Below, in pieces: positions 1 through 64,000 of a stretch of DNA of 64,000 bases. Source of the stretch: a virus; the IMG/VR virus record IMGVR_UViG_3300024308_000024, positions 1 to 64,000 of that record; one strand, given 5' to 3'. The notes beneath the pieces are model-generated. The model made no database searches. It was not told where the DNA came from and was given only the letters and a program-made list of their open reading frames with translations. The translations under genes were made by a program, and so were the position numbers. Within the stretch, counting starts at the first letter, position 1, and each line of letters begins with the position of its first letter.

Positions 1-2
1 AC

Positions 3-236
3 TTTCTGTTAGCGAGGAAAGTGTACCGTGAACACTATCCGTCGACGTTACTGACGTTACGGTTATTGATGTCACAGCACACGAACAGTATTGTAGAAGA
101 CGATGCGTGGTTACAACGGTTTATGACGTATCTGTCTGCAAATGACGGGGTAGATATCCCTCCTGACTTTGTACGAATCGACAATGAGTTACATTCGTTT
201 ATTTTTGTAATAGATCACTTTCGGTGGAGCAAGTAA
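3..236 (+). CDS. hypothetical protein, possibly cut by window start
   Basis: Reading frame open from the first bases of the window to a TAA at 236. The frame has no stop upstream, so the gene may begin before the window; alternatively it starts at the GTG at 21, which has a purine-rich GCGAGGAAA just before it, giving 71 residues. The product is short, soluble-looking and unrecognised, with an aromatic C-terminus (FIFVIDHFRW). It ends three bases before the next gene, so the two are probably cotranscribed. Confidence 0.6.
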   Translation, partial: FLLARKVYREHYPSTLLTLRLLMSQHTNSIVEDDAWLQRFMTYLSANDGVDIPPDFVRIDNELHSFIFVIDHFRWSK

Positions 237-239
237 ACT

Positions 240-650
240 ATGAAACACGACGATGGTACAGGACTGAAGCTGGTCTTAGATTTTGAATACGGCAAAGCAG
301 TACGGTTAATCCACACGGTGAAGCAGTTAGTGGACACCTATGGGTATTCTTTACAGCACATGCACAAATATCCCGTACCGATGCATGGGTTGTACTACGT
401 AGGTAGTAAAGACAATAATCCGTACGTGGAAGTAATGCTCGATTTGTTACAACAACTCAGTCCGTATATGGATGACTCACGCGTGATCGCTAAGATCAAA
501 GAAGCGGGGTTACGCTTTATCCAAACGGATAAAGCGATTCCTACTGGAAGTATCGCAAAAGCGCTTAGTACGCATTTTGGCGTGTTTTGGTACGAAGGTA
601 CACCAGGAGCAGGGGCGATACAAAAAGACGTGTACTGGACCGTTTGTTGA
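240..650 (+). CDS. hypothetical protein, 136 aa
   Basis: ATG start four bases after the upstream stop, with GGAG about 11 bases before it. The 136-residue product is soluble-looking, with mixed alpha/beta character and no membrane segment or motif that I recognise. It is the last gene of its unit: a strong TTTTTT terminator follows within 11 bases. Function unknown. Confidence 0.75.
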   Translation: MKHDDGTGLKLVLDFEYGKAVRLIHTVKQLVDTYGYSLQHMHKYPVPMHGLYYVGSKDNNPYVEVMLDLLQQLSPYMDDSRVIAKIKEAGLRFIQTDKAIPTGSIAKALSTHFGVFWYEGTPGAGAIQKDVYWTVC

Positions 651-660
651 TCTTTAGAAC

Positions 661-686
661 GAAAGGACTGCGGTCCTTTCTTTTTT
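661..686 (+). terminator. rho-independent terminator
   Basis: GAAAGGAC / GTCCTTTC stem with a TGCG loop followed by six T. It ends the first unit and abuts the promoter motif at 690. Confidence 0.85.
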
Positions 687-689
687 GCC

Positions 690-719
690 GTTTCGAATAA
701 ATTATAGATATAAATTATT
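690..719 (+). promoter_or_regulatory. candidate phage promoter motif, copy A
   Basis: TTTCGAATAA, ATTATAGATA, TAAATTATT: an AT-rich block in the pattern TCGAA-n-TTATAG-n-TTAATAT that recurs at 8056, 16373, 49032, 56954 and 63169, each time between a terminator (or gene end) and a plus-strand gene. It lacks an obvious sigma70 -35/-10 pair at proper spacing. The role as a phage-RNAP promoter is inferred from position and repetition. Confidence 0.6.
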
Positions 720-722
720 GCG

Positions 723-749
723 GTGAATGAGGCACACTAACCCATTCAC
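723..749 (+). promoter_or_regulatory. 5'-leader hairpin, copy 1
   Basis: GTGAATG pairs with CATTCAC, with an inner GG/CC pair, immediately downstream of promoter motif A. The same hairpin sits at the same place after motifs B and C. Probably the 5' end of the transcript, perhaps a stabilising or regulatory element (inference). Confidence 0.6.
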
Positions 750-783
750 AAACGTAACCCCAATCGCCCTTAGGAGAAAGACC

Positions 784-1431
784 ATGGACTTAAAAGATTT
801 ACAAACCTTCCGCAAAGCGTTACTGGCGCACGACTGGTACTACACGTACTCCGATGACAGGAACGTCTATCGTAACGGAGCAGAGCGCGAAAAAGAACTG
901 AAGGAAGCTTCTGAACACAGCGCGGAGCACAAAGCCTCGTACCGCGACTACTCGCGTTTTGTTTTTCGTAAAGACCCAGAGGAATGCACGAAACCAGACT
1001 GGGCGGGAATCGACGTCGTTGCGTTGTTCCGGCAAGTCCAGAAGAAGTTAAGGTCGGACCAACTAGAGATGAAGTTGGAAGACTTTAATCGCAGACTGTC
1101 GGTGATCGTTAACAACTGGGGACGTGTAACGTCCAACTACGAAAACCGTCTGATCTACGGAGAACACACCCCTAAAACACAAAGTTGCCCCAAGCTTTAT
1201 TGTGTTTCTTTACCGGAAAGTTTTCTTGAAGAGTGGAAAACTCTGAAAGTCGAATGCATCGAATACATCAAAGCTCTCAGAACCGAAGGGATGTGGGACA
1301 CCCATAAGAACATGTATTTGTCATCTGGAACTGGTTTGCTAGGCACCAGCAATCTGGGTGGGATACGGACGGATGTATTCTACCTGCAGTACCACGGGGC
1401 AAGATTCCCTATTCCGCTAGATGCGGAATAG
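784..1431 (+). CDS. hypothetical protein, 215 aa
   Basis: Start chosen at the ATG at 784 because AGGAGAAAG lies 5-12 bases upstream; an in-frame ATG at 727 lies in the leader hairpin and has no ribosome site. The product is charged and helical (rich in K, E, R, Y) with no recognised domain. First gene after promoter motif A. Its last codons and stop lie inside a terminator hairpin. Function unknown. Confidence 0.75.
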   Translation: MDLKDLQTFRKALLAHDWYYTYSDDRNVYRNGAEREKELKEASEHSAEHKASYRDYSRFVFRKDPEECTKPDWAGIDVVALFRQVQKKLRSDQLEMKLEDFNRRLSVIVNNWGRVTSNYENRLIYGEHTPKTQSCPKLYCVSLPESFLEEWKTLKVECIEYIKALRTEGMWDTHKNMYLSSGTGLLGTSNLGGIRTDVFYLQYHGARFPIPLDAE

Positions 1432-1439
1432 GCTTTTTT
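1408..1439 (+). terminator. terminator overlapping a stop codon
   Basis: CCTATTCCGC / GCGGAATAGG, a perfect 10-bp stem with a TAGAT loop, then a T-run. The TAG stop of the preceding gene is part of the 3' arm. Confidence 0.8.
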
Positions 1440-1481
1440 AAATAACCGCACACTCCCATTTTCAAAGAAGGAATCTAAACT

Positions 1482-2072
1482 ATGTTAAAGCAATTATTTG
1501 TTGTCGTTATCCGTTTCGTAAAGAATGTTGCTGCTATTGTTCGTAGCGGTAAGCGCCCTAATTTAAAATCGTGTTGGTACTCTGCTAAACACGGGGTATC
1601 TTTCGATTCCACGTTGGTCCGGAACCAAGAAGAAGCCGCGCTGACACTCAGACGCACCATCGATAAAGTTTTTGCCTTATACGGCACGATCTCTCACGCG
1701 CATACTGGGACTGTTCCTTATTGTCGTGCTGCGTTGATGGGGTTGGTGGTTCCTACCACCGAAGAAGAACACCGTACCGTTCGTGTGTCGGCGGAGTGGC
1801 AAAACTACAAAGTGGCCAGCTGCATCGCAGCGAACTTAGTGGTTGAGGGTACCATCACGTACGAGCAATTCCACACCACGCAGTATCAGCTGGAAGTTTT
1901 GGATAAACACGTCGCAAGACAACTGGTTAGCTTGGGGCAGGACATCACTCCACGTCGTTGTTCTTTGATTGAAGCTGCGGAAGCGATCGGTCAAGGTATG
2001 CCAGTAGAGCAAGCAAAGTGGATTGTTATTAAAGCCATTTGGCCCGATGTAGTTCCAGCCATACAAGTGTAA
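1482..2072 (+). CDS. hypothetical protein, 196 aa
   Basis: ATG preceded by AAGGAA. The N-terminal 20 residues (LFVVVIRFVKNVAAIV) are hydrophobic and basic, compatible with a short membrane-associating or amphipathic helix; the rest is soluble-looking. No recognised domain. It faces the minus-strand DHFR gene across a shared terminator. Function unknown. Confidence 0.75.
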   Translation: MLKQLFVVVIRFVKNVAAIVRSGKRPNLKSCWYSAKHGVSFDSTLVRNQEEAALTLRRTIDKVFALYGTISHAHTGTVPYCRAALMGLVVPTTEEEHRTVRVSAEWQNYKVASCIAANLVVEGTITYEQFHTTQYQLEVLDKHVARQLVSLGQDITPRRCSLIEAAEAIGQGMPVEQAKWIVIKAIWPDVVPAIQV

Positions 2073-2079
2073 GCGGCAT

Positions 2080-2112
2080 ACAGGAGGAGCACTTGCTCCT
2101 CCTGTAGCTTTT
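2080..2112. terminator. bidirectional terminator
   Basis: ACAGGAGGAGC / GCTCCTCCTGT stem with a short loop, between convergent genes; T-rich on the plus side. Confidence 0.75.
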
Positions 2113-2614
2113 ATTCCGTACTTTCTTTTTTGGTGTACGTGATCACCCATGACTGAATCGGAGTCGAGGTGAGCTCTTCTCGTTTCAGGGTGTAGTGCTC
2201 GTACGGGACGTCAGGGAAGAATGCGTCTGCGTCAGGTACGTGCTGTAACACCCACGTGAGCACCAGCTCTTGTGCGATGGGTAAGAACAACTCGTAAATT
2301 TCCCCACCACCAATGACCCACACCAGCTCTTCGTCTTTCGTGTACTCAAGTACAGCGTCATACGAGTTCAACCACACCACCGCTGGGTTTAAATCCACTG
2401 GGCGTGGTTGAGTAGACAGTACTACGTTGGTACGCTCTGGGAGTGGTTTAGACCCTAAGGATTCAAACGTCTTACGACCCATCACCACACACGTGTGTAA
2501 CGTCATGCGTTTAAAGTGCTGTAAGTCCTCTTTGATTCTCCATGGGATCTTCCCTTGCTGTCCGACAGCTAAGTTACCAAACGCGACAGCAGCAATCATT
2601 TTAAATACAGGCAT
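2111..2614 (-). CDS. dihydrofolate reductase
   Basis: Reduces dihydrofolate to tetrahydrofolate with NADPH, supporting thymidylate and purine synthesis during phage replication. The 167-residue length is normal for the family. Visible motifs are the Met20-loop region GKIPW (21-25), the acidic substrate-binding residue in KEDLQHFK (about D30), the NADPH-binding VMGRKTFESLG (44-54) and VIGGGEIYELF (about 100-110). The start is the ATG that overlaps the stop of the macrodomain gene (TGATG); an upstream in-frame start would lie inside that gene. It is last in a minus-strand operon. No thymidylate synthase is seen in this window. Confidence 0.95.
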   Translation of the reverse strand: MPVFKMIAAVAFGNLAVGQQGKIPWRIKEDLQHFKRMTLHTCVVMGRKTFESLGSKPLPERTNVVLSTQPRPVDLNPAVVWLNSYDAVLEYTKDEELVWVIGGGEIYELFLPIAQELVLTWVLQHVPDADAFFPDVPYEHYTLKREELTSTPIQSWVITYTKKESTE

Positions 2615-3078
2615 CAAAACTTCCTCTCGCAGATATGTACAGGGATGTCCAGTGGGTCTAAGTACTTGTATAAAAGAGGACGGACTACCTTTTGGTAATC
2701 CAGTCCTCCTTTCCCACACCCTAAGTAAGGCACACCTAAGGACGTAATTCCCTTTTTAGGGATGGCTTCCACCAATCGTTTTAAGTTGTCTTCAACCCAT
2801 TCGACTTTTGAAGGCATCGTCCAGTTTTGTTTCGTAGGAAAGGCTAAGAACCAATACGGGATGTTTTCTTCCGGTTTAGGTTTGTACAACCAAAGCGTAC
2901 GGATGGTAAACTTACGAGTCAAACACAACTCTTTATACTTTAAAAAGAAAGGTTCAGAGAGCATACGAAAGTAGTAAGCCAAACCAGACCCCATCACCCC
3001 TACCGTGTTGACAGGGCAGAGTATAGTCTGCGCTGGGCACTCTAAGAGATCGTGTTCGTTTTCACTGACGATGGGCAT
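2614..3078 (-). CDS. macrodomain protein, DarG/TARG1-like ADP-ribosyl hydrolase
   Basis: A 154-residue single macrodomain of the DarG/TARG1 type. It has the ADP-ribose-binding VNTVGVMGSGLA (23-34), FPTK followed by NW (80-86) with the lysine K83 that aligns with the catalytic lysine of DarG-type enzymes, and the glycine-rich GCGKGGLD (120-127). Such enzymes remove ADP-ribose, in DarG from thymidine in DNA. In a phage this could protect the genome from host DarT-like toxins (inference). The gene lies one codon before DHFR, overlapping it by TGATG, and starts right after the stop of the upstream gene. A broader role in ADP-ribose metabolism is also possible. Confidence 0.85.
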   Translation of the reverse strand: MPIVSENEHDLLECPAQTILCPVNTVGVMGSGLAYYFRMLSEPFFLKYKELCLTRKFTIRTLWLYKPKPEENIPYWFLAFPTKQNWTMPSKVEWVEDNLKRLVEAIPKKGITSLGVPYLGCGKGGLDYQKVVRPLLYKYLDPLDIPVHICERKF

Positions 3079-3080
3079 GT

Positions 3081-3398
3081 TTACCCCCCTAGTTTTCGTA
3101 GCTCTTCTGACAGTTTTGCTTCTATAGAGTCAACACTGTTTCCTTTCTCCCGAAGGCGCAGTAACGCCCGCTCTAACAACTCATCGGCGATGTCACGAGG
3201 GAGTTCTAAAAACTCCACCAGCGAGAGTCGATACGTCTCTCCTACTTTTAAACGCTCAAATCGGTCCACGTAGGAAAACAACCCAGAGTACCGCAGGGTG
3301 TTATTCGCTTCATGAAACGACACAGGCGCTAAAGGAGATTCGTTCTCTACGTCAGGCCGTATCCCGTACGTAAGCTCATACAACTCGGTCAGTAGCAT
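3081..3398 (-). CDS. hypothetical protein, or -1 frameshift extension of the 581-aa gene
   Basis: From the ATG at 3398 this gives 105 residues, but that ATG has no convincing ribosome site and the same frame is open for 54 more codons upstream, to 3560, without another ATG or GTG. The upstream frame reaches a T-TTT-TTT slippery run (3560-3554) in the end of the 581-aa gene. A -1 slip there would fuse this sequence to give a product of about 725 residues. The protein is helical and charged (SVDSIEAKLSEELRKLGG at its end). No recognised domain. It precedes the macrodomain gene by 2 bases. Confidence 0.6.
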   Translation of the reverse strand: MLLTELYELTYGIRPDVENESPLAPVSFHEANNTLRYSGLFSYVDRFERLKVGETYRLSLVEFLELPRDIADELLERALLRLREKGNSVDSIEAKLSEELRKLGG

Positions 3399-3511
3399 TC
3401 TACACTCAAAGGGATCGAGGTTCCTTTGGAGTTTGTTGAGTGCGTCTTGGATAAAGTCTCGTCCTTTGACGGTTAAACCAAAGGATGGATGAGCGACGTA
3501 CTGGTGTTCTT

Positions 3512-5257
3512 TCAGTTCGGGAGGTACTGAAGTAACTTGAATTGCATGAGCGTAAAAAAAGTACCCACCGCATCGATTGGGAGGACTAACCGATTGCTGT
3601 GTGAGGTGTGGTGCCAGTTGTCACACGACGGACACTTGTAGTTGTTAATCGCAGCAAGTGCAATCGTACGATCGTTGATATACTGGTACACCCCATCGAT
3701 AAACACGTTGGTGTAGTCGTCTGACGCACTGAAAGAGTCTACAGCTTTGTCAATCGATTCTGGTACGGTAATCGAGCGTTGGATCGTTGATTCACCATCA
3801 GGAGCTGGGTCATCAAAGATGACTTCTTTTACCCAATGTCCGTACTGACGACACAATGACGCTTGCAGTTGTTGTTTCATGTACTCTAAGCGTTCTTGGC
3901 CCGCTAAGGCTTCACGGAACGCGGCTTTGGTCGACGTCTCAATTCCGTCTAACCAACGCGCAGCAGAGCTGAAGTATTCAGACAACGTAGGGACACGGAA
4001 CACCACCGTGATGTCGTTAGCAATGCGCGCTGTACCTACACGACTTTCGGTGTGTTTTTCTTGGTACGCACGGACTTGTTCTACCGTATGTTTGGTAGCA
4101 CGGCTCGACATGTGTTTGAGTTGTTCAAACGTCAGTCTGGACTCATCGACTTGTAAACACTTCAATAAGTGAAGCTTCGTAGTTTCTGTGTGGTAACATT
4201 TCCCAAGCTGTGCAGTACACGGCTGAGAGAACGGGAAGCCATTGGTGTAAATCGCAGTCGCATACGCTAACGCTAACACCTGAACGTCAGGAGAGAGGAT
4301 TAACTCTTTCAGTAGCGTTGGGTTCCAGTTCTGTACGTTACAGTCCACGATGTCCTGTAAAATGTAACCCACTAACGTTTCCAGTGAATACGCGACGTCA
4401 TTTGCGTAGATCATCCCAGAGGTTGCATACCCTAAGTGATCTTTGTTCATGGAAATCTGACGTTCCAACTGCAGTAAACGTGCGTTGTTGGGTGCTTTGA
4501 TCGTGACGTAAAAACCAGACGCCCACATTGGGAACGTCACCGTTTGACCGACACCGATAGACTGCGCTACACGCGCGGCAATCGAGTCACCGACGTATTG
4601 GTCACCTTCTGGGGTAGGACGACCACGGGTAGGAACTAACCGCTTCCCTTCGTAGTACGGTGTGTTCGTCCACTGAGCGGGGCGTTCAGTCAGTAAGTCT
4701 AACGCTCCGCCTGTTGGATGGAACCCCGCGGCTAATGCTCCTTGTAACGTAGCGCCCCACTCGGCAGCTTCTGCGGTGCCAGGTGAATTCAGTGTGGCAG
4801 CTTCTAACGCTGCTAAGGTGCTGGAGAGTTTGCTATATAGGCCATACAGGGCTGGGTAGTCATTTGACCAGCTTGGGAAGTTGGCGCTGACTGCAGACGC
4901 TGAGTTTTCTGTAGTCCGCGGAGACGGGTCTTCGAACGCGTCAATGACCGAGTTTCTGATCAGAGGAATTTCTGGGGCTGCAGGTTCCTGATCGTCTTCT
5001 TCAGCGGGTGTGTCGGTTTCTACCAACTCCCAGTTTGAGTCACTCGCGACTTCAAACTCCACACCTTCTGGTAGCTCTACGGCAATACCACCTAATGCAG
5101 TAGAATCAACGACGACGATACCCCCACCTACATCGACTGCTGTGGTTTCTTCTGCTACTACACTCGCAGTGTGCTCGTGGTCTTCCAGAGGAGTCTGCTC
5201 ACCTAGCTCTTTATTGAGCTTGTCAGCTAAGGTTTCTAAGTTTTGGTCTTCTTGCAT
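3512..5257 (-). CDS. 581-aa protein with C-terminal zinc-finger-like motif
   Basis: Residues 1-120 are acidic and low in complexity (linker-like). The rest is folded, with a Cys pair near QPCTAQLGKCYH (about 345-357) and a CPSC...H...H motif (about 545-555) near the C-terminus, suggesting metal binding. The layout loosely recalls T4 gp26-type baseplate proteins with Cys-rich C-termini, but the identity is not established. The ribosome site is TAAGGGGACGTAGAG before ATG. Near the end it carries seven T (3560-3554) in the 0-frame as acT TTT TTT, an ideal -1 slippery site 13 codons before the stop. It lies 12 bases downstream of the 164-aa gene in a minus-strand operon. Confidence 0.8.
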   Translation of the reverse strand: MQEDQNLETLADKLNKELGEQTPLEDHEHTASVVAEETTAVDVGGGIVVVDSTALGGIAVELPEGVEFEVASDSNWELVETDTPAEEDDQEPAAPEIPLIRNSVIDAFEDPSPRTTENSASAVSANFPSWSNDYPALYGLYSKLSSTLAALEAATLNSPGTAEAAEWGATLQGALAAGFHPTGGALDLLTERPAQWTNTPYYEGKRLVPTRGRPTPEGDQYVGDSIAARVAQSIGVGQTVTFPMWASGFYVTIKAPNNARLLQLERQISMNKDHLGYATSGMIYANDVAYSLETLVGYILQDIVDCNVQNWNPTLLKELILSPDVQVLALAYATAIYTNGFPFSQPCTAQLGKCYHTETTKLHLLKCLQVDESRLTFEQLKHMSSRATKHTVEQVRAYQEKHTESRVGTARIANDITVVFRVPTLSEYFSSAARWLDGIETSTKAAFREALAGQERLEYMKQQLQASLCRQYGHWVKEVIFDDPAPDGESTIQRSITVPESIDKAVDSFSASDDYTNVFIDGVYQYINDRTIALAAINNYKCPSCDNWHHTSHSNRLVLPIDAVGTFFTLMQFKLLQYLPN

Positions 5258-5269
5258 CTCTACGTCCCC

Positions 5270-5764
5270 TTAGGAGTGATCGCGGTACTGTTCGATGATT
5301 TGTTGGATCAGATCACTTAACGAAGCAATGCTGTTTTGAACGACTTCAGTGTATTCACCTAACCAGTTGTTGTATTCCATCGCGAGCTCTAAACCAGGAC
5401 CCACGAGGTCCGTTCGCTGAGCGCCTTGTAGGACGGATTGTTCGTACGCGTGTTCTCTTTCACGCAAGGCTTCATAACGGGTACGGAAGGTCGCGATATC
5501 AGAAGTCACACGTCGGGAGAGTTCAGCAATCTCACGTTGACGTTCTTCAGGAGCACGCTTGATGATCTCAATGTGGTCTAAACCCACTTTACCGAAAAAG
5601 GGACCTACATTTAAAAGCTGGGCTGCTTGAGACGACAAGGCTTTTAAGTCAGCGATAGATTTCTTACCGTACTGGGTTGCACGACGAGTGGCGGCTTGGT
5701 CGCCGTACATTTTATCTAAAACGGCAGTGGCCGTTGAAGGTTTGTCTTTTTTAGGCCGATTCAT
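5270..5764 (-). CDS. hypothetical coiled-coil protein, 164 aa
   Basis: First gene of the minus-strand operon. The N-terminus is basic (NRPKKDKPS). Residues 65-115 are strongly helical and charged with heptad character, suggesting a coiled coil, and the C-terminus forms further helices. No recognised domain. Ribosome site AGGAATTAA before ATG. Its place next to the 581-aa protein suggests a shared structural or assembly role (inference). Confidence 0.75.
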   Translation of the reverse strand: MNRPKKDKPSTATAVLDKMYGDQAATRRATQYGKKSIADLKALSSQAAQLLNVGPFFGKVGLDHIEIIKRAPEERQREIAELSRRVTSDIATFRTRYEALREREHAYEQSVLQGAQRTDLVGPGLELAMEYNNWLGEYTEVVQNSIASLSDLIQQIIEQYRDHS

Positions 5765-5868
5765 GTTTAATTCCTTTAGGAGAATAATGAGAAGTCTTTA
5801 GGGAGGTCTGCACAACCATCATATATAAAAAGAACCTCAGTAAAAAGAAACCAAGAAAAGGGTGGAGT
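5765..5868. promoter_or_regulatory. divergent intergenic region
   Basis: Separates the minus-strand operon from the plus-strand RNAP unit and must hold start signals for both. It contains CATATATAAAAAG at 5819-5831, but I do not see the motif shared by the other promoters, nor a clear sigma70 pair. Confidence 0.4.
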
Positions 5869-6690
5869 ATGGACTTATTTCAAACGTGGCTCAGTAGTGT
5901 TGTATCACCAGAACGCTACGGGAAGACCTACGAATTAATCTTGACGTTACAGACCGTACAACCCAAAGGGATAGAGGGAGTACTGGAGAACATCACCAGT
6001 AAGCTCAACGCAGAGCCTACGTACCACTTGTTGTTTTTACTGGAGCAAGGCTTAGCAGACTGTATTGCGTACGCACTACAGCAGTACGAGTTTATTGTCG
6101 TGGACGACATTGAAAAACAAGACTTAAATGTGCTAGGGGACTTCGTAGACACGATCAGTCGTATAGAAGAGCACGCGATGCCTGGAGAGCTACTGGATCG
6201 TTTACGTGCTGCAGAATCTGTGGAGGATAAACTCTTAGCGGTTGCAGGAACATACTACAGCACAGAAGATCGTTTACTGGAGTTGTTCACGTACACGAAC
6301 CCTGCGTACTTCCATGCGTTAGAGTCTAGACTACAAGAGCGTTTACTGTCTGTAGAAGAAGTTTCAGTACAAGCAGAGCTGAGTGGGTTTGCAAAAGCGT
6401 TCTTAGCAGAGCTTCCAGAACAGCACCCACTGCGACATTACGTACAGAGAGGGGGTGTGATAGGGTATCCTTTCCAAGCGTATTTAACGACGTTTGAGTC
6501 GTTGTTAGGACAAACGGGTAGCCCACAAGAGCAAGGGGCGTTATGGTTTGGTTTAGGGGCGTTAGCGTGTTTAGAGAAAGAGCAGATTCCTCTGACGGTG
6601 AAGCAGTACTTGCAAAACTACTACACGGATGCAAACCGTTTAAACCTTGTGTATCGTACCGTGGTACGTTACAGTCAAGCACAGGAGTAA
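5869..6690 (+). CDS. hypothetical protein, 273 aa, upstream of RNAP beta-prime fragment
   Basis: An all-helical-looking acidic protein with no recognised domain. ATG with GGTGGAG just upstream. It ends three bases before the RNA polymerase gene, so the two are cotranscribed and probably translationally coupled. A role with the phage RNA polymerase is possible from this linkage only; no RNAP motif is visible in it. Confidence 0.8.
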   Translation: MDLFQTWLSSVVSPERYGKTYELILTLQTVQPKGIEGVLENITSKLNAEPTYHLLFLLEQGLADCIAYALQQYEFIVVDDIEKQDLNVLGDFVDTISRIEEHAMPGELLDRLRAAESVEDKLLAVAGTYYSTEDRLLELFTYTNPAYFHALESRLQERLLSVEEVSVQAELSGFAKAFLAELPEQHPLRHYVQRGGVIGYPFQAYLTTFESLLGQTGSPQEQGALWFGLGALACLEKEQIPLTVKQYLQNYYTDANRLNLVYRTVVRYSQAQE

Positions 6691-6693
6691 CTC

Positions 6694-8004
6694 GTGGATA
6701 AACGTACGTATTTTATCAAAGCGATTAACGCTGGTGCGTATCGCTGGACGAACTGGGTGATTGACGCGTTTGGAATCCCTGAACTGCGTGAGAGTCCTAC
6801 ACAGGACGACCCGTTACACCCTGAGCAACACTGGCCCTATCAGTTGTACAGCAAAGATGGAAAAGAGCGTTACTTCGTGGACCCAGAGACAGGAGAGGAG
6901 ACGCTGTTGGTAGGTCCTCCTCTGAATGAGCCTTTGTACTTACGGTTAGAGGAAGTGGTGTTCTCTGCAGGGGACTTCGCAAACGTCACGACTGAGCTTG
7001 TGACGACGTATGGCAATGGCTTGTACAATGCCTTTGCGTTACTGTACGCGTTTGGGGGTAGGGTACCGTTTCAGGTAGGTCGGGTAGACATTCCAAAATT
7101 GGAACAGTACCTAGTGTCGAAGTACGTGGAGAGTAATCCAGCAGACGACCAGATCGACACGGGGATGCTGGAGAAGTACTTAGAAGGCTCGCTCCACATG
7201 GAAGGGTTTGCACAACTCTTTGCACCCAGTGGCACGCGTCGTAGTTTCCTACCGCATCCTGATGGTCGCAGACTACGGGATGAGTTGCTGGAGAAACACA
7301 AGGACGAGTTACATGACCCTGTGGTGTTAGCGAACATCGCAAAACAGTTGTCTGACTTAGACCGTCAGTGGATTGCAGAAGACCCAGATGGTGGGTTTAT
7401 CCGTAGTGCAAAAGACTTTGATGTTACCCGTGCAAAGATGTACTACATGTACGGGATGGAATACAACTTCAACGGAGACGGTGGGATACAAGTCATTCCA
7501 CGGTCGTTAAGTGAAGGGTATGACATCAAAAAGCTTCCACCGATGATCAACTCCATGCGGGACGCGTCACACTCTCGGGGTGCGATGACGGCATTGGGGG
7601 GTACGGTAGCGAAAGACACCTTACGGATGACCAGTAACTTACAAGTGAAACTGGAAGACTGTGGGACTCAGCTTGGAGAGTGGGTAGTGTTCACTCCTGA
7701 GAACAAGAATGAGTTTGCTGGGAAGTACTTGATCGTCTCTGGTGGGAAGTCTCGTCTTTTGGATAAAGTCTCGGTAGGAGAGCTAGTAGGAAAACGAGCA
7801 ATGGTGCGTAGCACACAAACATGCAAAGCCAAAGCTCCAGACTACTGTATCTATTGCATGGGTGAGTTTATCCGGGGAAGAGAAACTGCGGTGAGCATTG
7901 CAGAAACTCAAGTCGGCAACCAGCTGATGCTATTGCAGATGAAAAAGATGCACGGTAAAGCACTGTCCGCTGTAGAGTTTGACTTAAGTGTAGAGCTTAC
8001 GTAA
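6694..8004 (+). CDS. phage multisubunit RNA polymerase, beta-prime C-terminal fragment
   Basis: A 436-residue protein matching part of bacterial beta-prime. The section around residues 285-325 (MRDASHSRGAMTALGG... LEDCGT) follows the trigger-loop region, where bacterial beta-prime reads STHGARKGLADTALKTA ... EDDCGT. About residues 375-425, a YCIYCMGEFIRG segment followed by IAETQVGNQLMLLQM corresponds to the bacterial zinc-binding CxxC and the following IAAQSIGEPGTQLTM. phiKZ-like phages split beta and beta-prime over several genes, in a virion and a non-virion enzyme; which of these this belongs to cannot be told here. The catalytic NADFDGD motif is not in this fragment and must be in another gene. 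GTG start directly after the upstream gene. Confidence 0.88.
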   Translation: MDKRTYFIKAINAGAYRWTNWVIDAFGIPELRESPTQDDPLHPEQHWPYQLYSKDGKERYFVDPETGEETLLVGPPLNEPLYLRLEEVVFSAGDFANVTTELVTTYGNGLYNAFALLYAFGGRVPFQVGRVDIPKLEQYLVSKYVESNPADDQIDTGMLEKYLEGSLHMEGFAQLFAPSGTRRSFLPHPDGRRLRDELLEKHKDELHDPVVLANIAKQLSDLDRQWIAEDPDGGFIRSAKDFDVTRAKMYYMYGMEYNFNGDGGIQVIPRSLSEGYDIKKLPPMINSMRDASHSRGAMTALGGTVAKDTLRMTSNLQVKLEDCGTQLGEWVVFTPENKNEFAGKYLIVSGGKSRLLDKVSVGELVGKRAMVRSTQTCKAKAPDYCIYCMGEFIRGRETAVSIAETQVGNQLMLLQMKKMHGKALSAVEFDLSVELT

Positions 8005-8013
8005 ACGTCATAC

Positions 8014-8037
8014 GAGGGAGGGTACAAACCCTCCCTC
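8014..8037 (+). terminator. hairpin terminator after RNAP gene
   Basis: GAGGGAGGG / CCCTCCCTC stem with TACAAA loop, followed by TATGCTGT and then A rather than T. A terminator without a T-run, or a 3'-end processing hairpin. Confidence 0.55.
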
Positions 8038-8055
8038 TATGCTGTAAAAAAACCC

Positions 8056-8085
8056 GTTTCGAAACTTTTATAGGTCTTTAATATG
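8056..8085 (+). promoter_or_regulatory. candidate phage promoter motif, copy B
   Basis: GTTTCGAAAC, TTTTATAGGT, CTTTAATATG, almost identical to the copy at 49032 and placed between the RNAP hairpin terminator and the next gene. Confidence 0.65.
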
Positions 8086-8088
8086 GAA

Positions 8089-8115
8089 GTGAATGAGGTA
8101 CCACTACCTATTCAC
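8089..8115 (+). promoter_or_regulatory. 5'-leader hairpin, copy 2
   Basis: GTGAAT pairs with ATTCAC across a GAGGTACCACTACCT loop region with inner GG/CC. Same position relative to the promoter motif as copies 1 and 3. Confidence 0.6.
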
Positions 8116-8175
8116 GAACCCAATATCACAATTGCGAAACGATTTGAAAGCTTTAAAAGCTTAAGGAGTATATCC

Positions 8176-8577
8176 ATGGATTCCAAAGACGGTTCATACG
8201 TACGTCTAGTGGAGTTACTGAACACAATGGCTGTTTACGTGAAACACACGACCGCTGGTCTGCGTTTCCGTAAACGCTCGCGTTACGTACTTCGCGAAAC
8301 GACGTTCGCTCAAGCAGACGACGTTTACTTAGTTTTACTACCTACTAACCCACCGGAAGGTACGGAGACAACAGTAGTTACTGTGAAGCAATTACAGATG
8401 GCATGGTTGTTAGCGGACGATGCGTTAAAAGGTACTCCGTACTTAGAAAACGCATTAAACGCAGAGCGCTGTGAGTGGACGACCGACGTCGTTGATTTTG
8501 ACGGTATGTCGGTGTACTGTTTTGTATTTACCTCAGGCGACGGTACTCCGCTGTACTGGCCTGTCACCCCCGTTTAA
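8176..8577 (+). CDS. hypothetical protein, 133 aa
   Basis: Start taken at the ATG at 8176 because AAGGAG lies 9 bases upstream; an in-frame ATG at 8083 overlaps the promoter motif. Small soluble-looking protein with a basic segment near residue 30 (FRKRSRY). No recognised domain. First gene of the unit under promoter motif B. Confidence 0.75.
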   Translation: MDSKDGSYVRLVELLNTMAVYVKHTTAGLRFRKRSRYVLRETTFAQADDVYLVLLPTNPPEGTETTVVTVKQLQMAWLLADDALKGTPYLENALNAERCEWTTDVVDFDGMSVYCFVFTSGDGTPLYWPVTPV

Positions 8578-8606
8578 ACGTTCTCACGATCGCAAGGAAA
8601 TTAGAA

Positions 8607-8948
8607 ATGTTAAAAGTGATAGTTACACACCCAGACCTTACGTTAGCGCAACACAGTGCATTACGTGAGCTTTTAGAGGACGCTGGTTTTAAGGTCTCTC
8701 AAGTTAACGATGGTTTAAAGTTAAAGTGGTCTGAGGGATACGGCACGCACGTGATCCTCGTCAACACACCGGAGAACATCAAACCAATGTCTCGTATGGA
8801 AGCCGACTCGTACTGCTCTGTATCGGTAGGGGGTTTCTCTGGAGCTTTAGTTTTCGCGATGGAGAAAACCGCAGTCGGTCTTAGCAAAGGAGAGATCCTT
8901 ACGGCTAAGGAGTTTGTTGCACGTCACACAGTCGAGGTGGTTGCATGA
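8607..8948 (+). CDS. hypothetical protein, 113 aa
   Basis: AAGGAA upstream of ATG. The product begins MLKVIVTHPDL and has an alpha/beta pattern with a central hydrophobic strand region. No recognised domain. The stop overlaps the next start (ATGA), so the two are coupled. Confidence 0.75.
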   Translation: MLKVIVTHPDLTLAQHSALRELLEDAGFKVSQVNDGLKLKWSEGYGTHVILVNTPENIKPMSRMEADSYCSVSVGGFSGALVFAMEKTAVGLSKGEILTAKEFVARHTVEVVA

Positions 8949-9418
8949 AAGACGTTATTATTCCGGTAGGAGGTTTCCGTCGCGGAGAACTTCCGATCAT
9001 CGCAGCTTTAACCCATTCCAAGCGTTCAGTTTTTAATCAGGAGTCTACTATGACTAACACTATTTCCTTGTTGTTCACGTTAAAACCGGTTTCTACCCAC
9101 AGCGCTTTACAATTCACTGTGGACGTAGATCAGAAAGCGTACCTACATAACCCGCAGGAAACGCTGAACAAAGCGTTTAGTGACTTAGACGCTCAGTTGA
9201 CTGAGACAGCGAACAGTTTAATCCCTGGCTCGTTTGATCGCTTACAGCAGTTGGTGAAACTGTATCAACCGTATCTGTCGACGGGGATCGATCAGTTAAT
9301 CACGCTGATCGAAGAAGGCGCGGATTACACGGGTTTTAGTTACCGTCCAAACGTCGGACACGATGCGGTGAAGTACGGTTACACGCTGTGCGTATCCATC
9401 GCTGGTTACCAAGCTTAA
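8945..9418 (+). CDS. hypothetical protein, 157 aa (or 122 aa)
   Basis: Two starts are credible. The ATG at 8945 overlaps the previous stop and has GAGGTGG before it; the ATG at 9050 has an excellent AGGAG and would give 122 residues beginning MTNTISLLFTLK. The later part is helical and acidic. No recognised domain. Followed by a strong terminator. Confidence 0.7.
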   Translation: MKDVIIPVGGFRRGELPIIAALTHSKRSVFNQESTMTNTISLLFTLKPVSTHSALQFTVDVDQKAYLHNPQETLNKAFSDLDAQLTETANSLIPGSFDRLQQLVKLYQPYLSTGIDQLITLIEEGADYTGFSYRPNVGHDAVKYGYTLCVSIAGYQA

Positions 9419-9427
9419 GAAAACACA

Positions 9428-9453
9428 GGGAGCTTCGGCTCCCTTTTCTTTTT
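9428..9453 (+). terminator. rho-independent terminator
   Basis: GGGAGC-TTCG-GCTCCC followed by a T-rich tract. Confidence 0.85.
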
Positions 9454-9479
9454 GTTTCTTTTTAATGGAGTCATTAACG

Positions 9480-9779
9480 ATGGCTAAAACTGCAACTGAA
9501 GTACCTCAGTCAGATTTTCGTGAAACGGATACACAGACCGCTGAGTTAAGGCAAAACATCCGTAGAATACAAAACGCTTTGTCAGCAGAAACGACTGAAG
9601 GGCCGTGGGAGCCAGACGTTTTTAGCGGGAATGTATATCTAACCAATAATGAATCCGTCGATGTCGCTTACGATCTTCGATTAGAAGATGCGGAATACAT
9701 TGCCTCAGTAAACCCAGTGGTGGTAACTACTTTATTAAACGAGCTGAAAAAGCTACGTCCTGAACTTTTCGTGGAGTAA
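9480..9779 (+). CDS. Ead/Ea22-like protein, 99 aa
   Basis: Start set at 9480 because GGAG is 10 bases upstream; an ATG at 9465 has no ribosome site. The pattern of a GPWEPDVF segment, then DLRLEDAEYIASVNP and VVTTLLNELKKL resembles the Ead/Ea22-like small phage proteins, which typically carry GPW and 'DAEFIAAANP..V..LL'. The function of that family is unknown; members occur in accessory regions of many phages. Similarity is by eye. Confidence 0.6.
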   Translation: MAKTATEVPQSDFRETDTQTAELRQNIRRIQNALSAETTEGPWEPDVFSGNVYLTNNESVDVAYDLRLEDAEYIASVNPVVVTTLLNELKKLRPELFVE

Positions 9780-9785
9780 TACACC

Positions 9786-10517
9786 ATGTCAAATTTAAAG
9801 AAAGGAATGGCCTACGCCATAATCGCTACTGTCCCAGAGGTTTTAGCGGACTTACTAATTACGAAAGACCTCTTTTGGGAATACCGTTTTATCGCAGAAG
9901 GGACGGAAGGGCTATCCGATCCTTTCCGTGTGAAGTTTATGGTACGTAAAGGTGATGTTTGTATTTTACCCCTCGTCACAACACCCACATGCGTAAGTGT
10001 TTGTTTTATACACCCAGACGAAAAACCCGACGAAGCTTTAGTCCGTGAGGGACTGCAGTGGTTGAAAGATTACTTTGATTGTCAATACAACCCGTATTAC
10101 GTCAGGCCGACGCCAACGGTTGAAACCGCTGTTATCTCCGAAGAAAACTTTAGCGAACACACCAAACAACGCTTAAAGCAGTTTGATGACATTTGCGAGT
10201 TTTTAAATACACGTGGACACGTACCAGACTCGGAATCGTTAAGCGAATACCGTAAGCTGGTCTGTGCTGGTTACGTGATGTTTTTGAGAGGACGGCAGTT
10301 AGCGTTCAAGCGTAGTGTAGACTCGGACGAAGAGTCGCTGTATTTCTTCAACTACGGTAATTTGTCCAACGATGAAATCTTCGGGGTGTTAGCGCAGACG
10401 TACGTCAACGTCGACGAAGTGGATATAACACGGCCGGGGGAACTAATTGCGGCGGGACAACCGCAAATCGATTACACCCCCAGAGCGGACTTAGGTCCAG
10501 CGTATCGAATCAAATAA
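9786..10517 (+). CDS. hypothetical protein, 243 aa
   Basis: Starts 6 bases after the upstream stop with GGAG inside that gene's end. Mixed alpha/beta, with several Cys (about residues 58-72 and 92) but no clear metal motif. No recognised domain. Part of a run of closely spaced unknown genes from 9.5 to 13.9 kb. Confidence 0.75.
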   Translation: MSNLKKGMAYAIIATVPEVLADLLITKDLFWEYRFIAEGTEGLSDPFRVKFMVRKGDVCILPLVTTPTCVSVCFIHPDEKPDEALVREGLQWLKDYFDCQYNPYYVRPTPTVETAVISEENFSEHTKQRLKQFDDICEFLNTRGHVPDSESLSEYRKLVCAGYVMFLRGRQLAFKRSVDSDEESLYFFNYGNLSNDEIFGVLAQTYVNVDEVDITRPGELIAAGQPQIDYTPRADLGPAYRIK

Positions 10518-10528
10518 GGAGTTTTAAA

Positions 10529-11131
10529 ATGCCGATCAACAAACCGATGTATCGAGTTATTGCAGACATTCGAAACCAACACCTCGTAACAATGATGGAG
10601 GAAGCGTTATGCGCTACCGGACGTGTGATCGTCGATTACGGTAATTCCGCCACACTACGTGTGACACTCGACCCTTCGTTTCCTGCGGGTATCACGCCAG
10701 TACTCGCTCACGAACACATCGAGTATGTGATAAACCAAGCTGAAATACCGTCTGGTGAAAGGGTGGGTAACTTACGTCTCTGGTGCGGTATCATAGCCGC
10801 GGACTACGTGGCGCGTATGGACCTGAAATACGATCTGACTAACGCCAAAAAACCTTTATGGGTGACATTTTCGATAGCGCAAGCCGGTGAGTCGCCTACC
10901 GATGTGTGTAGTTACGACTTAAACGCTCCAGATTTGACGGAACTCGTTCTTTGGTTGCGGAAGTATCTACCAGAAAGGAACTACAATGCTGAATTGTTCC
11001 AGAAATGGATTAACCTGGTGCGTTCTGATATGGGGAAAAACTCTGGGTGTGTATATTCTTTTGGTGCTGCTCAACCGCAGATACAAGTCAGACCTGTCGG
11101 TTTTGGTACAATTAACCATCCGGTTAGTTAA
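10529..11131 (+). CDS. hypothetical protein, 200 aa, paralogous domain with next gene
   Basis: Leader AAGGAGTTTTAAA-ATG, a ribosome-site cassette repeated before the genes at 15562 and 16016. The C-terminal half (about residues 107-180: PLWVTFSIAQAG ... FQKWINLVRS ... YSFG) clearly resembles residues 100-178 of the next gene (PFWVELSVAWFG ... FQKWLSEAAV ... YSFD). This indicates tandem duplication of a domain of unknown function. Confidence 0.78.
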   Translation: MPINKPMYRVIADIRNQHLVTMMEEALCATGRVIVDYGNSATLRVTLDPSFPAGITPVLAHEHIEYVINQAEIPSGERVGNLRLWCGIIAADYVARMDLKYDLTNAKKPLWVTFSIAQAGESPTDVCSYDLNAPDLTELVLWLRKYLPERNYNAELFQKWINLVRSDMGKNSGCVYSFGAAQPQIQVRPVGFGTINHPVS

Positions 11132-11150
11132 CAAAGAGGATTAATGAAAG

Positions 11151-12077
11151 ATGGCTATTGAAGAAATCTTAGCGCTTGCTAAAGCGTCGTTCGGTTTAGT
11201 AATACCCGATACTCTGAAAAACAACCAGACCTTCTTTGCGTTCGATTTAAACGAAGATGCGTTGCTGCGGGTCGATGTAGTAGATGAGGCTACCAAAACA
11301 ATCATATTTAGTAGTTATGATGGTACTGTATACGAAATGGGTGCTGAAGAGCTGGTGGAGTTTCCTGAATTGGCTACTCAGTGGCGGATGTTAGTGCCTA
11401 CGGTCGTACCTGAAAAGAAACCAGTGGTGGATACCACCCAACCTTTTTGGGTAGAACTCTCCGTTGCGTGGTTTGGTAAAAACCCGCTAGACATCCGTCA
11501 CGTTGATCTAAATCAGTTAGACGCGGAAGCTGTGGGGAGTTGGCTGTCGGAACTACCGGACGGTGAGTTAGGTAACATCGATGCGTTTCAGAAGTGGTTA
11601 AGTGAAGCCGCAGTGCGTTTAAACGAAGGACATGTATTGTTGTACTCGTTTGATCGGGAGTTGGAAATCACTTTGAAAGCAGCGCCTTGGTATTCAGAAG
11701 AAGACCAGGGGGTTTACGTACACGTTTTACGGGATTTACAGGTGAGATATGTTGTTCATCTAAACAACCCTACTGAGTTACTGACACTAAAGCACAACCC
11801 TCTTTTCTTACAAAAAGATGGGGAAGCGATCCTGGCTGCGATTGAATACCCCTCAACATTAGAACACACCGAATGTGTCATGGATGTGGGAGAACGATTA
11901 GGGTATCTAGCAGCTGCGTTGTACAGCAACACAAAACATCCTAATCGCCCCACGGTGTCGTTTGCTGAAAAAGGACAACTATTAAACCACGCGAGCGGTT
12001 TAGGTTTTCTGCTTTCGAAACAGCAACTGGACGTTGGTACGGTAGTAGATAAACAACACTACGGGGAGATTTACTGA
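11151..12077 (+). CDS. hypothetical protein, 308 aa, paralogous domain with previous gene
   Basis: AGAGGA upstream; an ATG at 11142 is out of frame. An N-terminal beta-rich part (residues 1-95) is followed by the FQKW-type domain shared with the upstream gene and a C-terminal extension. No recognised family. The stop overlaps the next start (TGATG). Confidence 0.78.
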   Translation: MAIEEILALAKASFGLVIPDTLKNNQTFFAFDLNEDALLRVDVVDEATKTIIFSSYDGTVYEMGAEELVEFPELATQWRMLVPTVVPEKKPVVDTTQPFWVELSVAWFGKNPLDIRHVDLNQLDAEAVGSWLSELPDGELGNIDAFQKWLSEAAVRLNEGHVLLYSFDRELEITLKAAPWYSEEDQGVYVHVLRDLQVRYVVHLNNPTELLTLKHNPLFLQKDGEAILAAIEYPSTLEHTECVMDVGERLGYLAAALYSNTKHPNRPTVSFAEKGQLLNHASGLGFLLSKQQLDVGTVVDKQHYGEIY

Positions 12078-12784
12078 TGAAAATTTTAATTGTTGGAAAC
12101 GTAGGGTTCGTAGGTCGTTTAGACTTACTCCGCCCTACAGAGAATCGTCCGGTACAACGACTGCAGTTCTCAAGGACGGGAGACGTCCTCGCGCGGTTCA
12201 AACAAGAGTACCTTCAGCCTGTTCCTGAAACTCTGGAGGCGGTAGTGGGCTACTGTTGGCGGGATACAACGGAAGGGTTAGAAGACTTGATTGCTGTAAG
12301 TGATCGAGTCATTCTAATCGACCCCGTAGAGAACATCGGTGAGTCGAAAGTGGTACATGGAGATATTCCTTCGTGCATTTCTTATTTAGACGTATTGATG
12401 GAAGATCTCGAAACACCAATACCGACCATCGCTTTGGTGTTTCAGTACGAACACCATACGTCCGATCGGATTTACCTAGCACGTTTAGATGACGTCAGTA
12501 TACAAGCTGCTATGAGTAACCCATCGACAGCAGGTGGTACGTTAGGGGATGTGTTAAAGGAGTTAGGGCACAAACCCTACACGCTGATCAACGGTGTTGC
12601 GCGTATGCTGAAAATAGCAACGGACACGGGAGTAAGGATGTCTGACGTTACGGTGATTGCAAAAACACCACTTGACTTAGACAACCCTCCTGTAGCAGTA
12701 ACGCTGAAAGTCAGTTATGCGACGTGGGCGCAGAAACGTCCTAAAAACAAAATGTGGGCTATAACGCCCGAAGATTGGGAGTAA
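12077..12784 (+). CDS. hypothetical protein, 235 aa
   Basis: Begins MKILIVGNVGFVGRLDLL, a beta-strand and glycine-rich start that resembles a nucleotide-binding edge, but no full Rossmann or P-loop motif follows. The later part has 'GGTLGDVLKELGHKP'. Translationally coupled to the upstream gene (TGATG). Function unknown. Confidence 0.75.
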   Translation: MKILIVGNVGFVGRLDLLRPTENRPVQRLQFSRTGDVLARFKQEYLQPVPETLEAVVGYCWRDTTEGLEDLIAVSDRVILIDPVENIGESKVVHGDIPSCISYLDVLMEDLETPIPTIALVFQYEHHTSDRIYLARLDDVSIQAAMSNPSTAGGTLGDVLKELGHKPYTLINGVARMLKIATDTGVRMSDVTVIAKTPLDLDNPPVAVTLKVSYATWAQKRPKNKMWAITPEDWE

Positions 12785-12789
12785 AGTAA

Positions 12790-13455
12790 ATGACCACCAT
12801 AGTACAACGGGACTTAGTCCCACAAGACTACCAAGAAATGTTAAAGACGGAAACACACCACAACCACCCGATTGTATTGGTAGATGGTGTGTTGCGTTGG
12901 CAGGCCGATCCGTTCATTTGTGAGTTATACGAAGCTATCGGTTTGAATGAAATTGTACATCAGTTTTATAAAAACGGATTGAATAAAAACTCAGAAGTAT
13001 GGCGCGAGCTTTACAGGAAGATGGGCTACTCTTTAAATGGGTATTGGGAGGTTTTCTACTGGGAAGTGAATAACGAATCCGCCGGTGAATACAAACCACC
13101 TACGACTGTTCCAGATAAGCTCGAAACTCACTTACAAACATACCAACACGTTTGTAGTTTCCGTGCTGAGTATTTAGGTGATGCGTCAGATTTCATCGAA
13201 AAGTTCTTCCGAGCTTTGGAATTGTATTTAAACACAAACGGTGTCGTTGTGGAGTACTACATTCAACTACTACGGCATAAAGGGGAGCGGTGTCCAATTT
13301 CCGAACCCCTTGTGGAAGTACGTATGGATAAACCCATGTTACAAATCGTCGAAAACGTCTTACGTAGTTTAGACGATTCTCACGTGATGTTACAGACGTT
13401 ACGTCCTATACCTTGGACTGAGAACTCGTTTAAACGCGATCACACTAAGGAGTAA
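12790..13455 (+). CDS. hypothetical protein, 221 aa
   Basis: Starts with the leader GGAGTAAAGTAAATG, in which the upstream stop is embedded; the next gene uses the same leader. The product is rich in aromatic and acidic residues and soluble-looking. No recognised domain. Confidence 0.75.
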   Translation: MTTIVQRDLVPQDYQEMLKTETHHNHPIVLVDGVLRWQADPFICELYEAIGLNEIVHQFYKNGLNKNSEVWRELYRKMGYSLNGYWEVFYWEVNNESAGEYKPPTTVPDKLETHLQTYQHVCSFRAEYLGDASDFIEKFFRALELYLNTNGVVVEYYIQLLRHKGERCPISEPLVEVRMDKPMLQIVENVLRSLDDSHVMLQTLRPIPWTENSFKRDHTKE

Positions 13456-13460
13456 AGTAA

Positions 13461-13871
13461 ATGAATAAGAAATTAGTCGTGGTTTACCATCCGTGGAACG
13501 AAACTGTTCAGTATTACGGTACGATGGAGTTTCATTACGGTCTGGAACTGACGTCAGCGAAAATGGAAGCGATTCTCAAGCACTGGGATACGTCGACCAA
13601 CAAACGCTCCTTAGCCGCGCAGCTGGGCGTGCAGGGCGTGTCAGAATCGGAGCTGGAAGGGTTGTTGCGTTCTATGGACACCTCGGTGTTAGATTCCACC
13701 GACAAGTCATTAGTCTGTCTGAAGTACGACACACAAAGATATCACATCGAGATCTACGTGGGTCGCGCTAAAGAAGACATCCGCAAAGACTACCCTAACA
13801 GTTCGGTGGTGTTAGTGAACAATTGCGGTGCATCTACAGTAAGCGTGGTGTTAGAAAGACTACCTGACTGA
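13461..13871 (+). CDS. hypothetical protein, 136 aa
   Basis: Leader AAGGAGTAAAGTAAATG as in the gene before it. Alpha/beta character with a central segment (TSAKMEAILKHW) predicted helical. No recognised domain. Last gene of this run, followed by a hairpin terminator. Confidence 0.75.
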   Translation: MNKKLVVVYHPWNETVQYYGTMEFHYGLELTSAKMEAILKHWDTSTNKRSLAAQLGVQGVSESELEGLLRSMDTSVLDSTDKSLVCLKYDTQRYHIEIYVGRAKEDIRKDYPNSSVVLVNNCGASTVSVVLERLPD

Positions 13872-13878
13872 TACGACA

Positions 13879-13907
13879 TAGAGAGGGAGCTTCGTGCTCC
13901 CTCTATG
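13879..13907 (+). terminator. hairpin terminator
   Basis: ATAGAGAGGGAGC-TTCG-TGCTCCCTCTAT, followed by GCCTGT; no long T-run. Confidence 0.65.
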
Positions 13908-14064
13908 CCTGTAAATTACCACCCCTCACAAAACGCTCTGTAATGCGTTATAGGACGTTTTTCTTCAATTCCTTAGTGGTTTATACCCACCACCCTTAAA
14001 ACGTCTCAGGAATGGGTTTACGTACGTTTAAACGTACATCTGATCAATTAGAAGGATTCTAAAA
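13908..14064 (+). promoter_or_regulatory. intergenic region with 16-bp palindrome
   Basis: Holds a weak match to the promoter motif (GTTATAGGACGTTTTTC around 13950) and a perfect palindrome GTACGTTTAAACGTAC at 14022-14037 just before the next gene's ribosome site (AGAAGGATTC). The palindrome could be an operator or an RNA hairpin; neither is proven. Confidence 0.4.
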
Positions 14065-14658
14065 ATGTACTCAAAAGAATTTACCTACAGTAGGCTTACC
14101 TTAGTGGGAACGTCTACCTTATACAAACAAACGCGTGAAATTTATACACGCACCAGTAAGTTCCCGCACGAAGTGGAACAGATGGTGCGGTTTCTACAAC
14201 TAGCGAAGGACCTCCCTGCTGTAGAAAACTCACAGTCACTGGTTGTTTCAGCTGACCAACGGAAGATTGTCGTTCCGTGGGGCGATAAAACGCTCACCCA
14301 CGAGTGGTTGGGTCACCCTTTGAGATCAGAACTTTTCGAGTTCAGGTTCTATTACGCTGGTGCTTGCTTCTATACGTTTTACTCACGCACGGCGTCGTTT
14401 AACAGTACGACCATCGAACACGCCGTGACCTGTGCGTTAAGAGACCACCAGAAAGTAACACGACATTACTACGACATTCATGAAACGACCGTAAAGCTTT
14501 GTCGTTGTTTACATCAGGTTGGGATGTATTATCAGAAAGCCTCAAACCGACAGCCGGTGGAGTACATGGAGAGATCCAAGTGGGTCACTCACGGGAAATT
14601 ATCGGTGGAGTTACGCTGCGCTTACAGCGAGCCGACTCCTGTGGTCTGTCACGCGTAG
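14065..14658 (+). CDS. hypothetical protein, 197 aa
   Basis: AGAAGGATTC before ATG. Rich in Y, F, R and T. The middle part (FEFRFYYAGACFYTFYSR) is very aromatic, yet not a membrane segment. Scattered His/Cys near the C-terminus without a regular spacing. No recognised domain. Terminator directly follows. Confidence 0.72.
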   Translation: MYSKEFTYSRLTLVGTSTLYKQTREIYTRTSKFPHEVEQMVRFLQLAKDLPAVENSQSLVVSADQRKIVVPWGDKTLTHEWLGHPLRSELFEFRFYYAGACFYTFYSRTASFNSTTIEHAVTCALRDHQKVTRHYYDIHETTVKLCRCLHQVGMYYQKASNRQPVEYMERSKWVTHGKLSVELRCAYSEPTPVVCHA

Positions 14659-14690
14659 GGGTTTTCTCCCTACGCTTTCTTTTATTTTTG
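14653..14690 (+). terminator. rho-independent terminator overlapping gene end
   Basis: GCGTAGGG / CCCTACGC stem with GTTTTCT loop and T-rich tail; the stem starts within the last codons of the upstream gene. Confidence 0.75.
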
Positions 14691-14706
14691 TTATGGGAGT
14701 TACAAC

Positions 14707-15549
14707 ATGCCTCAAGTAAAACCAATCGACTCTCTACGCTGCGCCTTGATACGCCCTGAAGTAGAAAGACAACTCACTCTACTGAAAAGTAAGGGAGGGG
14801 AACACAAAGAGACGGTTCGTCAGTTAATTCTGGTTCACTACACGGCAGGTGTCGTAAAACCAGACGAGTACTTGCTAGAACAGTCGGTTCGTTTCAAAGA
14901 AACTTTCTCGTACCGTCTGGCGGTGCCTGCGGTGAAGCGGTTACTCTCACACAACGGTTATAAAGGTCGTCCCCGTTTTCATACAAGGATGCGTAAGGAA
15001 AACCATCCATTCTGGAGCTTCCCTTTCTCGTTGGACTTAGAGATCAACGCTGAACAATGGAAGTGGTTAGAAGAACACGGGTGGGAGTTTGAGCCTATAC
15101 TGGTTGAGAAAGAAACGACGTTGGATGTGCTCACGTACAAACAGCCGATGAATCGCGTTAAGCTGCTGAGCAGTTATGCGAAACTCATGCAAGGGAAAAC
15201 AAAGTGGGCGTTGCTTTGTGTTCATAAAGACTGTAACGTGACGCCTGAAGAGTTAAAAAGTAAGCTGGATTCTTCAGGGGCGAATTCTGTACTTTCACGT
15301 GAGTTGTTAGAGCATTGCGACGATTTACACCAACTGGTGGATTTCATCCGAACATTCCCTGAAGGTCGACCTATCGTTATTGTCGTTCAACCTGGCGTGT
15401 ACTTACCTGAACTCTTTGGGTTCATTACAGAAGCGTCTGGTTTGTACAATGGGGTTGTGACCAACTGGCGTAGTAAGAACAACCACCGGGGTGTTGTATC
15501 CACGCTCAACGAGTGGTTGGTTACTCACCATTTAACACCAACAAAATAA
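14707..15549 (+). CDS. hypothetical protein, 280 aa
   Basis: GGGAG before ATG. N-terminal half basic and helical; C-terminal part has a hydrophobic strand (GRPIVIVVQPGVYLPELFGF, about 225-244). No recognised domain. First of three genes joined by the AAGGAGTTTTAAA leader. Confidence 0.75.
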   Translation: MPQVKPIDSLRCALIRPEVERQLTLLKSKGGEHKETVRQLILVHYTAGVVKPDEYLLEQSVRFKETFSYRLAVPAVKRLLSHNGYKGRPRFHTRMRKENHPFWSFPFSLDLEINAEQWKWLEEHGWEFEPILVEKETTLDVLTYKQPMNRVKLLSSYAKLMQGKTKWALLCVHKDCNVTPEELKSKLDSSGANSVLSRELLEHCDDLHQLVDFIRTFPEGRPIVIVVQPGVYLPELFGFITEASGLYNGVVTNWRSKNNHRGVVSTLNEWLVTHHLTPTK

Positions 15550-15561
15550 AGGAGTTTTAAA

Positions 15562-16014
15562 ATGGTTCATTTAAGAAATATTCCAAAACGAGTTCACTCG
15601 TTTCTACAAGCTCTTGTAGTAAAATGGAATTCGTATAAACAAGAAAGGGCTGCGCGTAAGGCGTTAGAAAACGCGGTTGAAAACACCGCGTGGTGGATCA
15701 GACATCAGGGTTTTGATTCTCGTAACGCAGAACACAAAAATCTGCAAGGTTTACTGACCTACGAAGAAATCAGTCGTTACTCACATTCAAAAACGCTGCG
15801 TGTAGATAAGTATACGTTGTGTGTAACCACCATGATTCGTGGGACGTTAGTCGAGTTACACGCTGCCGCACCAGGCACGTCAGATGAAAGGCTTGTTGCG
15901 ATGTGGGCTGACTTAACGACTAAGCTCGGTTCTGTTGGCATCACAGCACACGACGTCACAGTGAACGACACTGAAGCGTTGGTCGATTTCTACGAAAGAG
16001 TAAAGGAGTTTTAA
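15562..16014 (+). CDS. hypothetical protein, 150 aa
   Basis: Leader AAGGAGTTTTAAA before ATG. N-terminal 35 residues are basic (RNIPKRVHSF ... KQERAARK), possibly nucleic-acid or membrane associated. No recognised domain. Two bases separate it from the next gene. Confidence 0.73.
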   Translation: MVHLRNIPKRVHSFLQALVVKWNSYKQERAARKALENAVENTAWWIRHQGFDSRNAEHKNLQGLLTYEEISRYSHSKTLRVDKYTLCVTTMIRGTLVELHAAAPGTSDERLVAMWADLTTKLGSVGITAHDVTVNDTEALVDFYERVKEF

Positions 16015-16015
16015 A

Positions 16016-16390
16016 ATGGCAATACACGTGTCGAAAGAAATGGCTGTATTTATGTTTGGCGTGGAGGTAGAGAAAATGATCGCTGACCTCTTCAAACGAG
16101 AAGGTCCCGGTCTTGTGATTCTCGAAGATCTTTACCAACAAGCCACGACGTTTATCGACGTCATGTGGCAGGATACAACCTCTACTCGCGCAGAAGACCG
16201 TTTTGAAGTGGGGGTGGCGACAGCCCACCCCCTGTTTCTTTCTGCGTTAAATTACGTAGGGTTTGTGACAGTAGGGAGAGAACGGTATAGTGATTGTCCG
16301 TATCTTGTTTGTGGGATCGACGCTAACTACGCTGCTTTGTTAGCGGAGTGTTTTGAACAACAAAAGAAAACCGTTTCGAATAAATTATAG
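16016..16390 (+). CDS. hypothetical protein, 124 aa
   Basis: The ribosome site lies in the 3' end of the upstream gene (AAGGAGTTTTAAA). Helical protein without recognised domain. Its last codons and stop overlap promoter motif C, so the next unit's promoter is embedded in this gene. Confidence 0.73.
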   Translation: MAIHVSKEMAVFMFGVEVEKMIADLFKREGPGLVILEDLYQQATTFIDVMWQDTTSTRAEDRFEVGVATAHPLFLSALNYVGFVTVGRERYSDCPYLVCGIDANYAALLAECFEQQKKTVSNKL

Positions 16391-16401
16391 ATACTTAATA
16401 T
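16373..16401 (+). promoter_or_regulatory. candidate phage promoter motif, copy C
   Basis: GTTTCGAATAAATTATAG then ATACTTAATATC. The TAG in TTATAG is the stop codon of the upstream gene. Nearly identical to copy A over the first 20 bases. Confidence 0.65.
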
Positions 16402-16405
16402 CACG

Positions 16406-16432
16406 GTGAATGAGGTACTACTACCCATTCAC
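16406..16432 (+). promoter_or_regulatory. 5'-leader hairpin, copy 3
   Basis: GTGAATG / CATTCAC with inner GG/CC, same place as copies 1 and 2. Confidence 0.6.
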
Positions 16433-16470
16433 GAATCCCATTTTCCCATTAGCTAAAAAGGTAATACGCC

Positions 16471-17601
16471 ATGATTACAGTACAACAAATAAAATTCAAT
16501 GCTTTAGTTGCTTCCGCTAACTACCAATTCGTTAGTGCTGCAGTCGATCACACCAACATTCCTCACGAGTTAGAGGACGCGTTTATGCACGCGTACGGTA
16601 CGATGTTAACCAACGTACATGTTGGTCAAGCTGCATTACCAGCGGTGTTAGAGACCTGGATACCCTTCAGTGCCACACCAGAGCTGTTGGCAGACTTCTT
16701 CACCCGTATGGGTTTTGCGGTCTATATCCCGATGGTACAGACTATGTTGGATGGTTTTAAAGGAGCGGACTTAGAAATCCGCACAGGGGGTTATTTAGCA
16801 GGTATGGATACGGCAGCACAGACGATCGTGTCTGAGGAGTACCACTACAACCAGAACGGCACGATTGAAAATTTGTGTCATCTGTACAAGCTGAAGCACA
16901 CTCCAGTGTGGGCTAGTTTGTCAGAAGATTTTAAACGTCAGGTTGTAAAGATCCAAGCAGAGAAAGCACAACACTTCCTGCCTCTGTTTGAAACGTTCAA
17001 AACGGGTTTAAAAGCACTGCAAGCTGAAATGGCTCAGGTTGTAGAACAGGAGGAAATCAACGACGGTGAGAACATGTCCAACGACCTCACACCCTCGAGT
17101 GTTCACGAACAGCTAGTACAAGCTTTCCCCAATGCCGCAACAGAAGGATTCGACACTCCTCTGAGTCAGGTGGTTGAAGGTGTATCGACATTGTGGGGTG
17201 CTCCAGTTTACACCGTAAGGGACTTCTTGTCGCGTTTTAAAGAAGCGATGGAGTCAGAGGAGTGTCCTACGCCTACGCCGTTAGTGGTCTGGCAGTTACA
17301 GAAAGTGTTGGTGCATCTGTATTTTACAGACAGGCGTGTACTCTCCGGAATGGAACTGGCGCTACATGCAGTCTCAGGAAGAAACCCTGAATGTAGTCAT
17401 CGGTACAGTGCCGAAGAGTTGAAAAGTCGTAACTTAAACAAGTACGGAATTCGACTATATCTGGCTCCAAGCGGAACGTTCATGGGTCTGTTCAACGGGA
17501 AGCTAACGCATTTGGGTTTATCTAAACCTGAAGTCGAAGCCTTCGCTGAAGGGTCTTTTGATGCGGGCGCCACAGGCATCGTCAAAGAGCTTAAGTTTTA
17601 A
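16471..17601 (+). CDS. hypothetical protein, 376 aa, TVGDFL-family
   Basis: AAAAGGT upstream of ATG. Residues about 205-280 contain a 'VYTVRDFLSRF' segment, followed by a SP/TP-V helix, matching repeats in the genes at 19327 and 21522. The C-terminus (about 310-376: GIRLYLAPSG ... FNGKLTHLGLSKPEVEAF ... KELKF) matches the end of the 21522 protein (VYALHDGKLTYLGIAEPDVECI ... EPKL). A phage-specific paralogous family of unknown function. First gene under promoter motif C. Confidence 0.78.
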   Translation: MITVQQIKFNALVASANYQFVSAAVDHTNIPHELEDAFMHAYGTMLTNVHVGQAALPAVLETWIPFSATPELLADFFTRMGFAVYIPMVQTMLDGFKGADLEIRTGGYLAGMDTAAQTIVSEEYHYNQNGTIENLCHLYKLKHTPVWASLSEDFKRQVVKIQAEKAQHFLPLFETFKTGLKALQAEMAQVVEQEEINDGENMSNDLTPSSVHEQLVQAFPNAATEGFDTPLSQVVEGVSTLWGAPVYTVRDFLSRFKEAMESEECPTPTPLVVWQLQKVLVHLYFTDRRVLSGMELALHAVSGRNPECSHRYSAEELKSRNLNKYGIRLYLAPSGTFMGLFNGKLTHLGLSKPEVEAFAEGSFDAGATGIVKELKF

Positions 17602-17611
17602 TCACACAAAA

Positions 17612-17638
17612 AAAGAGAGGGGGCAAACACTCCCTCTG
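17612..17638 (+). terminator. weak hairpin
   Basis: AGAGGG / CCCTCT with a GGGCAAACACT-like loop and no T-run. Perhaps an attenuating hairpin before the short gene. Confidence 0.4.
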
Positions 17639-17672
17639 ATCGTTCTCCCATTCTCAATGAAGGAGTATAACC

Positions 17673-17774
17673 ATGATCGACTTTATAATCATCGCAAGTA
17701 CTGTATTAACTTTCTTTTTCACTATGGCTTATTTAGCACACCGCGACGCACGTCGTGTGGATTCTAAGGAGTAA
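17673..17774 (+). CDS. 33-aa single-span membrane peptide
   Basis: ATG at 17673 with an excellent GAAGGAGTATAACC leader; stop TAA at 17774. Residues 3-22 (DFIIIASTVLTFFFTMAYLA) form a hydrophobic span, then a positively charged tail (HRDARR). It is directly followed by another gene with an N-terminal span. Likely a small inner-membrane protein; no function known. Confidence 0.65.
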   Translation: MIDFIIIASTVLTFFFTMAYLAHRDARRVDSKE

Positions 17775-17780
17775 CGTGTT

Positions 17781-18200
17781 ATGCAAGACTATACGTATTT
17801 GGCGTTGTTCTTCGTTTGCGTCTTTCTTGTGTTTGCGTACTGGATTACTGTAAAACAAAGAAACAGGAAAGCCCAACAAGAAAGTGCGCTTAAGTTACTC
17901 ACTACAGTCCGCGACTGCTTGGCTGAGCTATACGAGTACGATCCACACCACACTCAGCTAGGTGCGTTTAAATACGCGCACTACGCGGTAGAACGCGGTG
18001 AGTACTTACTCGTCTGGGCTGACTCCGAGGTCTGTGCGTACTCGTGTGGTAAACTATTCTTCCGTGCTGAGTTCCCTGAAGACATAGACAGTTGGAAAGT
18101 AGAGACTGTGAAAGACTTTCAATTGCAGACGCGACTCAGTTGGGCTGGGATAGAAAACCTAACCGCTCGATTGAAACAACGTCTACGTCCGATGCAGTAA
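17781..18200 (+). CDS. membrane-anchored hypothetical protein, 139 aa
   Basis: Residues 5-23 (TYLALFFVCVFLVFAYWIT) form an N-terminal membrane span with a positive stretch after it (KQRNRK), implying a cytoplasmic C-terminal domain. Same architecture as the gene at 25488. AAGGAG at the end of the preceding small gene. No recognised domain. Confidence 0.75.
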   Translation: MQDYTYLALFFVCVFLVFAYWITVKQRNRKAQQESALKLLTTVRDCLAELYEYDPHHTQLGAFKYAHYAVERGEYLLVWADSEVCAYSCGKLFFRAEFPEDIDSWKVETVKDFQLQTRLSWAGIENLTARLKQRLRPMQ

Positions 18201-18227
18201 ACCCTTTAACTACATTAGGAGTACTCG

Positions 18228-18680
18228 ATGCGTAAAGTAAAAATGTCAGAGCTGTGTAAGCTTCCGATCGGCACGGTGTTTAGCACTCACGCTAAAGACT
18301 CAATGCCGTGTTTCAACCCACAGTTATTCATACTCTGCGAACGTAGCGGTGGCGAGAACGATTTCTATTATTTACCTGTACACGGACAGTTTGAGGGTAC
18401 CGATGACTTCGAAGACGATTTCAACGCTAACCTGAAACTAGACTCGGGTGAATCTGTAGCTATGGATGCGAATACAGTATACCGTTGGGGTATGTACGAT
18501 CCTGAAGAACTCTTCGTGGTCTTCGACAACAATGACGTAAAAAAGATCGTAATGGTGTTGTCATCAGCTCTGTTTGCTTTAGAGAAACAAAAAGCTGAAC
18601 TCGATACCGTAGCAGTAGAAGTCCGTGAGTTACCAGAGTCAGACAACAACTACGGGACGTTAGTGATCGTAGGCGATTAA
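18228..18680 (+). CDS. hypothetical protein, 150 aa
   Basis: TTAGGAG before ATG. The N-terminus (VKMSELCKLPIGTVF) recalls small phage proteins starting 'M..L..LP.GT.F', and the middle is acidic (DDFEDDF). No recognised function. Last gene before the large non-coding region. Confidence 0.73.
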   Translation: MRKVKMSELCKLPIGTVFSTHAKDSMPCFNPQLFILCERSGGENDFYYLPVHGQFEGTDDFEDDFNANLKLDSGESVAMDANTVYRWGMYDPEELFVVFDNNDVKKIVMVLSSALFALEKQKAELDTVAVEVRELPESDNNYGTLVIVGD

Positions 18681-18690
18681 ACAGGCATAG

Positions 18691-18720
18691 AGAGGGACCT
18701 TCCGTCCCTCTTCTTTTTTT
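18691..18720 (+). terminator. rho-independent terminator
   Basis: AGAGGGAC / GTCCCTCT stem followed by TCTTTTTTT. Confidence 0.85.
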
Positions 18721-19233
18721 GCCTCACCACGCGATCGGACCACGACGGACATGCCAGATTCCCACTTTCCCGATTTTGGGTCCGCCGCTATATGTAAATT
18801 AAAGAGCGATAGCTCTCTTATCTAAAAAACTCTTTTTCTTATTAAAAAAATTTTCTTATTAAATAAAATATATAAAAATCTATAGAAAATAGTCTTTAAA
18901 CTATTTTCTATTATTAAACATTACATAATATACTTTTACTAATGTAAAAATTTACATACTAACTTCTTATTCTATAGGCGAAAGAAATTTCGCTATAAAG
19001 AGCGGAGTGAGTAACTTGAGTTGAGGATACAGCGAGCGGGATTCTGACTGAAAGGAAGAATGAGCGAGTAGTAGCCGAAGACGAAAGGTACGAACGACAG
19101 CCTCACCGGAGTGAGCCTGAACGTAGTGATGAAGCGAACGAGGTCTTTGGGGAGGGGGGTCTAGGAGAGCTAGGGGGTCTGGGGGATGAGAACCTATAGG
19201 GGGGTAACCCCTTTAAAAAATAAACAATAATAA

Positions 19234-19258
19234 GGAAACCCTAAGAGGTTTCCGTTTA
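19234..19258 (+). terminator. hairpin terminator
   Basis: GGAAACC / GGTTTCC stem with CTAAGA loop, then GTTTATGCTGT, the same tail as several other terminators here. Confidence 0.6.
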
Positions 19259-19262
19259 TGCT

Positions 19263-19293
19263 GTCTGGAATCCATTTGAGATCTACATTATCC
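19263..19293 (+). promoter_or_regulatory. candidate phage promoter motif, variant D
   Basis: GTCTGGAATCCATTTGAGAT then CTACATTATCC. A divergent match to the motif (GGAA in place of CGAA) in the expected place between a terminator and the gene at 19327. Closest to variant E. Confidence 0.4.
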
Positions 19294-19326
19294 CTACGAG
19301 AATACTAAATCACTCGAGAGAGAGTA

Positions 19327-20202
19327 ATGATGTCCAGATACGACCATTTAAAGAAAACCTACCCCACGATAAACTTAGAAGCCTGCGAGGTTAGGCTAAC
19401 TAGACTACAAAGTCTAAGAGAACGACAGATACGTGAATTACAACGTTTAAGGATCGAAACGATAGGAGATTTCCTCACATACGTCCTACAACCTAAAGTC
19501 GTACTCTCTGGATTTAGAAAACGCACACTGGAAGAGTTTCGAATCCGGTGTTTAGATCGCTGTGGTGTCCACCTAGACCTTCACGACAACTGCGGTAAGC
19601 TTCCAGTAGAGAGTTTAGACCTCACAGGACTCCCTCAGGACGAGTTACTGCAGACTCTGTATCCTGGAATCGTTGTACGGAGAACCAAAGACCCACTGAC
19701 AGTATTACGTACGTTTAAACCGGTGTACAGTAAAGCGTTAAGTGAAGCGAGGTTAGTGACGGTAGGAGACTACTTACAAGAAACCCACGCAGCGCACAAA
19801 AAGACCCCGAAAGGCTTAGGAGCTAACTTCACTGAGTTTAAACACCAAACCTTACTGAAAGCCTGCTTCTTGCATTGCGGACTGACGGAGAAAGGAGAAA
19901 GTTTAATTTCTCCGAAGTTTAGCGTATTGGCGGATGAGATCTTCTTATACGAGCCATTCTGGAACTCTTTATTTTCGTTAGTTGTAGATGCTGGGTGTGG
20001 GGTGTATACAGACGAGAAAATGGAACAAGTGTACGTGTGGAATGGAACAGACGCTTTTGCGGGAATGGTAGGGCAGTATGCGACGCTGTTTCCTAAAGGT
20101 CTCAGTCTACCTTTAGAAGAGACAGTACAAGTGCCTGCGTTGAACTTAACACTAAAAACAATCGTTCCTCCGGGAACAAAAAGACCACTGTCTACGTTTT
20201 GA
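19327..20202 (+). CDS. protein with two alpha-CTD-like helix-hairpin-helix repeats, 291 aa
   Basis: Residues 37-85 (IETIGDFL ... LSGFRKRTLEEFRIRCLDRCGVHL) follow the pattern of the RNA polymerase alpha-subunit C-terminal domain (IHYIGDLV ... [20 protein letters not shown]). Residues 136-186 (LVTVGDYL ... LGANFTEFKHQTLLKACFLHCGL) repeat it. This suggests a helix-hairpin-helix DNA- or protein-binding role; it is pattern similarity by eye, not proof. The C-terminal part shares a GVY...E...VYVWNG segment with the next gene. Start at the first of two adjacent ATGs; GAGAGAGAGT precedes. Confidence 0.75.
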   Translation: MMSRYDHLKKTYPTINLEACEVRLTRLQSLRERQIRELQRLRIETIGDFLTYVLQPKVVLSGFRKRTLEEFRIRCLDRCGVHLDLHDNCGKLPVESLDLTGLPQDELLQTLYPGIVVRRTKDPLTVLRTFKPVYSKALSEARLVTVGDYLQETHAAHKKTPKGLGANFTEFKHQTLLKACFLHCGLTEKGESLISPKFSVLADEIFLYEPFWNSLFSLVVDAGCGVYTDEKMEQVYVWNGTDAFAGMVGQYATLFPKGLSLPLEETVQVPALNLTLKTIVPPGTKRPLSTF

Positions 20203-20226
20203 CAGTACATTCAGGAGTAAGAAAAA

Positions 20227-20586
20227 ATGACAACAGCTATACGAACGATGATTGAAGCGTCAGCCGCGATGTTAAAAGAACCGGTGGTGTCAACGGCGGT
20301 AGAACGTCGTAAAACCTATGGCGCGCTGCTTCTGAAGTATATAGAAGCGTTAGAGAACAACACCGCGTACAAAATGCTCCCTGCCGTAGAGTACCTCGTC
20401 TACGATTTGGGATTTGGGGTTTATATGAACGAGTTGGATGAGTTAATCATTCACGATGCGTATGAGATTCTTTACACGAACCTAGGTGACGTCTGTAAGC
20501 CGATTGGGGGTATGGGAGACGGGGTGCGGTGCGAATTCACTGGGTACATGCTAAGACAGCTGATTCCGCAAGTGCCGCAGGTATAA
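20227..20586 (+). CDS. hypothetical protein, 119 aa
   Basis: CAGGAGT upstream of ATG. The N-terminal two thirds is helical; 'LGFGVYMNELDELIIHD' (about 58-74) resembles the C-terminal segment of the upstream protein. Possibly a shortened member of the same family. Followed by a strong terminator. Confidence 0.72.
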   Translation: MTTAIRTMIEASAAMLKEPVVSTAVERRKTYGALLLKYIEALENNTAYKMLPAVEYLVYDLGFGVYMNELDELIIHDAYEILYTNLGDVCKPIGGMGDGVRCEFTGYMLRQLIPQVPQV

Positions 20587-20591
20587 TTACA

Positions 20592-20619
20592 AAGAGGAGA
20601 CCGAAGTCTCCTCTTTTTT
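20592..20619 (+). terminator. rho-independent terminator
   Basis: AAGAGGAGAC-CGAA-GTCTCCTCTT with six T overlapping the stem end. Confidence 0.88.
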
Positions 20620-20622
20620 GCG

Positions 20623-20653
20623 GTCTGGAAAGAATTACAGGCATACATTATCT
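20623..20653 (+). promoter_or_regulatory. candidate phage promoter motif, variant E
   Basis: GTCTGGAAAGAATTACAGGC then ATACATTATCTTC, directly after a terminator and before the HD-domain gene. Resembles copy H (ATTACAGATATATATTAT). Confidence 0.45.
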
Positions 20654-20690
20654 TCAAGAGAAACCACCTTTAACCCAGAAGGATTCAGGA

Positions 20691-21506
20691 ATGAACACAC
20701 AAGAACTCATTGAGATGTTAATGCGTAAATACGAATACGCGTACTCGATCTGTGATAAAGCGCATCAATTTGAACATACGTTGCAGGTATGCAAAACAGC
20801 ATTGGAGTTAAATCAGAAATTTGATTTAGGGATAGAGGAAAGGTTGATTGTTCCTCCTGCGTTGCTACATGACCTATTTACATGGAGTCGGAGTAACCAT
20901 CACTATCTCGCTCATAGCTTCTTTACGTTTGAACCTGCAAGTTGGTTAGTGAACAACTACACCCAGGAAGAACGTGAGTTAATGGGGTTAGCCGCACTGG
21001 AGCATCGCGCGAGTTGGAAAGGCGGATATAGTAGTCTACTGAGTGAATTAATCGCCACAGCGGATCGTGGAGATCCTCAGGACGTTGTGGAGATGATTCG
21101 TCGTGCTATCCAGTATCGCCGTAAACACAATCCAGAGATGTCAGCGGAAGTTCAAGTGATAGAGTCTCTAAAACATCTACGTGAGAAGTTCCATAGTGAG
21201 ACTGGGTATGCGGTATATCCTCCGCTGTATTTAAAAGTGTACGGTGAGTCCCTAAAGAAAAGAGACAACGTGTTGTTAGCTTTAACACCAGAGAGCGAAG
21301 AAGTTCAAACTGCATTAGAGTCGTTAGTGAAGAAGTTTCACCACACTAACGTTGAGTACGTGTTTTGTCAGGAACCTGGAATGGGTTTAGCACGTAAGTT
21401 TGAGAAAGACATCACCCCACAAGAAGGTACGTTGTTAGGTCGTTATGAGCGCACAAGACCTACCTCTATCGGTTCGGTGGAACATCCATTTAAAGATGTG
21501 AATTAA
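20691..21506 (+). CDS. HD-domain metal-dependent phosphohydrolase, 271 aa
   Basis: Start set at 20691 (GAAGGATTCAGGA before ATG). Metal-binding HD residues are visible in order: H25-QFE-H29, then LLHD (H60-D61), H71/H75 in NHHYLAH, H105 in ALEHR and D125 in IATAD. HD enzymes hydrolyse phosphomonoesters or phosphodiesters such as nucleotides or (p)ppGpp; the substrate here cannot be told. The C-terminal 100 residues are unrecognised. First gene after a terminator, likely with its own promoter. Confidence 0.82.
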   Translation: MNTQELIEMLMRKYEYAYSICDKAHQFEHTLQVCKTALELNQKFDLGIEERLIVPPALLHDLFTWSRSNHHYLAHSFFTFEPASWLVNNYTQEERELMGLAALEHRASWKGGYSSLLSELIATADRGDPQDVVEMIRRAIQYRRKHNPEMSAEVQVIESLKHLREKFHSETGYAVYPPLYLKVYGESLKKRDNVLLALTPESEEVQTALESLVKKFHHTNVEYVFCQEPGMGLARKFEKDITPQEGTLLGRYERTRPTSIGSVEHPFKDVN

Positions 21507-21521
21507 TTAAGGAGTATAAAG

Positions 21522-22865
21522 ATGACCAGAATAGAAAAGATAGAGTTATTGAGAACATTGGGTTGGTCTACTGAACAAGTAGCCCACTTCTTAAAAATCA
21601 CACTGATCCAAATAGACCGTATGTTACTTCTGTCTAACGTGGGGTGTGCTGACGCAACCACGATTGAAGATTACCTTACCGCAGGCTGGAGGTCTGCAGA
21701 GGTAGACTTGTACATTTCAGACGTGGTGTTGGCTGCAGCAGTTCGGTATGTACAGCCTGCTCACAAACTTACGACTTTGGGAATTCCTTCTGAGGTAACT
21801 ATAGCCGATCTAATCAACGAAAAGGAAGAAGGGAGCTGGAAAGAGCAAGCGGAATCTAACTTAGTGTTGCGAGTCGATGTACATCCGTCTTTACCAGAAC
21901 TGATCTACTCCTTAGACGAACTGAGAGACGAACCACTTGACGAACACGCGTTTTCTTATCTGAAAAAACAGTACCCTTTAGTGGACATACGAAAGTTTGC
22001 TACACAACTGGAATTGTCGCTCTGGGGGCAAGGTAGAGAAATTATCAGAACGTCCATCGGACGGTGGTTGATTTGGTTCGACGTGATGTGTAAACCGACT
22101 AACGTCACTCAGTCTTTCTTAGACGTAAATGCTGAAGTGTACGTCAAAATCGCCGAGTTCTTAGAGCTACAAGTCTGTACAGAAAATGGATTTAATTTCA
22201 TCCTACCTTACTGTCACGATATAGCCGAGAAACGTCGTTTAGAACGACATGAATTTGCCGTAGAACAACTGCGTAAAGCGGAACAGCGCGAACATGCTAA
22301 GTTGTCCCGTGTACCTGCTGCGGTGGTTAAACCAGCGGAAACCTACGTAAAGGTTTCAGTGGGTAAAAACGTCACTGCGTTGAGCGAAGAACAGTACGTC
22401 TTCTTAGCGACTCGTTATTCGGGTGTGGAATCTAAAAAGTTCCACACGTTGCTGGAAGAGGTAATTGGGCATAAGGTGTTCATCGAACAGGGGAAAGTTC
22501 CAACGGTGGGCGATTTTCTGTTGTGGTACCACGAACAACAAGAATCCTCCTGTCGTAGTTTCTCTCCCACTGTGCTCGAATATGGCAGAAAGATAATGCA
22601 GTATCTGTACCCTCCAGTGGAGGTTGTGGTTAACATCGAAAACACAAACATCTGCCGTACCACAAAGTTCACTAAGCGCGCCTTAGAAATAGGTCGGGAA
22701 TACGAACCGAAAATCAAGTTACTGCTATCGAAAGACTTCAGTGTGTATGCGTTACACGACGGGAAGTTGACCTACCTAGGGATTGCTGAGCCGGACGTAG
22801 AGTGTATTGACAACCCATTCTACCACACACCCGAGTTAGGTATTCTCAGAGAGCCTAAGCTTTAA
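21522..22865 (+). CDS. TVGDFL-family protein with N-terminal HTH-like segments, 447 aa
   Basis: TAAGGAG before ATG. Residues 10-36 (LRTLGWSTEQVAHFLKIT) read like a helix-turn-helix. Two copies of a repeat follow: about 145-220 (YLKKQYPLVDI ... TSIGRWLIWF ... FLDVNAEVYVKIAEFL) and about 290-370 (FLATRYSGVES ... PTVGDFLLWY ... FSPTVLEYGRKIMQYLYP). The C-terminus shares VYALHDGKLTYLGIAEPDV with the 16471 gene. A possible DNA-binding regulatory protein (inference); no known family. Confidence 0.75.
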   Translation: MTRIEKIELLRTLGWSTEQVAHFLKITLIQIDRMLLLSNVGCADATTIEDYLTAGWRSAEVDLYISDVVLAAAVRYVQPAHKLTTLGIPSEVTIADLINEKEEGSWKEQAESNLVLRVDVHPSLPELIYSLDELRDEPLDEHAFSYLKKQYPLVDIRKFATQLELSLWGQGREIIRTSIGRWLIWFDVMCKPTNVTQSFLDVNAEVYVKIAEFLELQVCTENGFNFILPYCHDIAEKRRLERHEFAVEQLRKAEQREHAKLSRVPAAVVKPAETYVKVSVGKNVTALSEEQYVFLATRYSGVESKKFHTLLEEVIGHKVFIEQGKVPTVGDFLLWYHEQQESSCRSFSPTVLEYGRKIMQYLYPPVEVVVNIENTNICRTTKFTKRALEIGREYEPKIKLLLSKDFSVYALHDGKLTYLGIAEPDVECIDNPFYHTPELGILREPKL

Positions 22866-22950
22866 TAAAAACACCAGAGACGAGTATTCATACCACCGAA
22901 GAAGAAAGTCTCTTAAAATCGATTCTAGACGCATTAAAAAAGGAGTAGTT

Positions 22951-23610
22951 ATGTTTTTAGTAAACTTCGTACCAGCAAACAGTGACGAGTACTCTACGGA
23001 CTCCAGTTACGCAAGATCGATGAACGAACTGGGAAAACTCTTAGGAATCCAGGTACAGTCAGAGCACGCAGAAAATTTCGTAGTCTCTGTAACCTTCAAC
23101 GACACCTCGATAAACACTAACATTGGTGTTCTGGTTACTCGCATGGGTGTGAAGGGTGTTTGTCTCACTATTTCTGGACGATATCGCGACATGCCCGCGT
23201 ATACAGTCGCGGAATTGTGGTTGCGGTATTGTGGGTTGTTTGGAGACCATCGAGTTGACCCTGACGCAGTGAGCGTATTGCGTCGTTATACCCTTTTATT
23301 GAAAGAGCTGAACCGTAGTCCGATTCGAGACGAGATCCACGACGAGCGACTCCTAGCCTATGCGGCTAAGAACAAACTAGGTCTGCTCCGCCACGTCAGT
23401 TTACCACGTTTATACTTTCTGTATAGCCAGATTTCTTTCGTTTCGGTGCTTCAGATCAACATGGCTGAAATCTGGTCAAAGGACTTACGAATCGTGGTTC
23501 CAACTGAAAACGAAGCGTTAAACATTATCGCATCCGACGAGATAGGGATCTTTAGCCCTGACTTAGTTAAGCCTTTGTTTGAGCCTATTACACTGGAGTT
23601 AGAGAAATGA
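22951..23610 (+). CDS. hypothetical protein, 219 aa
   Basis: AAAAAAGGAG before ATG. Alpha/beta N-terminus, C-terminal helical part. No recognised domain. The stop overlaps the next start (ATGA). Confidence 0.75.
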   Translation: MFLVNFVPANSDEYSTDSSYARSMNELGKLLGIQVQSEHAENFVVSVTFNDTSINTNIGVLVTRMGVKGVCLTISGRYRDMPAYTVAELWLRYCGLFGDHRVDPDAVSVLRRYTLLLKELNRSPIRDEIHDERLLAYAAKNKLGLLRHVSLPRLYFLYSQISFVSVLQINMAEIWSKDLRIVVPTENEALNIIASDEIGIFSPDLVKPLFEPITLELEK

Positions 23611-24029
23611 GTAACGTGTTAGATACCTGGTTCCGTAATGGAGTCTGTACGATTGAGTTCAAACTGGAGAACGAAGCCCAGCGTGAGTTTGCAGTCGCGT
23701 TAGCAAGTTCGATGTATCGTCAACCCATGCCAACGGTGGTGCCCGCTGGTCTGATCGTGCAGAGTGCGAGCGCGCTTCCTATGGATAGTTCGCGTAAGCT
23801 AACTTTTCTGACGTTACAGCGTTTGCTACATGCGTCAAACTTCGGCCAGTATCCACAGTTGATCGCAGAAGCTCAGAACTTGATTGCTCTGGACTTAGAC
23901 GGCAGGTTAGATCGTACCAGATCTTTAGCGGTGCTGGTCTCTACTTACGAGGAGGCCTTGGAGAACGCACCTGAAGAAGTAAAACAGGCCATCCAAACCG
24001 TTCTGAACCATTTGGATAAACACAATTAA
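23607..24029 (+). CDS. hypothetical protein, 140 aa
   Basis: Translationally coupled to the upstream gene. Begins with a strand-rich segment, then helices; soluble-looking. No recognised domain. Confidence 0.73.
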   Translation: MSNVLDTWFRNGVCTIEFKLENEAQREFAVALASSMYRQPMPTVVPAGLIVQSASALPMDSSRKLTFLTLQRLLHASNFGQYPQLIAEAQNLIALDLDGRLDRTRSLAVLVSTYEEALENAPEEVKQAIQTVLNHLDKHN

Positions 24030-24058
24030 TTTAACCCATAACCGAAAAGGAAACTCCC

Positions 24059-24349
24059 ATGAGTCAATTCGTATTACCAGAAAAAGTACGTCCGTTCTTA
24101 GTGGACTCCAAAGCCACTTTAGTCAAAAGCAAAGACGGTTGGATGTTGGAATTCTCCGACGGTATTTTCTTAAAACTAAACAAAAGTCAGTTACCGGAAG
24201 GTGCAAAACATCGTCAGGTGGTGTCGTTTGACAGCGAGTTTAAATTTGCATCAGCGACTACCGCAGAACCGTTACGTCCTACAGGGACTGCAGCAGGCCG
24301 TAGTCCGTATCCATCTAAAGCGGAACGGGAAGCCAACCGCTTCGCTTAA
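24059..24349 (+). CDS. hypothetical protein, 96 aa
   Basis: GAAAAGGAAA before ATG. A small strand-rich N-terminal domain (TLVKSKDGWMLEFSDGIFLKL) and a disordered, basic C-terminus (SPYPSKAEREANRF). No recognised function. Terminator follows. Confidence 0.72.
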   Translation: MSQFVLPEKVRPFLVDSKATLVKSKDGWMLEFSDGIFLKLNKSQLPEGAKHRQVVSFDSEFKFASATTAEPLRPTGTAAGRSPYPSKAEREANRFA

Positions 24350-24362
24350 CGTACAACATACA

Positions 24363-24388
24363 GAGAGAGCTTCGGCTCTCTCCTTTTT
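24363..24388 (+). terminator. rho-independent terminator
   Basis: GAGAGAGC-TTCG-GCTCTCTC followed by CTTTTTG. Confidence 0.85.
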
Positions 24389-24413
24389 GTCGGTTTGATT
24401 TAGGAGTGAGGGA

Positions 24414-24956
24414 ATGTCGATTATTTTTACGGCCGATGGAGTTTTGTATTCAGACTCTCAAGGCGAGTACATTGAGGAGCGTGGTGCTGAGCCTGTACTT
24501 TTTAAGGCACAGAAACTATTCACCACGGAGTGTAAACGGTTAGCGTACGGCGTAGTGGGAAAGAGTCTTTCCAAAGACACACACCTTGCACTACAAGAGT
24601 TCTTGATTGCTGCGGTGAGAAATATCGAGTTAGGGAAAGTCGAGGCAGAGTCCATTCCAGAAGGACTGAAAAAGTACTTTGAAGTTGTTGGCTTGCTGGT
24701 TATTTCTGCAAAACAGGCGTACGTGATGGAGTTAGGTTGTTTGGTGGTTTCTCCTGTAAACTACAACATCTGCGGAAGTGTGTTTATGGAAATGCGTGTG
24801 TTGTTAAACGCGGGTGTTAAACCACTGGAAGCTTTGGAGTGGGTGTTCCAACATAACCCGACGGTCTCTGGTCCTGTCTGTAGTATCAGTAGTAAAAAGC
24901 TAAAGCCGATGATCAGTCAAGTATTTGACGAGGAGGAGTCTGATGTTTCTGTATAA
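24414..24956 (+). CDS. proteasome/HslV-like fold protein (tentative), 180 aa
   Basis: TAGGAG before ATG. The order of features resembles Ntn hydrolases of the proteasome beta/HslV type: IIFTADGVLYSD near the N-terminus (compare HslV 'GDGQ'), KLF...RLAYGVVGK (about 33-50), a central 'LLVISAKQAYVMELG', and 'ICGSVFMEMRVLLNAGVKPLEALEWV', like the family's GSG...A...L and EA(L/A) helix. The first residue after Met is Ser, which could act as nucleophile after Met removal. Similarity by eye only; it may be an inactive or unrelated protein. Confidence 0.5.
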   Translation: MSIIFTADGVLYSDSQGEYIEERGAEPVLFKAQKLFTTECKRLAYGVVGKSLSKDTHLALQEFLIAAVRNIELGKVEAESIPEGLKKYFEVVGLLVISAKQAYVMELGCLVVSPVNYNICGSVFMEMRVLLNAGVKPLEALEWVFQHNPTVSGPVCSISSKKLKPMISQVFDEEESDVSV

Positions 24957-25491
24957 GAAAGGAAAGTTTGTGACGTTCTCAGGAGAAGTCATGCGTCGTG
25001 CCGGGATTGTCTTTCCGCAGAACTTAATCAAACTCCCCTTTGGGAATTTGTATTGGGGCGGAGAAAGGATTACAGCAACTCTCCCTGAACTCTTTAACAT
25101 GACGCGCACGCAACGTCAAGCAGCGCTACGTGCGCTCCTGCAGGACGATGAAATGACGGTATGTTTAGGTTACCTTCTCGATGTCCGTAAAAACTTGTAC
25201 ATGCTGTATTCCGGCGTACGTTTCGTTAATGCTGTATTAACCTTGAGCGATGATGCAGTCATGGCATCACACTTCGATGGAGATCACGACAATTCAGTGT
25301 ACACAGCTGCGATGATCTCTGAGACCGCTGAGTGTGCGCTCGAAGTGTACAAACAATCGAACCGCAACGCGCCTGCTGTGTTTGCTACACACGACCTGGA
25401 AACAGTCATTAAAGAAATGGTAGAAGAAGGCCGTACGGGTTCTCTTCTGGAACACCTAACCCACATTGAACTAAAAGGACAAACACCATGA
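24943..25491 (+). CDS. hypothetical protein, possible paralogue of upstream Ntn-like protein, 182 aa
   Basis: Start at ATG 24943 with GAGGAGGAG, overlapping the upstream gene. The central part (TVCLGYLLDVRKNLYMLYSG ... Y..AMISETAECALEVY) follows a proteasome-like order weakly similar to the upstream gene. No nucleophile is evident (Met-Phe N-terminus), so if related it may be non-catalytic. Stop overlaps the next start (ATGA). Confidence 0.5.
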   Translation: MFLYKKGKFVTFSGEVMRRAGIVFPQNLIKLPFGNLYWGGERITATLPELFNMTRTQRQAALRALLQDDEMTVCLGYLLDVRKNLYMLYSGVRFVNAVLTLSDDAVMASHFDGDHDNSVYTAAMISETAECALEVYKQSNRNAPAVFATHDLETVIKEMVEEGRTGSLLEHLTHIELKGQTP

Positions 25492-25958
25492 GCGATAAAA
25501 TGATCGTGTTTCTACTCGTAGTCAGCGCATTTATCGGTGCGTTTATAGCCAACACACTAACTACACGTCGTTTAACGAAACTACGCGAAGAAGATCTGAA
25601 GCGACATCAAAAACAACAATTACTGCAAGAGATCTTAATCCGCTTAGATGCGTTGTGTACACCTTCGATGAAACTGGACGTTAATAAACCGGTGATGACC
25701 ACTCATGAACTAAGTACAGTGGAAATATACAGAAATGGGCCAGTCAAACAGGCTTTGTTTATGTATAAACGCCACTATGCCGTATTGGTTGAAGCGGCCG
25801 ATATAACCCTCTGGCTGACAGTAGACGGCGACGTTATCAAAGCGTACTTTTACTCCGGTTTGGGAAACGAACTGAACGACTTACAGTACATCCACAGAGA
25901 GCTTGAGAAAGCTTTGGTAAACAAACGAACTGAAAAGGAAACCACCCCATGCAACTAA
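25488..25958 (+). CDS. membrane-anchored hypothetical protein, 156 aa
   Basis: N-terminal span (MIVFLLVVSAFIGAFIANTL, residues 5-24) followed by basic residues and a long charged helix, then a soluble domain: a type II-like anchor with the bulk in the cytoplasm or periplasm, depending on orientation. Same architecture as the gene at 17781. Coupled to neighbours by overlaps on both sides. Confidence 0.75.
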   Translation: MSDKMIVFLLVVSAFIGAFIANTLTTRRLTKLREEDLKRHQKQQLLQEILIRLDALCTPSMKLDVNKPVMTTHELSTVEIYRNGPVKQALFMYKRHYAVLVEAADITLWLTVDGDVIKAYFYSGLGNELNDLQYIHRELEKALVNKRTEKETTPCN

Positions 25959-26407
25959 CCAAACTCGCTTTAAACTTTCAACCAGTCACGACACACCGCG
26001 GTTTTGAACACACGTTAGTCGAAGCTTTAAAAGAAGTCGGGTTGATTCTCGGCCTATATATCCCAAGTCAACTGGTCGAACATACCTGTTTTGTTGACGT
26101 CGACCAACTCGACGGCTGGAAAGGCGATATCGAAATCTATACCATCGAAAGCCCCACTTCCGACTTTGCTGGCGTGACTGTCTCCGGCGATTTCCGCGGG
26201 TGCGATCTAGACAATTTGCGATCCGTCGCGGCGGTGATCTGGGTGGACATCTGGATGAGTTGTGTCTCGACCTTTGAGGACGAAGAGGCGTGGGGTGAGT
26301 TGAATCGGCGCGCTGTAGTTCTACAGAAAGCGGCTCAAGAAGGGAAACTACAAACCGAAGTAGGGAGGATGCAGTTATGGCGACAACTGCGTTTGAAAGA
26401 AGAGTAA
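25949..26407 (+). CDS. hypothetical protein, 152 aa
   Basis: Overlaps the upstream end by 10 bases and the next gene by 31. Acidic, with a Trp-rich part (GWKGDIE, IWVDIW). No recognised domain. Confidence 0.72.
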   Translation: MQLTKLALNFQPVTTHRGFEHTLVEALKEVGLILGLYIPSQLVEHTCFVDVDQLDGWKGDIEIYTIESPTSDFAGVTVSGDFRGCDLDNLRSVAAVIWVDIWMSCVSTFEDEEAWGELNRRAVVLQKAAQEGKLQTEVGRMQLWRQLRLKEE

Positions 26408-26913
26408 GGGATCGTAATCGACCTCCTGTGGTTTCTTACCGTGATGAAACCCACAAGAAAGTAACACCGCTTCCGGTAGGCGCGGATACCACACTGGTAG
26501 AAGTAGTCCGGTTAGAAGTCCAAGTGAAAATCGGCGACACACGAGAGTACGTCGGTCCTTGGTCTGCTCCCTGTTACGACACGTCACTAGAATCGATCTG
26601 TTGGCGGTACAAACGTGAGTTGCGTGGGTATCCGCCAGAACCGCGTGAAGACGGTATTCCCATGGAGTTGTCCGGAACGTCTGTCCTCTGTGGATTTGAT
26701 AGCGAATGCCCTAACCACTACGTCTGGGTACCCTTCAAAGACACCTGGGAAGAAATGAAAGAATTGGGCTTTCGTTTTGCGGTGTATTCCGTACCGAATA
26801 ACAAACTCATGCGCGGGAAGTCTCAAGTGTGTTGGTGGGCCGAACACGGTACGTACCAACGTGACTTAGATTGGGATCAATTGTTAGAATTTCTTGAAAG
26901 GAGAGAAAGATGA
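26377..26913 (+). CDS. hypothetical protein, 178 aa
   Basis: GGAGGATGCAGTT before ATG. N-terminus basic and Pro/Arg rich; the C-terminal part has many Trp and Tyr and some Cys (about 107-156) without a regular metal motif. No recognised domain. Stop overlaps the next start. Confidence 0.72.
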   Translation: MATTAFERRVRDRNRPPVVSYRDETHKKVTPLPVGADTTLVEVVRLEVQVKIGDTREYVGPWSAPCYDTSLESICWRYKRELRGYPPEPREDGIPMELSGTSVLCGFDSECPNHYVWVPFKDTWEEMKELGFRFAVYSVPNNKLMRGKSQVCWWAEHGTYQRDLDWDQLLEFLERRER

Positions 26914-27353
26914 GTTTAGTGTTATTTGAAAAACCAACGTTTAAAGTGAAAACGTTGTTAGACTTTCATTTCAAAGGTAGTCGTTACACAGACTTACAGG
27001 GTCCGTTGCTGACACAACTCAGAGAAGCACTGGCTGTTGCTGGTGTGGTGTGTGACTACACCGTAAATACTTTAGTCCCTAACCACGACCTTGGAATTAC
27101 GGTACATTTACACGACGTACATGACCGTACTCCCACTTGTAAGGTGTTATTTGAATCGGAGGCAGACAACACGCCCAAACGTCTGAGTGTGTTAATTGAC
27201 GCTTACCAAAATCTGAGCAACCCAGCTATGCGGTTGATCTTTGATGAAGTCTGTGCGCAGGTGTACGAACACTTAGCTGGAATGTTTGGCGTGGTGACCG
27301 AGCAGTCGGTAAAGCAAGCCGTGGGCCAAGCGGTGCTGCACCATCGGGTTTAG
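26910..27353 (+). CDS. hypothetical protein, 147 aa
   Basis: Coupled to the upstream gene by ATGA. Alpha/beta, soluble-looking. The C-terminus is helical (EQSVKQAVGQAVLHHRV). No recognised function. Terminator follows. Confidence 0.73.
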   Translation: MSLVLFEKPTFKVKTLLDFHFKGSRYTDLQGPLLTQLREALAVAGVVCDYTVNTLVPNHDLGITVHLHDVHDRTPTCKVLFESEADNTPKRLSVLIDAYQNLSNPAMRLIFDEVCAQVYEHLAGMFGVVTEQSVKQAVGQAVLHHRV

Positions 27354-27360
27354 CGTACAC

Positions 27361-27391
27361 AAAGAAAGAAGCTTCGGTTTCTTTCTTTTTT
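27361..27391 (+). terminator. rho-independent terminator
   Basis: GAAAGAA / TTTCTTTC stem around GCTTCGG, then TTTTTTG. Confidence 0.8.
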
Positions 27392-27475
27392 GCTGTAAAA
27401 TAATCATTTGTGTGACGAATCCTTTGGGCGTCGGCCGGCGTCCTTTAATTTCCCTAAGCTTAAGGAATGTTTACA

Positions 27476-28249
27476 ATGTCCAAGAAAAGAAACAACACCA
27501 CCGCAGCAACAGCGCCGACTGAAGCACCTGCGGTAGAAACGACCGAACTGGAAACAGAAATTGGCCAATTAGACAGCGCAGAAGAATCAATTGGTGTGGA
27601 TGAACCAGCTTCTGAAACTGCAGAGACTCCAGAAAACGACGACGTCACTACAGAAGCTGAAATGGCTGCTACTGACGTGTCAACGGAGCCAGAAGCCACA
27701 GCTGAAGAAGCGCCTGTAGTGGAAGAGCCAGCTGCTGTAGAAACTCCAACCCCTGCCCCAGCAGAGCCAGCCAGTCGTTGGGAAGAACCAGCCGCTACTC
27801 CGGCAGACGCGCCTGAAGTCGCTGTATTCAAACGAACCATCGACGCCTACGTGAAAGAAATGGCAGCGAACGTTGCTGTAGAAATTCGTACTGGTGCAAA
27901 TCACCAATCGGCTTTATTCCGTGGTGTGATGCAAGCCATCGAATACAGTAACGGTCAACACTTCGGCCACTGCATGAAAGCGTTAACAGAAGCGTTAGGT
28001 ACACAAAGCGCTTTCGGTCCTCGTCACCTGTTCCGTTTCTTAGACGCACGTGACATCCGTATGACTAAACCACAGATCGAAGAGTTTAAAGACTTCTTCA
28101 CGGTATTGGTTTCTGTGTCTACGTCAAACCCAGGTGAGCGCGCTTTAGTCTCCAGCCGTTACAACCTGCAATTAGCGTTCCGTTGCATTAAGAACGAAAC
28201 GTACCGTCAACGCTTCATGGCGTGGTACAAACAGTTCTGTGCGATTTAA
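27476..28249 (+). CDS. hypothetical protein with acidic disordered N-terminus, 257 aa
   Basis: Start set at 27476 rather than the ATG at 27467, because TAAGGA is only correctly spaced for the second. Residues 1-115 are almost wholly A, E, T, P and V, a disordered acidic linker; residues 120-257 form a helical domain (VFKRTIDAYVKEMAANV to the end). No recognised family. Such acidic tails occur in scaffolding, head and DNA-binding proteins. It ends at a convergent terminator. Confidence 0.8.
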   Translation: MSKKRNNTTAATAPTEAPAVETTELETEIGQLDSAEESIGVDEPASETAETPENDDVTTEAEMAATDVSTEPEATAEEAPVVEEPAAVETPTPAPAEPASRWEEPAATPADAPEVAVFKRTIDAYVKEMAANVAVEIRTGANHQSALFRGVMQAIEYSNGQHFGHCMKALTEALGTQSAFGPRHLFRFLDARDIRMTKPQIEEFKDFFTVLVSVSTSNPGERALVSSRYNLQLAFRCIKNETYRQRFMAWYKQFCAI

Positions 28250-28261
28250 TACACTGTACGT

Positions 28262-28295
28262 GCATACAGAGAGAGCCTGAGCTCTCTCTGTATGC
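28262..28295. terminator. bidirectional terminator
   Basis: GCATACAGAGAGAGC-CTGA-GCTCTCTCTGTATGC, a perfect 15-bp stem between convergent genes. Confidence 0.75.
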
Positions 28296-28298
28296 GGT

Positions 28299-28721
28299 CT
28301 AGTCTTTAGGTAACACCAACAACGTCACTGCAAAGTGTGAGGGGTCTCCCCACGTGTGACGTATGGGTTCAAACTCCACGTGACTTTCGACTCCTTCCCG
28401 TAAACGATCGTGTTGTCCTTTATGAGGGACTTGCCGTGTGAGTGAAGGAGCTTGTTGAAAGGTTTCCAGTGCGATGAGTTTAGCACTGGTGAGATCGTCT
28501 ATTACGCTATCGAATAACGCTTGGTGTTTGCGTGGTAAGTCCAGTAACCCAAGCTGCATGCGTAGCTCAGCAAACCCGTGCTCAAAACGCTCTAGTAACA
28601 CCCACTCGTACGCTTTCTGGTCGATGGAGTCGAATATCACCTCCACCGTTCCATAAAGAAACGGCTTAGGTTTAGGCTCAGTCACCGTACGGTGAGCGAT
28701 CAGTAACACAGACAGCCTCAT
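28299..28721 (-). CDS. hypothetical protein downstream of DNA polymerase, 140 aa
   Basis: ATG overlaps the stop of DNA polymerase exon 2 (ATGA), so it is coupled to it. Contains a helical middle (FEHGFAELRMQLGLL) and a strand-rich C-terminus. It does not show polymerase motifs B or C, so it is not the missing palm part. No recognised function. Confidence 0.72.
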   Translation of the reverse strand: MRLSVLLIAHRTVTEPKPKPFLYGTVEVIFDSIDQKAYEWVLLERFEHGFAELRMQLGLLDLPRKHQALFDSVIDDLTSAKLIALETFQQAPSLTRQVPHKGQHDRLREGVESHVEFEPIRHTWGDPSHFAVTLLVLPKD

Positions 28722-28957
28722 GCGACCTCCTTTTCTTGCTCAGCTAAGTACGCTTCTAATGCATCGTCAAACCTTGGTAATTGATACATCGTACAACACC
28801 AGTCTACCGCGTTGGTCATCCCACCTGTCATGTTAATCCCACATATCCGACGGTCTTGGTCGGACACCCCTACAATCTCACACACTTCTACCAACGTCGT
28901 TGACTTACAGACGTTTAAGAAGATCTCTGTGTACGGATAAGAGGATTTTACGTCTAA
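28718..28957 (-). CDS. DNA polymerase family B, exon 2
   Basis: 79 residues that complete the polymerase after removal of the intron. It starts with LDVKSSYPYTE, in which DVKSSYP is palm motif A (D..S.YP; the Asp binds the catalytic metal), and contains GINMTGGMTNAV. It then ends after 567 residues in total. Motif B (K...NS.YG) and motif C (DTD) are not visible, so either they are strongly diverged or the rest of the palm and fingers is encoded elsewhere. Exon boundary placed so that the product reads CWVSD-LDVKSSYP and the intron ends in G. Confidence 0.75.
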   Translation of the reverse strand, partial: LDVKSSYPYTEIFLNVCKSTTLVEVCEIVGVSDQDRRICGINMTGGMTNAVDWCCTMYQLPRFDDALEAYLAEQEKEVA

Positions 28958-29398
28958 CGGTTTGTTCAAGAGTAAACGCGACTTACTCTCCGCGTGGTTG
29001 CCCACACTGCTGCAGGTTTTCCCTGCACGCCCAGACTATATCTTCACCGTGCGCGTTAGAAACGCGTTTAGGTGGGTTCTTATTTCGAAACGCCTTGAGT
29101 GTATACTCCGCTTGCGTCCCTACTCCCCGCTACGGGATAGTCGTTGAACTCTGGTGGTTTAGAACCACCCCAGCTGCTGGTTAACCATTGTTTACAACCC
29201 TTAGCACCTTGCGTCTAACAAAGCTTTTATTTCAGCTTAGGTTATCTCAAAACTTTTTTCTATCTTTCGATGGCATTCACGTCTGTCCTCACGGACTGCG
29301 TTGTAGCGTTTTGAGCTTTAGTGTATTCCAGCAATTAAAGAACCTACACCCACTCTCTTTCGAGAATAGGGGACTCGGTGTGTCGTAACACACCTAGA
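28958..29398 (-). ncRNA. group I intron in DNA polymerase gene
   Basis: Minus strand. Core signatures are GTTCAACGACTATCCCGTAGC-like sequence (P7 5' strand GACTAT, at 29142-29137) and GATATAGTC (P7 3' strand ATAGTC, at 29039-29034), an intact P7 pair. Further 3' are a P9-like hairpin (TGCAGG-GAAAA-CCTGCA) and a GCAA-capped stem (GTGTGG/CCACGC). It shares the core, P9 and 3'-end pattern with the intron in the helicase gene. No homing endonuclease ORF. Splice sites (after 29399, before 28957) are predicted from protein continuity and a terminal G; the P1 pairing is weak, so the 5' site may be off by a few bases. Confidence 0.85.
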
Positions 29399-30862
29399 AT
29401 CGCTTACCCAACATCGTGCTTGAGACCGAAGCTCAGGAAAGTCTGAGCATACGAAAATCCCATTCTCCTCCACTAGGTGTGAAGGAAGCGTGATAATCCA
29501 CCCTTCACGGGAGATCACGTACTCGTCTAACGGGTCTAGCATTTGGTCAGAGATACTACAGAGTACCATCTGGTTTTCTAAACAGAAGAAGTGTAAGTCA
29601 TCCGCTAACTGTTTAGGCGTAGACTTAAACGTGTGGATCTCACCAAACCCTACCAATTCAGGTAACGTCAATTGCAAGTCCATCGTTTTCTCATCCAGAA
29701 GCTCTACACCGATGGAGTCGAATAAGTTATATACCAAGTACTCAATTTTGTATTGAGTCTGCATGACGTAGTGCCATTCTCTCCCAGACTTCCCTTTCGC
29801 TCCATCGAATTTCAGTTTCTGACGTTTGATGTTTTTATCCAGTACGTCATCGAGTTTGTAACTGGATTCCATCCCTGCAGCTTTACGAATCATCGCGTAA
29901 ACGATCATGGCGTCTACCCAGTAAAACGTAGACGGGACGTCAAAAGTGTGCCAGCGTTCATGGGGACTCAACGGTTGTTGTTTCCCAGAGCTTGTGACTT
30001 TGTTTTCAGTCCCTTCGATATACCGTGGGTTTCTGAATTCGTAAGGAACACGAGGGTCACAGAACACCTGACCAACGTCCAGTCCTTCTTCCTGTACAGT
30101 AGCAATGAGTTTAGGTAAGTCGAAGTTGATGTTCCAACACGCCATAAAGTCAGGTTCGAGTTCATGCGCTCGTTGCATGACGTATTTCACTGCTGCCGCA
30201 GGAGAGTCAACGACCTTAAAGTCGACGGTGATCTCACGCTGACGGATGTCTTCACCGATGTGTTTATCAATCGCTGCAAAGAGTCGACGCTCAACGTCTA
30301 CAGTTCCTTCTAAGAACTTTTCTGTAGCAACTAACACGGCGTGTTTCCCACACGTCAGTGAGATTGCGATGATATCCCCAAATTCATCCGAGTCCACAAC
30401 GTCGGTTTCTATGTCGAGTACAGCTAAAGTGGACTTGGAGGATACGTCAGGCCAGCGTTCTTGGTATTTCTTTTTAATCCGTGTCGCAACAGTAGCATCG
30501 GCACCATACACGTACGGAGAGCGCGCTAAACGTCGCAATGGTAAGTCTTTACCGCCTCGTAACCCTAACGCTTGAGAAAGCTTCTCAGGGAGTTTGCGTT
30601 GAGTCGTCGTGTACTTCTGTAAACGACTCAAAGGTTCTGCGATCTTTTTCTCACGGTAGGTGCGCAGTGCAGGTTTTACCACGTAGAAATCCATCGGTGG
30701 GTTATTCACTTGACGGAAGTTGGTGGTTTGTGTTCCGTCTTGAAAATGGATACGTTCTTTGATAAACACCGCATCATCAGAAGACATCGCTCGGTTCGAA
30801 GGCATGTAAATGACATGCTTGCATTCAATCCCTTTGATCTCTTTTTTTGGTTGTTCAGACAT
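29399..30862 (-). CDS. DNA polymerase family B, exon 1 (3'-5' exonuclease and N-terminal part)
   Basis: 488 residues. Exonuclease motifs are all present: Exo I DIET (150-153), Exo II NINFD (244-248) and Exo III YNLFD (378-382). The exon ends at about ...RSQARCWVSD; beyond that the frame runs into intron sequence and stops at 29318, so the unspliced transcript would give a truncated protein with a foreign tail. TAAGGATC before ATG. It is divergent from the metalloprotease gene, with 85 bases between. Replicative polymerase of the phage (family knowledge). Confidence 0.9.
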
Positions 30863-30947
30863 CTTGATCCTTACTTACGTGTAAAGTTATCCTACAGTAT
30901 GTCAATCGTGTGTAACTATTTAATCCGTTGGACCATTGGAGAGGTTT

Positions 30948-32240
30948 ATGAAACCCATTTTAAAGCGGTACGCCGCTGAAGCAATCGCGCACCAAGACCC
31001 CGCACTTTTTAATGAGATCTCTCTGATTATCTCTGAAGTGAAAGCCGAAGGGAAATACGACAAAGACGCGTTTAAGCGCACACGTTTACGTAAAGTGATC
31101 TTTGATCGCTTAGGGATAGACACGTTGTTTATTGTCGATTTCTCACCTAGCCCAAATGCGTACGTGATGCCACCGACGATCGATGTCAACCATCCGTTGA
31201 TTTCCATGTTTAGACGTTCTAGTTGGGGCTCGAACGAACAAGGGAAAGCGTTGGTGCGTTGTAACGACTACAAGAAAGCGGTCGGTGTGGTAGATCGCGA
31301 GAAGTCAAAAGTCACAGGTGCGTTCTCGAAACTCACACTCGACGCCGCTGTGACTAAAGGAATGTTCACAAGCGATTTCACACCAGACGAAATTGCAGCA
31401 GTGATTCTACATGAGCTGGGTCATGTCTTCTCCTACTACGAGTGTTTGGCGGAGACCCTAACGACCAACTACGTCTTGACGCAAGCGACGCGTGAGTTCA
31501 TGGGTATCGAGAACGCCAAACAACGTATCGAGTTCTTAGAAGACTTAGAGAACGTCATGGAGATCAAAATAGAAGACAAAGAGCACGTTGCTGAAACGAG
31601 CGACGCTGACGTCTTCCAAACGTTGATCTTAAAAGACAAAATCGAAGAGACGCGTTCTGAGTTCGGTGTTCCTTTATTTGACGTCCGTAGCTACGAGCAC
31701 CTGAGTGATCAGTTTTCGTCTCGCCACGGTGCGTCTTTGGCGTTAGCTTCGGCTCTGTCAAAACTGTACCACGGCGCGTTCTTTGGAATTGGAGCTCGGT
31801 CGGCACGCGGCACGATTTTATTTTTAATAACAGAAATCATAAAAATCTTAGGGTTCATTGGTTTTGTCATAGCAGCATCAAAAGGTGAACCCACATCTAT
31901 CACGATCATACTGTCGATTCTGTTTAATAACCCGTTCTACGACGACTACGACCAACCTGAATTACGCCTAGAGCGCATACGTCGTGATTTACAGACGATG
32001 CTGAAAGATAAGGACTTACAACCAGCTGTCGAGAAAAAGGTCTTAGAAGATCTTGACGCCATCGAGTTACTGGTTAAGAAATTAACCGACCGTGAGTCCC
32101 TGTGGCAGAAGATCTGGCTGGTAATCGTTCCAGGTACCCGTAAACAACGCCGTACGTACAAAATGCAGATCGAGCTTGAAAAGCTTGCTGCAAATAACCT
32201 GTACGCTCGCGCTGCTGAATTCCGTCAATTACAAAGCTAA
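30948..32240 (+). CDS. zinc metalloprotease-like protein with HELGH motif, 430 aa
   Basis: Start set at ATG 30948 (GGAGAGG upstream). Carries HELGH (155-159) with E166 as a possible third zinc ligand: the HExxH gluzincin/M48-like signature. One or two hydrophobic segments about 283-325 (ILFLITEIIKILGFIGFVIAA, shortened here) suggest membrane insertion, as in M48-type proteases. The C-terminal part is a charged coiled coil (about 335-400). It leads into the head-protein genes, so a role in virion assembly or host membrane action is possible; the substrate is unknown. Confidence 0.75.
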   Translation: MKPILKRYAAEAIAHQDPALFNEISLIISEVKAEGKYDKDAFKRTRLRKVIFDRLGIDTLFIVDFSPSPNAYVMPPTIDVNHPLISMFRRSSWGSNEQGKALVRCNDYKKAVGVVDREKSKVTGAFSKLTLDAAVTKGMFTSDFTPDEIAAVILHELGHVFSYYECLAETLTTNYVLTQATREFMGIENAKQRIEFLEDLENVMEIKIEDKEHVAETSDADVFQTLILKDKIEETRSEFGVPLFDVRSYEHLSDQFSSRHGASLALASALSKLYHGAFFGIGARSARGTILFLITEIIKILGFIGFVIAASKGEPTSITIILSILFNNPFYDDYDQPELRLERIRRDLQTMLKDKDLQPAVEKKVLEDLDAIELLVKKLTDRESLWQKIWLVIVPGTRKQRRTYKMQIELEKLAANNLYARAAEFRQLQS

Positions 32241-32258
32241 AACAATAAGGAGTGGTGA

Positions 32259-32672
32259 ATGAACCATACGACCGCACTTCAGGTTGCTAAGACCCTGAAA
32301 GAACTCAACGTCCCAGACATCGACTTACATGTCGCTGCCGCATTGGCATGGGCAATGCCTTTGCCGGTAAACAACAAAGATGACGCGTTAGGTTTCTACG
32401 CGAAACATTGCCAGGGGTATATTCGTGACTCGGTGTCTGACATCAACGAGTCGGTGATCCTGAAAGTTCCTTACGTGATCCAAAAGGTACGTGAGTTTTA
32501 CGATGCTCGGTTACTGTGCGCTTACAGCTTAGGTTGTCAGTTAGACCAGATCATTCCGAAGATCGATCCAAACCACGTAGGCGCTTACAAGCAGTTAGTA
32601 GACGCCATAGAAGCCGATTACGTAGCACAGGGAATGTCAGCATGGTCACAGGGCAATACAGTCACGTCATAG
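32259..32672 (+). CDS. hypothetical protein, 137 aa
   Basis: AATAAGGAG before ATG. Helical, soluble-looking; no recognised domain. Overlaps the next gene by 31 bases. Confidence 0.75.
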   Translation: MNHTTALQVAKTLKELNVPDIDLHVAAALAWAMPLPVNNKDDALGFYAKHCQGYIRDSVSDINESVILKVPYVIQKVREFYDARLLCAYSLGCQLDQIIPKIDPNHVGAYKQLVDAIEADYVAQGMSAWSQGNTVTS

Positions 32673-33349
32673 ACGCGTTACCTGCCGAAGTAGGGGTCTT
32701 TCTAGAGACCCCTCGTGTCGTTTGCACAGAAGCGCACTTAAACACGTTCTTACACGAATTCCAACAGACGTTCGGAATCGGTTGCCAGTACTTAGCGAAA
32801 GTTCTCTCTGAGCTTTCAGAGTACGCGATCGACCCTCACTCGTTAGACCTTCGGAACGACCACAGGTGGCTTCAGTGCGCACGCGCACATACCCAATTAC
32901 AGCAGCCTCTCTCTGCCTTGTATACCGACACCAGAGACACCGTAGACGTTTTAAAAACAGTGCTAAGTACACCTTTACTAGAGGATGCATTAGACGTTTT
33001 AGACCACTTCCACGCCCTCACAGAACGAGACGCGTGGTTGTCGTGGTTAGGGATAACGACACGGACTCCGTTTGATACCGTGGCGGTGTTACGGGATCGG
33101 ATACACGAGTGGAAACCTTTATGTAAACAAAGTGTACGTGTGTTACCTAAACATGCGTTACTCAAACCTCACACGCTGGTGTCGTTACTCCAAGACACTG
33201 TAGCGGATCGGTTGTCTGTACAAGTCCCTTTGGATGACCCGTACATCCCAGCGGTGGTAGAGGGCCTTACAGCGCTTTTAGAGCGCGTTTCGTTACTAGG
33301 TGCCGTGAGTACACTCACACTCGTCACCCATCGTCAATTACAAGCGTAA
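32642..33349 (+). CDS. hypothetical protein, 235 aa
   Basis: Start set at ATG 32642, with AGGGAATG upstream; an earlier in-frame start would lie deep in the preceding gene and give an Arg-rich, unlikely N-terminus. All-helical, Leu-rich protein. No recognised domain. Followed closely by the head-protein genes, so possibly virion-related. Confidence 0.7.
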   Translation: MVTGQYSHVIDALPAEVGVFLETPRVVCTEAHLNTFLHEFQQTFGIGCQYLAKVLSELSEYAIDPHSLDLRNDHRWLQCARAHTQLQQPLSALYTDTRDTVDVLKTVLSTPLLEDALDVLDHFHALTERDAWLSWLGITTRTPFDTVAVLRDRIHEWKPLCKQSVRVLPKHALLKPHTLVSLLQDTVADRLSVQVPLDDPYIPAVVEGLTALLERVSLLGAVSTLTLVTHRQLQA

Positions 33350-33362
33350 ATAGGAGCGTGTT

Positions 33363-34874
33363 ATGTACCTCACCGAAGACGACGCATACCTTGCGGGGAG
33401 TCGTGGGGAGTTAAAAGACCTCTTTGAGAGTGAACAAACTGTACTACAAGACTTAGAGCAAGCGTTTGAGACGCTGAGCGCTCAGTACGTACAGATTGAC
33501 GCTCGTGGGATGTCTAAACAAAACGCTGTGGCGTTAGAGTCTTTACTCCCTACGGGACTGTTCGAACAAACCTCTCGGTACACGACTGCCCCTAGCTTAA
33601 CGCAGAAAACTTTAGCCTGTGAAGGTATCCTCACAATCGCATTAGCTGTGATCGCTGCTGCGTTAGTGGCTGTAGGTGTGTTGATTGTCAAGCTGTACAA
33701 GTGGATCAAAAACAAAACCCAAGAAGGCGTAGAAGCCGTAGAAAAAGCAGCAGAAGACATTGCTGCTGCACTCAACGAAACTGACGCAGATGAAGCTACA
33801 GAAGAACACGCAAAGAAAGCACCGTCTAACTTACGACAGTTCTTTGAGTCTCGTGTCAGAACTGTGGAAGAGTCTGTGATCAAAGAGCAGAAACACCACG
33901 TCAGTGAATTCGCTTTGCGGTTTGTGACTGACCCTCAGATCTCTAACCGTTTAGATAACCTCCATATTGAAATGCGTAAACTCCTACAAGGGGTGGCTGC
34001 ACAAGCGTTAGAGCTTGCTGTGTTTGTGAAAAAAGCAGACAGTACAGAAACTGGCAAGCTAGAACTCAGCGATGAAGATACTTTACGCGCCAACTGTACA
34101 GCTTTTCTTGCTGAGCAAGAGCAGCTCCAGCAACAGATCGGTAAACAAGCGATCTGGTTTAGTGGGGGTGCGTACAAAGGGTACGTCAAAGGACACGTGG
34201 GGCTGATCGATATCTTCGCTGCGTTCTTACCTGACCATAACCCACTGGCTCAGTTCAGTAAAGAAACGGTTGCGCTAACCTCACAAACGGCCACTACGCT
34301 CTTTGCAGAAGCAACAAAAGCATTTGAGCACACTGCTGCGATTGTTGCTGGTGGACCTACCTACTTAGAGAGCTTAAAAGTCAATGAGCTTTTAGGGTAC
34401 TTAAACGGTGGGGTGGGCGGACAACAAGTAAAGACGGGACGGCATAACGCTTACAACTACCCGATCACCAAAGACGGAGTGGTTTCCACACCAGAGTTGA
34501 TCCGACAAATTGTCAGAGAGCTTCAGCAGTCATTGGGTGCATTTGCTCACTTCGAACGGTTTAACTACGAGCTTGTGCGTCGCGTGTTTAAAACGTTTGA
34601 AACTGCAAGGAAACTTAGAAGTGACATTCGCGATCGTATCTTCAGTGACCCTGTGGATGAATCCAATCCGGAAGAGTACGAAAACTTCTTAAAAGAAGTC
34701 AAGGCGTTCTACCGGGAAGCGTTAGCGAAACAAGACGATGAACTCAAACGTACGAAAGAGCGGTACTTGAAGTTAATCGAACGTGGTAAAGATGCGGGCA
34801 GTCGGTTGGATGAAGCGGAGTTTAATCGATTAAACGAGAAACTTCAGGACTTCTTAAAACCTCTGGGTCGTTAA
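33363..34874 (+). CDS. virion/inner-head protein with membrane helix, 503 aa
   Basis: AATAGGAG before ATG. An acidic N-terminal part ends in TLACE (83-87), which fits the [SAG]-X-E consensus of the phiKZ-type prohead protease. Directly after it is a strong membrane helix (ILTIALAVIAAALVAVGVLI, about 89-108). The rest is a long helical, acidic protein with coiled-coil segments. It precedes the inner-head paralogues and is probably processed in the same way (inference). Could instead be a membrane-active ejection protein. Confidence 0.6.
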   Translation: MYLTEDDAYLAGSRGELKDLFESEQTVLQDLEQAFETLSAQYVQIDARGMSKQNAVALESLLPTGLFEQTSRYTTAPSLTQKTLACEGILTIALAVIAAALVAVGVLIVKLYKWIKNKTQEGVEAVEKAAEDIAAALNETDADEATEEHAKKAPSNLRQFFESRVRTVEESVIKEQKHHVSEFALRFVTDPQISNRLDNLHIEMRKLLQGVAAQALELAVFVKKADSTETGKLELSDEDTLRANCTAFLAEQEQLQQQIGKQAIWFSGGAYKGYVKGHVGLIDIFAAFLPDHNPLAQFSKETVALTSQTATTLFAEATKAFEHTAAIVAGGPTYLESLKVNELLGYLNGGVGGQQVKTGRHNAYNYPITKDGVVSTPELIRQIVRELQQSLGAFAHFERFNYELVRRVFKTFETARKLRSDIRDRIFSDPVDESNPEEYENFLKEVKAFYREALAKQDDELKRTKERYLKLIERGKDAGSRLDEAEFNRLNEKLQDFLKPLGR

Positions 34875-34884
34875 TTTTATGAGC

Positions 34885-34912
34885 AGCGAGGGTGTTTGCC
34901 CTCGCTTTTTTT
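34885..34912 (+). terminator. rho-independent terminator
   Basis: AGCGAGGG / CCCTCGCT stem followed by seven T. Confidence 0.85.
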
Positions 34913-34941
34913 CGGTTAAATTTCGAAGAGAGTTTTTAATT

Positions 34942-36309
34942 ATGGCGAAGAACAAACTGAATCGCTTTCTTGCTTTAGAGAGTGAGACGATCATCGAACA
35001 ACGTTTAGAAGGTTCGGAAGAGCCTACGGTCGGCGTAGAGGCTGCAGCCGCAGAATTAGGTGAAGTCGAAGAGGCGTTAGACGAATCGTTAGACGTCCAT
35101 GGCGAACTGTCGGCTTTAGCGAACCAAGTACAGACTGACGCAGACAACGGTAAGTTATCCGCAGAAGCTTTAGGCTACGCCAACGCGTTAGCCAAAGTAC
35201 ACTTAAGTCGTGTGGGTTTAGGTGGGTTACGAACTGGCCTAGAGTCGTCGTACTCTGCTGAGTCTGTAGGCTCTCGCATCAAAGAAGTGTGGGAGATGGT
35301 GAAGAAGTTCGTAACCGAATTCCTACGTAAATTGAATCTCTTCTTCCAGTCTTTCTTTAGCGCTTCCGGTCGTCGCGTGAAAGAATGCGAGCAGATGATC
35401 TCGCGCCTTAAGAAGGTGTCTGAGCATACCGCACCTCCACCAATACCAGCGACTTTAGAAATGAAGAAACTAACGGATGCTAAAGGCGAATTTTGGCAAC
35501 CCCTAGACGGATTGTTTTGCGTAGAGCAAGTCATGGCGTATGCGTTTGATGAAGTATCTACCAAATACGTCGATCATTTAAAGTTAGTTCGAGAACAACT
35601 CGATGAGATGGTGAAAGTGGTTGACGATTCAAACGCGTTTACTGCGGTGTTGGATAAATACCGAAACGTCAGATTGGGTTACGACACAGCCAACACGTTC
35701 TTACGCGAGACTCACGCCGCACCGGAAAGTCGCCGCAGTAAGGAGTACAAAACCCTAACCAGCGACATCCTGCTAGGCGATCGCCGTTTAATTTGGATCT
35801 GGAAAGGTAATGTCGTTCAGAACGAAGACTCCGGTAAAGGAAGTTCTGACTATTGGGCACACGTCGCACAGCAGTATGAGAAACATTCAGTTTATATGGA
35901 CAACTCTACGTTACAAGACGTTAAATTTACGGAAGTACCTGGACTAAACGCCAAGGAACTGACACTTCTTCTGGAAAAGGTGAAAAAGATTAGCGCTGAT
36001 CTTTTAAAATACGCTACCGTTGAAAAGTCTTTGTCGGACGAGATGGATCGTGTTTTAAAATCAGCAGGAGTGTTAGCGGGTCACGCAGATGCTAAAGGTG
36101 CTGACGATAGTGTAAGAGCGACTTCAAGCCACGCTGTTAGTGTTGTGAAAGCGATGATTCGCGCAAGTTCACAGTTCAGTACTGTGGCAGCTAAGTACTC
36201 TAACGAAATGTTAGACGCTACCATGGCATACGCACGAGCTAACCTTAAAGAGATCACCACAGTGGGTGCTTATGTTGCCCACGGGCTGAACAAAGAACTT
36301 AAATCTTAA
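34942..36309 (+). CDS. inner-head protein paralogue 1, 455 aa
   Basis: Start set at 34942 (GAAGAGAG upstream; matches paralogue starts). N-terminus MAKNKLNRFLALESE is shared with the genes at 44553 and 46061 (KLNRFLA[LM]E). An acidic N-terminal third ends in SSYSAE (102-107), a candidate propeptide cleavage site S-A-E, followed by an amphipathic helix (SVGSRIKEVWEMVKKFV). The remainder is helical, with a C-terminal 'AKYSNEMLDATMAYARAN'. Related proteins in phiKZ-like phages are abundant inner-head/ejection proteins; this assignment is by analogy. Confidence 0.7.
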   Translation: MAKNKLNRFLALESETIIEQRLEGSEEPTVGVEAAAAELGEVEEALDESLDVHGELSALANQVQTDADNGKLSAEALGYANALAKVHLSRVGLGGLRTGLESSYSAESVGSRIKEVWEMVKKFVTEFLRKLNLFFQSFFSASGRRVKECEQMISRLKKVSEHTAPPPIPATLEMKKLTDAKGEFWQPLDGLFCVEQVMAYAFDEVSTKYVDHLKLVREQLDEMVKVVDDSNAFTAVLDKYRNVRLGYDTANTFLRETHAAPESRRSKEYKTLTSDILLGDRRLIWIWKGNVVQNEDSGKGSSDYWAHVAQQYEKHSVYMDNSTLQDVKFTEVPGLNAKELTLLLEKVKKISADLLKYATVEKSLSDEMDRVLKSAGVLAGHADAKGADDSVRATSSHAVSVVKAMIRASSQFSTVAAKYSNEMLDATMAYARANLKEITTVGAYVAHGLNKELKS

Positions 36310-36315
36310 GTCACA

Positions 36316-36349
36316 CCAAGCATACAGGGAGGCGCGAAGCCTCCCTGTA
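36316..36349. terminator. bidirectional terminator
   Basis: AGCATACAGGGAGGC / GCCTCCCTGTATGCT, a perfect 15-bp stem with GCGAA loop, between convergent genes. Confidence 0.75.
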
Positions 36350-36356
36350 TGCTGCT

Positions 36357-39263
36357 TTATGCCGTATGTCGTTTAAAATCCACCAGCACGTCTTCTATGA
36401 CGTTTAAACGGTTGTTCGGTAGTAACTCCAAAACCCGTTTCACAGAAGCACGGTCTGCGCTGTCCGCTACAGTAAACGTAGAGATGTCTTTAGAAGGACC
36501 GAGTTTCTCTAAGTCTATAGAAATCACGTCATCCCCAAGTGCCGTACGTAACTGAACGATCAAACTATCCAACGATACCGTCGTGCGTGTTAGTGCAGAA
36601 GCAATCGTCGCTTTCACTGCAGTACGAATCACTTCCCGTACTTTGTCGTCCAAGTACTTCGTCTCCGACAGGTAACACCGTACCACAAACGACAGACTCG
36701 ATGGAATCTGCAAGCGTCTTTGGTCATCGGCGATGACGTTGATAAACCCGATGTTTTTATTGGGGTAGTAGTACAACTCTGTACGATCGTACAGCTGTGC
36801 GTTCAGTGCCGCAATCTCCGTGTTGATGTACCCCACTAACGTCTGTGCGATACTGTCTCGGTAGGCGATGTCAGACTCTACGGTAGCGTACAAGTAGATT
36901 GCATCCACCAGCAGTAAGTCCACCTGACGTAATACCGTACGTCCGTTTGCAATCACTGGCAATTCCGTAACAGGGTCAATCACCACTGAACCTGCCGGGA
37001 ATAACACCACGGGTTCTCCGTCTTCGTAAACGATGTCCCCTACGTTGTGTAACACCGTCCGTTTAAAGGTGTCATCTGGTAAACGCTCTAACACCACGGC
37101 TCCTGTCACTGGGTCAGTCCGGTACACAGGAGACTTGTACGTGAGGTAGACGTCCGTAGGATGTCGTTCGTACGTGACCGTACTGGCTACACTACGACCA
37201 TTACTCCACAGTCTCTCTAAATACACTCCTAACTCCAGCACCAGCAACTCTTCCGTTAACCCTAGCGTGTCATCTGGGAGTAAGTGCATTCCTAAGTGAT
37301 CGTCGATACTCGTGCGCTGGAACCCATCCACGTTGTACTCACTGACCCCATAAACGATTCTCCACTCGTGGTTCAGTGGAGCTGCTAACACTTGCGGGGT
37401 GGTATCAAACATCGTAAAGTTAGTCAGCAGTAACGCGTTCGTGTCACTCACGTCGTAGTTTGTGACGACCCTAAAGTCCCAGTAATACTCGTTACTGTCA
37501 GGATCGACTCCTCGCACCGTCCCGTTGACGTACGCACCAGACGACTCTCCAGGAGGGACAAAGTACAGCTGTGCGTGCAACTGCTCTGGGGCTAACGCTT
37601 TGTACACCTCACTAGAACGGGTTTTCACAGTGACTAAATACCCTTCTGCCGTTTTCTGGATTAAGAATCCATCCGTCGTGACAAAAAGTCCAGTGGTCTC
37701 ATTCTCGGTTAAGAAGCGACGAGACTTTAACGTAGGAGCGTCTAAGTAAAACGCGCGCACATTAAACTGGTTATCAGTCGCATCCAGCACGTAATGAAAC
37801 GGAGTATACACGTAGGTCCCATTGTTTAGAATGTTTGCTACGGTGTCGTTCCCTTGTACGGTGGGATTAGGGATCTCTGTCGTGGGGACTAGCTGCAACG
37901 TACCGTCTTTGTATTGCAATAACGTGTTAGAGAGCACAGTTAACCGCTCACCGTTTCTACGGACAGTTGCCAGTAACTCCAACTGACTGTACGACGTTTG
38001 TAAGGTATCGATAGTACACGCAGCACCAGAGTTGAACTTATACCCAGCGATTGTCGGTAACCCACGAGACGCTAAGTATTTACGCGTCGTCAAACGGTCT
38101 ACGGACTTAATGACACTGTACCCTAATGACGTCAGTTTAGCTTCTAGCTCCAGTGGAGTGATAGGCGTTTGACGAGGAGAGATCCCCGCCATCACACGAG
38201 CACGTAGCTCTTCTGTCGTCAGTGCGTTTCTGCCGCCTTGACAAATCCCTGCAGAGTAAATACCTTTACTGGCAATCAAGCTCAGTGGTGCGCTAAATAC
38301 GCTTTGATCTGCAGTGTACTCTGTACCCCACTCTGCTGGAAATGCGTTGACGTTGTAGTCTCGTAAGTCTTGTGTGAAATCCCCACGGGTCGTGTAGATA
38401 TCAATCCGTAATTGATTCGATACCAACCCGGCGGTTAGATACACCAGAGGAATCTGTACCTGTAACTGATTGTCTAATACCTTCAGTACAGCGGTGACCT
38501 CTGTAGGGTCGTAGGTGATCGCATCGTGCGTGGTTTTGTATTCGGTGAAACTTCCGTCTTCGTTTGCGCCATACACCCGACAGTAGTAAAACTGATCAGG
38601 GAAGTTGATCAACTGTTTATACCCCACAGAAACATTCGGGGTGTCGATAAACGTGGTAACTTCTAACTGGGGAACAGTAAACTCAAACTCAATGTGGCGT
38701 ACACCCGAGATGTCGTTTAAGTACCAGTTGACGATGTTACTTTCAATCTGCTGTAAAGGAGACACCACGTCTGTGTCGTACAGAACTTGTATTCCACCTG
38801 ACGCCAGTACTCGAATCTCCAACGGGTACTGTAACGTAAACGGTATGTCATTCGGACGAATCACCGTTCCTCTTGGAATCACTAACTTACGTGTTACGCC
38901 GTCAGCCGTAACCACTGCGCGTTGACGGATTTCCGCTTCAGAGATAAACATCCGAAAAGGTGCAGTACTGTACTGACCAAACACACCAAGGTAATCGTCA
39001 TCCGACATGTGTAAGTACAAGTCTTCTCTTGTAAGAGCACGCTGTGGTGCACGACGACGGTCGATCGTTTCTAAGTGACGGTGTAGACTAGCTGTGGTCA
39101 CAGCAGCAGACTCCATCAAGTGCACAAAAGGAGACGTCGCATCCACAACGTCGAAAGCTCCGTTTAATGCTTCTTCCAAGGTTGCTAGTTGCAACTCTTG
39201 AATCAACATGGGGTTGTTTCTAACCAGATCCAGCTGGTCGTTTAATTGAGTCACAGAAGACAT
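36357..39263 (-). CDS. baseplate wedge protein, T4 gp6-like, 968 aa
   Basis: A large virion protein in the minus-strand baseplate pair. The N-terminal half has alternating strand-rich domains; the C-terminal part (YLDDKVREVIRTAVKATI ... LLPNNRLNVIEDVLVDFKR) has the layout of T4 gp6/gpJ-type baseplate proteins, whose C-termini contain a helical bundle and a conserved 'RL' end. Recognition is by layout, not by a sequence search. It lies after the 363-aa gene. TAGGGTAATTCAGAT before ATG. Confidence 0.6.
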   Translation of the reverse strand: MSSVTQLNDQLDLVRNNPMLIQELQLATLEEALNGAFDVVDATSPFVHLMESAAVTTASLHRHLETIDRRRAPQRALTREDLYLHMSDDDYLGVFGQYSTAPFRMFISEAEIRQRAVVTADGVTRKLVIPRGTVIRPNDIPFTLQYPLEIRVLASGGIQVLYDTDVVSPLQQIESNIVNWYLNDISGVRHIEFEFTVPQLEVTTFIDTPNVSVGYKQLINFPDQFYYCRVYGANEDGSFTEYKTTHDAITYDPTEVTAVLKVLDNQLQVQIPLVYLTAGLVSNQLRIDIYTTRGDFTQDLRDYNVNAFPAEWGTEYTADQSVFSAPLSLIASKGIYSAGICQGGRNALTTEELRARVMAGISPRQTPITPLELEAKLTSLGYSVIKSVDRLTTRKYLASRGLPTIAGYKFNSGAACTIDTLQTSYSQLELLATVRRNGERLTVLSNTLLQYKDGTLQLVPTTEIPNPTVQGNDTVANILNNGTYVYTPFHYVLDATDNQFNVRAFYLDAPTLKSRRFLTENETTGLFVTTDGFLIQKTAEGYLVTVKTRSSEVYKALAPEQLHAQLYFVPPGESSGAYVNGTVRGVDPDSNEYYWDFRVVTNYDVSDTNALLLTNFTMFDTTPQVLAAPLNHEWRIVYGVSEYNVDGFQRTSIDDHLGMHLLPDDTLGLTEELLVLELGVYLERLWSNGRSVASTVTYERHPTDVYLTYKSPVYRTDPVTGAVVLERLPDDTFKRTVLHNVGDIVYEDGEPVVLFPAGSVVIDPVTELPVIANGRTVLRQVDLLLVDAIYLYATVESDIAYRDSIAQTLVGYINTEIAALNAQLYDRTELYYYPNKNIGFINVIADDQRRLQIPSSLSFVVRCYLSETKYLDDKVREVIRTAVKATIASALTRTTVSLDSLIVQLRTALGDDVISIDLEKLGPSKDISTFTVADSADRASVKRVLELLPNNRLNVIEDVLVDFKRHTA

Positions 39264-39270
39264 ATCTGAA

Positions 39271-40362
39271 TTACCCTACTTTAATGGAGTTGTATTGATC
39301 TCGTGTAACAAACCACATCAGCTCGTTGGTCAGTGGGTGTATCAACGGATACCCACGGAAGTTTCCATACACAAGGTCACGTTCACGTAACTGAATCATG
39401 TTTTGTCCTTTGAGCACGACTGTAGACTCACGGACTTGTAGAATCGTCATTGCGGGGTTATACCAGCTCACTAACCGATTGAACTCTTCAATCGTAATCG
39501 GATCGTTGTAGTCCATCCCGTAGCATCGGAACTGTGCGGTGATCTGATCGCTCCCTTCCACAAACGTGCGGTCACGGTTAAAATTCGCTGCAACACCAGT
39601 GGGATTCGTGTAAGGAAATCCAGCACCGATCGCAAAGGTTTTAGTCACCCAACGACGCGAAGGGTCTAAGTCAAAGTGGTAGATTCGTGTATTGTAGTCA
39701 ATACTCCGACGAACGATGTGATCGTTGTAAGGAACCATGTCCCCCACGTACACAGAGCTTGCGTACAGTAACCACACCGCCAGTAATAACGAAATCGGAT
39801 CACCGTCTACGTTACGAAACGTTGCCGTTAAGTCAAACGGTGTGGTGATCCTCACGTGTGAGTCGATGTGACCATACACCTCTTTACGCACACCAGCACG
39901 AGACTCATAAAACTGTGCCACCTGATCTGGCCAGCCCGTGAGAGAAATCAAGTTGTTGGTCAGTAACGTAATGAACGGTAAGTGGTCGTCAATCAGCGGA
40001 GAAGTGATCTTCCCAGGAGGCATGGTTCCTGAATTAAAAAGACGATCGTACTTGTACGTCATCCCCCGACTGTTCCTCGGATCTAACAAACTTCGTACTG
40101 CGCGTTGGATCGTGTATTCGTCTTGGGTTAAAAGTGGCGATAGCGGCCTCACCCCTGAGAGGTTATCGTATGTTAGATTTAGGTCTGGCCGCGTGAAGAA
40201 CGTGATCCCTCCATTATCATGGTGGAGTTTTAAGGGCGAGCCTAACCCCCTGTGGTTAATCCCAAACAGCATATTTGCGTACGCTGTCGAGAAGTCACCC
40301 CCGCCTGTCGTACGGGCGATGGTATCAATCGCCTGGCGGATTAACTCTTCTTTATTAGCCAT
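39271..40362 (-). CDS. virion structural protein, probable baseplate component, 363 aa
   Basis: First gene of the two-gene minus-strand unit with the gp6-like protein; seven bases separate them. Mixed, strand-rich, soluble; no transmembrane segment. No recognised domain; the linkage and composition (aromatic, Arg and Asp rich) suggest a baseplate or tail protein. Upstream lies a 35-bp divergent region. Confidence 0.65.
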   Translation of the reverse strand: MANKEELIRQAIDTIARTTGGGDFSTAYANMLFGINHRGLGSPLKLHHDNGGITFFTRPDLNLTYDNLSGVRPLSPLLTQDEYTIQRAVRSLLDPRNSRGMTYKYDRLFNSGTMPPGKITSPLIDDHLPFITLLTNNLISLTGWPDQVAQFYESRAGVRKEVYGHIDSHVRITTPFDLTATFRNVDGDPISLLLAVWLLYASSVYVGDMVPYNDHIVRRSIDYNTRIYHFDLDPSRRWVTKTFAIGAGFPYTNPTGVAANFNRDRTFVEGSDQITAQFRCYGMDYNDPITIEEFNRLVSWYNPAMTILQVRESTVVLKGQNMIQLRERDLVYGNFRGYPLIHPLTNELMWFVTRDQYNSIKVG

Positions 40363-40397
40363 GTGTTAAACCTTTTTTTTCTTAAGAGTGAGGATGT

Positions 40398-41477
40398 ATG
40401 TATACACCAGCTACAGTTACCGTTTTAGAAGCCGCGTCGAGTGTCGCGAAGCTTCTTGGACAAATGCGTCAAGAAGGAGCCGACAGTCTGGTGGAATACA
40501 CACAGGCCAGTCGGGTACAACCCATCGTACTGATTGACTCCAGTATCGAACACGAACCTTTCATTTCTGACGTGTTACAAACCTTGACGTCAATGTTCTC
40601 TGCTTACTACTTACAAGCAGTGGCGATCTCCAATAAATTGGGTGATATGTCGATCTCTGCACGGTTGGATAAATTCAACCCAAACCGTAGTGCGCTCGGC
40701 AGTGTGTTAACCGGACTAAGCCAAGAAGACTTCCGTAAGAGTCTTCCGAATTATCGTCGCTTAGCCCAAGAAGCACATGATTCCGGTCCAGGTGCAATTA
40801 CTGCAGGTGCAGGCCGTGGTGGTGTGCAAGGTTTACGCGAAGCAGATAACCTAGCTGTCGGTAAAGTGTTAGACGTTGAGTTCTCTGACGGGAAGAACAA
40901 GATCGTCGTGCCGGTGACCGTCCAGTTGCAGCCGATCGCTATACGTCAAGACGTCTTACTGGACAACTTACGTAGTGCTGGGAGTGAATACACGGCGAAA
41001 GAGCGGAAGTATCAATGGAAAGCAGGTGCAATTCGTTTTATCCGGGACATCGTGTTAGCAGAAGACATTATCCAGATGGACAAGCGCGGTATGATGCGCG
41101 ACAAAGACGGCATTTATGCTGCTTTATTAGGCAACGAACGCGGTAGTAAATTAGCCGGTTTAGCCTCTGGTAATTTGTCTGTAGCCAGTGCCTCCGCGAT
41201 GCTGGTGATCCCTACGGATACACAGTTGCAAATCGAACGTGAGCTTCTGATGACGTTTAAAGACCCTACGTCCCGTCAGCGTCTGTTTGTGAAGTCCGCT
41301 TTGATGTTACTGTGTGTGATCGACCGTGAACTCGGTGAGATCAAGATCTACCATCGTGGTGTGGCATTGCCGACTAAACTGTTGTTGCGTGACTTAAAGT
41401 CTGCCAACAAAGGGACAGGTCCTGACATCGAAAGTATTTTAAAAGCCTACCGCGCAGCCACTGCGCCTAGTTTCTAA
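40398..41477 (+). CDS. virion-associated protein, 359 aa
   Basis: Divergent from the baseplate unit, with AAGAGTGAGG before ATG. Helical N-terminus, a Gly-rich loop (PGAITAGAGRGGVQGLREA, about 131-149) and an alpha/beta C-terminus. No recognised family; the conservative composition and location between baseplate and inner-head genes suggest a virion protein. Confidence 0.6.
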   Translation: MYTPATVTVLEAASSVAKLLGQMRQEGADSLVEYTQASRVQPIVLIDSSIEHEPFISDVLQTLTSMFSAYYLQAVAISNKLGDMSISARLDKFNPNRSALGSVLTGLSQEDFRKSLPNYRRLAQEAHDSGPGAITAGAGRGGVQGLREADNLAVGKVLDVEFSDGKNKIVVPVTVQLQPIAIRQDVLLDNLRSAGSEYTAKERKYQWKAGAIRFIRDIVLAEDIIQMDKRGMMRDKDGIYAALLGNERGSKLAGLASGNLSVASASAMLVIPTDTQLQIERELLMTFKDPTSRQRLFVKSALMLLCVIDRELGEIKIYHRGVALPTKLLLRDLKSANKGTGPDIESILKAYRAATAPSF

Positions 41478-41489
41478 CGGAGCCTCTCC

Positions 41490-42431
41490 ATGAGCCATGT
41501 GAATTACACCGAAGAAGCCTACGTAGATCTGTCTGGTATCAAAGATTACCTGAAAGGTTTACTGCCTTCTTTCAAACGAAATGATGTACTAAACGACGCC
41601 AAAGCGACGTTAGACATCCTGAAGAACCACACATTACCTCCATACAAAAGTGCGGTGGATGAACGTGTGTTTCAAACCTTGAAGTCTGCGTGGTGTAAAG
41701 ACACCAACACGTACTTAATGGGTCAGTTACGTGGACAACGCGGTAACTACATCGAGATCGTGTACCGTGCGTTACAAACCTTACCTGCGAAACTGGAATG
41801 GTTGGAGCAGAACGTTGCTGCAGAAGACAGCAATGAGATCTCTAAGTTTGGTTTGACGTACCGTTCCACGTCGGTGATCCGTGCGTTAGAAGGTATGTCG
41901 TTTACTGTGAGCTACGCACGTAAGTTACTGCTGTGGACGTACCATCAAGAGTTAATCGCGAATGGTGGGGGTGACATCCCCGCTCCACTGAATGCCGTGG
42001 AACAAAAGAAACTGAACGACGGCCTGACGATGTTTGCTCGTTACTTACAGATCTTCTTACACACGACAGAAGAGTTTGTATCGGCGATTGAGTCTGCGCC
42101 AGAGATCACTCTGGATCTGAAGAACATCGATGCTGCAGTACAGGTCCATGGCCGTGACATCGTCGATCCAATGCGTTTTGGGTTTATCAACCATCGGTAC
42201 AACCCCATCTACCACGTCCGTTTAGCGATTGCCGAATGGCAAACAGCGAAGTACCACGAAGCAGTGGAAGAGCAGAAGTCGTTAGAGCTACGTTTAATGC
42301 ACTTAAAGAAACAACGCAGTGGTCAGCAAGACGCTGCATTGGAAAAGATGATTGATGTGCAGGAAAAGCGGATGTTGCTGATCACTAACGAGATCATCGA
42401 AATGGAACGTGACGCTGGTATGCGGGAGTAA
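41490..42431 (+). CDS. hypothetical protein, 313 aa, probable virion protein
   Basis: GGAGCC upstream of ATG. Helical throughout, with a C-terminal coiled coil (about 250-313: AVEEQKSLELRLMHLKKQ). No recognised domain. Three bases from the next gene. Confidence 0.7.
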   Translation: MSHVNYTEEAYVDLSGIKDYLKGLLPSFKRNDVLNDAKATLDILKNHTLPPYKSAVDERVFQTLKSAWCKDTNTYLMGQLRGQRGNYIEIVYRALQTLPAKLEWLEQNVAAEDSNEISKFGLTYRSTSVIRALEGMSFTVSYARKLLLWTYHQELIANGGGDIPAPLNAVEQKKLNDGLTMFARYLQIFLHTTEEFVSAIESAPEITLDLKNIDAAVQVHGRDIVDPMRFGFINHRYNPIYHVRLAIAEWQTAKYHEAVEEQKSLELRLMHLKKQRSGQQDAALEKMIDVQEKRMLLITNEIIEMERDAGMRE

Positions 42432-42434
42432 GGT

Positions 42435-42944
42435 ATGGACTTACTCAACTATCAATACTACCCACTGGGGTTTCGTACTCCACTCGCTCCAGAACAAGCC
42501 AGACACGACACTGACGTAGACCACGCGTGGGTGGCGTTGTACGAGACCATCCGTAACGGCCGAAACAACATCGCTTCGATGTCCTTCCGGATTGCGGTGC
42601 TCAAACACGCCAAGCGTTTACTCGGTACTGACTTCCGTACTTTTTTAGACGCGCAAGACCGCAATCCAAAGCTTACACGCTCTGGATTTGTTTTGTTAGA
42701 AGAAACGTGTCGGTTTGTCCAAACTGGCCATCGTCAACTGAACTTATCGAGCAATCAGTTACTGCTTGCAGAAGAGTTCAGAGCACAGCGTTTTGAAAGC
42801 CCAGAGGGCCCTCAACGCACCACCAAACTGTCTGAAAAGTTTAACGTCAGTGCGCCGTACCTGTACCAATGGGTGAACCAACCCAATGGGATGGCTGATC
42901 TGATCTGTACGTTAAACGTGCTGTTTGGTAGCACCGTCGAGTGA
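42435..42944 (+). CDS. hypothetical protein, 169 aa
   Basis: Starts 4 bases after the upstream stop with GGGAGTAAGGT before ATG. Helical; contains a segment KLSEKFNVSAPYLYQWVNQ (near the C-terminus) resembling a helix-turn-helix. Could be a small structural or regulatory protein. Function unknown. Confidence 0.68.
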   Translation: MDLLNYQYYPLGFRTPLAPEQARHDTDVDHAWVALYETIRNGRNNIASMSFRIAVLKHAKRLLGTDFRTFLDAQDRNPKLTRSGFVLLEETCRFVQTGHRQLNLSSNQLLLAEEFRAQRFESPEGPQRTTKLSEKFNVSAPYLYQWVNQPNGMADLICTLNVLFGSTVE

Positions 42945-42993
42945 GGGAGTCCCCTCGCTTTACTTTCTTAAAAACTAAGTAAAGGAGTCAGCA

Positions 42994-44481
42994 ATGGCTT
43001 TATTGTTACATAAACTTTCAAAACTGTCACAAGAAGACGCTACATCAACAGCCTCTGTAGTCGAAGGTGCTGAAGGTCAAGGTGAAGATACTGGTGTGGC
43101 AACGACAACCGGTGAAGACACACAAACTACAGATGCTTCTGTGGCTGCCACTACGACCACTGAAGTAACTACAGACAGCGGTGCGTCTGACGCAGCGACT
43201 ACAGAAATCGTCATTGACGTGGATAGCGATCTGGATACCACACCAGAAGCAGAAGCGTTAGCAGAAACTGAAGACGACCTGGAAGAAGTGGAAGACGGTA
43301 TCGATACCGCTACTGAAGTCGCTGAAGCGTTGGAGTCTTTAGTCGAGCAGATGGAAACTGACCACGAAGCAGGTAAGTTAAATGATGCTGCCTTAGGCTA
43401 CGCCAATGCATACGGTAATGAGCTGGTAGAAGAAGTCGGTTTACCCGTAGAGCAAGTCTCTAACGAGTCTGTGACGTTATCGGTAGAAGGCTTCAAAGAA
43501 CGTATCGTTGAAATCTGGAAAATGGTCGCGAACATGATCAAAACCTTCATCGAAAAAGTCGCTACGTTCTTCAAACAGAACTTCACTATTTTAGGCCAAG
43601 CGAAGAAGAAAGCTGAAGCGTTGAAAGCGAAACTGGATGGTTTGGGTGATTCTGCGAAAGCGAAGAGTGAGACTCTGCCTGGCAAGCAGTTTAAGTCCAT
43701 GTTGATCGACGGTAAGTTCCCTGACGTGCTGCAAATCTTAGGTCAGACGCAGGACTTAGCCAAAACCGCCTTCACTGGTGAAGGTCCAGACTTAGCCTTA
43801 CTGCAGTTCGCCACAGCGATGATCGAAGGGATCAACGCATCCTCAGTAGACTCTCTGAAGTCAGGGCTGGAAGCGGTCGACGTCGGTAATCTCAAAAGTA
43901 CCAACATGAACTTCCTGGAAGGCAAGCACGGCAGTGAGTCCAAAGGGAAAGACGAAAACGGTCGTGAGTACACCGAGTACGAAACTAAGCCATTTTTCGG
44001 CGACTACGTGATTTCTTATCGCGTCTACGACTCAGAACCAAAGACGATGAAAGGTTACGAAATCGTGAAAGTGTATCTGGACGCTTTACTAGCTAGTCTG
44101 AAGAGCTTAGTCTCTAAAGAAGGCGGTGAGAAAAAAGCGATTCCTGAGACCGTACCTACAGCCGATGTGAAAACGTGTAAGAATATCGTTGCTGAAACGA
44201 TGGCTCTGATCGACACTGCGTTAGCGTACGACAAAAAGAACGGTGAGATGGCTCGTACAATGCAGGAACTGAAGAAAGCTGGCGATTCTCTGTCTAGCCG
44301 CGCAGGTGGTTTGAAAGACGTTCCGGCTGATGTCTCTAAACAGCTGTCAGGTGTGCTGTCTTTAGTACGTAATACCGTTAGCGCAAGCGGTAAGTTCTCT
44401 CGGATGTCGATGAAGCTGTGTAAGATGTCAGCCCAAGAGTCTCTGAGTTACGCTACTGCGTCTGTGGCTCAATACGCGTAA
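42994..44481 (+). CDS. inner-head protein paralogue 2, 495 aa
   Basis: AGTAAAGGAG before ATG. N-terminal MALLLHKLSKLSQED, then a long Thr/Glu/Asp-rich propeptide-like region. Candidate cleavage site at LSVE (E165; S-V-E), followed by an amphipathic helix (GFKERIVEIWKMVANMI) like those of the other paralogues. The rest is helical. It shares the 'aaLGYANAyg' segment (about 133-141) with the other members. Probable abundant inner-head protein by analogy. Confidence 0.68.
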   Translation: MALLLHKLSKLSQEDATSTASVVEGAEGQGEDTGVATTTGEDTQTTDASVAATTTTEVTTDSGASDAATTEIVIDVDSDLDTTPEAEALAETEDDLEEVEDGIDTATEVAEALESLVEQMETDHEAGKLNDAALGYANAYGNELVEEVGLPVEQVSNESVTLSVEGFKERIVEIWKMVANMIKTFIEKVATFFKQNFTILGQAKKKAEALKAKLDGLGDSAKAKSETLPGKQFKSMLIDGKFPDVLQILGQTQDLAKTAFTGEGPDLALLQFATAMIEGINASSVDSLKSGLEAVDVGNLKSTNMNFLEGKHGSESKGKDENGREYTEYETKPFFGDYVISYRVYDSEPKTMKGYEIVKVYLDALLASLKSLVSKEGGEKKAIPETVPTADVKTCKNIVAETMALIDTALAYDKKNGEMARTMQELKKAGDSLSSRAGGLKDVPADVSKQLSGVLSLVRNTVSASGKFSRMSMKLCKMSAQESLSYATASVAQYA

Positions 44482-44494
44482 GTCGGTCTGTGTG

Positions 44495-44522
44495 AAAGAG
44501 AGGGTTTACGCCCTCTCTTTTC
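44495..44522 (+). terminator. rho-independent terminator
   Basis: AAAGAGAGGG / CCCTCTCTTT with TTTACG loop, T-rich downstream. Confidence 0.82.
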
Positions 44523-44552
44523 TACCGTTTTTTTGGTAAGGAACCCTAAACG

Positions 44553-45875
44553 ATGTCTAAGAAATTAAACCGCTTTTTAGCAATGGAAAACGAAGCCATT
44601 GTAGAAGAACGTCTGGAAGAGACCGCAGCTCCGGCCGAAGCTGCCGCTGAAGAGTTAGGCGAAGTAGAAGAAGCGCTGGACACGTCACTGGACGTACACC
44701 AAGAGCTGTCTACGTTAGCGGATCAAGTTCAAGCGGACTCTGAAGCAGGCGTGTTATCCGAAGAAGCGCTGGGCTACGCAAACGCGTTAGCGAAACGGCA
44801 CTTAAAGAAAGTGGGGTTGGAACAGTTAGGTACTGGATTTGAATCCAGTTACTCGCAAGAAGGGATCGGCCAACGGCTGAAAGACCTATGGAACATGATC
44901 GTCAAAGTGGTTTCTGAGTTCTTAGCGAAAATCAACGACTTCATTCAAACTCATTTGACTCGTGCTGGTTACTACGTCAAGCGTGCAAAGTCATTAACCG
45001 AGAAATTAAAGACCGCTAATTTCAAAACAGGAAACATGCCAGCAAATGGCCTGAAAGCATTGTACGACAACCAGGGTGAGTTACTGGACCCTGTTATCGG
45101 TAGTGCTCGTCTTTTACGTGCGGTAGACCACTCGGTTTCAGATGGTGCTGATGCGGGTATCGCGCGTATGGAGAAAATGGCAGAATTGTTGAAGGGTGTC
45201 AAGTACGACGACAGTGAGTCGTTCTACGGCTCGATTCGCGATTCCGTCATCCGTGAGATCCTGGCTACTAGCGATGATTACATCACGAAAGAAGGTGCTC
45301 GTGTTACCCACAAAGACGGCATCGAGATTTCGAAAATAGGCCCTGTGTTATTTGGCGATCGTTCAGTGATGACTGTTATGATCAAACCGGACTATCAGAA
45401 CAGCCCGGATTACACCAACAAAGATTCTCAACAAAAAGACATCATCAACTGGAACGCTAAGTTCTTCCAACAAGTACCCACCATGCTCGCGTCGTACTCG
45501 TTGGTAACAGAACGTTTCAGATTCAGACCCGTGGAGCCTAAGTTCAAAGAAGTCCCCGCTCTGACAAAAGAAGTAGCGATCGACGTGGTTGATAACGTAC
45601 AAAAAGCCGCTGAGAAAATTCTGTCCTACCGCACACGTGGTGATAAAGTAAAACGTGCAATCGAAACACTCAAATCTGCAGCAGACCACTTTTCGGATAA
45701 CTCCGACAAAGCGGCTGGTTTGGGAGAGAAAGAGAAAGCTGCCGCTGCTGCGATGCTTCGTATTTCACAACACGTGATCCGTGGTAGTCAGGCGTTTATG
45801 ACCTCTGTGGTGAAGTGGGCGATTCCAAACATCGGTCATTGTTTAGATTACGCTGAACGTAGTATCCAGAAATAG
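44553..45875 (+). CDS. inner-head protein paralogue 3, 440 aa
   Basis: GGTAAGGAA before ATG. MSKKLNRFLAMENEAIVEER at the N-terminus matches paralogues 1 and 4; 'EEALGYANALAKRHLKKVG' (70-88) matches 'AEALGYANALAKVHLSRVG' of paralogue 1. Candidate cleavage at SYSQE (99-103). The C-terminal two thirds is helical. Closest to paralogue 1. Part of a run of tandem duplicates. Confidence 0.7.
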   Translation: MSKKLNRFLAMENEAIVEERLEETAAPAEAAAEELGEVEEALDTSLDVHQELSTLADQVQADSEAGVLSEEALGYANALAKRHLKKVGLEQLGTGFESSYSQEGIGQRLKDLWNMIVKVVSEFLAKINDFIQTHLTRAGYYVKRAKSLTEKLKTANFKTGNMPANGLKALYDNQGELLDPVIGSARLLRAVDHSVSDGADAGIARMEKMAELLKGVKYDDSESFYGSIRDSVIREILATSDDYITKEGARVTHKDGIEISKIGPVLFGDRSVMTVMIKPDYQNSPDYTNKDSQQKDIINWNAKFFQQVPTMLASYSLVTERFRFRPVEPKFKEVPALTKEVAIDVVDNVQKAAEKILSYRTRGDKVKRAIETLKSAADHFSDNSDKAAGLGEKEKAAAAAMLRISQHVIRGSQAFMTSVVKWAIPNIGHCLDYAERSIQK

Positions 45876-45881
45876 TACGTC

Positions 45882-45912
45882 CATACAGGGAGGGTAGAAC
45901 CCTCCCTGTATG
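45882..45912 (+). terminator. hairpin terminator
   Basis: CATACAGGGAGGG / CCCTCCCTGTATG stem; followed by CTGTCTTTCC. Confidence 0.65.
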
Positions 45913-46060
45913 CTGTCTTTCCTTTAATGCTATGTACCGACCGCTGCTCAGGACTACAGAGTATGTCCGGTGACCTAAGCACTTCCAAGTGCACGTGCTT
46001 GTAGGTGCGTAGAACACGTGTTCTAAAAAAACAAATTTTAATCCAATTGGAGTTTTAACC

Positions 46061-47506
46061 ATGGCAAAGAAATTAAATCGTTTCCTGGCGCTGGAAAGCG
46101 AAGCTATCGTAGCCCAGAACGAAGACGGTACTGAAGGCCAACAGTCCGTGACCACCACTACTGACGTAGACGTAGAAGTGTCTACGACTCTGCCTTTACA
46201 ACAAGAGCTGGCTGAAATCGCAGAAGACGCGGCTGAGCTGGATGAGATGGAAGAAGGCATCGAAGAAGCAGAAGATGTACAGGAAGCCCTGGAGTCACTG
46301 CATGCGATGTTAGGTCGTGACGCTACTGCCGGTGGTTTGTCTCAGGAATCTGCCACGTATTTCCAATTCGCACTGAACCGTGAATTAAACCGCGTGGGTT
46401 TAAAGAACACAGCTCCAAGCTGCGAAGCGTTTGGTGTGTCACAGTCTAAACTGCGTGCCACTACGCTGTCTCAGGAATCTGTCGGTACGAAGATCAAAGA
46501 AGTGTGGGCGATGATTGTGAAGATGGTCACCGAGTTCTTAGCGAAGGTGAACGAATTCATTCAAACTCACATCAGCTCAGCTGGTCGTATGGTGAAATCC
46601 GCTCAGGGCGTGTTCGAAAAAGCAAGTAAAGCCAAAGGCGAGAAGAAAGCCCAGACGATGAAAGCCGGTGCCGCGACCAAACTGTGTAACAAAGACGGCA
46701 AGTTTGAAAACGTGACTGGTGGTTTAGATGATGTTAAAACGATGATCAACCACGCGTGTGGTGAAGCCGCTACTAAAGGTGCTGAACGCGCTAAAGCGAT
46801 GGCCGATGTTTTACGTAGTTTCAAATTCACGAACAACATGGACATCTACACAACGTTAGCTAACGATGTCGTTGAAGCTGTTTCTACTACCGACGACTAC
46901 ATCAAAGAAGCTGGTAGTGCCTTCAAACAAGACGAATCGATCTACCATGCTGTTGCTGGTCCTGTATTACCTGGTGGTTACGCTGTTGCAACAGTGACCG
47001 TACGCGACGATTTCAAAGATGACAAAGCGTACAAAGACTCTAACAAAGTCGTTCAGTGGCTGACACGTTGGGCTGCTGCTCAGGGTACGGTAGGTACTGT
47101 TGTACTGAAATGTGTAAAGACCTCAGCATTCGGTATGTTTAAGAAAGACATAGAAGCCGACTACGAAGAAGTTCCAGTAGCTTCTATCGAAGACTGCAAA
47201 GCTATCGCGAAGACTGTGGAAGAAATCGGCCAGATGATCGTTGGTTACAAAACCAAAAACGATCAGGTACAACAAGCGATCAAACAACTGCGTGAAGCAG
47301 GCGATCAGTTCGCTAAGAACGCAGAAGCTGGCGAAGGTGCAGACGAAGGTTCTAAGACAGCAATTAAGTCTGTACTGAAAATCGTACAGCACGTTGCTCG
47401 CGGTAGCCTGAACTTCGCTAAGTCTGGTATTTCTTACGCTACGTCTACTGGCGTTGCGGCGTTAAGCTACGCTGAGAAGTCCTTAGCTCAGTACGCTTCT
47501 GAGTAA
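46061..47506 (+). CDS. inner-head protein paralogue 4, 481 aa
   Basis: TTGGAG before ATG. MAKKLNRFLALESEAIVAQN start; acidic propeptide-like region; candidate cleavage at TTLSQE (134-139), then an amphipathic helix (SVGTKIKEVWAMIVKMV). A second SQE (94-96) is an alternative site. The helical C-terminal part is related to paralogues 1 and 3. Codon use is strongly biased to likely frequent codons, as expected for a highly expressed gene. Confidence 0.7.
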   Translation: MAKKLNRFLALESEAIVAQNEDGTEGQQSVTTTTDVDVEVSTTLPLQQELAEIAEDAAELDEMEEGIEEAEDVQEALESLHAMLGRDATAGGLSQESATYFQFALNRELNRVGLKNTAPSCEAFGVSQSKLRATTLSQESVGTKIKEVWAMIVKMVTEFLAKVNEFIQTHISSAGRMVKSAQGVFEKASKAKGEKKAQTMKAGAATKLCNKDGKFENVTGGLDDVKTMINHACGEAATKGAERAKAMADVLRSFKFTNNMDIYTTLANDVVEAVSTTDDYIKEAGSAFKQDESIYHAVAGPVLPGGYAVATVTVRDDFKDDKAYKDSNKVVQWLTRWAAAQGTVGTVVLKCVKTSAFGMFKKDIEADYEEVPVASIEDCKAIAKTVEEIGQMIVGYKTKNDQVQQAIKQLREAGDQFAKNAEAGEGADEGSKTAIKSVLKIVQHVARGSLNFAKSGISYATSTGVAALSYAEKSLAQYASE

Positions 47507-47523
47507 GTCGTTTACGTTCCGTA

Positions 47524-47544
47524 GGGGGAGTCTAAACTCCCCCT
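47524..47544 (+). terminator. hairpin terminator
   Basis: GGGGGAGT / ACTCCCCC with CTAA loop. No long T-run. Confidence 0.6.
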
Positions 47545-47577
47545 CTCACAGAACCTTTTGAGTAAAGGAATTTAAAG

Positions 47578-48990
47578 ATGGTTTTAAAACGTTTTTTAGC
47601 ACTGGAAGAAATGGAACAAAACGCCGAAGTTGCAGAAGCAGAAGCGTTAGTGGATATTCCTGACTTACCAGAACCACTGGAAGATATGGACGCTGAACAA
47701 GCGGCCGTAGATGCTTCTAGCGCATTAGCTGAGTCAGAAATTGACTTAGAGCGCGCCAACGATATGGCTAACCGTGCTGTAGCGATGGAGTCTGCTGCTG
47801 AAATATTGGATCAAACTGTAGAAGAGTCTACCCCAGGTGAGGTTTTATTAACCGAAGCTTTAGGTGACTTAGCTGCTGCTGACACCCCAATCGATGCTGC
47901 AGTGGAATTAGGTCACGACCAAGAGATCCCGGAAGACGCTACCAGCTTAAATGCTGCGTTAGAATCCATGGGTTACACGAAACGTAAGTTGTCACAGGAA
48001 GCTGAAGGTTTCCGTGAGATGGCTCGTCGTTTCTGGAACTTTGTCTCTGGTTTAGTGTCTCAAGCCTGGGAAGCATTCATGCGCTTTGTGGAAGCGGTGT
48101 TCTCGACGTTAGGTCGTGAAAACGCGAAGAACAAAGAGTTGATTGCCCGCATCGGTAAAATCGAAGGTAAACAGCCCACGAAAGACAAAGTCTCTACGGG
48201 CACTGCCGGTAAGTACTTAACCAGCAACGGTAAAGCACCGAACAAGTTCGCTGACGCGAACGACGCGTTGAATGAAGTAGAGCGGTTACTGTCTTCTTTA
48301 TTGGACAAACACTCTTCTGAAATCTTAGGTTTAGCTGACGATTTAGACAAAGTGTTCACTGGGTTTAAAACCGAAGAGTCTGAGAAAGCATTGGCTGAAG
48401 CGGCTGGTAAAGCCCGCGCCGCACTGCGTAACAGCAGTGTAATGGGTATCCTGCCTAAGCCAGGTAGTTCTGACGATCGCTACAAGAAAACCGAAGACGG
48501 TATTGAAGTGAAGATGTCCGCGCCTCTGCCAGGCGGTAAGTTCTTAGTGGCTCACCTTCCGACCGATGACGCTACCTCCGCTAAAGTACGATCAGCGAAT
48601 TTTGCGATTGTTGATAATCCAAAATTTGAAACGTACAAAGCGGGCGATATTGACGTGCTGACACCAGCCGATCTGAAGAAATTGGTCGGTAAGTGCGCTG
48701 CCGTATTGCGTTTAGTGGCAGACTATCGTAACGGTAAATCGAAGAAACTGAAAGACGCTTCTGACAAACTGAAACAGTCGTCTAAACGTTGTTCTGAAAC
48801 CTTCGGTAAAGCGGAAGCTACTCCTGGTCAGAAAGAAAACTACCAGGACTTACTGCGTTACCAAACGGCATTCGCTACGTGGGCTACCCAGCCTATGGGC
48901 CGTGCGTGTGAGTTGTCGTTGCGTGTGGTGAAAGCCGCACAGGCGATGATCGCTACTCATATTGCTGCCTACCCGGTAGACAAAGAGTAA
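47578..48990 (+). CDS. inner-head protein paralogue 5, 470 aa
   Basis: GTAAAGGAATTT before ATG. MVLKRFLALEEMEQN keeps the (L)-RFLALE motif; the next 135 residues are acidic and Ala rich. Candidate cleavage at KLSQE (137-141), then a helix with a hydrophobic face (FWNFVSGLVSQAWEAFMRFV, about 152-171). Helical to the end. The most diverged of the five. Terminator follows. Confidence 0.68.
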   Translation: MVLKRFLALEEMEQNAEVAEAEALVDIPDLPEPLEDMDAEQAAVDASSALAESEIDLERANDMANRAVAMESAAEILDQTVEESTPGEVLLTEALGDLAAADTPIDAAVELGHDQEIPEDATSLNAALESMGYTKRKLSQEAEGFREMARRFWNFVSGLVSQAWEAFMRFVEAVFSTLGRENAKNKELIARIGKIEGKQPTKDKVSTGTAGKYLTSNGKAPNKFADANDALNEVERLLSSLLDKHSSEILGLADDLDKVFTGFKTEESEKALAEAAGKARAALRNSSVMGILPKPGSSDDRYKKTEDGIEVKMSAPLPGGKFLVAHLPTDDATSAKVRSANFAIVDNPKFETYKAGDIDVLTPADLKKLVGKCAAVLRLVADYRNGKSKKLKDASDKLKQSSKRCSETFGKAEATPGQKENYQDLLRYQTAFATWATQPMGRACELSLRVVKAAQAMIATHIAAYPVDKE

Positions 48991-49000
48991 GCCATAAAAC

Positions 49001-49024
49001 AAGGAGTACCTTCGGGTACTCCTT
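49001..49024 (+). terminator. rho-independent terminator
   Basis: AAGGAGTACC-TTCG-GGTACTCCTT, followed by TTATGCCG; the promoter motif F follows at once. Confidence 0.8.
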
Positions 49025-49031
49025 TTATGCC

Positions 49032-49060
49032 GTTTCGAAACTTTTATAGGTATTTAATAT
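49032..49060 (+). promoter_or_regulatory. candidate phage promoter motif, copy F
   Basis: GTTTCGAAAC, TTTTATAGGT, ATTTAATATG: almost identical to copy B. The 5' leader hairpin of copies A-C is not present here. Confidence 0.65.
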
Positions 49061-49094
49061 GGTTGGGACAATAGCCATATAAGGAGACTTAACT

Positions 49095-49733
49095 ATGTCA
49101 GCTTTAGATTTAAATGAGTATAAAGAACGTCAAATTCGACTGTTCGCGGAAACCAAAGCAGAGCTCTTAAAGCAAACTGAGCTTACGCCAGAGGTCGTAC
49201 GCGAAGTGCGTCTATCCGTGTTGGGTTTATCCACCGCCATCGCGGATACGTTACCCGACCCACACATGAACGTGCATGTCGAGTACGCCATTCAACAAAC
49301 CTTAGAACAGGTCCTGGAATGGCGTAAGAACCCACGTGTGTTAGCAGCATGCTTCGCATTAGCACAGCTGGAACTCGCTAGTGAGCTCTTCACTCAGTTT
49401 GCAACGAAGTACAGTTTAAAGTGGTACTTCATGCGTGAGACCACACGACGTGAGTTAATCCGTAAAGTCGGTGACGTGTTATACACCTTACGCACACACT
49501 GCGGTACGTACAACGAGAAAAACTGGTTATCCCTCTTTAGCGAAGATGACTTAAAGGGTCGTGAGTTTACACTCCCAAAACCTTTAGTGGCTAAAGACGC
49601 GAAAGCGACTCAGAAAGAGCTGGATCTGTACTCACCGTTACTGGTCGAGTACTACAACCAGTTCTTGGCGGTATTAAAACTGCCTAAGGAGGCACCCCAG
49701 CTGGCTGCTGCCCCCACTGAAGCAGAAGCCTGA
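49095..49733 (+). CDS. hypothetical protein, 212 aa
   Basis: ATAAGGAG before ATG, first gene after motif F. Helical and soluble; C-terminal tail Ala/Pro/Glu rich. No recognised domain. Confidence 0.75.
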   Translation: MSALDLNEYKERQIRLFAETKAELLKQTELTPEVVREVRLSVLGLSTAIADTLPDPHMNVHVEYAIQQTLEQVLEWRKNPRVLAACFALAQLELASELFTQFATKYSLKWYFMRETTRRELIRKVGDVLYTLRTHCGTYNEKNWLSLFSEDDLKGREFTLPKPLVAKDAKATQKELDLYSPLLVEYYNQFLAVLKLPKEAPQLAAAPTEAEA

Positions 49734-49812
49734 TAACCGGCTGATTATTCGTAGGACAGCCTTCCACAGCTGTTTTGCGATAGTAAAGAAAGACCCAACC
49801 GATGGATCATAC

Positions 49813-50133
49813 GTGCTGGAAGGAATCGCCCCTTATCAAGGCATCCCACCACACTGTGAAGACTTAATCGGTTACGGCAGTATCCGTTCTCGCAGAGCTT
49901 TAACCAAAGCCATCCTGCGCCGCATGCGTGAGACGCCGAAAGACTTACTGACTCGCGCTGTCCCTACTCCAGAGACCATTCGTTACTTACGACAAACCTA
50001 CGGACATGAAAACCTCCAAGGGAAGTTCGTGGAGTCTAACTACGTCATCTTTGACGACTCTGGAAAGGAAACGGTACTGAAACCTACCGAGTGGTTCTGG
50101 TTTTTAAGCCAAGAAGAAATCGCTCGTTTATGA
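49813..50133 (+). CDS. hypothetical protein, about 106 aa, start uncertain
   Basis: The frame is open from well upstream (at least 49733) but has no ATG; GTG at 49813 gives 106 residues and has only a weak upstream site. The protein part from 'GIAPYQGIPPHC' on is soluble, basic and helical with a Trp-rich end (PTEWFWFLSQEE). The true start may be earlier, at a non-standard codon. Function unknown. Confidence 0.55.
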   Translation: MLEGIAPYQGIPPHCEDLIGYGSIRSRRALTKAILRRMRETPKDLLTRAVPTPETIRYLRQTYGHENLQGKFVESNYVIFDDSGKETVLKPTEWFWFLSQEEIARL

Positions 50134-50138
50134 TACAA

Positions 50139-50160
50139 AGGCTGTGCCACCGCACAGCCT
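50139..50160 (+). terminator. hairpin
   Basis: AGGCTGTGC / GCACAGCCT with a short loop, no T-run; perhaps an mRNA 3'-end hairpin. Confidence 0.45.
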
Positions 50161-50191
50161 CACCCCACTCTCAAAAAAAGGAAGCTAGACT

Positions 50192-50515
50192 ATGTTCACA
50201 ACCATCAAAAAACTGTTTGCCGCATTCAATACAGCAGCCCGTACTCAGGAAGACGTTGCGTTACGTCGTGCTGCTGAAAGAGCAGCAGAAAAATTTCATT
50301 TGTCACTGGTCCCTGTACATGCAGGAAACTGGGACGAAACCCAAACCAACCCGTCGATCTGTTTAGACGGAATGAATGCCTTTTACTTCACAGGTACACG
50401 TAGCTTACGTTTACCGTCTGGTGTACTTGCCAACACGTTACGGGCAGAAGTACTAAAACAGCTTCCAGACCACGTACGTGCTGACTACCGTAACCGTATC
50501 ACAATCGCAGCTTAA
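50192..50515 (+). CDS. hypothetical protein, 107 aa
   Basis: AAAAAAGGAAG before ATG. Helical N-terminus, small alpha/beta C-terminus. No recognised domain. Overlaps no other gene; the next gene starts 14 bases after. Confidence 0.72.
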   Translation: MFTTIKKLFAAFNTAARTQEDVALRRAAERAAEKFHLSLVPVHAGNWDETQTNPSICLDGMNAFYFTGTRSLRLPSGVLANTLRAEVLKQLPDHVRADYRNRITIAA

Positions 50516-50528
50516 GAGGACGACCATT

Positions 50529-51491
50529 ATGTTTATTAAAGAGACTTTTGACGTACGTAAACAATTTGTGATTATCGACTTAAAATCTGGTGGGGTGAGC
50601 CCTTTCCCAGCCTGTGTACAGAAAATCGCTTTAAACTTAGAGACCCCATACGACCTTGTAGAGGAAGTGAAGTTAGGTGGTCGTAATTACGCCACCAAGT
50701 TCTTCAGCGTATTGGAGAAAGACACTGAGTGCTTCGGTGTGACGGAACGTCCTGTGATGCAATTACAGAACGTACGGTATGGCGCTGCAGCCAACACCAC
50801 CTACGGCGGACAGCTACCTGAAGTTCTGGAGTTAGCAGGTATTCAGTTTGGCTGGTGTGAGTACTTAGACTTATACACCCCAATCAAACACGTAGGAGAC
50901 GTTGAGGTCTCTGGGATAGACACGTTGCTCCTAGGTAGTTACGGTGACGCACCCCGCGTTGAGTATGGGGAGACTATGGATGAGTTTGAAGTAACGACTC
51001 CTCTGTGTGACCTCAAAGTGGAGGACGTCGCTAAAATACAAACAGGTACACGAACCTGTGTAGTGCGTCTCAACGAGCAGCTGTACTTAGCCGAAATGCA
51101 AGCCAGTGCGTTAGCGACTCGTTTGACAGACCAAGAACTACAGTACTACTTAAACACACACCTAAACCCCCATGGGTTAGAGGTCGTTGAGTTTGTAGGG
51201 TTTACGTTCTTGTCGTACCCACAGAAACTCAACGAGGGTGTGTTCTCAGTGGAGTTACTGAACCGTCCTGTGTCTAACAAAGTCGTGGCTACGGGCTATA
51301 GCTGGGAAGTGCGTGTACAGAACCGTCGTGTAGTAAGTGTGATCCCTCAGTTTGAAAACGGTGTGAAGATCACTGCTCAGGTGAGTCGTCGTATTGAACA
51401 TTTCATGGCGATGCTCGGTTTAGTGAACCACAGTCACGATACTGGAGAACCTACGAACTCCATTTCAGCAGAGCACAAACACCTGCACTAA
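50529..51491 (+). CDS. hypothetical protein, 320 aa
   Basis: Start set at ATG 50529 (AAGAGGA upstream). Strand-rich alpha/beta protein without a membrane span. No recognised domain. Ten bases before the NADAR gene, so cotranscribed with it. Confidence 0.74.
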   Translation: MFIKETFDVRKQFVIIDLKSGGVSPFPACVQKIALNLETPYDLVEEVKLGGRNYATKFFSVLEKDTECFGVTERPVMQLQNVRYGAAANTTYGGQLPEVLELAGIQFGWCEYLDLYTPIKHVGDVEVSGIDTLLLGSYGDAPRVEYGETMDEFEVTTPLCDLKVEDVAKIQTGTRTCVVRLNEQLYLAEMQASALATRLTDQELQYYLNTHLNPHGLEVVEFVGFTFLSYPQKLNEGVFSVELLNRPVSNKVVATGYSWEVRVQNRRVVSVIPQFENGVKITAQVSRRIEHFMAMLGLVNHSHDTGEPTNSISAEHKHLH

Positions 51492-51500
51492 GGGGTATGG

Positions 51501-52004
51501 ATGAAAACCTTCAAAGTAGGGAGCACAGAGGGTGAGTTAGAACTCACCCAACTGAGCGAGGACGGTGTGACGCATGTCAACATCTATTCCAAAGCAAGAA
51601 CTGAGCTAGGGCGGTTACTGACGAATTTCTCTCCTCTGGGGTTTACGCACCCAGAGTACGGAGAGTTTAAGTCATTAGAAGCGTTCTGGTACTGGTTAGG
51701 GACGGGGAAACAATGGGACTCGTTACGTGAACTCTCGGGATACGATGCAAAACGGGTAGGAAAGAACTACCGGCAAATTCCACTCGAGAACTTTCAGGAG
51801 GAGTTCAAGCGTGCGATTCTGTTACGTTTCCAACAACACCCTGATCTTACAAAACTGTTTCTAGCTAACACACTCCCTTTGACGCACTATTACACCTTTG
51901 GTGGCGGTGAACAATTTGTTGTCGTGGACGCGAAGAAGTCGTTTTGGATTCTTGAGTTCTATGCCGAACTCTGGACTTCTAAACGGTTAAAGCATGTAAG
52001 CTAA
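51501..52004 (+). CDS. NADAR-family (YbiA-like) protein, 167 aa
   Basis: Features of the NADAR fold: YSKARTELGRLLTNFSP (29-45) at the front, FKSLEAFWYW (56-65), GYDAKRVGK (80-88) and a C-terminal LTHYYTFGG. NADAR proteins include YbiA-type N-glycosidases and enzymes that remove ADP-ribose from guanosine in DNA. Together with the macrodomain at 2614-3078 this gives a phage two candidate ADP-ribose-handling enzymes. Substrate not shown. AAGGGGT before ATG; terminator follows. Confidence 0.75.
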   Translation: MKTFKVGSTEGELELTQLSEDGVTHVNIYSKARTELGRLLTNFSPLGFTHPEYGEFKSLEAFWYWLGTGKQWDSLRELSGYDAKRVGKNYRQIPLENFQEEFKRAILLRFQQHPDLTKLFLANTLPLTHYYTFGGGEQFVVVDAKKSFWILEFYAELWTSKRLKHVS

Positions 52005-52011
52005 AAACGTG

Positions 52012-52035
52012 TTACGGGGCTGAAAAGCCCCGTAA
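52012..52035 (+). terminator. hairpin terminator
   Basis: TTACGGGGCT-GAAA-AGCCCCGTAA, a perfect 10-bp stem. Confidence 0.65.
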
Positions 52036-52086
52036 TCGTATAGTTTTGAACCTATTTCTTTTTTTTTGTCTCAGGGAGACATCCCC

Positions 52087-53622
52087 ATGCCTTTGATCAA
52101 CTACATGCTACCAGAGACGTACCAGAGCATCACCCGTCCTGTGGCAGTATCTATTTTAAAACAGGTGTTAGCCAATAGTGGTATACACGACCAAACCTTC
52201 GTGGGGTTCTTTGGAGACCAACAAGTCCTGCGTTTAACAAATTCAGGATGGTTAGAAGAAGGAGTAGGGCCTCAGTTTGACCAACGTCAAGCGGTGTTTG
52301 TGAAACACCAAGAGCTCGAGTACGAACCGACGTTGATCGCGCAGAACTCTACCACGAAAGATCAGAAGTATTTGTTCTTAGACACCGACTTAGGGATCGC
52401 TTACCGTCCCGTTACGACCACGATGGAAGTGACGTTGTCCTTCACGTTCCGCTCTGAAGACAAACAAGACGCGGTACGTTGGAGAGACAACTTCGTAAGG
52501 CAGCTACGGAATAACAAAGCACATCAGCTCCACAAAGTCAGTTACCAGTATCCATTCCCACCTGCAGCGTTTGCTACCCTTTTAGAGTTACATCGTTTAC
52601 GGGAAACCAAACAAGGCTACGCAGAAGACTTCGGTGTGTACTGGAAGAACCACGCTGCACTAGAAAAGTTTACGTTTATTACCAAACTGGATGGTTCGGA
52701 AATGGAACCGTACGTGCAGGAAGACCAGATCAACGTACAAGGGTGGTTCCGTGATACCCTACCTAGTGAACCCAGTAAAACCACCGGTGCAACGTACGAA
52801 GCGACGTTTGACTTTGTGTTCCAGTACCAACGTCCGATTTCGATTATTGGGAAGATTCCTGTATTGGTGCATCAACAGCCCGTACCAGCGAAACTGTATG
52901 ACCGTCTACCGAGTTATAAACCAGAAGCTTTAGCGGATAAAGGATTTATTGACGAAATCCTTGACACACCACGGAGTTTCTCGTGGTTGACGAAAGACTA
53001 CACGGTAGGGATCACTATCCCTCATTACGACGATTGGTTACCGAAGTATCCAAACGCCAACTACTTGAACATCGTCACCTCGTTGCTGTTGATTAACCCA
53101 GACACCCCTCGTACGGTACTGACGTTAACTCAGTTGGGTGAGTACGAAATCGTTCCTGAGCTTTTAGAGTATCTAAAACAAGAACGTGCATTTTTGTTTG
53201 GTGCGAATAACTGTCCAGTACAGATTGAGATCTACGAAGGGGGTGTGCCCATTGACTACACCTACTTAAGTATGGACGAGAACTTCGTGATCACTTGCAG
53301 TCGTGACTTAGACCCACGGTTAGAGTACCGGTTTCGGTTTAACGTCCTGTGGGGCTTAGACCTGCTAGACACACAGACCGAACTACGGTTTCGTCAAAAC
53401 CCTCAGGTGTGTTTAAAGGTCTTACGCTGGGTGTATCCGCCTATGCAACCCCAAGGACTTACTCCTCGGGTGATCGCTAATCGCTTAGTAGAGAAAGAAG
53501 GGTACGACAAGGTCGTAGGACGACTACGCAAAATAGGTCAACAACGTGCAACCAGTTTTGAAGTCCGGTGGTGGATGTTCAATGAGTTACTAATTAAAAC
53601 CCGCAGAGGACGTTTAGCATGA
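52087..53622 (+). CDS. virion structural protein, tail/baseplate block gene 1, 511 aa
   Basis: Start set at ATG 52087 (CAGGGAGA upstream); an earlier TTG is less likely. Strand-rich protein with several repeated beta-type segments; no recognised domain. First of four genes joined by overlapping starts and stops, so translationally coupled. Similar gene blocks in jumbo phages encode tail and baseplate parts; assignment is by context. Confidence 0.65.
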   Translation: MPLINYMLPETYQSITRPVAVSILKQVLANSGIHDQTFVGFFGDQQVLRLTNSGWLEEGVGPQFDQRQAVFVKHQELEYEPTLIAQNSTTKDQKYLFLDTDLGIAYRPVTTTMEVTLSFTFRSEDKQDAVRWRDNFVRQLRNNKAHQLHKVSYQYPFPPAAFATLLELHRLRETKQGYAEDFGVYWKNHAALEKFTFITKLDGSEMEPYVQEDQINVQGWFRDTLPSEPSKTTGATYEATFDFVFQYQRPISIIGKIPVLVHQQPVPAKLYDRLPSYKPEALADKGFIDEILDTPRSFSWLTKDYTVGITIPHYDDWLPKYPNANYLNIVTSLLLINPDTPRTVLTLTQLGEYEIVPELLEYLKQERAFLFGANNCPVQIEIYEGGVPIDYTYLSMDENFVITCSRDLDPRLEYRFRFNVLWGLDLLDTQTELRFRQNPQVCLKVLRWVYPPMQPQGLTPRVIANRLVEKEGYDKVVGRLRKIGQQRATSFEVRWWMFNELLIKTRRGRLA

Positions 53623-54941
53623 GTTTCTTTACCGATGACACCACACCTCCACAAACCCCTGTGGACTTAGTGACTCAACCCTACCGAGGGATTACCAACG
53701 ACACGCGGTTAATCCCAACGACCGATTTACTCACACACGTCAAAGGCTCCAAGTGGGTAGTTACGTACTACAGTCAGGTGTTAGGGGTAGACAGTGAGCC
53801 TACAGCGTACTCACCCAGTATCCCTCCTGCACTCCAGCAGTACGTGCGAATCCGTGAGTTTGAGTTTAAAGTCACGACACCTATTGAGCCTCAGTCCTTA
53901 ACTGAAAACGCTGAGTTCAAAGTCGAAGGGACCGCGTTTGTATTTCCGCACGTGGTACCCAACGTAGGGGATATGTTTATCGCCCCAGTCCGTCCGGGAC
54001 AGCTTGGGTTCTTTACGCTAACGTCAGCTGAGCCGAAGTCGATCTTCCAGCAACCTGCGTATGAAATCCGTTACGAGTTACGTTCCTTACTGGACGACGT
54101 CACGTCACGAGATCTTGAAAAGAAAGTCACTAAGGACGTGATCTACGTTCGTGATTTCTTACGTGTGGGTAGAAACCCAATGTTAGTCGAGTCGGAGTAC
54201 GCACAGTACCAGACGTTACTGACTCTACAGCAGACGTTGATCAACCAGTACTTTGAACAAAACTACGTGCATGAGTTTGAAGCGTTCTTGGTTCCTGACC
54301 AAGACACTACCACGTACGATCCTTACGTCGTAGACTTTATCTCCCACCTGGTTCCGAAAGACCGCTATCGGTTCTACCAGAAAGCGGAACAGCTGGTGTG
54401 CGATGACGTGAACTCAGCAACAGTCACGACACTATTTGACGTTCTACTCAAAGGAGACACGAAGCAGCTGGTGCGGTGTCGTCGTGATTTTGCGTTACTG
54501 CCTACAAAGACGGTATTCCAACCTCCTTTGTACAGAACCATTCGCTACAGTGGGATTGACCTTGTGGTGAAGTCTGCTCAAGACCACCCCAACGCCACAC
54601 GTCCGATTAACTGGATAGGTACCCCACCTACGATCCAATCGTTCAGTGCTCAAATCAGCACCACAGAGCTTTCAGGGCTCTTACACACACAAAGTAGTGT
54701 GTCTGTACCCCTATGGCCTCTAGAGCCCGCCTACGTCGTTTCTGAGGCGTTCTACAGGGACTACGTTGCTACGTGTGTACTAGAGCAAGAACTCAAAGCG
54801 GTGTTAGACAATCAAACCCCTCAGCTCGCCAGGGTATTAACCTTAGCACGCGATCTTGACAACCTCAGTGAAGTACAGCGGTTTTACTTTACTCCTTTAG
54901 TGTTGTTTTTAAGCGTGTATGCTTTAGGAGCGATTAACTAA
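53619..54941 (+). CDS. virion structural protein, tail/baseplate block gene 2, 440 aa
   Basis: Overlaps the upstream gene by 4 bases (ATGA). Acidic, with an N-terminal extended Pro/Thr-rich start and a strand-rich body. No recognised domain; structural protein by context. Confidence 0.63.
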   Translation: MSFFTDDTTPPQTPVDLVTQPYRGITNDTRLIPTTDLLTHVKGSKWVVTYYSQVLGVDSEPTAYSPSIPPALQQYVRIREFEFKVTTPIEPQSLTENAEFKVEGTAFVFPHVVPNVGDMFIAPVRPGQLGFFTLTSAEPKSIFQQPAYEIRYELRSLLDDVTSRDLEKKVTKDVIYVRDFLRVGRNPMLVESEYAQYQTLLTLQQTLINQYFEQNYVHEFEAFLVPDQDTTTYDPYVVDFISHLVPKDRYRFYQKAEQLVCDDVNSATVTTLFDVLLKGDTKQLVRCRRDFALLPTKTVFQPPLYRTIRYSGIDLVVKSAQDHPNATRPINWIGTPPTIQSFSAQISTTELSGLLHTQSSVSVPLWPLEPAYVVSEAFYRDYVATCVLEQELKAVLDNQTPQLARVLTLARDLDNLSEVQRFYFTPLVLFLSVYALGAIN

Positions 54942-55579
54942 TGCGTACGTATCCTTCTTTGGAGGCTACCCCTATCTGGAAGTTGTTTAACTACTTCTGG
55001 TGGGTACAAGCTCCACAAGTCCACTTACTGACTGATCACCACATCCAGTTGTACGGAACTCCCACCAGTGGGGACTTAAAACACGACGAAGCAGCTTTAA
55101 AGCAAATGGTGTTGTGTCAGCTCCCTGCGGTACGAGACCCAGAACAAACTCCACAGATCAAATCGATTCTAGAGTTGATCTTGGATGGCGTTCCAGTGCA
55201 GTTCGAGAAACCCCAAGAAATCGCAAAGTTGTACGACTTACTGGTCGAACACGTCCAAGTCCTCGCGGAGTACTTTAGTGAGTCGATGTTTTTCAGCCAA
55301 CGTGCCATTCAAGCGTCTCCTGAGAAACAACGTGTCTTACAAGACGCGAGTGACTTACAAGAGTTTATCAACGCACTCCACCCTGTGGTAGAGCGATGGC
55401 GACCTGAGCCTGTGGCTCCTCCCTCTGACTTCTTGCAGATGTTGGAGTATTGGAGACACGGTGTGGGCACAAACCCACTCTTTGAACGTGAGCAGAAAAC
55501 CTACACCAACGAAGCCCCTGACGTGTTTAACGCAGCACTCAGTGGTTTAGGTCGGGAGAGGGTACGCGCATGGCGTTAA
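54941..55579 (+). CDS. virion structural protein, tail/baseplate block gene 3, 212 aa
   Basis: Overlaps the previous stop by one base (TAATG). Helical, soluble; no recognised domain. Overlaps the next gene by 10 bases. Confidence 0.65.
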   Translation: MRTYPSLEATPIWKLFNYFWWVQAPQVHLLTDHHIQLYGTPTSGDLKHDEAALKQMVLCQLPAVRDPEQTPQIKSILELILDGVPVQFEKPQEIAKLYDLLVEHVQVLAEYFSESMFFSQRAIQASPEKQRVLQDASDLQEFINALHPVVERWRPEPVAPPSDFLQMLEYWRHGVGTNPLFEREQKTYTNEAPDVFNAALSGLGRERVRAWR

Positions 55580-56910
55580 AACCGATGTTTTACACCGAGG
55601 CAGTACGGCAAATCCAACGTGCCCCTCGGCCTGTGTTTGTACAACTGACGGCTGAGTTTCGAGTCCCCAAAGGAAAGTTCTCTCCATGGAAGGTAGTAAA
55701 CTTTGACCAAGAGAAAGACTTTGTCAAAGGGTTTATGGAAACAAGCTTTCTGGAAGTCTTAATGGTGTTAGAACAATACCGTCAATACGTGTACCCACAC
55801 AGAAACGACTTAAAGGTAGATTTGAAACGGATTGTCGTCGGTGAACTACAGGGAGGGATCATCAAGTCCCTCCCACCTACGCTGCGTACTTACCGTGCTG
55901 TCCTTTTAGAGAACACAGACCCTGGACTCTTAGGACAGAACAGTATGTCAGGTCTTGCACAAGTCAGCGGGACTCAGACCTTTGTCAACGTAAAGTTTCA
56001 GTTGATTCCAATAGAGTTTGATAAACTGCAATACGTTCGTTTTGGTGGACCTTACGTCAACTCCACACCAGGAGATTTACTCAAGTGTTTACTCACCCAA
56101 GCGATCAGCCAAACCAAAGGGTTAGAGAACGAGCGATTAAAGGGGTTGGAGTTTGTGACGCCTGATAACAAAACCGTCAGGAAACAGATCAACATCCAAC
56201 ACGGTGTAGAGCTTTATAACCTACCAGGGTATCTACAGAAACATGGGGGAGGGATCTACAACAACGACATCGGTATTTTTTCACACCGACAGTTATTGTA
56301 TGTATATCCGTTGTATGACACGACGCGATACAACAAAAGTAAATATGCCGTGGACTTTTATATCATCCCACGCAACCAGGTGATCACCGAACGAACCTAC
56401 GACGTAAAGAACGATCGAGTGACTGTTGTAATTACTGGGGCAGTAAAGCATTTTGACTTTAGTGACCAAAAACAAACCTCAGAAGGCAATGGTGCAATGT
56501 TTAGCGTTGCCACCAAACAGTTTAATGAGTTTGTGAAAGTCGAGAACGGAGTGGGTGTTTTACAGCCCGATAAAACCGCAGCGACAGTACAAGTCCAGGA
56601 GCGTGAGTCTAAACTCAACAACGCTCCGATGCTTCAGCGTCGTGTGACGGACAACATCGCACGAGAGCTTTCTAAACTCTCAGCGCGTAAAGGTCAACTG
56701 GCACATTTCGTATGGAATGATGCAGACCCTGAGTTGTTAGTCCCCGGTATGCCCATGCGTATTTTCTATCAAGGCCCACAAGGCTTAGTAGAAGGCTACG
56801 GCACAGTCCTTGGGGTAGAGGCATATACCGCGTTAGAACGTCCTGGGTTTACCACAGAGACGTACCAAACCACGGCTTCGGTCATGGTGTATTTTATCCC
56901 AAAAACTTAA
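55570..56910 (+). CDS. virion structural protein, tail/baseplate block gene 4, 446 aa
   Basis: GGGAGAGGGT before ATG, inside the upstream gene. The C-terminal segment (LVPGMPMRIFYQGPQG ... GTVLGV) resembles the OB-like part of baseplate hub proteins, but this is weak. Possible hub or tail-tip protein. Last of the four-gene block, followed by a long stem. Confidence 0.6.
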   Translation: MALKPMFYTEAVRQIQRAPRPVFVQLTAEFRVPKGKFSPWKVVNFDQEKDFVKGFMETSFLEVLMVLEQYRQYVYPHRNDLKVDLKRIVVGELQGGIIKSLPPTLRTYRAVLLENTDPGLLGQNSMSGLAQVSGTQTFVNVKFQLIPIEFDKLQYVRFGGPYVNSTPGDLLKCLLTQAISQTKGLENERLKGLEFVTPDNKTVRKQINIQHGVELYNLPGYLQKHGGGIYNNDIGIFSHRQLLYVYPLYDTTRYNKSKYAVDFYIIPRNQVITERTYDVKNDRVTVVITGAVKHFDFSDQKQTSEGNGAMFSVATKQFNEFVKVENGVGVLQPDKTAATVQVQERESKLNNAPMLQRRVTDNIARELSKLSARKGQLAHFVWNDADPELLVPGMPMRIFYQGPQGLVEGYGTVLGVEAYTALERPGFTTETYQTTASVMVYFIPKT

Positions 56911-56920
56911 CCGACATAAA

Positions 56921-56951
56921 GCTACTCTAGGGCGCAGTGCCCTAGAGTAGC
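56921..56951 (+). terminator. hairpin terminator
   Basis: GCTACTCTAGGGC / GCCCTAGAGTAGC with GCAGT loop, a perfect 13-bp stem; motif G overlaps its downstream flank. Confidence 0.65.
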
Positions 56952-56953
56952 CT

Positions 56954-56982
56954 GACTCGAATCTTTTATAGATATTTAATAT
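56954..56982 (+). promoter_or_regulatory. candidate phage promoter motif, copy G
   Basis: GACTCGAATC, TTTTATAGAT, ATTTAATATA. Directly follows a terminator and precedes the gene at 57050. Confidence 0.62.
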
Positions 56983-57049
56983 AAAGTTGATATGACGCTT
57001 GACGTCAGATCCCTAGGAATTTTCCACCCAGCCAACAGGAGCAAACACC

Positions 57050-57292
57050 ATGGCAACCTTAGTAAGACCCAACGTAGAAGTCCACCTGAAACAATTAGGT
57101 GAAGTCGGTATCCCAGACGGTTTCGTCGTAGTAAAATCCGGCGAACAAACCGTAAAAGTTGCATACGAGTTAGTAGGTGACGTTCCAGAAGAGTTAGATG
57201 CGCAATTTATCCGTGACATCCAAACTGCTCTGAATGTTGAATTACTAGCCCGCAACTTTCCACAGGCACAACGTGTCTACGTGGGAGCGTGA
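57050..57292 (+). CDS. hypothetical protein, 80 aa
   Basis: CAGGAG before ATG. Small, strand-rich (VEVHLKQLGEVGIPDGFVVV) protein, no recognised domain. Its stop lies in the loop of a terminator hairpin. Confidence 0.72.
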   Translation: MATLVRPNVEVHLKQLGEVGIPDGFVVVKSGEQTVKVAYELVGDVPEELDAQFIRDIQTALNVELLARNFPQAQRVYVGA

Positions 57293-57304
57293 GCTCCCAC
57301 TTTT
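57281..57304 (+). terminator. terminator overlapping a stop codon
   Basis: GTGGGAGC-GTGA-GCTCCCAC followed by TTTT; the TGA stop of the 80-aa gene is in the loop. Confidence 0.78.
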
Positions 57305-57360
57305 ATGCCGCTGTAGAACATTCCCCCATTCCCCCACTCAACTTTTAGGACACATCCACC

Positions 57361-57447
57361 ATGCAAGAACCCCAAACTGTTCAGTTAGCGATCAATGGTA
57401 AAACGTACGTTTTCACAGTGTACGCGATTAATACCAAACCTCGCTAA
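57361..57447 (+). CDS. possible 28-aa peptide
   Basis: ATG at 57361 after TTTTAGGACACATCCACC, stop TAA at 57447. A short strand-like peptide (VQLAINGKTYVFTVYA). Too short to judge; it might be a leader of the following RNA region. Confidence 0.4.
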   Translation: MQEPQTVQLAINGKTYVFTVYAINTKPR

Positions 57448-57522
57448 CCACCTCGTTTGCGTAGCTGCACTCTGACGAGTGTATCTACACGAGCGTTCGT
57501 GCTCGAACATCCGAAGGGAGTT

Positions 57523-57911
57523 TAAGGTATGAAAGATGCGGCAATTTGGCTACTCTCCTTTACAGGAGACAGCAAGAGCTCTCCGGCTTTGGTAAACAAG
57601 GAATACTGCTTGTCCGCGCAGCGGCCAACCGGTGGTTTCCGGCCCACGCAGTCCCCAAGATTACTGCGTCATGTAAGAGTCCCGAAAAGTCCTCCACACG
57701 CGTCTCGTTTGCGTGCCACACGAACAGTCGGCGTAATAAAGGTGAGCGCAGCCTTCCAACCTGCCTTGTCACTGACTTCTAGTCGTCTTCCAAGACACCG
57801 CGACGGCGGCATGACTAAAAGTCACACAACACCTAAACCTACGCTAACGAATGATCGTAGAAATACTCACCCATGTTCGTCCGTAGACCCGTGTTAACCT
57901 TTCATACCTTA
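57523..57911 (+). ncRNA. candidate structured RNA of about 390 nt
   Basis: Closed by a perfect 13-bp long-range stem, TAAGGTATGAAAG (57523-57535) with CTTTCATACCTTA (57899-57911). Inside are many local hairpins: TCTCCT/AGGAGA (57554-57569), ACGCAGT/ACTGCGT (57646-57669), CACGC/GCGTG (57697-57715), GTCTT/AAGAC (57785-57796), TGAC/GTCA (57812-57824) and CTACG/CGTAG (57839-57860). A strong terminator follows. A 122-codon frame (57529-57897) spans it, but its Ser/Pro/Arg/Thr-rich product looks non-natural. No match to RNase P, tmRNA, group I or tRNA signatures was seen. Confidence 0.55.
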
Positions 57912-57916
57912 CTTAG

Positions 57917-57957
57917 CATAGAGGAGGCCTTCGGGCCTCCTCTATGCACTTTTTTTG
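57917..57957. terminator. strong terminator
   Basis: GCATAGAGGAGGCC-TTCG-GGCCTCCTCTATGC, a perfect 14-bp stem, then a T-run on the plus side; also ends the minus-strand membrane gene. Confidence 0.88.
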
Positions 57958-57976
57958 CTTCATTTCTTTTTTTGTA

Positions 57977-58369
57977 TTACGCGCTGTACCAGAGTAAAAA
58001 ACTCCAGTAGGGTAAATACAGCCAGATTGCTTTACTGCGTACAAATCCTTGCAAGACCTTGGTGATGTCCATGTGTTCTTTATACAGAAGTTTTCCTCTA
58101 AGTACAGAGACTCGCTTGAAATGTACTTCAAGGACCCAGAGTATAAACTCCAATAACGCAACAGTAGCGACGGCGTATAACCACTGCTCTAAAAGCACAG
58201 GGGTTTGACGACAGAGCGTATACGCTAAGATACACGCTGACCAAATCGCTGTAAGGTGTCCTGTGACGTTGAGTTGTCTTGACGCAATTCGATGCTCGTG
58301 TTTATTCCAGTAATAGATAAGCACGAGGATACTTTTAAGGAGTATCCCCCACAGATAGTAGTCGATCAT
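57977..58369 (-). CDS. membrane protein, 130 aa
   Basis: Start set at the ATG that overlaps the helicase stop (ATGA). Several hydrophobic segments: about 6-19 (LWGILLKSILVLIY), 40-55, 65-82 and 115-128, with positively charged loops, implying a three- to four-span inner-membrane protein. No recognised family. Last gene of the helicase operon. Confidence 0.72.
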   Translation of the reverse strand: MIDYYLWGILLKSILVLIYYWNKHEHRIASRQLNVTGHLTAIWSACILAYTLCRQTPVLLEQWLYAVATVALLEFILWVLEVHFKRVSVLRGKLLYKEHMDITKVLQGFVRSKAIWLYLPYWSFLLWYSA

Positions 58370-58740
58370 GCTGCAAACCACTCACCGCCATCCCCGTGTA
58401 GGTTAGCGCCCCCTGGACGAGACATACTGGTATCACGACCATGGATGTCATCTCGTATACCACCTACAGGCTCAAACGGAAGTACGGTATACAGATCTGT
58501 CTCAGGTGTCATGCGGGTGCCTAAGCCACGGTGTTTCCCACGTTGTACCGTTAAGTAACTCCGACCATCGAGTTTCACGATATGGATCAACATTTCCATA
58601 TCGACTTCTTGGTCGATCGTTTTACAGGAGTCCCAGTAGCCTTTGTTGGCGATTTCTTTCACGAAGTCATCTACACCATTCCTCAACAAGTACTTCGCCT
58701 CTGTGCTGATCTGAGCCGGTGTCATGACCGCTATTCTTCT
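58366..58740 (-). CDS. DnaB-like replicative helicase, exon 2
   Basis: 124 residues joined to exon 1 after intron removal. It starts RRIAVMTPAQISTEAKYLL and has HIVKLDGRSYLTVQRGKHRG, the DnaB-type 'TPxQLS' and arginine-finger-side segment typical of RecA-fold helicase C-termini. Without splicing it would need its own start. The predicted join (...RRVRNFCA-RRIAVMTP...) keeps the frame and the family pattern. Confidence 0.78.
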   Translation of the reverse strand, partial: RRIAVMTPAQISTEAKYLLRNGVDDFVKEIANKGYWDSCKTIDQEVDMEMLIHIVKLDGRSYLTVQRGKHRGLGTRMTPETDLYTVLPFEPVGGIRDDIHGRDTSMSRPGGANLHGDGGEWFAA

Positions 58741-59129
58741 CTTTTATGTTCGGAGAGGTTCGTGAGACCTCTCCCGCGTCTTACGCTTCACAGCGTGGGT
58801 ACGCAGCTGTAGGCTTTCCCTACAGAACAGACTATATCATTTCATCCTCTACTCTTAGTAGAATAGGAGGAGCTCTCCACTTGGGACTCACTTGAGTCCT
58901 ACTCCCAGCTACGGGATAGTCGTTGAACCTTTCCCCGCGTCTCAAGGACGGGAGGGGACTTGGCTGCTACAGGAGACCTTAGGTCTCACGGTTGCCCATT
59001 GTACATCCGTTTCGTTTTCAAACCGTGGCTTTGGCTTTCGCCTCGCAGTGGTGAAACAGCTTTAGGGGTTTCCAGCAGTTCAGAGAGGTTTCATTAAAAC
59101 CTTACGGCTTTAACGCCCTGTAATTAAGG
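58741..59129 (-). ncRNA. group I intron in helicase gene
   Basis: Minus strand, 389 nt. P7 strands GACTAT (58921-58916) and ATAGTC (58835-58830) pair exactly, within the same GTTCAACGACTATCCCG core as the polymerase intron. A P9-like hairpin (CTGTAGG-GAAA-GCCTACAG) and further 3' stems follow. P1 can form between exon end TGCT/C and GGGCG, with a U-G pair at the cut site. Intron ends in G before AGAAGAATA. No endonuclease ORF is present. Confidence 0.87.
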
Positions 59130-60293
59130 AGCACAAAAGTTTCTTACACGTCTAAATAGGTCACGCACGTCTTGCCCTTGGGCACCAGCCGTACAACCTT
59201 TTTTACTGAACATGTTCAGGTAGTCAATCGTCAGTAGGTGTATCTCGTATCCTTCTGCTTCTAGTTTCAGAATCAACGTAAAGAGTTCTGGGTAACCAAA
59301 GTCAGAGGGGTTTACACGTACGTGGTGGAAGTGGTATCCGTTCACGCCTAAACGTCGCTTCACATAGGACGTCATCTCCTCGTAGGAGACCCTAGTCAAG
59401 TCCGCTGGTTGCTGTGTTTCATTCTCTACTAAAGAAGAGTACAAAAACGTCATGTTGTCTGTCGTAGCGTTTTCAGCGGCTACAACAAGTATCAGTGGCT
59501 TCTTCTTCGGGTCGATCATGTACGGTGTGTTATACAAAGCAACTTGTTTAGTGAGGTTCAGAACCATCCCTGATTTGTAGTTGTGTTGCAGCGCACCGAT
59601 TAAGTAAAAGTCGCCTCGCCTCAGACCGCCGTGCCAACCGAACATCCGAGTCAGCCCCTGCCAGCCTACTTTCAGAATACCCTCAGAAGACGACTCCTCC
59701 TGAGCTTTCTTAAACAAGTCCTGCATTTTCTCTTCGTCAGAAATATCGACATAGTCGACAATCCCTGAAATTCCGTCTATTAAAGCTCCCTCGCGGTGAT
59801 ACACGTAGTGCTCTAACTGTTCGATCATTTCTGCTGCGGCTGAAGCGATGTCGATCTGCTCGCCTGAGTACGCGTGTTTGGCGTAGAACCCTTTGACTTG
59901 TTTTTGAAACTTCCGTAAGTTCACAAAGTCAGAAAGTTCCTGTGCGTATAAAAAGCAACGTTTTTGAATCTCAATGCCTTCTAAGCCATCTGCTAAACCA
60001 TTAGCAAATGCGTCGTAGATCGAATTTTGATCACGACAGATAATCCTTACTCGTTGCAGGAGTGTACCAAGGTTCATCGCACCTTGGTCGGGTTTGTTGA
60101 TATACTGCAGCACTAAACCACGTAACCCCACGACGATCTCTCGTGTACGATCCCCATCGATGTTCTGATCTGGGATAGGGACTTCTTCTAACACGTTGCT
60201 AAGCAATTGTATGGACCCGCCGGACGTGTGTTGTAAACGGCTTTCCCAGTAGGCTAGAGATAAAGCCTGCACCAGAATCATGGTAGCGTCCAT
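59130..60293 (-). CDS. DnaB-like replicative helicase, exon 1
   Basis: 388 residues. The RecA-like part from about 205 contains GALQHNYKSG (233-242) in the Walker A place (an unusual form with Tyr before the Lys), AAEN (272-275, helicase motif H1a) and hLLTIDYLNMF with D357 (Walker B/H4). The N-terminal 200 residues are helical, as in DnaB-type proteins. Exon end predicted at 59130; the unspliced frame reaches a stop 6 bases further on. The phage replication-fork helicase (family knowledge). Confidence 0.87.
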
Positions 60294-60344
60294 CGTAACT
60301 CCTGTTGTTAATTAACCATAAACCTTTTAAAAGCGGATTTCACT

Positions 60345-60890
60345 ATGATGCAAAATCCCGTGACTCGTTACGTCGCTTTAATCCCAGAGTGGTTTAAAGA
60401 ACTAGCGACGTCTAGACAAATACCAGTCAGTGACTTTACGAACCTCTCGTTACTGGAGGACAAATTATCTGTACAGGACGTATGTTTTTACGTCGCATAC
60501 CACAATCGCCGTGAACGGTATTTGAAAGGGCTAACGGGCGCTTTTAAAAGTTTTACCGACCACCCACAAAACGATGCGTGGTTAACCAAACATCGCAGCA
60601 AGCTACAAGCTGCAGAAGCAGAGTTCGATACAGCAGTGGCTGTAGCAGAACGGAGTGGGGTGGAGCTGAGTGAGATCTCAGTCCCCGTTACAGTACGTAG
60701 AACATCCTATGTACCGTGCTGCGTCTCTGACGAAACCATCGCCTTTATGGGCGTGGGGAGTTGGATTCAGTTTGAACAAAGTGCGTTCTTAGAACAAACC
60801 TTGATTGAGCTGAATAAAATGATGACGCACCGGGAGCTGGAACAGTCAGAAATGTTCAAACTTTTCTGTGCGCTGGAACAAACGCATTAA
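60345..60890 (+). CDS. hypothetical protein, 181 aa
   Basis: Divergent from the helicase. First of two adjacent ATGs; the upstream site is weak (AAAAGCGGA). Helical, soluble. No recognised domain. Just upstream of the capsid gene. Confidence 0.7.
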   Translation: MMQNPVTRYVALIPEWFKELATSRQIPVSDFTNLSLLEDKLSVQDVCFYVAYHNRRERYLKGLTGAFKSFTDHPQNDAWLTKHRSKLQAAEAEFDTAVAVAERSGVELSEISVPVTVRRTSYVPCCVSDETIAFMGVGSWIQFEQSAFLEQTLIELNKMMTHRELEQSEMFKLFCALEQTH

Positions 60891-60968
60891 TCATTTGAGT
60901 GCTTCTGGCGGCCCCGGTGTCGTCGGTAGTATGAATCTTAACGTTAAGAGTAAAGGAAGGCATCGACT

Positions 60969-63113
60969 ATGTCAAAGTTCGCATTAGGCCAATCGGCCGG
61001 TACGTTTGTAGGTAATCTGCAAACACAAGTAAAAGCAGCACTGGCTCGCCAAGCTGCAGATTCTGCCGTAGGCCAAAAGATTCTGTCCGCAGAGTCTCTG
61101 AGCTTCCAGGATACCCAAGCATTAAAAGGTACGTTCAGTTCTGTGAATAACGAACTGGAAGGTGCGTTGAAAACTGCTTTCGAAAACAGTAAAATCGATC
61201 TGACTGGCAACAAAGCTGCGTTAGAGCGTTTAAGCTTAGGTTTAGAAGCCGCTACAGTCGTTGCGTTAGCACGTAACAACTTAAACAGCTGGGGTTCGAA
61301 AGCGGGTGTTCCTTCTGTACAGTGGACTCCAAACGCTCAGAACGGTGAGATGTTATTCCAACCGAATTTCTCTCAGGAAGCTTTCGACCGTACCAACGCT
61401 CAAAACTACATTGAGCAGACCATCACGTGGAACGTACTGTCTGCCCGTCAGGACGATTTCGCTGAAGCGTTTTTCCCAACGATCGTTGCTACTCCTGACC
61501 AATCGATCTTCATGGTGCAAGTAGACCGTACGTTAGTGTACCCAGGCTACAAACACGTGAACGGTGGTGCTGAAGCTGACTTCAACCGTAAGTCTCTGTT
61601 AGATGCAGTGGTAAACCCTGACATCCTGAAAAACAACATCACTGACCTGGTGCCGTACAAAAACCCAGACAACAGTCAGAACGCTTATTTCTCTGCAGTA
61701 GCTGGTTTAGCCTCTACTCGTGCCGTGGGTTCTGTCAACGTTCCTACTGCTCCGCTGGTGTTTGATAAGTCAATCGGTCTGTTAGGTCTGTCTGCTCACC
61801 CAACGCTGCTGAGCAACAACGTGTTCACTGAGCAAGATGCCATTGACCCAGCTGCGAAAGTAGTAGGTGCTTGGTTGAAAGTGACCAAAGCCACTGACGA
61901 AAGCTACGTGTTCGTTGATCTACGTAATGCTCCAGGCACTCAGTTCTTCAAAACGCCAGAAGGCGATTGGAGAGAGATGTTACTGAACATGAACGTCGAC
62001 ACAGTAACGTTCAGTTCTGCAACCAAAGACATCGCTGGTGCTGTGGTTCCTGCGTTTGCTGCATTCACTGGTAAAGTACAAGTGCGTCTGCGCTTCAAAG
62101 GTGATCTGAACGTTCAGTCAGGTAACCTGTACATGTCAGGTCAGGTGGAAATCGTTCGCGTATTCGACGCTAACGGTAACAACATCGGTACTGGCGCAGC
62201 TGACGTGACTGGTGTAACGTTCGAATTAGATAGCTTTGAGTTGTCAGCTCGTCGTACCAACAGCAACTACCGCAGCCGTGGTATCCTGGTGGAACAAAAC
62301 ATCCGTCGTGAAGGTTACACCATCCCAGTACACGCTCCAGTGCACTACACCAAGCCAGTAAACGCCGACGCGTCTTACGATGCTTCTGTGAACACGGAGT
62401 CACTGATCAACACCACTCGCGTACAAACGAACAACGCTGCTGTACAGCAACTGCTGGACAACGCGTCTCTGATTCGTTCTGCGTATGAAGCGTACCAGGA
62501 CACTGGTATCGTTCCAAAAGTGGAAGGTTTAGGTCGTGAGTTAGTGAAGCCTTACTACCGTTACATCAACGTGAAAATGTCTGAAGTGTTAAACAGCGTT
62601 CGTTCTCAGGACAAGCTGGCTGACATCCAAGGTTATTTCACCACGTTGATCGGTCAGGCTGTTGCTGAAGCAATGACTGTGTCTGGTTACTGGGCAGCCG
62701 TGTCAGCAATGACTGGCGGTGTAGAACAGAAACCAACCGTCGTAATGGGTACAGATACTACATTACCACAATACCTGATGGTACAAGGTGATGACCGTAC
62801 TGTAGGTCCTCTGCTGAAACCAGAAGTGGTTTCTACCAACAACCGTTTAATGCGCGGTAAGATCATGATCGCCCTGCGTTTAACTGATGGTGCTGAGTAC
62901 CACCCACTGAACTACGGTAACCACATTTGGATTCCTGAGTTAGTCGGTGAAATCCAGATGATCCGCGATGGTTCATTAGCGATGGAAGTAGGCGTACAAC
63001 GTCGTAACCGTCACATCCTGAACTGCCCAGTGCAGATCGAGATCGACGTAGAAGAACTGGAACTGATCACCTCTGGTGCAGTCGAGTTCATCAACAACCC
63101 AGTAACGCCATAA
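60969..63113 (+). CDS. major capsid protein, phiKZ/SPN3US-like, 714 aa
   Basis: GTAAAGGAAGG before ATG, good for strong expression. The N-terminus has KILSAE (37-42), an S-A-E candidate propeptide site, then a helix (SLSFQDTQ). The body is strand-rich with Gly and Asn, as in HK97-type jumbo-phage capsid proteins. The length is near that of phiKZ gp120 (about 750). Identification rests on length, site, codon use, position and overall pattern. Virion head shell (family knowledge). Confidence 0.8.
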   Translation: MSKFALGQSAGTFVGNLQTQVKAALARQAADSAVGQKILSAESLSFQDTQALKGTFSSVNNELEGALKTAFENSKIDLTGNKAALERLSLGLEAATVVALARNNLNSWGSKAGVPSVQWTPNAQNGEMLFQPNFSQEAFDRTNAQNYIEQTITWNVLSARQDDFAEAFFPTIVATPDQSIFMVQVDRTLVYPGYKHVNGGAEADFNRKSLLDAVVNPDILKNNITDLVPYKNPDNSQNAYFSAVAGLASTRAVGSVNVPTAPLVFDKSIGLLGLSAHPTLLSNNVFTEQDAIDPAAKVVGAWLKVTKATDESYVFVDLRNAPGTQFFKTPEGDWREMLLNMNVDTVTFSSATKDIAGAVVPAFAAFTGKVQVRLRFKGDLNVQSGNLYMSGQVEIVRVFDANGNNIGTGAADVTGVTFELDSFELSARRTNSNYRSRGILVEQNIRREGYTIPVHAPVHYTKPVNADASYDASVNTESLINTTRVQTNNAAVQQLLDNASLIRSAYEAYQDTGIVPKVEGLGRELVKPYYRYINVKMSEVLNSVRSQDKLADIQGYFTTLIGQAVAEAMTVSGYWAAVSAMTGGVEQKPTVVMGTDTTLPQYLMVQGDDRTVGPLLKPEVVSTNNRLMRGKIMIALRLTDGAEYHPLNYGNHIWIPELVGEIQMIRDGSLAMEVGVQRRNRHILNCPVQIEIDVEELELITSGAVEFINNPVTP

Positions 63114-63135
63114 GCGCCATTGTGGAATACCCTTT

Positions 63136-63162
63136 AGAAGGAGAGCTTCGTGCTCTCCTTCT
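63136..63162 (+). terminator. rho-independent terminator
   Basis: AGAAGGAGAGC / GCTCTCCTTCT stem with TTCGT loop; TATGCCG follows. Ends the capsid transcript. Confidence 0.75.
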
Positions 63163-63168
63163 ATGCCG

Positions 63169-63197
63169 TGTCGAATCCATTACAGATATATATTATT
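63169..63197 (+). promoter_or_regulatory. candidate phage promoter motif, copy H
   Basis: TGTCGAATCC, ATTACAGATA, TATATTATT. Follows the capsid terminator. A 190-base leader lies between it and the next gene. Confidence 0.6.
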
Positions 63198-63389
63198 TTT
63201 TTGAGTAATCTACGATCATTCAGCCTCGCAACTCCCTAAACCGTGGAACGTTTAGAAGTCGCTTGGTTGAATTGGTCACGCGGGGTGACCCGAGCTTTTA
63301 GGTAGCGTCCAACTAAGGTCGCTTAGTACAGCGTTTTCCCATTAGCTTCGTTCTTTTCAAAAGAGACTGTAAAAGGATTCAGTGGTATC
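63198..63389 (+). promoter_or_regulatory. 190-base 5' leader of the last gene
   Basis: No coding frame with a good start. Contains possible stems such as CGCGGGGTGACCCG (around 63279-63292). I see no known riboswitch. Confidence 0.35.
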
Positions 63390-64000
63390 GTGAATAACCC
63401 AGCGAATTTATTAGGACAATATCTAGCGCGTGTTCCAAACGCGCGTCCTGTAAAAGCTCGCGTCGTAGAGCGAGACTGTACGGACTTAGGTACGCGTAAC
63501 GCGATCATGAGTGACGTGCGTTATTACAACTTTACAGGAAAAGACTTATGGATGGTCCTGCGCGACGGAAGCGCAGTAAAGATTCCATCCTCAGGGACTT
63601 CTAGAGATCCCACGTTAGAAGGACGGTTGATGGTCGAACAAATTATCGACCACACCATGCGTCCTGACCTGATCGAGTTAGAAGACAACCCACAGCTACA
63701 TCTACTCAGCAAAGAAGAAATCGACCGTATCCCGAAATGGCGCTTAAACACCAAAGGCCGTGGATACGTAAAAACCAGTTACCATCACTACGAGGATATC
63801 AAAGACGCCGGCGGGTTTATCTACTCAACGGACTTAGATGTCGTGTTCGTAGACCGTACTGGAAAAACAAGGGACGACGACTGGCCTATCCACCCTCACT
63901 CTGTACTACAAGAGTGTCGAGAAAGTCTAGACGACGCACCCGTCAAACAAAATCCATGTGGGTTACTGTTTGAACTGATCGACAACGAAAACCTGATTGG
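63390..64000 (+). CDS. hypothetical protein, 3' end beyond window
   Basis: GTG at 63390 opens a frame with no stop to the window end, at least 203 residues. AAAGGATTC is 12-20 bases upstream. Reads VNNPANLLGQYLARVPNAR and is charged, acidic later on (DDDWPIHPH). No recognised domain. It follows the capsid gene, so a head or assembly protein is possible. Confidence 0.7.
   Translation, partial: MNNPANLLGQYLARVPNARPVKARVVERDCTDLGTRNAIMSDVRYYNFTGKDLWMVLRDGSAVKIPSSGTSRDPTLEGRLMVEQIIDHTMRPDLIELEDNPQLHLLSKEEIDRIPKWRLNTKGRGYVKTSYHHYEDIKDAGGFIYSTDLDVVFVDRTGKTRDDDWPIHPHSVLQECRESLDDAPVKQNPCGLLFELIDNENLI

Follow-up and report, generated by a model that had tools for sequence, protein, structure and literature searches.

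The locus considered here raises a simple question: does the stretch at positions 57523-57911 of a viral DNA fragment specify a structured noncoding RNA, or is it an ordinary untranslated stretch, a DNA element or a gene? A first-pass annotation, made from the letters of the sequence, had proposed a large structured noncoding RNA closed by a 13-bp long-range stem. We analyzed the stretch within a window of 64,000 nt, which comprises positions 1 to 64,000 of the IMG/VR record IMGVR_UViG_3300024308_000024 (111,815 bases). We conclude that the noncoding feature is real and well placed and that it makes a fair candidate for an RNA with a predicted structure. As the best explanation, we tentatively favor a terminator-anchored noncoding RNA or 3' UTR that belongs to an accessory cassette of a phiKZ-like jumbo phage and is perhaps processed out.

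The jumbo-phage setting assumed by the first-pass annotation was borne out. The window belongs to a phiKZ-like jumbo phage: its frame at 60969-63113 is assigned to the major head protein family phrog_3231 (E 1.1e-145), and among four genes at 52066-56910, the three tested match the phage families phrog_3289, phrog_3013 and phrog_3245. Relatives of the head protein are found in 202 phage records, every one of them below 60% identity. A second record of the same virus (IMGVR_UViG_3300024239_000015, 233,377 bases; hereafter the 233-kb record) is identical across the 541 bases compared.

Closing stem, terminator and predicted fold

The inverted arms were re-found exactly where the annotation had placed them. 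The 5' arm TAAGGTATGAAAG (57523-57535, plus strand) is the perfect complement of the 3' arm CTTTCATACCTTA (57899-57911, plus strand), which is its exact inverted copy at a distance of 363 nt; the mean pair probability of the stem is 0.98. The TA that apparently flanks the arms is part of the palindrome and is uninformative. The strong terminator reported directly after the stem is also real. This intrinsic terminator, GCATAGAGGAGGCC-TTCG-GGCCTCCTCTATGC (57916-57947, plus strand), combines a 14-bp stem and a TTCG loop with TTTTTTT soon after, and its hairpin begins 4 nt past the 3' arm.

We compared both features with the background of the window. Within the window, no other 13-bp inverted pair has a spacing of 100-800 nt, while 40 first-order Markov simulations contained 1.25 such pairs on average and five at most; therefore the 13-bp stem by itself is not unusual. 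In contrast, its position abutting the terminator is unusual. Among 41 terminator-like sites on both strands of the window, the closing stem is the only case of an arm of at least 10 bp ending no more than 10 nt upstream, and the next-best arm beside any of these sites has 9 bp. At random sites, an arm of at least 13 bp was found in 2 of 5000 cases, both of which may be the closing stem itself, corresponding to an expectation of about 0.016 among 41 terminator-like sites in a test that was designed post hoc, with the stem already seen.

The proposal of a large structured noncoding RNA stood in part: the stretch is noncoding, stem-closed and followed by a terminator, but its large structure is a prediction. 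The 389-nt fold has a z-score of about -3.0 to -3.5 against shuffles (-2.47 over 400 nt, where 1 of 100 shuffles was equally good), whereas 8 of the 98 segments of 389 nt sampled from the window lie at or below -3.05 (100 segments drawn at random, two overlapping 56900-59200 dropped, 25 shuffles each), and the inner 363 nt without the stem reach only -1.4 to -1.6. The fold strength is concentrated in the 3' half (57716-57898, z -3.24; the 5' part, 57536-57715, has z -0.72). As a whole, the antisense strand folds equally well (z -3.1 to -3.2). Two group I introns of the same phage served as yardsticks, the one in the helicase gene scoring -2.3 and the one in the DNA polymerase gene -5.0, so a genuine RNA of this phage can score weaker or much stronger than the stretch.

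The predicted fold contains two inner domains with a single hairpin between them. The first, multibranched and weakly supported, spans 57540-57691 (plus strand; mean pair probabilities of its minimum-free-energy helices 0.52-0.93). The second, better supported, spans 57718-57894 (plus strand) and includes an 11-pair helix at 57773-57784/57813-57824 (p 0.98). Mean pair probabilities of 0.98-1.0 were obtained for the closing stem, this helix and the terminator. In this fold, 57512-57521 also pairs with the T run of the terminator, which could weaken termination; we gave this pairing no weight.

At least six enclosed perfect local hairpins had been reported. We counted seven with 4-bp stems of at least three G/C pairs (2.3% of 363-nt window chunks reach seven), six with stems of 5 bp or more (10.8% of chunks reach six) and only two with stems of 6 bp or more (39% of chunks reach two). 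Against these backgrounds, the local hairpins represent a mild excess. The GC content of the stretch is 0.517, compared with 0.472 for the window, and its plus strand holds 115 C and 86 G, leaving the antisense strand richer in G.

The accessory slot and its cassette

The stretch lies between a 446-aa virion gene and a helicase gene. Among 17 loci compared from related phages, five hold both genes (L012 only the end of the virion gene). The slot was read in L016, L022, L023 and L013, with the unannotated L012 left out. The first three share the gene order and have a terminator-like hairpin after the virion gene, and by eye no such stretch is seen in them; in L016, one further gene and hairpin lie beyond the first hairpin. 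In L013, the slot contains annotated genes and the largest gap is 244 nt. The absence of the block from three syntenic relatives marks the slot as accessory, and we read it as a variable position that probably carries cargo. On inspection by eye, the slot of L016 is occupied by an acetyltransferase-like frame (5400-5870) that follows the virion gene, and an HNH-like frame at 6720-7640 of the same locus is located between two apparent versions of the 3' end of the helicase gene.

No homologue of the stretch was found, the only other copy being the identical one in the 233-kb record. In phages, blastn found no DNA homologue at E 1e-5 (8 records gave 20-30-base matches at E ~6), and none was found in plasmids. 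The stem pattern had no match in IMG/VR, three exact inner patterns hit the same virus only, and one such pattern had no match in genome_contigs. When 16 records of distant relatives were searched whole, 9 gave matches at E <=10, the best of 20 bases at E 0.0685, which we took as chance. As IMG/VR queries, the major head protein, the 446-aa protein and the 80-aa protein g80 described below recovered this virus only; in genome_contigs, the head protein had no match. A three-sequence alignment search identified 11 further loci at 30-33% identity, too distant for an RNA alignment.

A serious rival, which may quite possibly be correct, is an ordinary long untranslated stretch or a decayed accessory gene in which a 13-bp pair arose by chance and which has no RNA function. 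Simulated windows produce such pairs at such spacing, the inner fold scarcely differs from background, the slot varies between relatives, and the collections searched gave no homologue. However, this explanation does not anticipate a stem that abuts the terminator as the sole case among 41, nor a GC content above that of the window, nor seven G/C-rich 4-bp hairpins.

A DNA-level element appears unlikely, whether a site of replication or packaging or a small insertion bounded by 13-bp terminal inverted repeats. It would be consistent with the perfect inverted repeats at both ends of a noncoding stretch whose composition differs, with the absence of the block from the three syntenic relatives and with the equal fold strength of both strands. 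On the other hand, the 233-kb record holds no second copy of the stretch (two other matches are the terminator part), the arm occurs exactly there only as the closing pair, plus one site with two mismatches, and such a tight fit to the terminator would be unexpected.

The order of elements in the slot, from the virion gene toward the helicase gene, is a promoter-like motif, g80, a 28-codon frame, the candidate RNA and the terminator. The promoter-like motif TCGAATCTTTTATAGATATTTAATA (56957-56981, plus strand), a putative promoter, has three zero-mismatch copies in the window. These copies of TCGAANCTTTTATAGNTNTTTAATA lie at 8059-8083, 49035-49059 and 56957-56981; 100 shuffles contained none. 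The 233-kb record holds five matches (three exact, two with one mismatch), all on the same strand as the copy at 56957, and the control none; a looser form gave ten matches with no more than three mismatches, five of them exact, and again none in the control. By eye, the copies at the five loci read each precede an apparent gene start. The well conserved motif TCGAANCTTTTATAGNTNTTTAATA is much longer than the TATG consensus given for phiKZ late promoters in the available part of PMC7618050.

The first gene of the cassette, g80 (57050-57292, plus strand), encodes an accessory 80-aa protein of unknown function. Its codon score of 0.467 is typical for genes here, no PHROG or phage homologue was found for it, and a single-sequence structure model is alpha/beta with modest confidence (pLDDT 57.6). 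A terminator-like hairpin with a weak T run is located at its end (57281-57300, plus strand), and we assume read-through. The 28-codon frame (57361-57447, plus strand; codon score 0.31) possibly encodes a small peptide and matches no PHROG or Pfam family. The following segment, 57448-57522, has a fold z of -2.8 and includes an upstream hairpin of 16 pairs (57455-57494, plus strand; mean pair probability 0.98). An exact 11-nt direct repeat, CTCGTTTGCGT, occurs at 57452-57462, before the candidate RNA, and at 57704-57714, inside it.

Directly before 57523, no promoter was recognised: the best local score is 0.18 (rank 248), and there is no sigma-70 site. The phiKZ-type promoter consensus is a TATG ending at +1, according to the portion of PMC7618050 consulted, and a TATG is present at 57528-57531, within the 5' arm. 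We set it aside as a start because four bases are expected by chance and because a start there would cut the stem.

From this layout, we infer how the favored noncoding RNA or 3' UTR might arise and act. Transcription from a phage promoter at 56957 would be read through g80 and the 28-codon frame into the noncoding stretch and would end at 57947; alternatively, it would start at a promoter unrecognised here. The 13-bp stem would bring both ends of the stretch together beside the terminator hairpin, and the product would be a compact RNA of ~390 nt with protected ends, processed out of the longer transcript. The processing of a 3' UTR that is assumed for phiKZ (PMC8545117, seen in part) would be a precedent for such release. 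The most likely work of the product would be that of a trans-acting or decoy RNA, or of a 3' element stabilising the cassette mRNA. In support, we count the noncoding verdict of the codon and structure models, the stem at the terminator, the upstream motif, the absence of the block from the three syntenic relatives and a fold of the whole stretch that beats nearly all shuffles, with the 3' half as the best-folding part. Against it, we count the inner fold near that of shuffles, the 8 of 98 background segments that fold as well, the far stronger fold of the DNA polymerase intron, the equal and G-richer antisense strand, the lack of a recognised promoter before 57523, the hairpin between g80 and the region and the failure to find a homologue.

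A more speculative extension, which we regard as improbable, is a new class of large stem-closed phage RNAs of ~390 nt that are cargo of a variable slot in phiKZ-like jumbo phages, with g80 as a small partner protein and a phage promoter shared with it, and that act in trans against rival phages or on the host or its defences. If a stable RNA of 390 nt were produced, it would indicate RNA cargo in the accessory slots of jumbo phages and would offer a concrete target for transcript mapping. Since the stretch is represented by a single sequence from a single virus, its present worth is that of a candidate.

The 122-codon open frame

The stretch is open almost throughout, in a 122-codon frame (57529-57897, plus strand) whose composition had been called unnatural by the first-pass annotation. 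Our codon model agrees. At -0.125 bits per codon, the frame scores lower than every one of 111 in-frame chunks of equal length, the lowest of which has -0.0098; 333 off-frame chunks have a median of -0.216 and a 95th percentile of -0.024. The model was trained on 53 long frames, and because the in-frame chunks were cut from these same training genes, their scores are flattered. By the same measure, a neighbouring minus-strand frame (57977-58381) that is perhaps a gene scores only 0.045.

We do not regard the 122-codon frame as a gene, and a real 122-aa protein is very improbable. Such a protein would start within the 5' arm, so that the stem could hide its start codon, and two observations agree with it: GGGAG ends 8 nt upstream of the ATG, and a closed frame of this length appears in just 1.9% of 1000 shuffles of 57448-57960, which we also count against the noncoding reading. 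However, the codon score lies under all 111 in-frame chunks, and the search for relatives produced no credible PHROG, Pfam or phage match, the sole PHROG match having E 0.033 over 16 residues. The single-sequence structure model (pTM 0.13) is without secondary structure, in contrast to g80, which gave the alpha/beta model with pTM 0.40 when modelled the same way.

Known RNA families and the group I introns of the phage

The first-pass annotation had recognised no known family signature, and our Rfam searches agree: there was no match at gathering scores, nor for the whole window at E <=1, including GOLLD, ROOL and HEARO. A search of 56900-59200 at E <=5 found the neighbouring intron described below and otherwise only a minus-strand match to AbsR25 (E 0.6) that overlaps the terminator. 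The likeness to large phage RNAs suggested by that annotation therefore holds only in general terms. According to the available part of PMC12286853, GOLLD and ROOL RNAs are, like the stretch, noncoding, phage-borne and of unknown function, with many helices, which are only predicted here. Many GOLLD RNAs exceed 800 nt, more than twice the 389 nt of the stretch, and GOLLD and ROOL often lie near tRNA islands, whereas the window contains no tRNA.

A precedent is offered by the UTR-derived RNAs of phiKZ. A review states that noncoding RNAs are expressed by phiKZ (PMC13282480, seen in part). Two candidates are named in the portion of PMC8545117 consulted, both short UTR pieces: an abundant RNA of ~100 nt from the PHIKZ298 3' UTR, assumed to be a processing product, with a second stem-loop that is possibly a terminator, and an RNA of ~180 nt from the p40 5' UTR (Gerovac et al. 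2021). The candidate RNA shares with these a phiKZ-kind jumbo phage and a noncoding stretch with hairpins after a gene, and with the PHIKZ298 RNA a putative terminator at the 3' end. The likeness is one of description, and the stretch, which is known from sequence, exceeds the PHIKZ298 RNA in length about fourfold and is closed by a long-range stem. In the open-licence literature on noncoding RNAs of jumbo phages, we found nothing on such an RNA.

Group I introns (RF00028) were considered because the phage carries several, of about 310-390 nt, in the same genome and likewise noncoding. Unlike these, the stretch has no match to the catalytic core (none on the plus strand at 57.5 kb, and none of the six matches in the 233-kb record is located there), lies outside any gene and is followed by a terminator. 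A divergent member of a known family (group I intron, GOLLD, ROOL or HEARO) is thus nearly excluded: one intron match lies only 0.9 kb away, but the 2.3-kb search that finds it returned no plus-strand Rfam match, the whole window likewise gave none, and the terminator follows at once with no downstream exon.

The group I intron match at 58807-59136 (minus strand; 47.2 bits, E 2.5e-10) is just below the gathering score of 50 and splits a DnaB-like helicase gene, whose two frames match phrog_3213 at 1-384 and 391-506. Both helicase parts are present in 15 of the 17 relative loci, with a gap of 15-18 nt in all 15, i.e. without the intron. A second match, at 29010-29399 (minus strand; 34.4 bits, E 4.8e-5, likewise short of the gathering score), splits the DNA polymerase gene into frames matching phrog_3011 at 5-494 and 495-572. 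Four more matches (L031, L032, L034 and L036) are found in the 233-kb record outside the window; of its six in total, one is above the family cut-off, and in the control weak matches occurred in 8 of 14 genomes, with matches above the cut-off in two. These four lie within or next to genes for RNA polymerase subunits (phrog_3295, which is split at 403, phrog_2987 and phrog_2986), and an HNH endonuclease frame is located between two of them.
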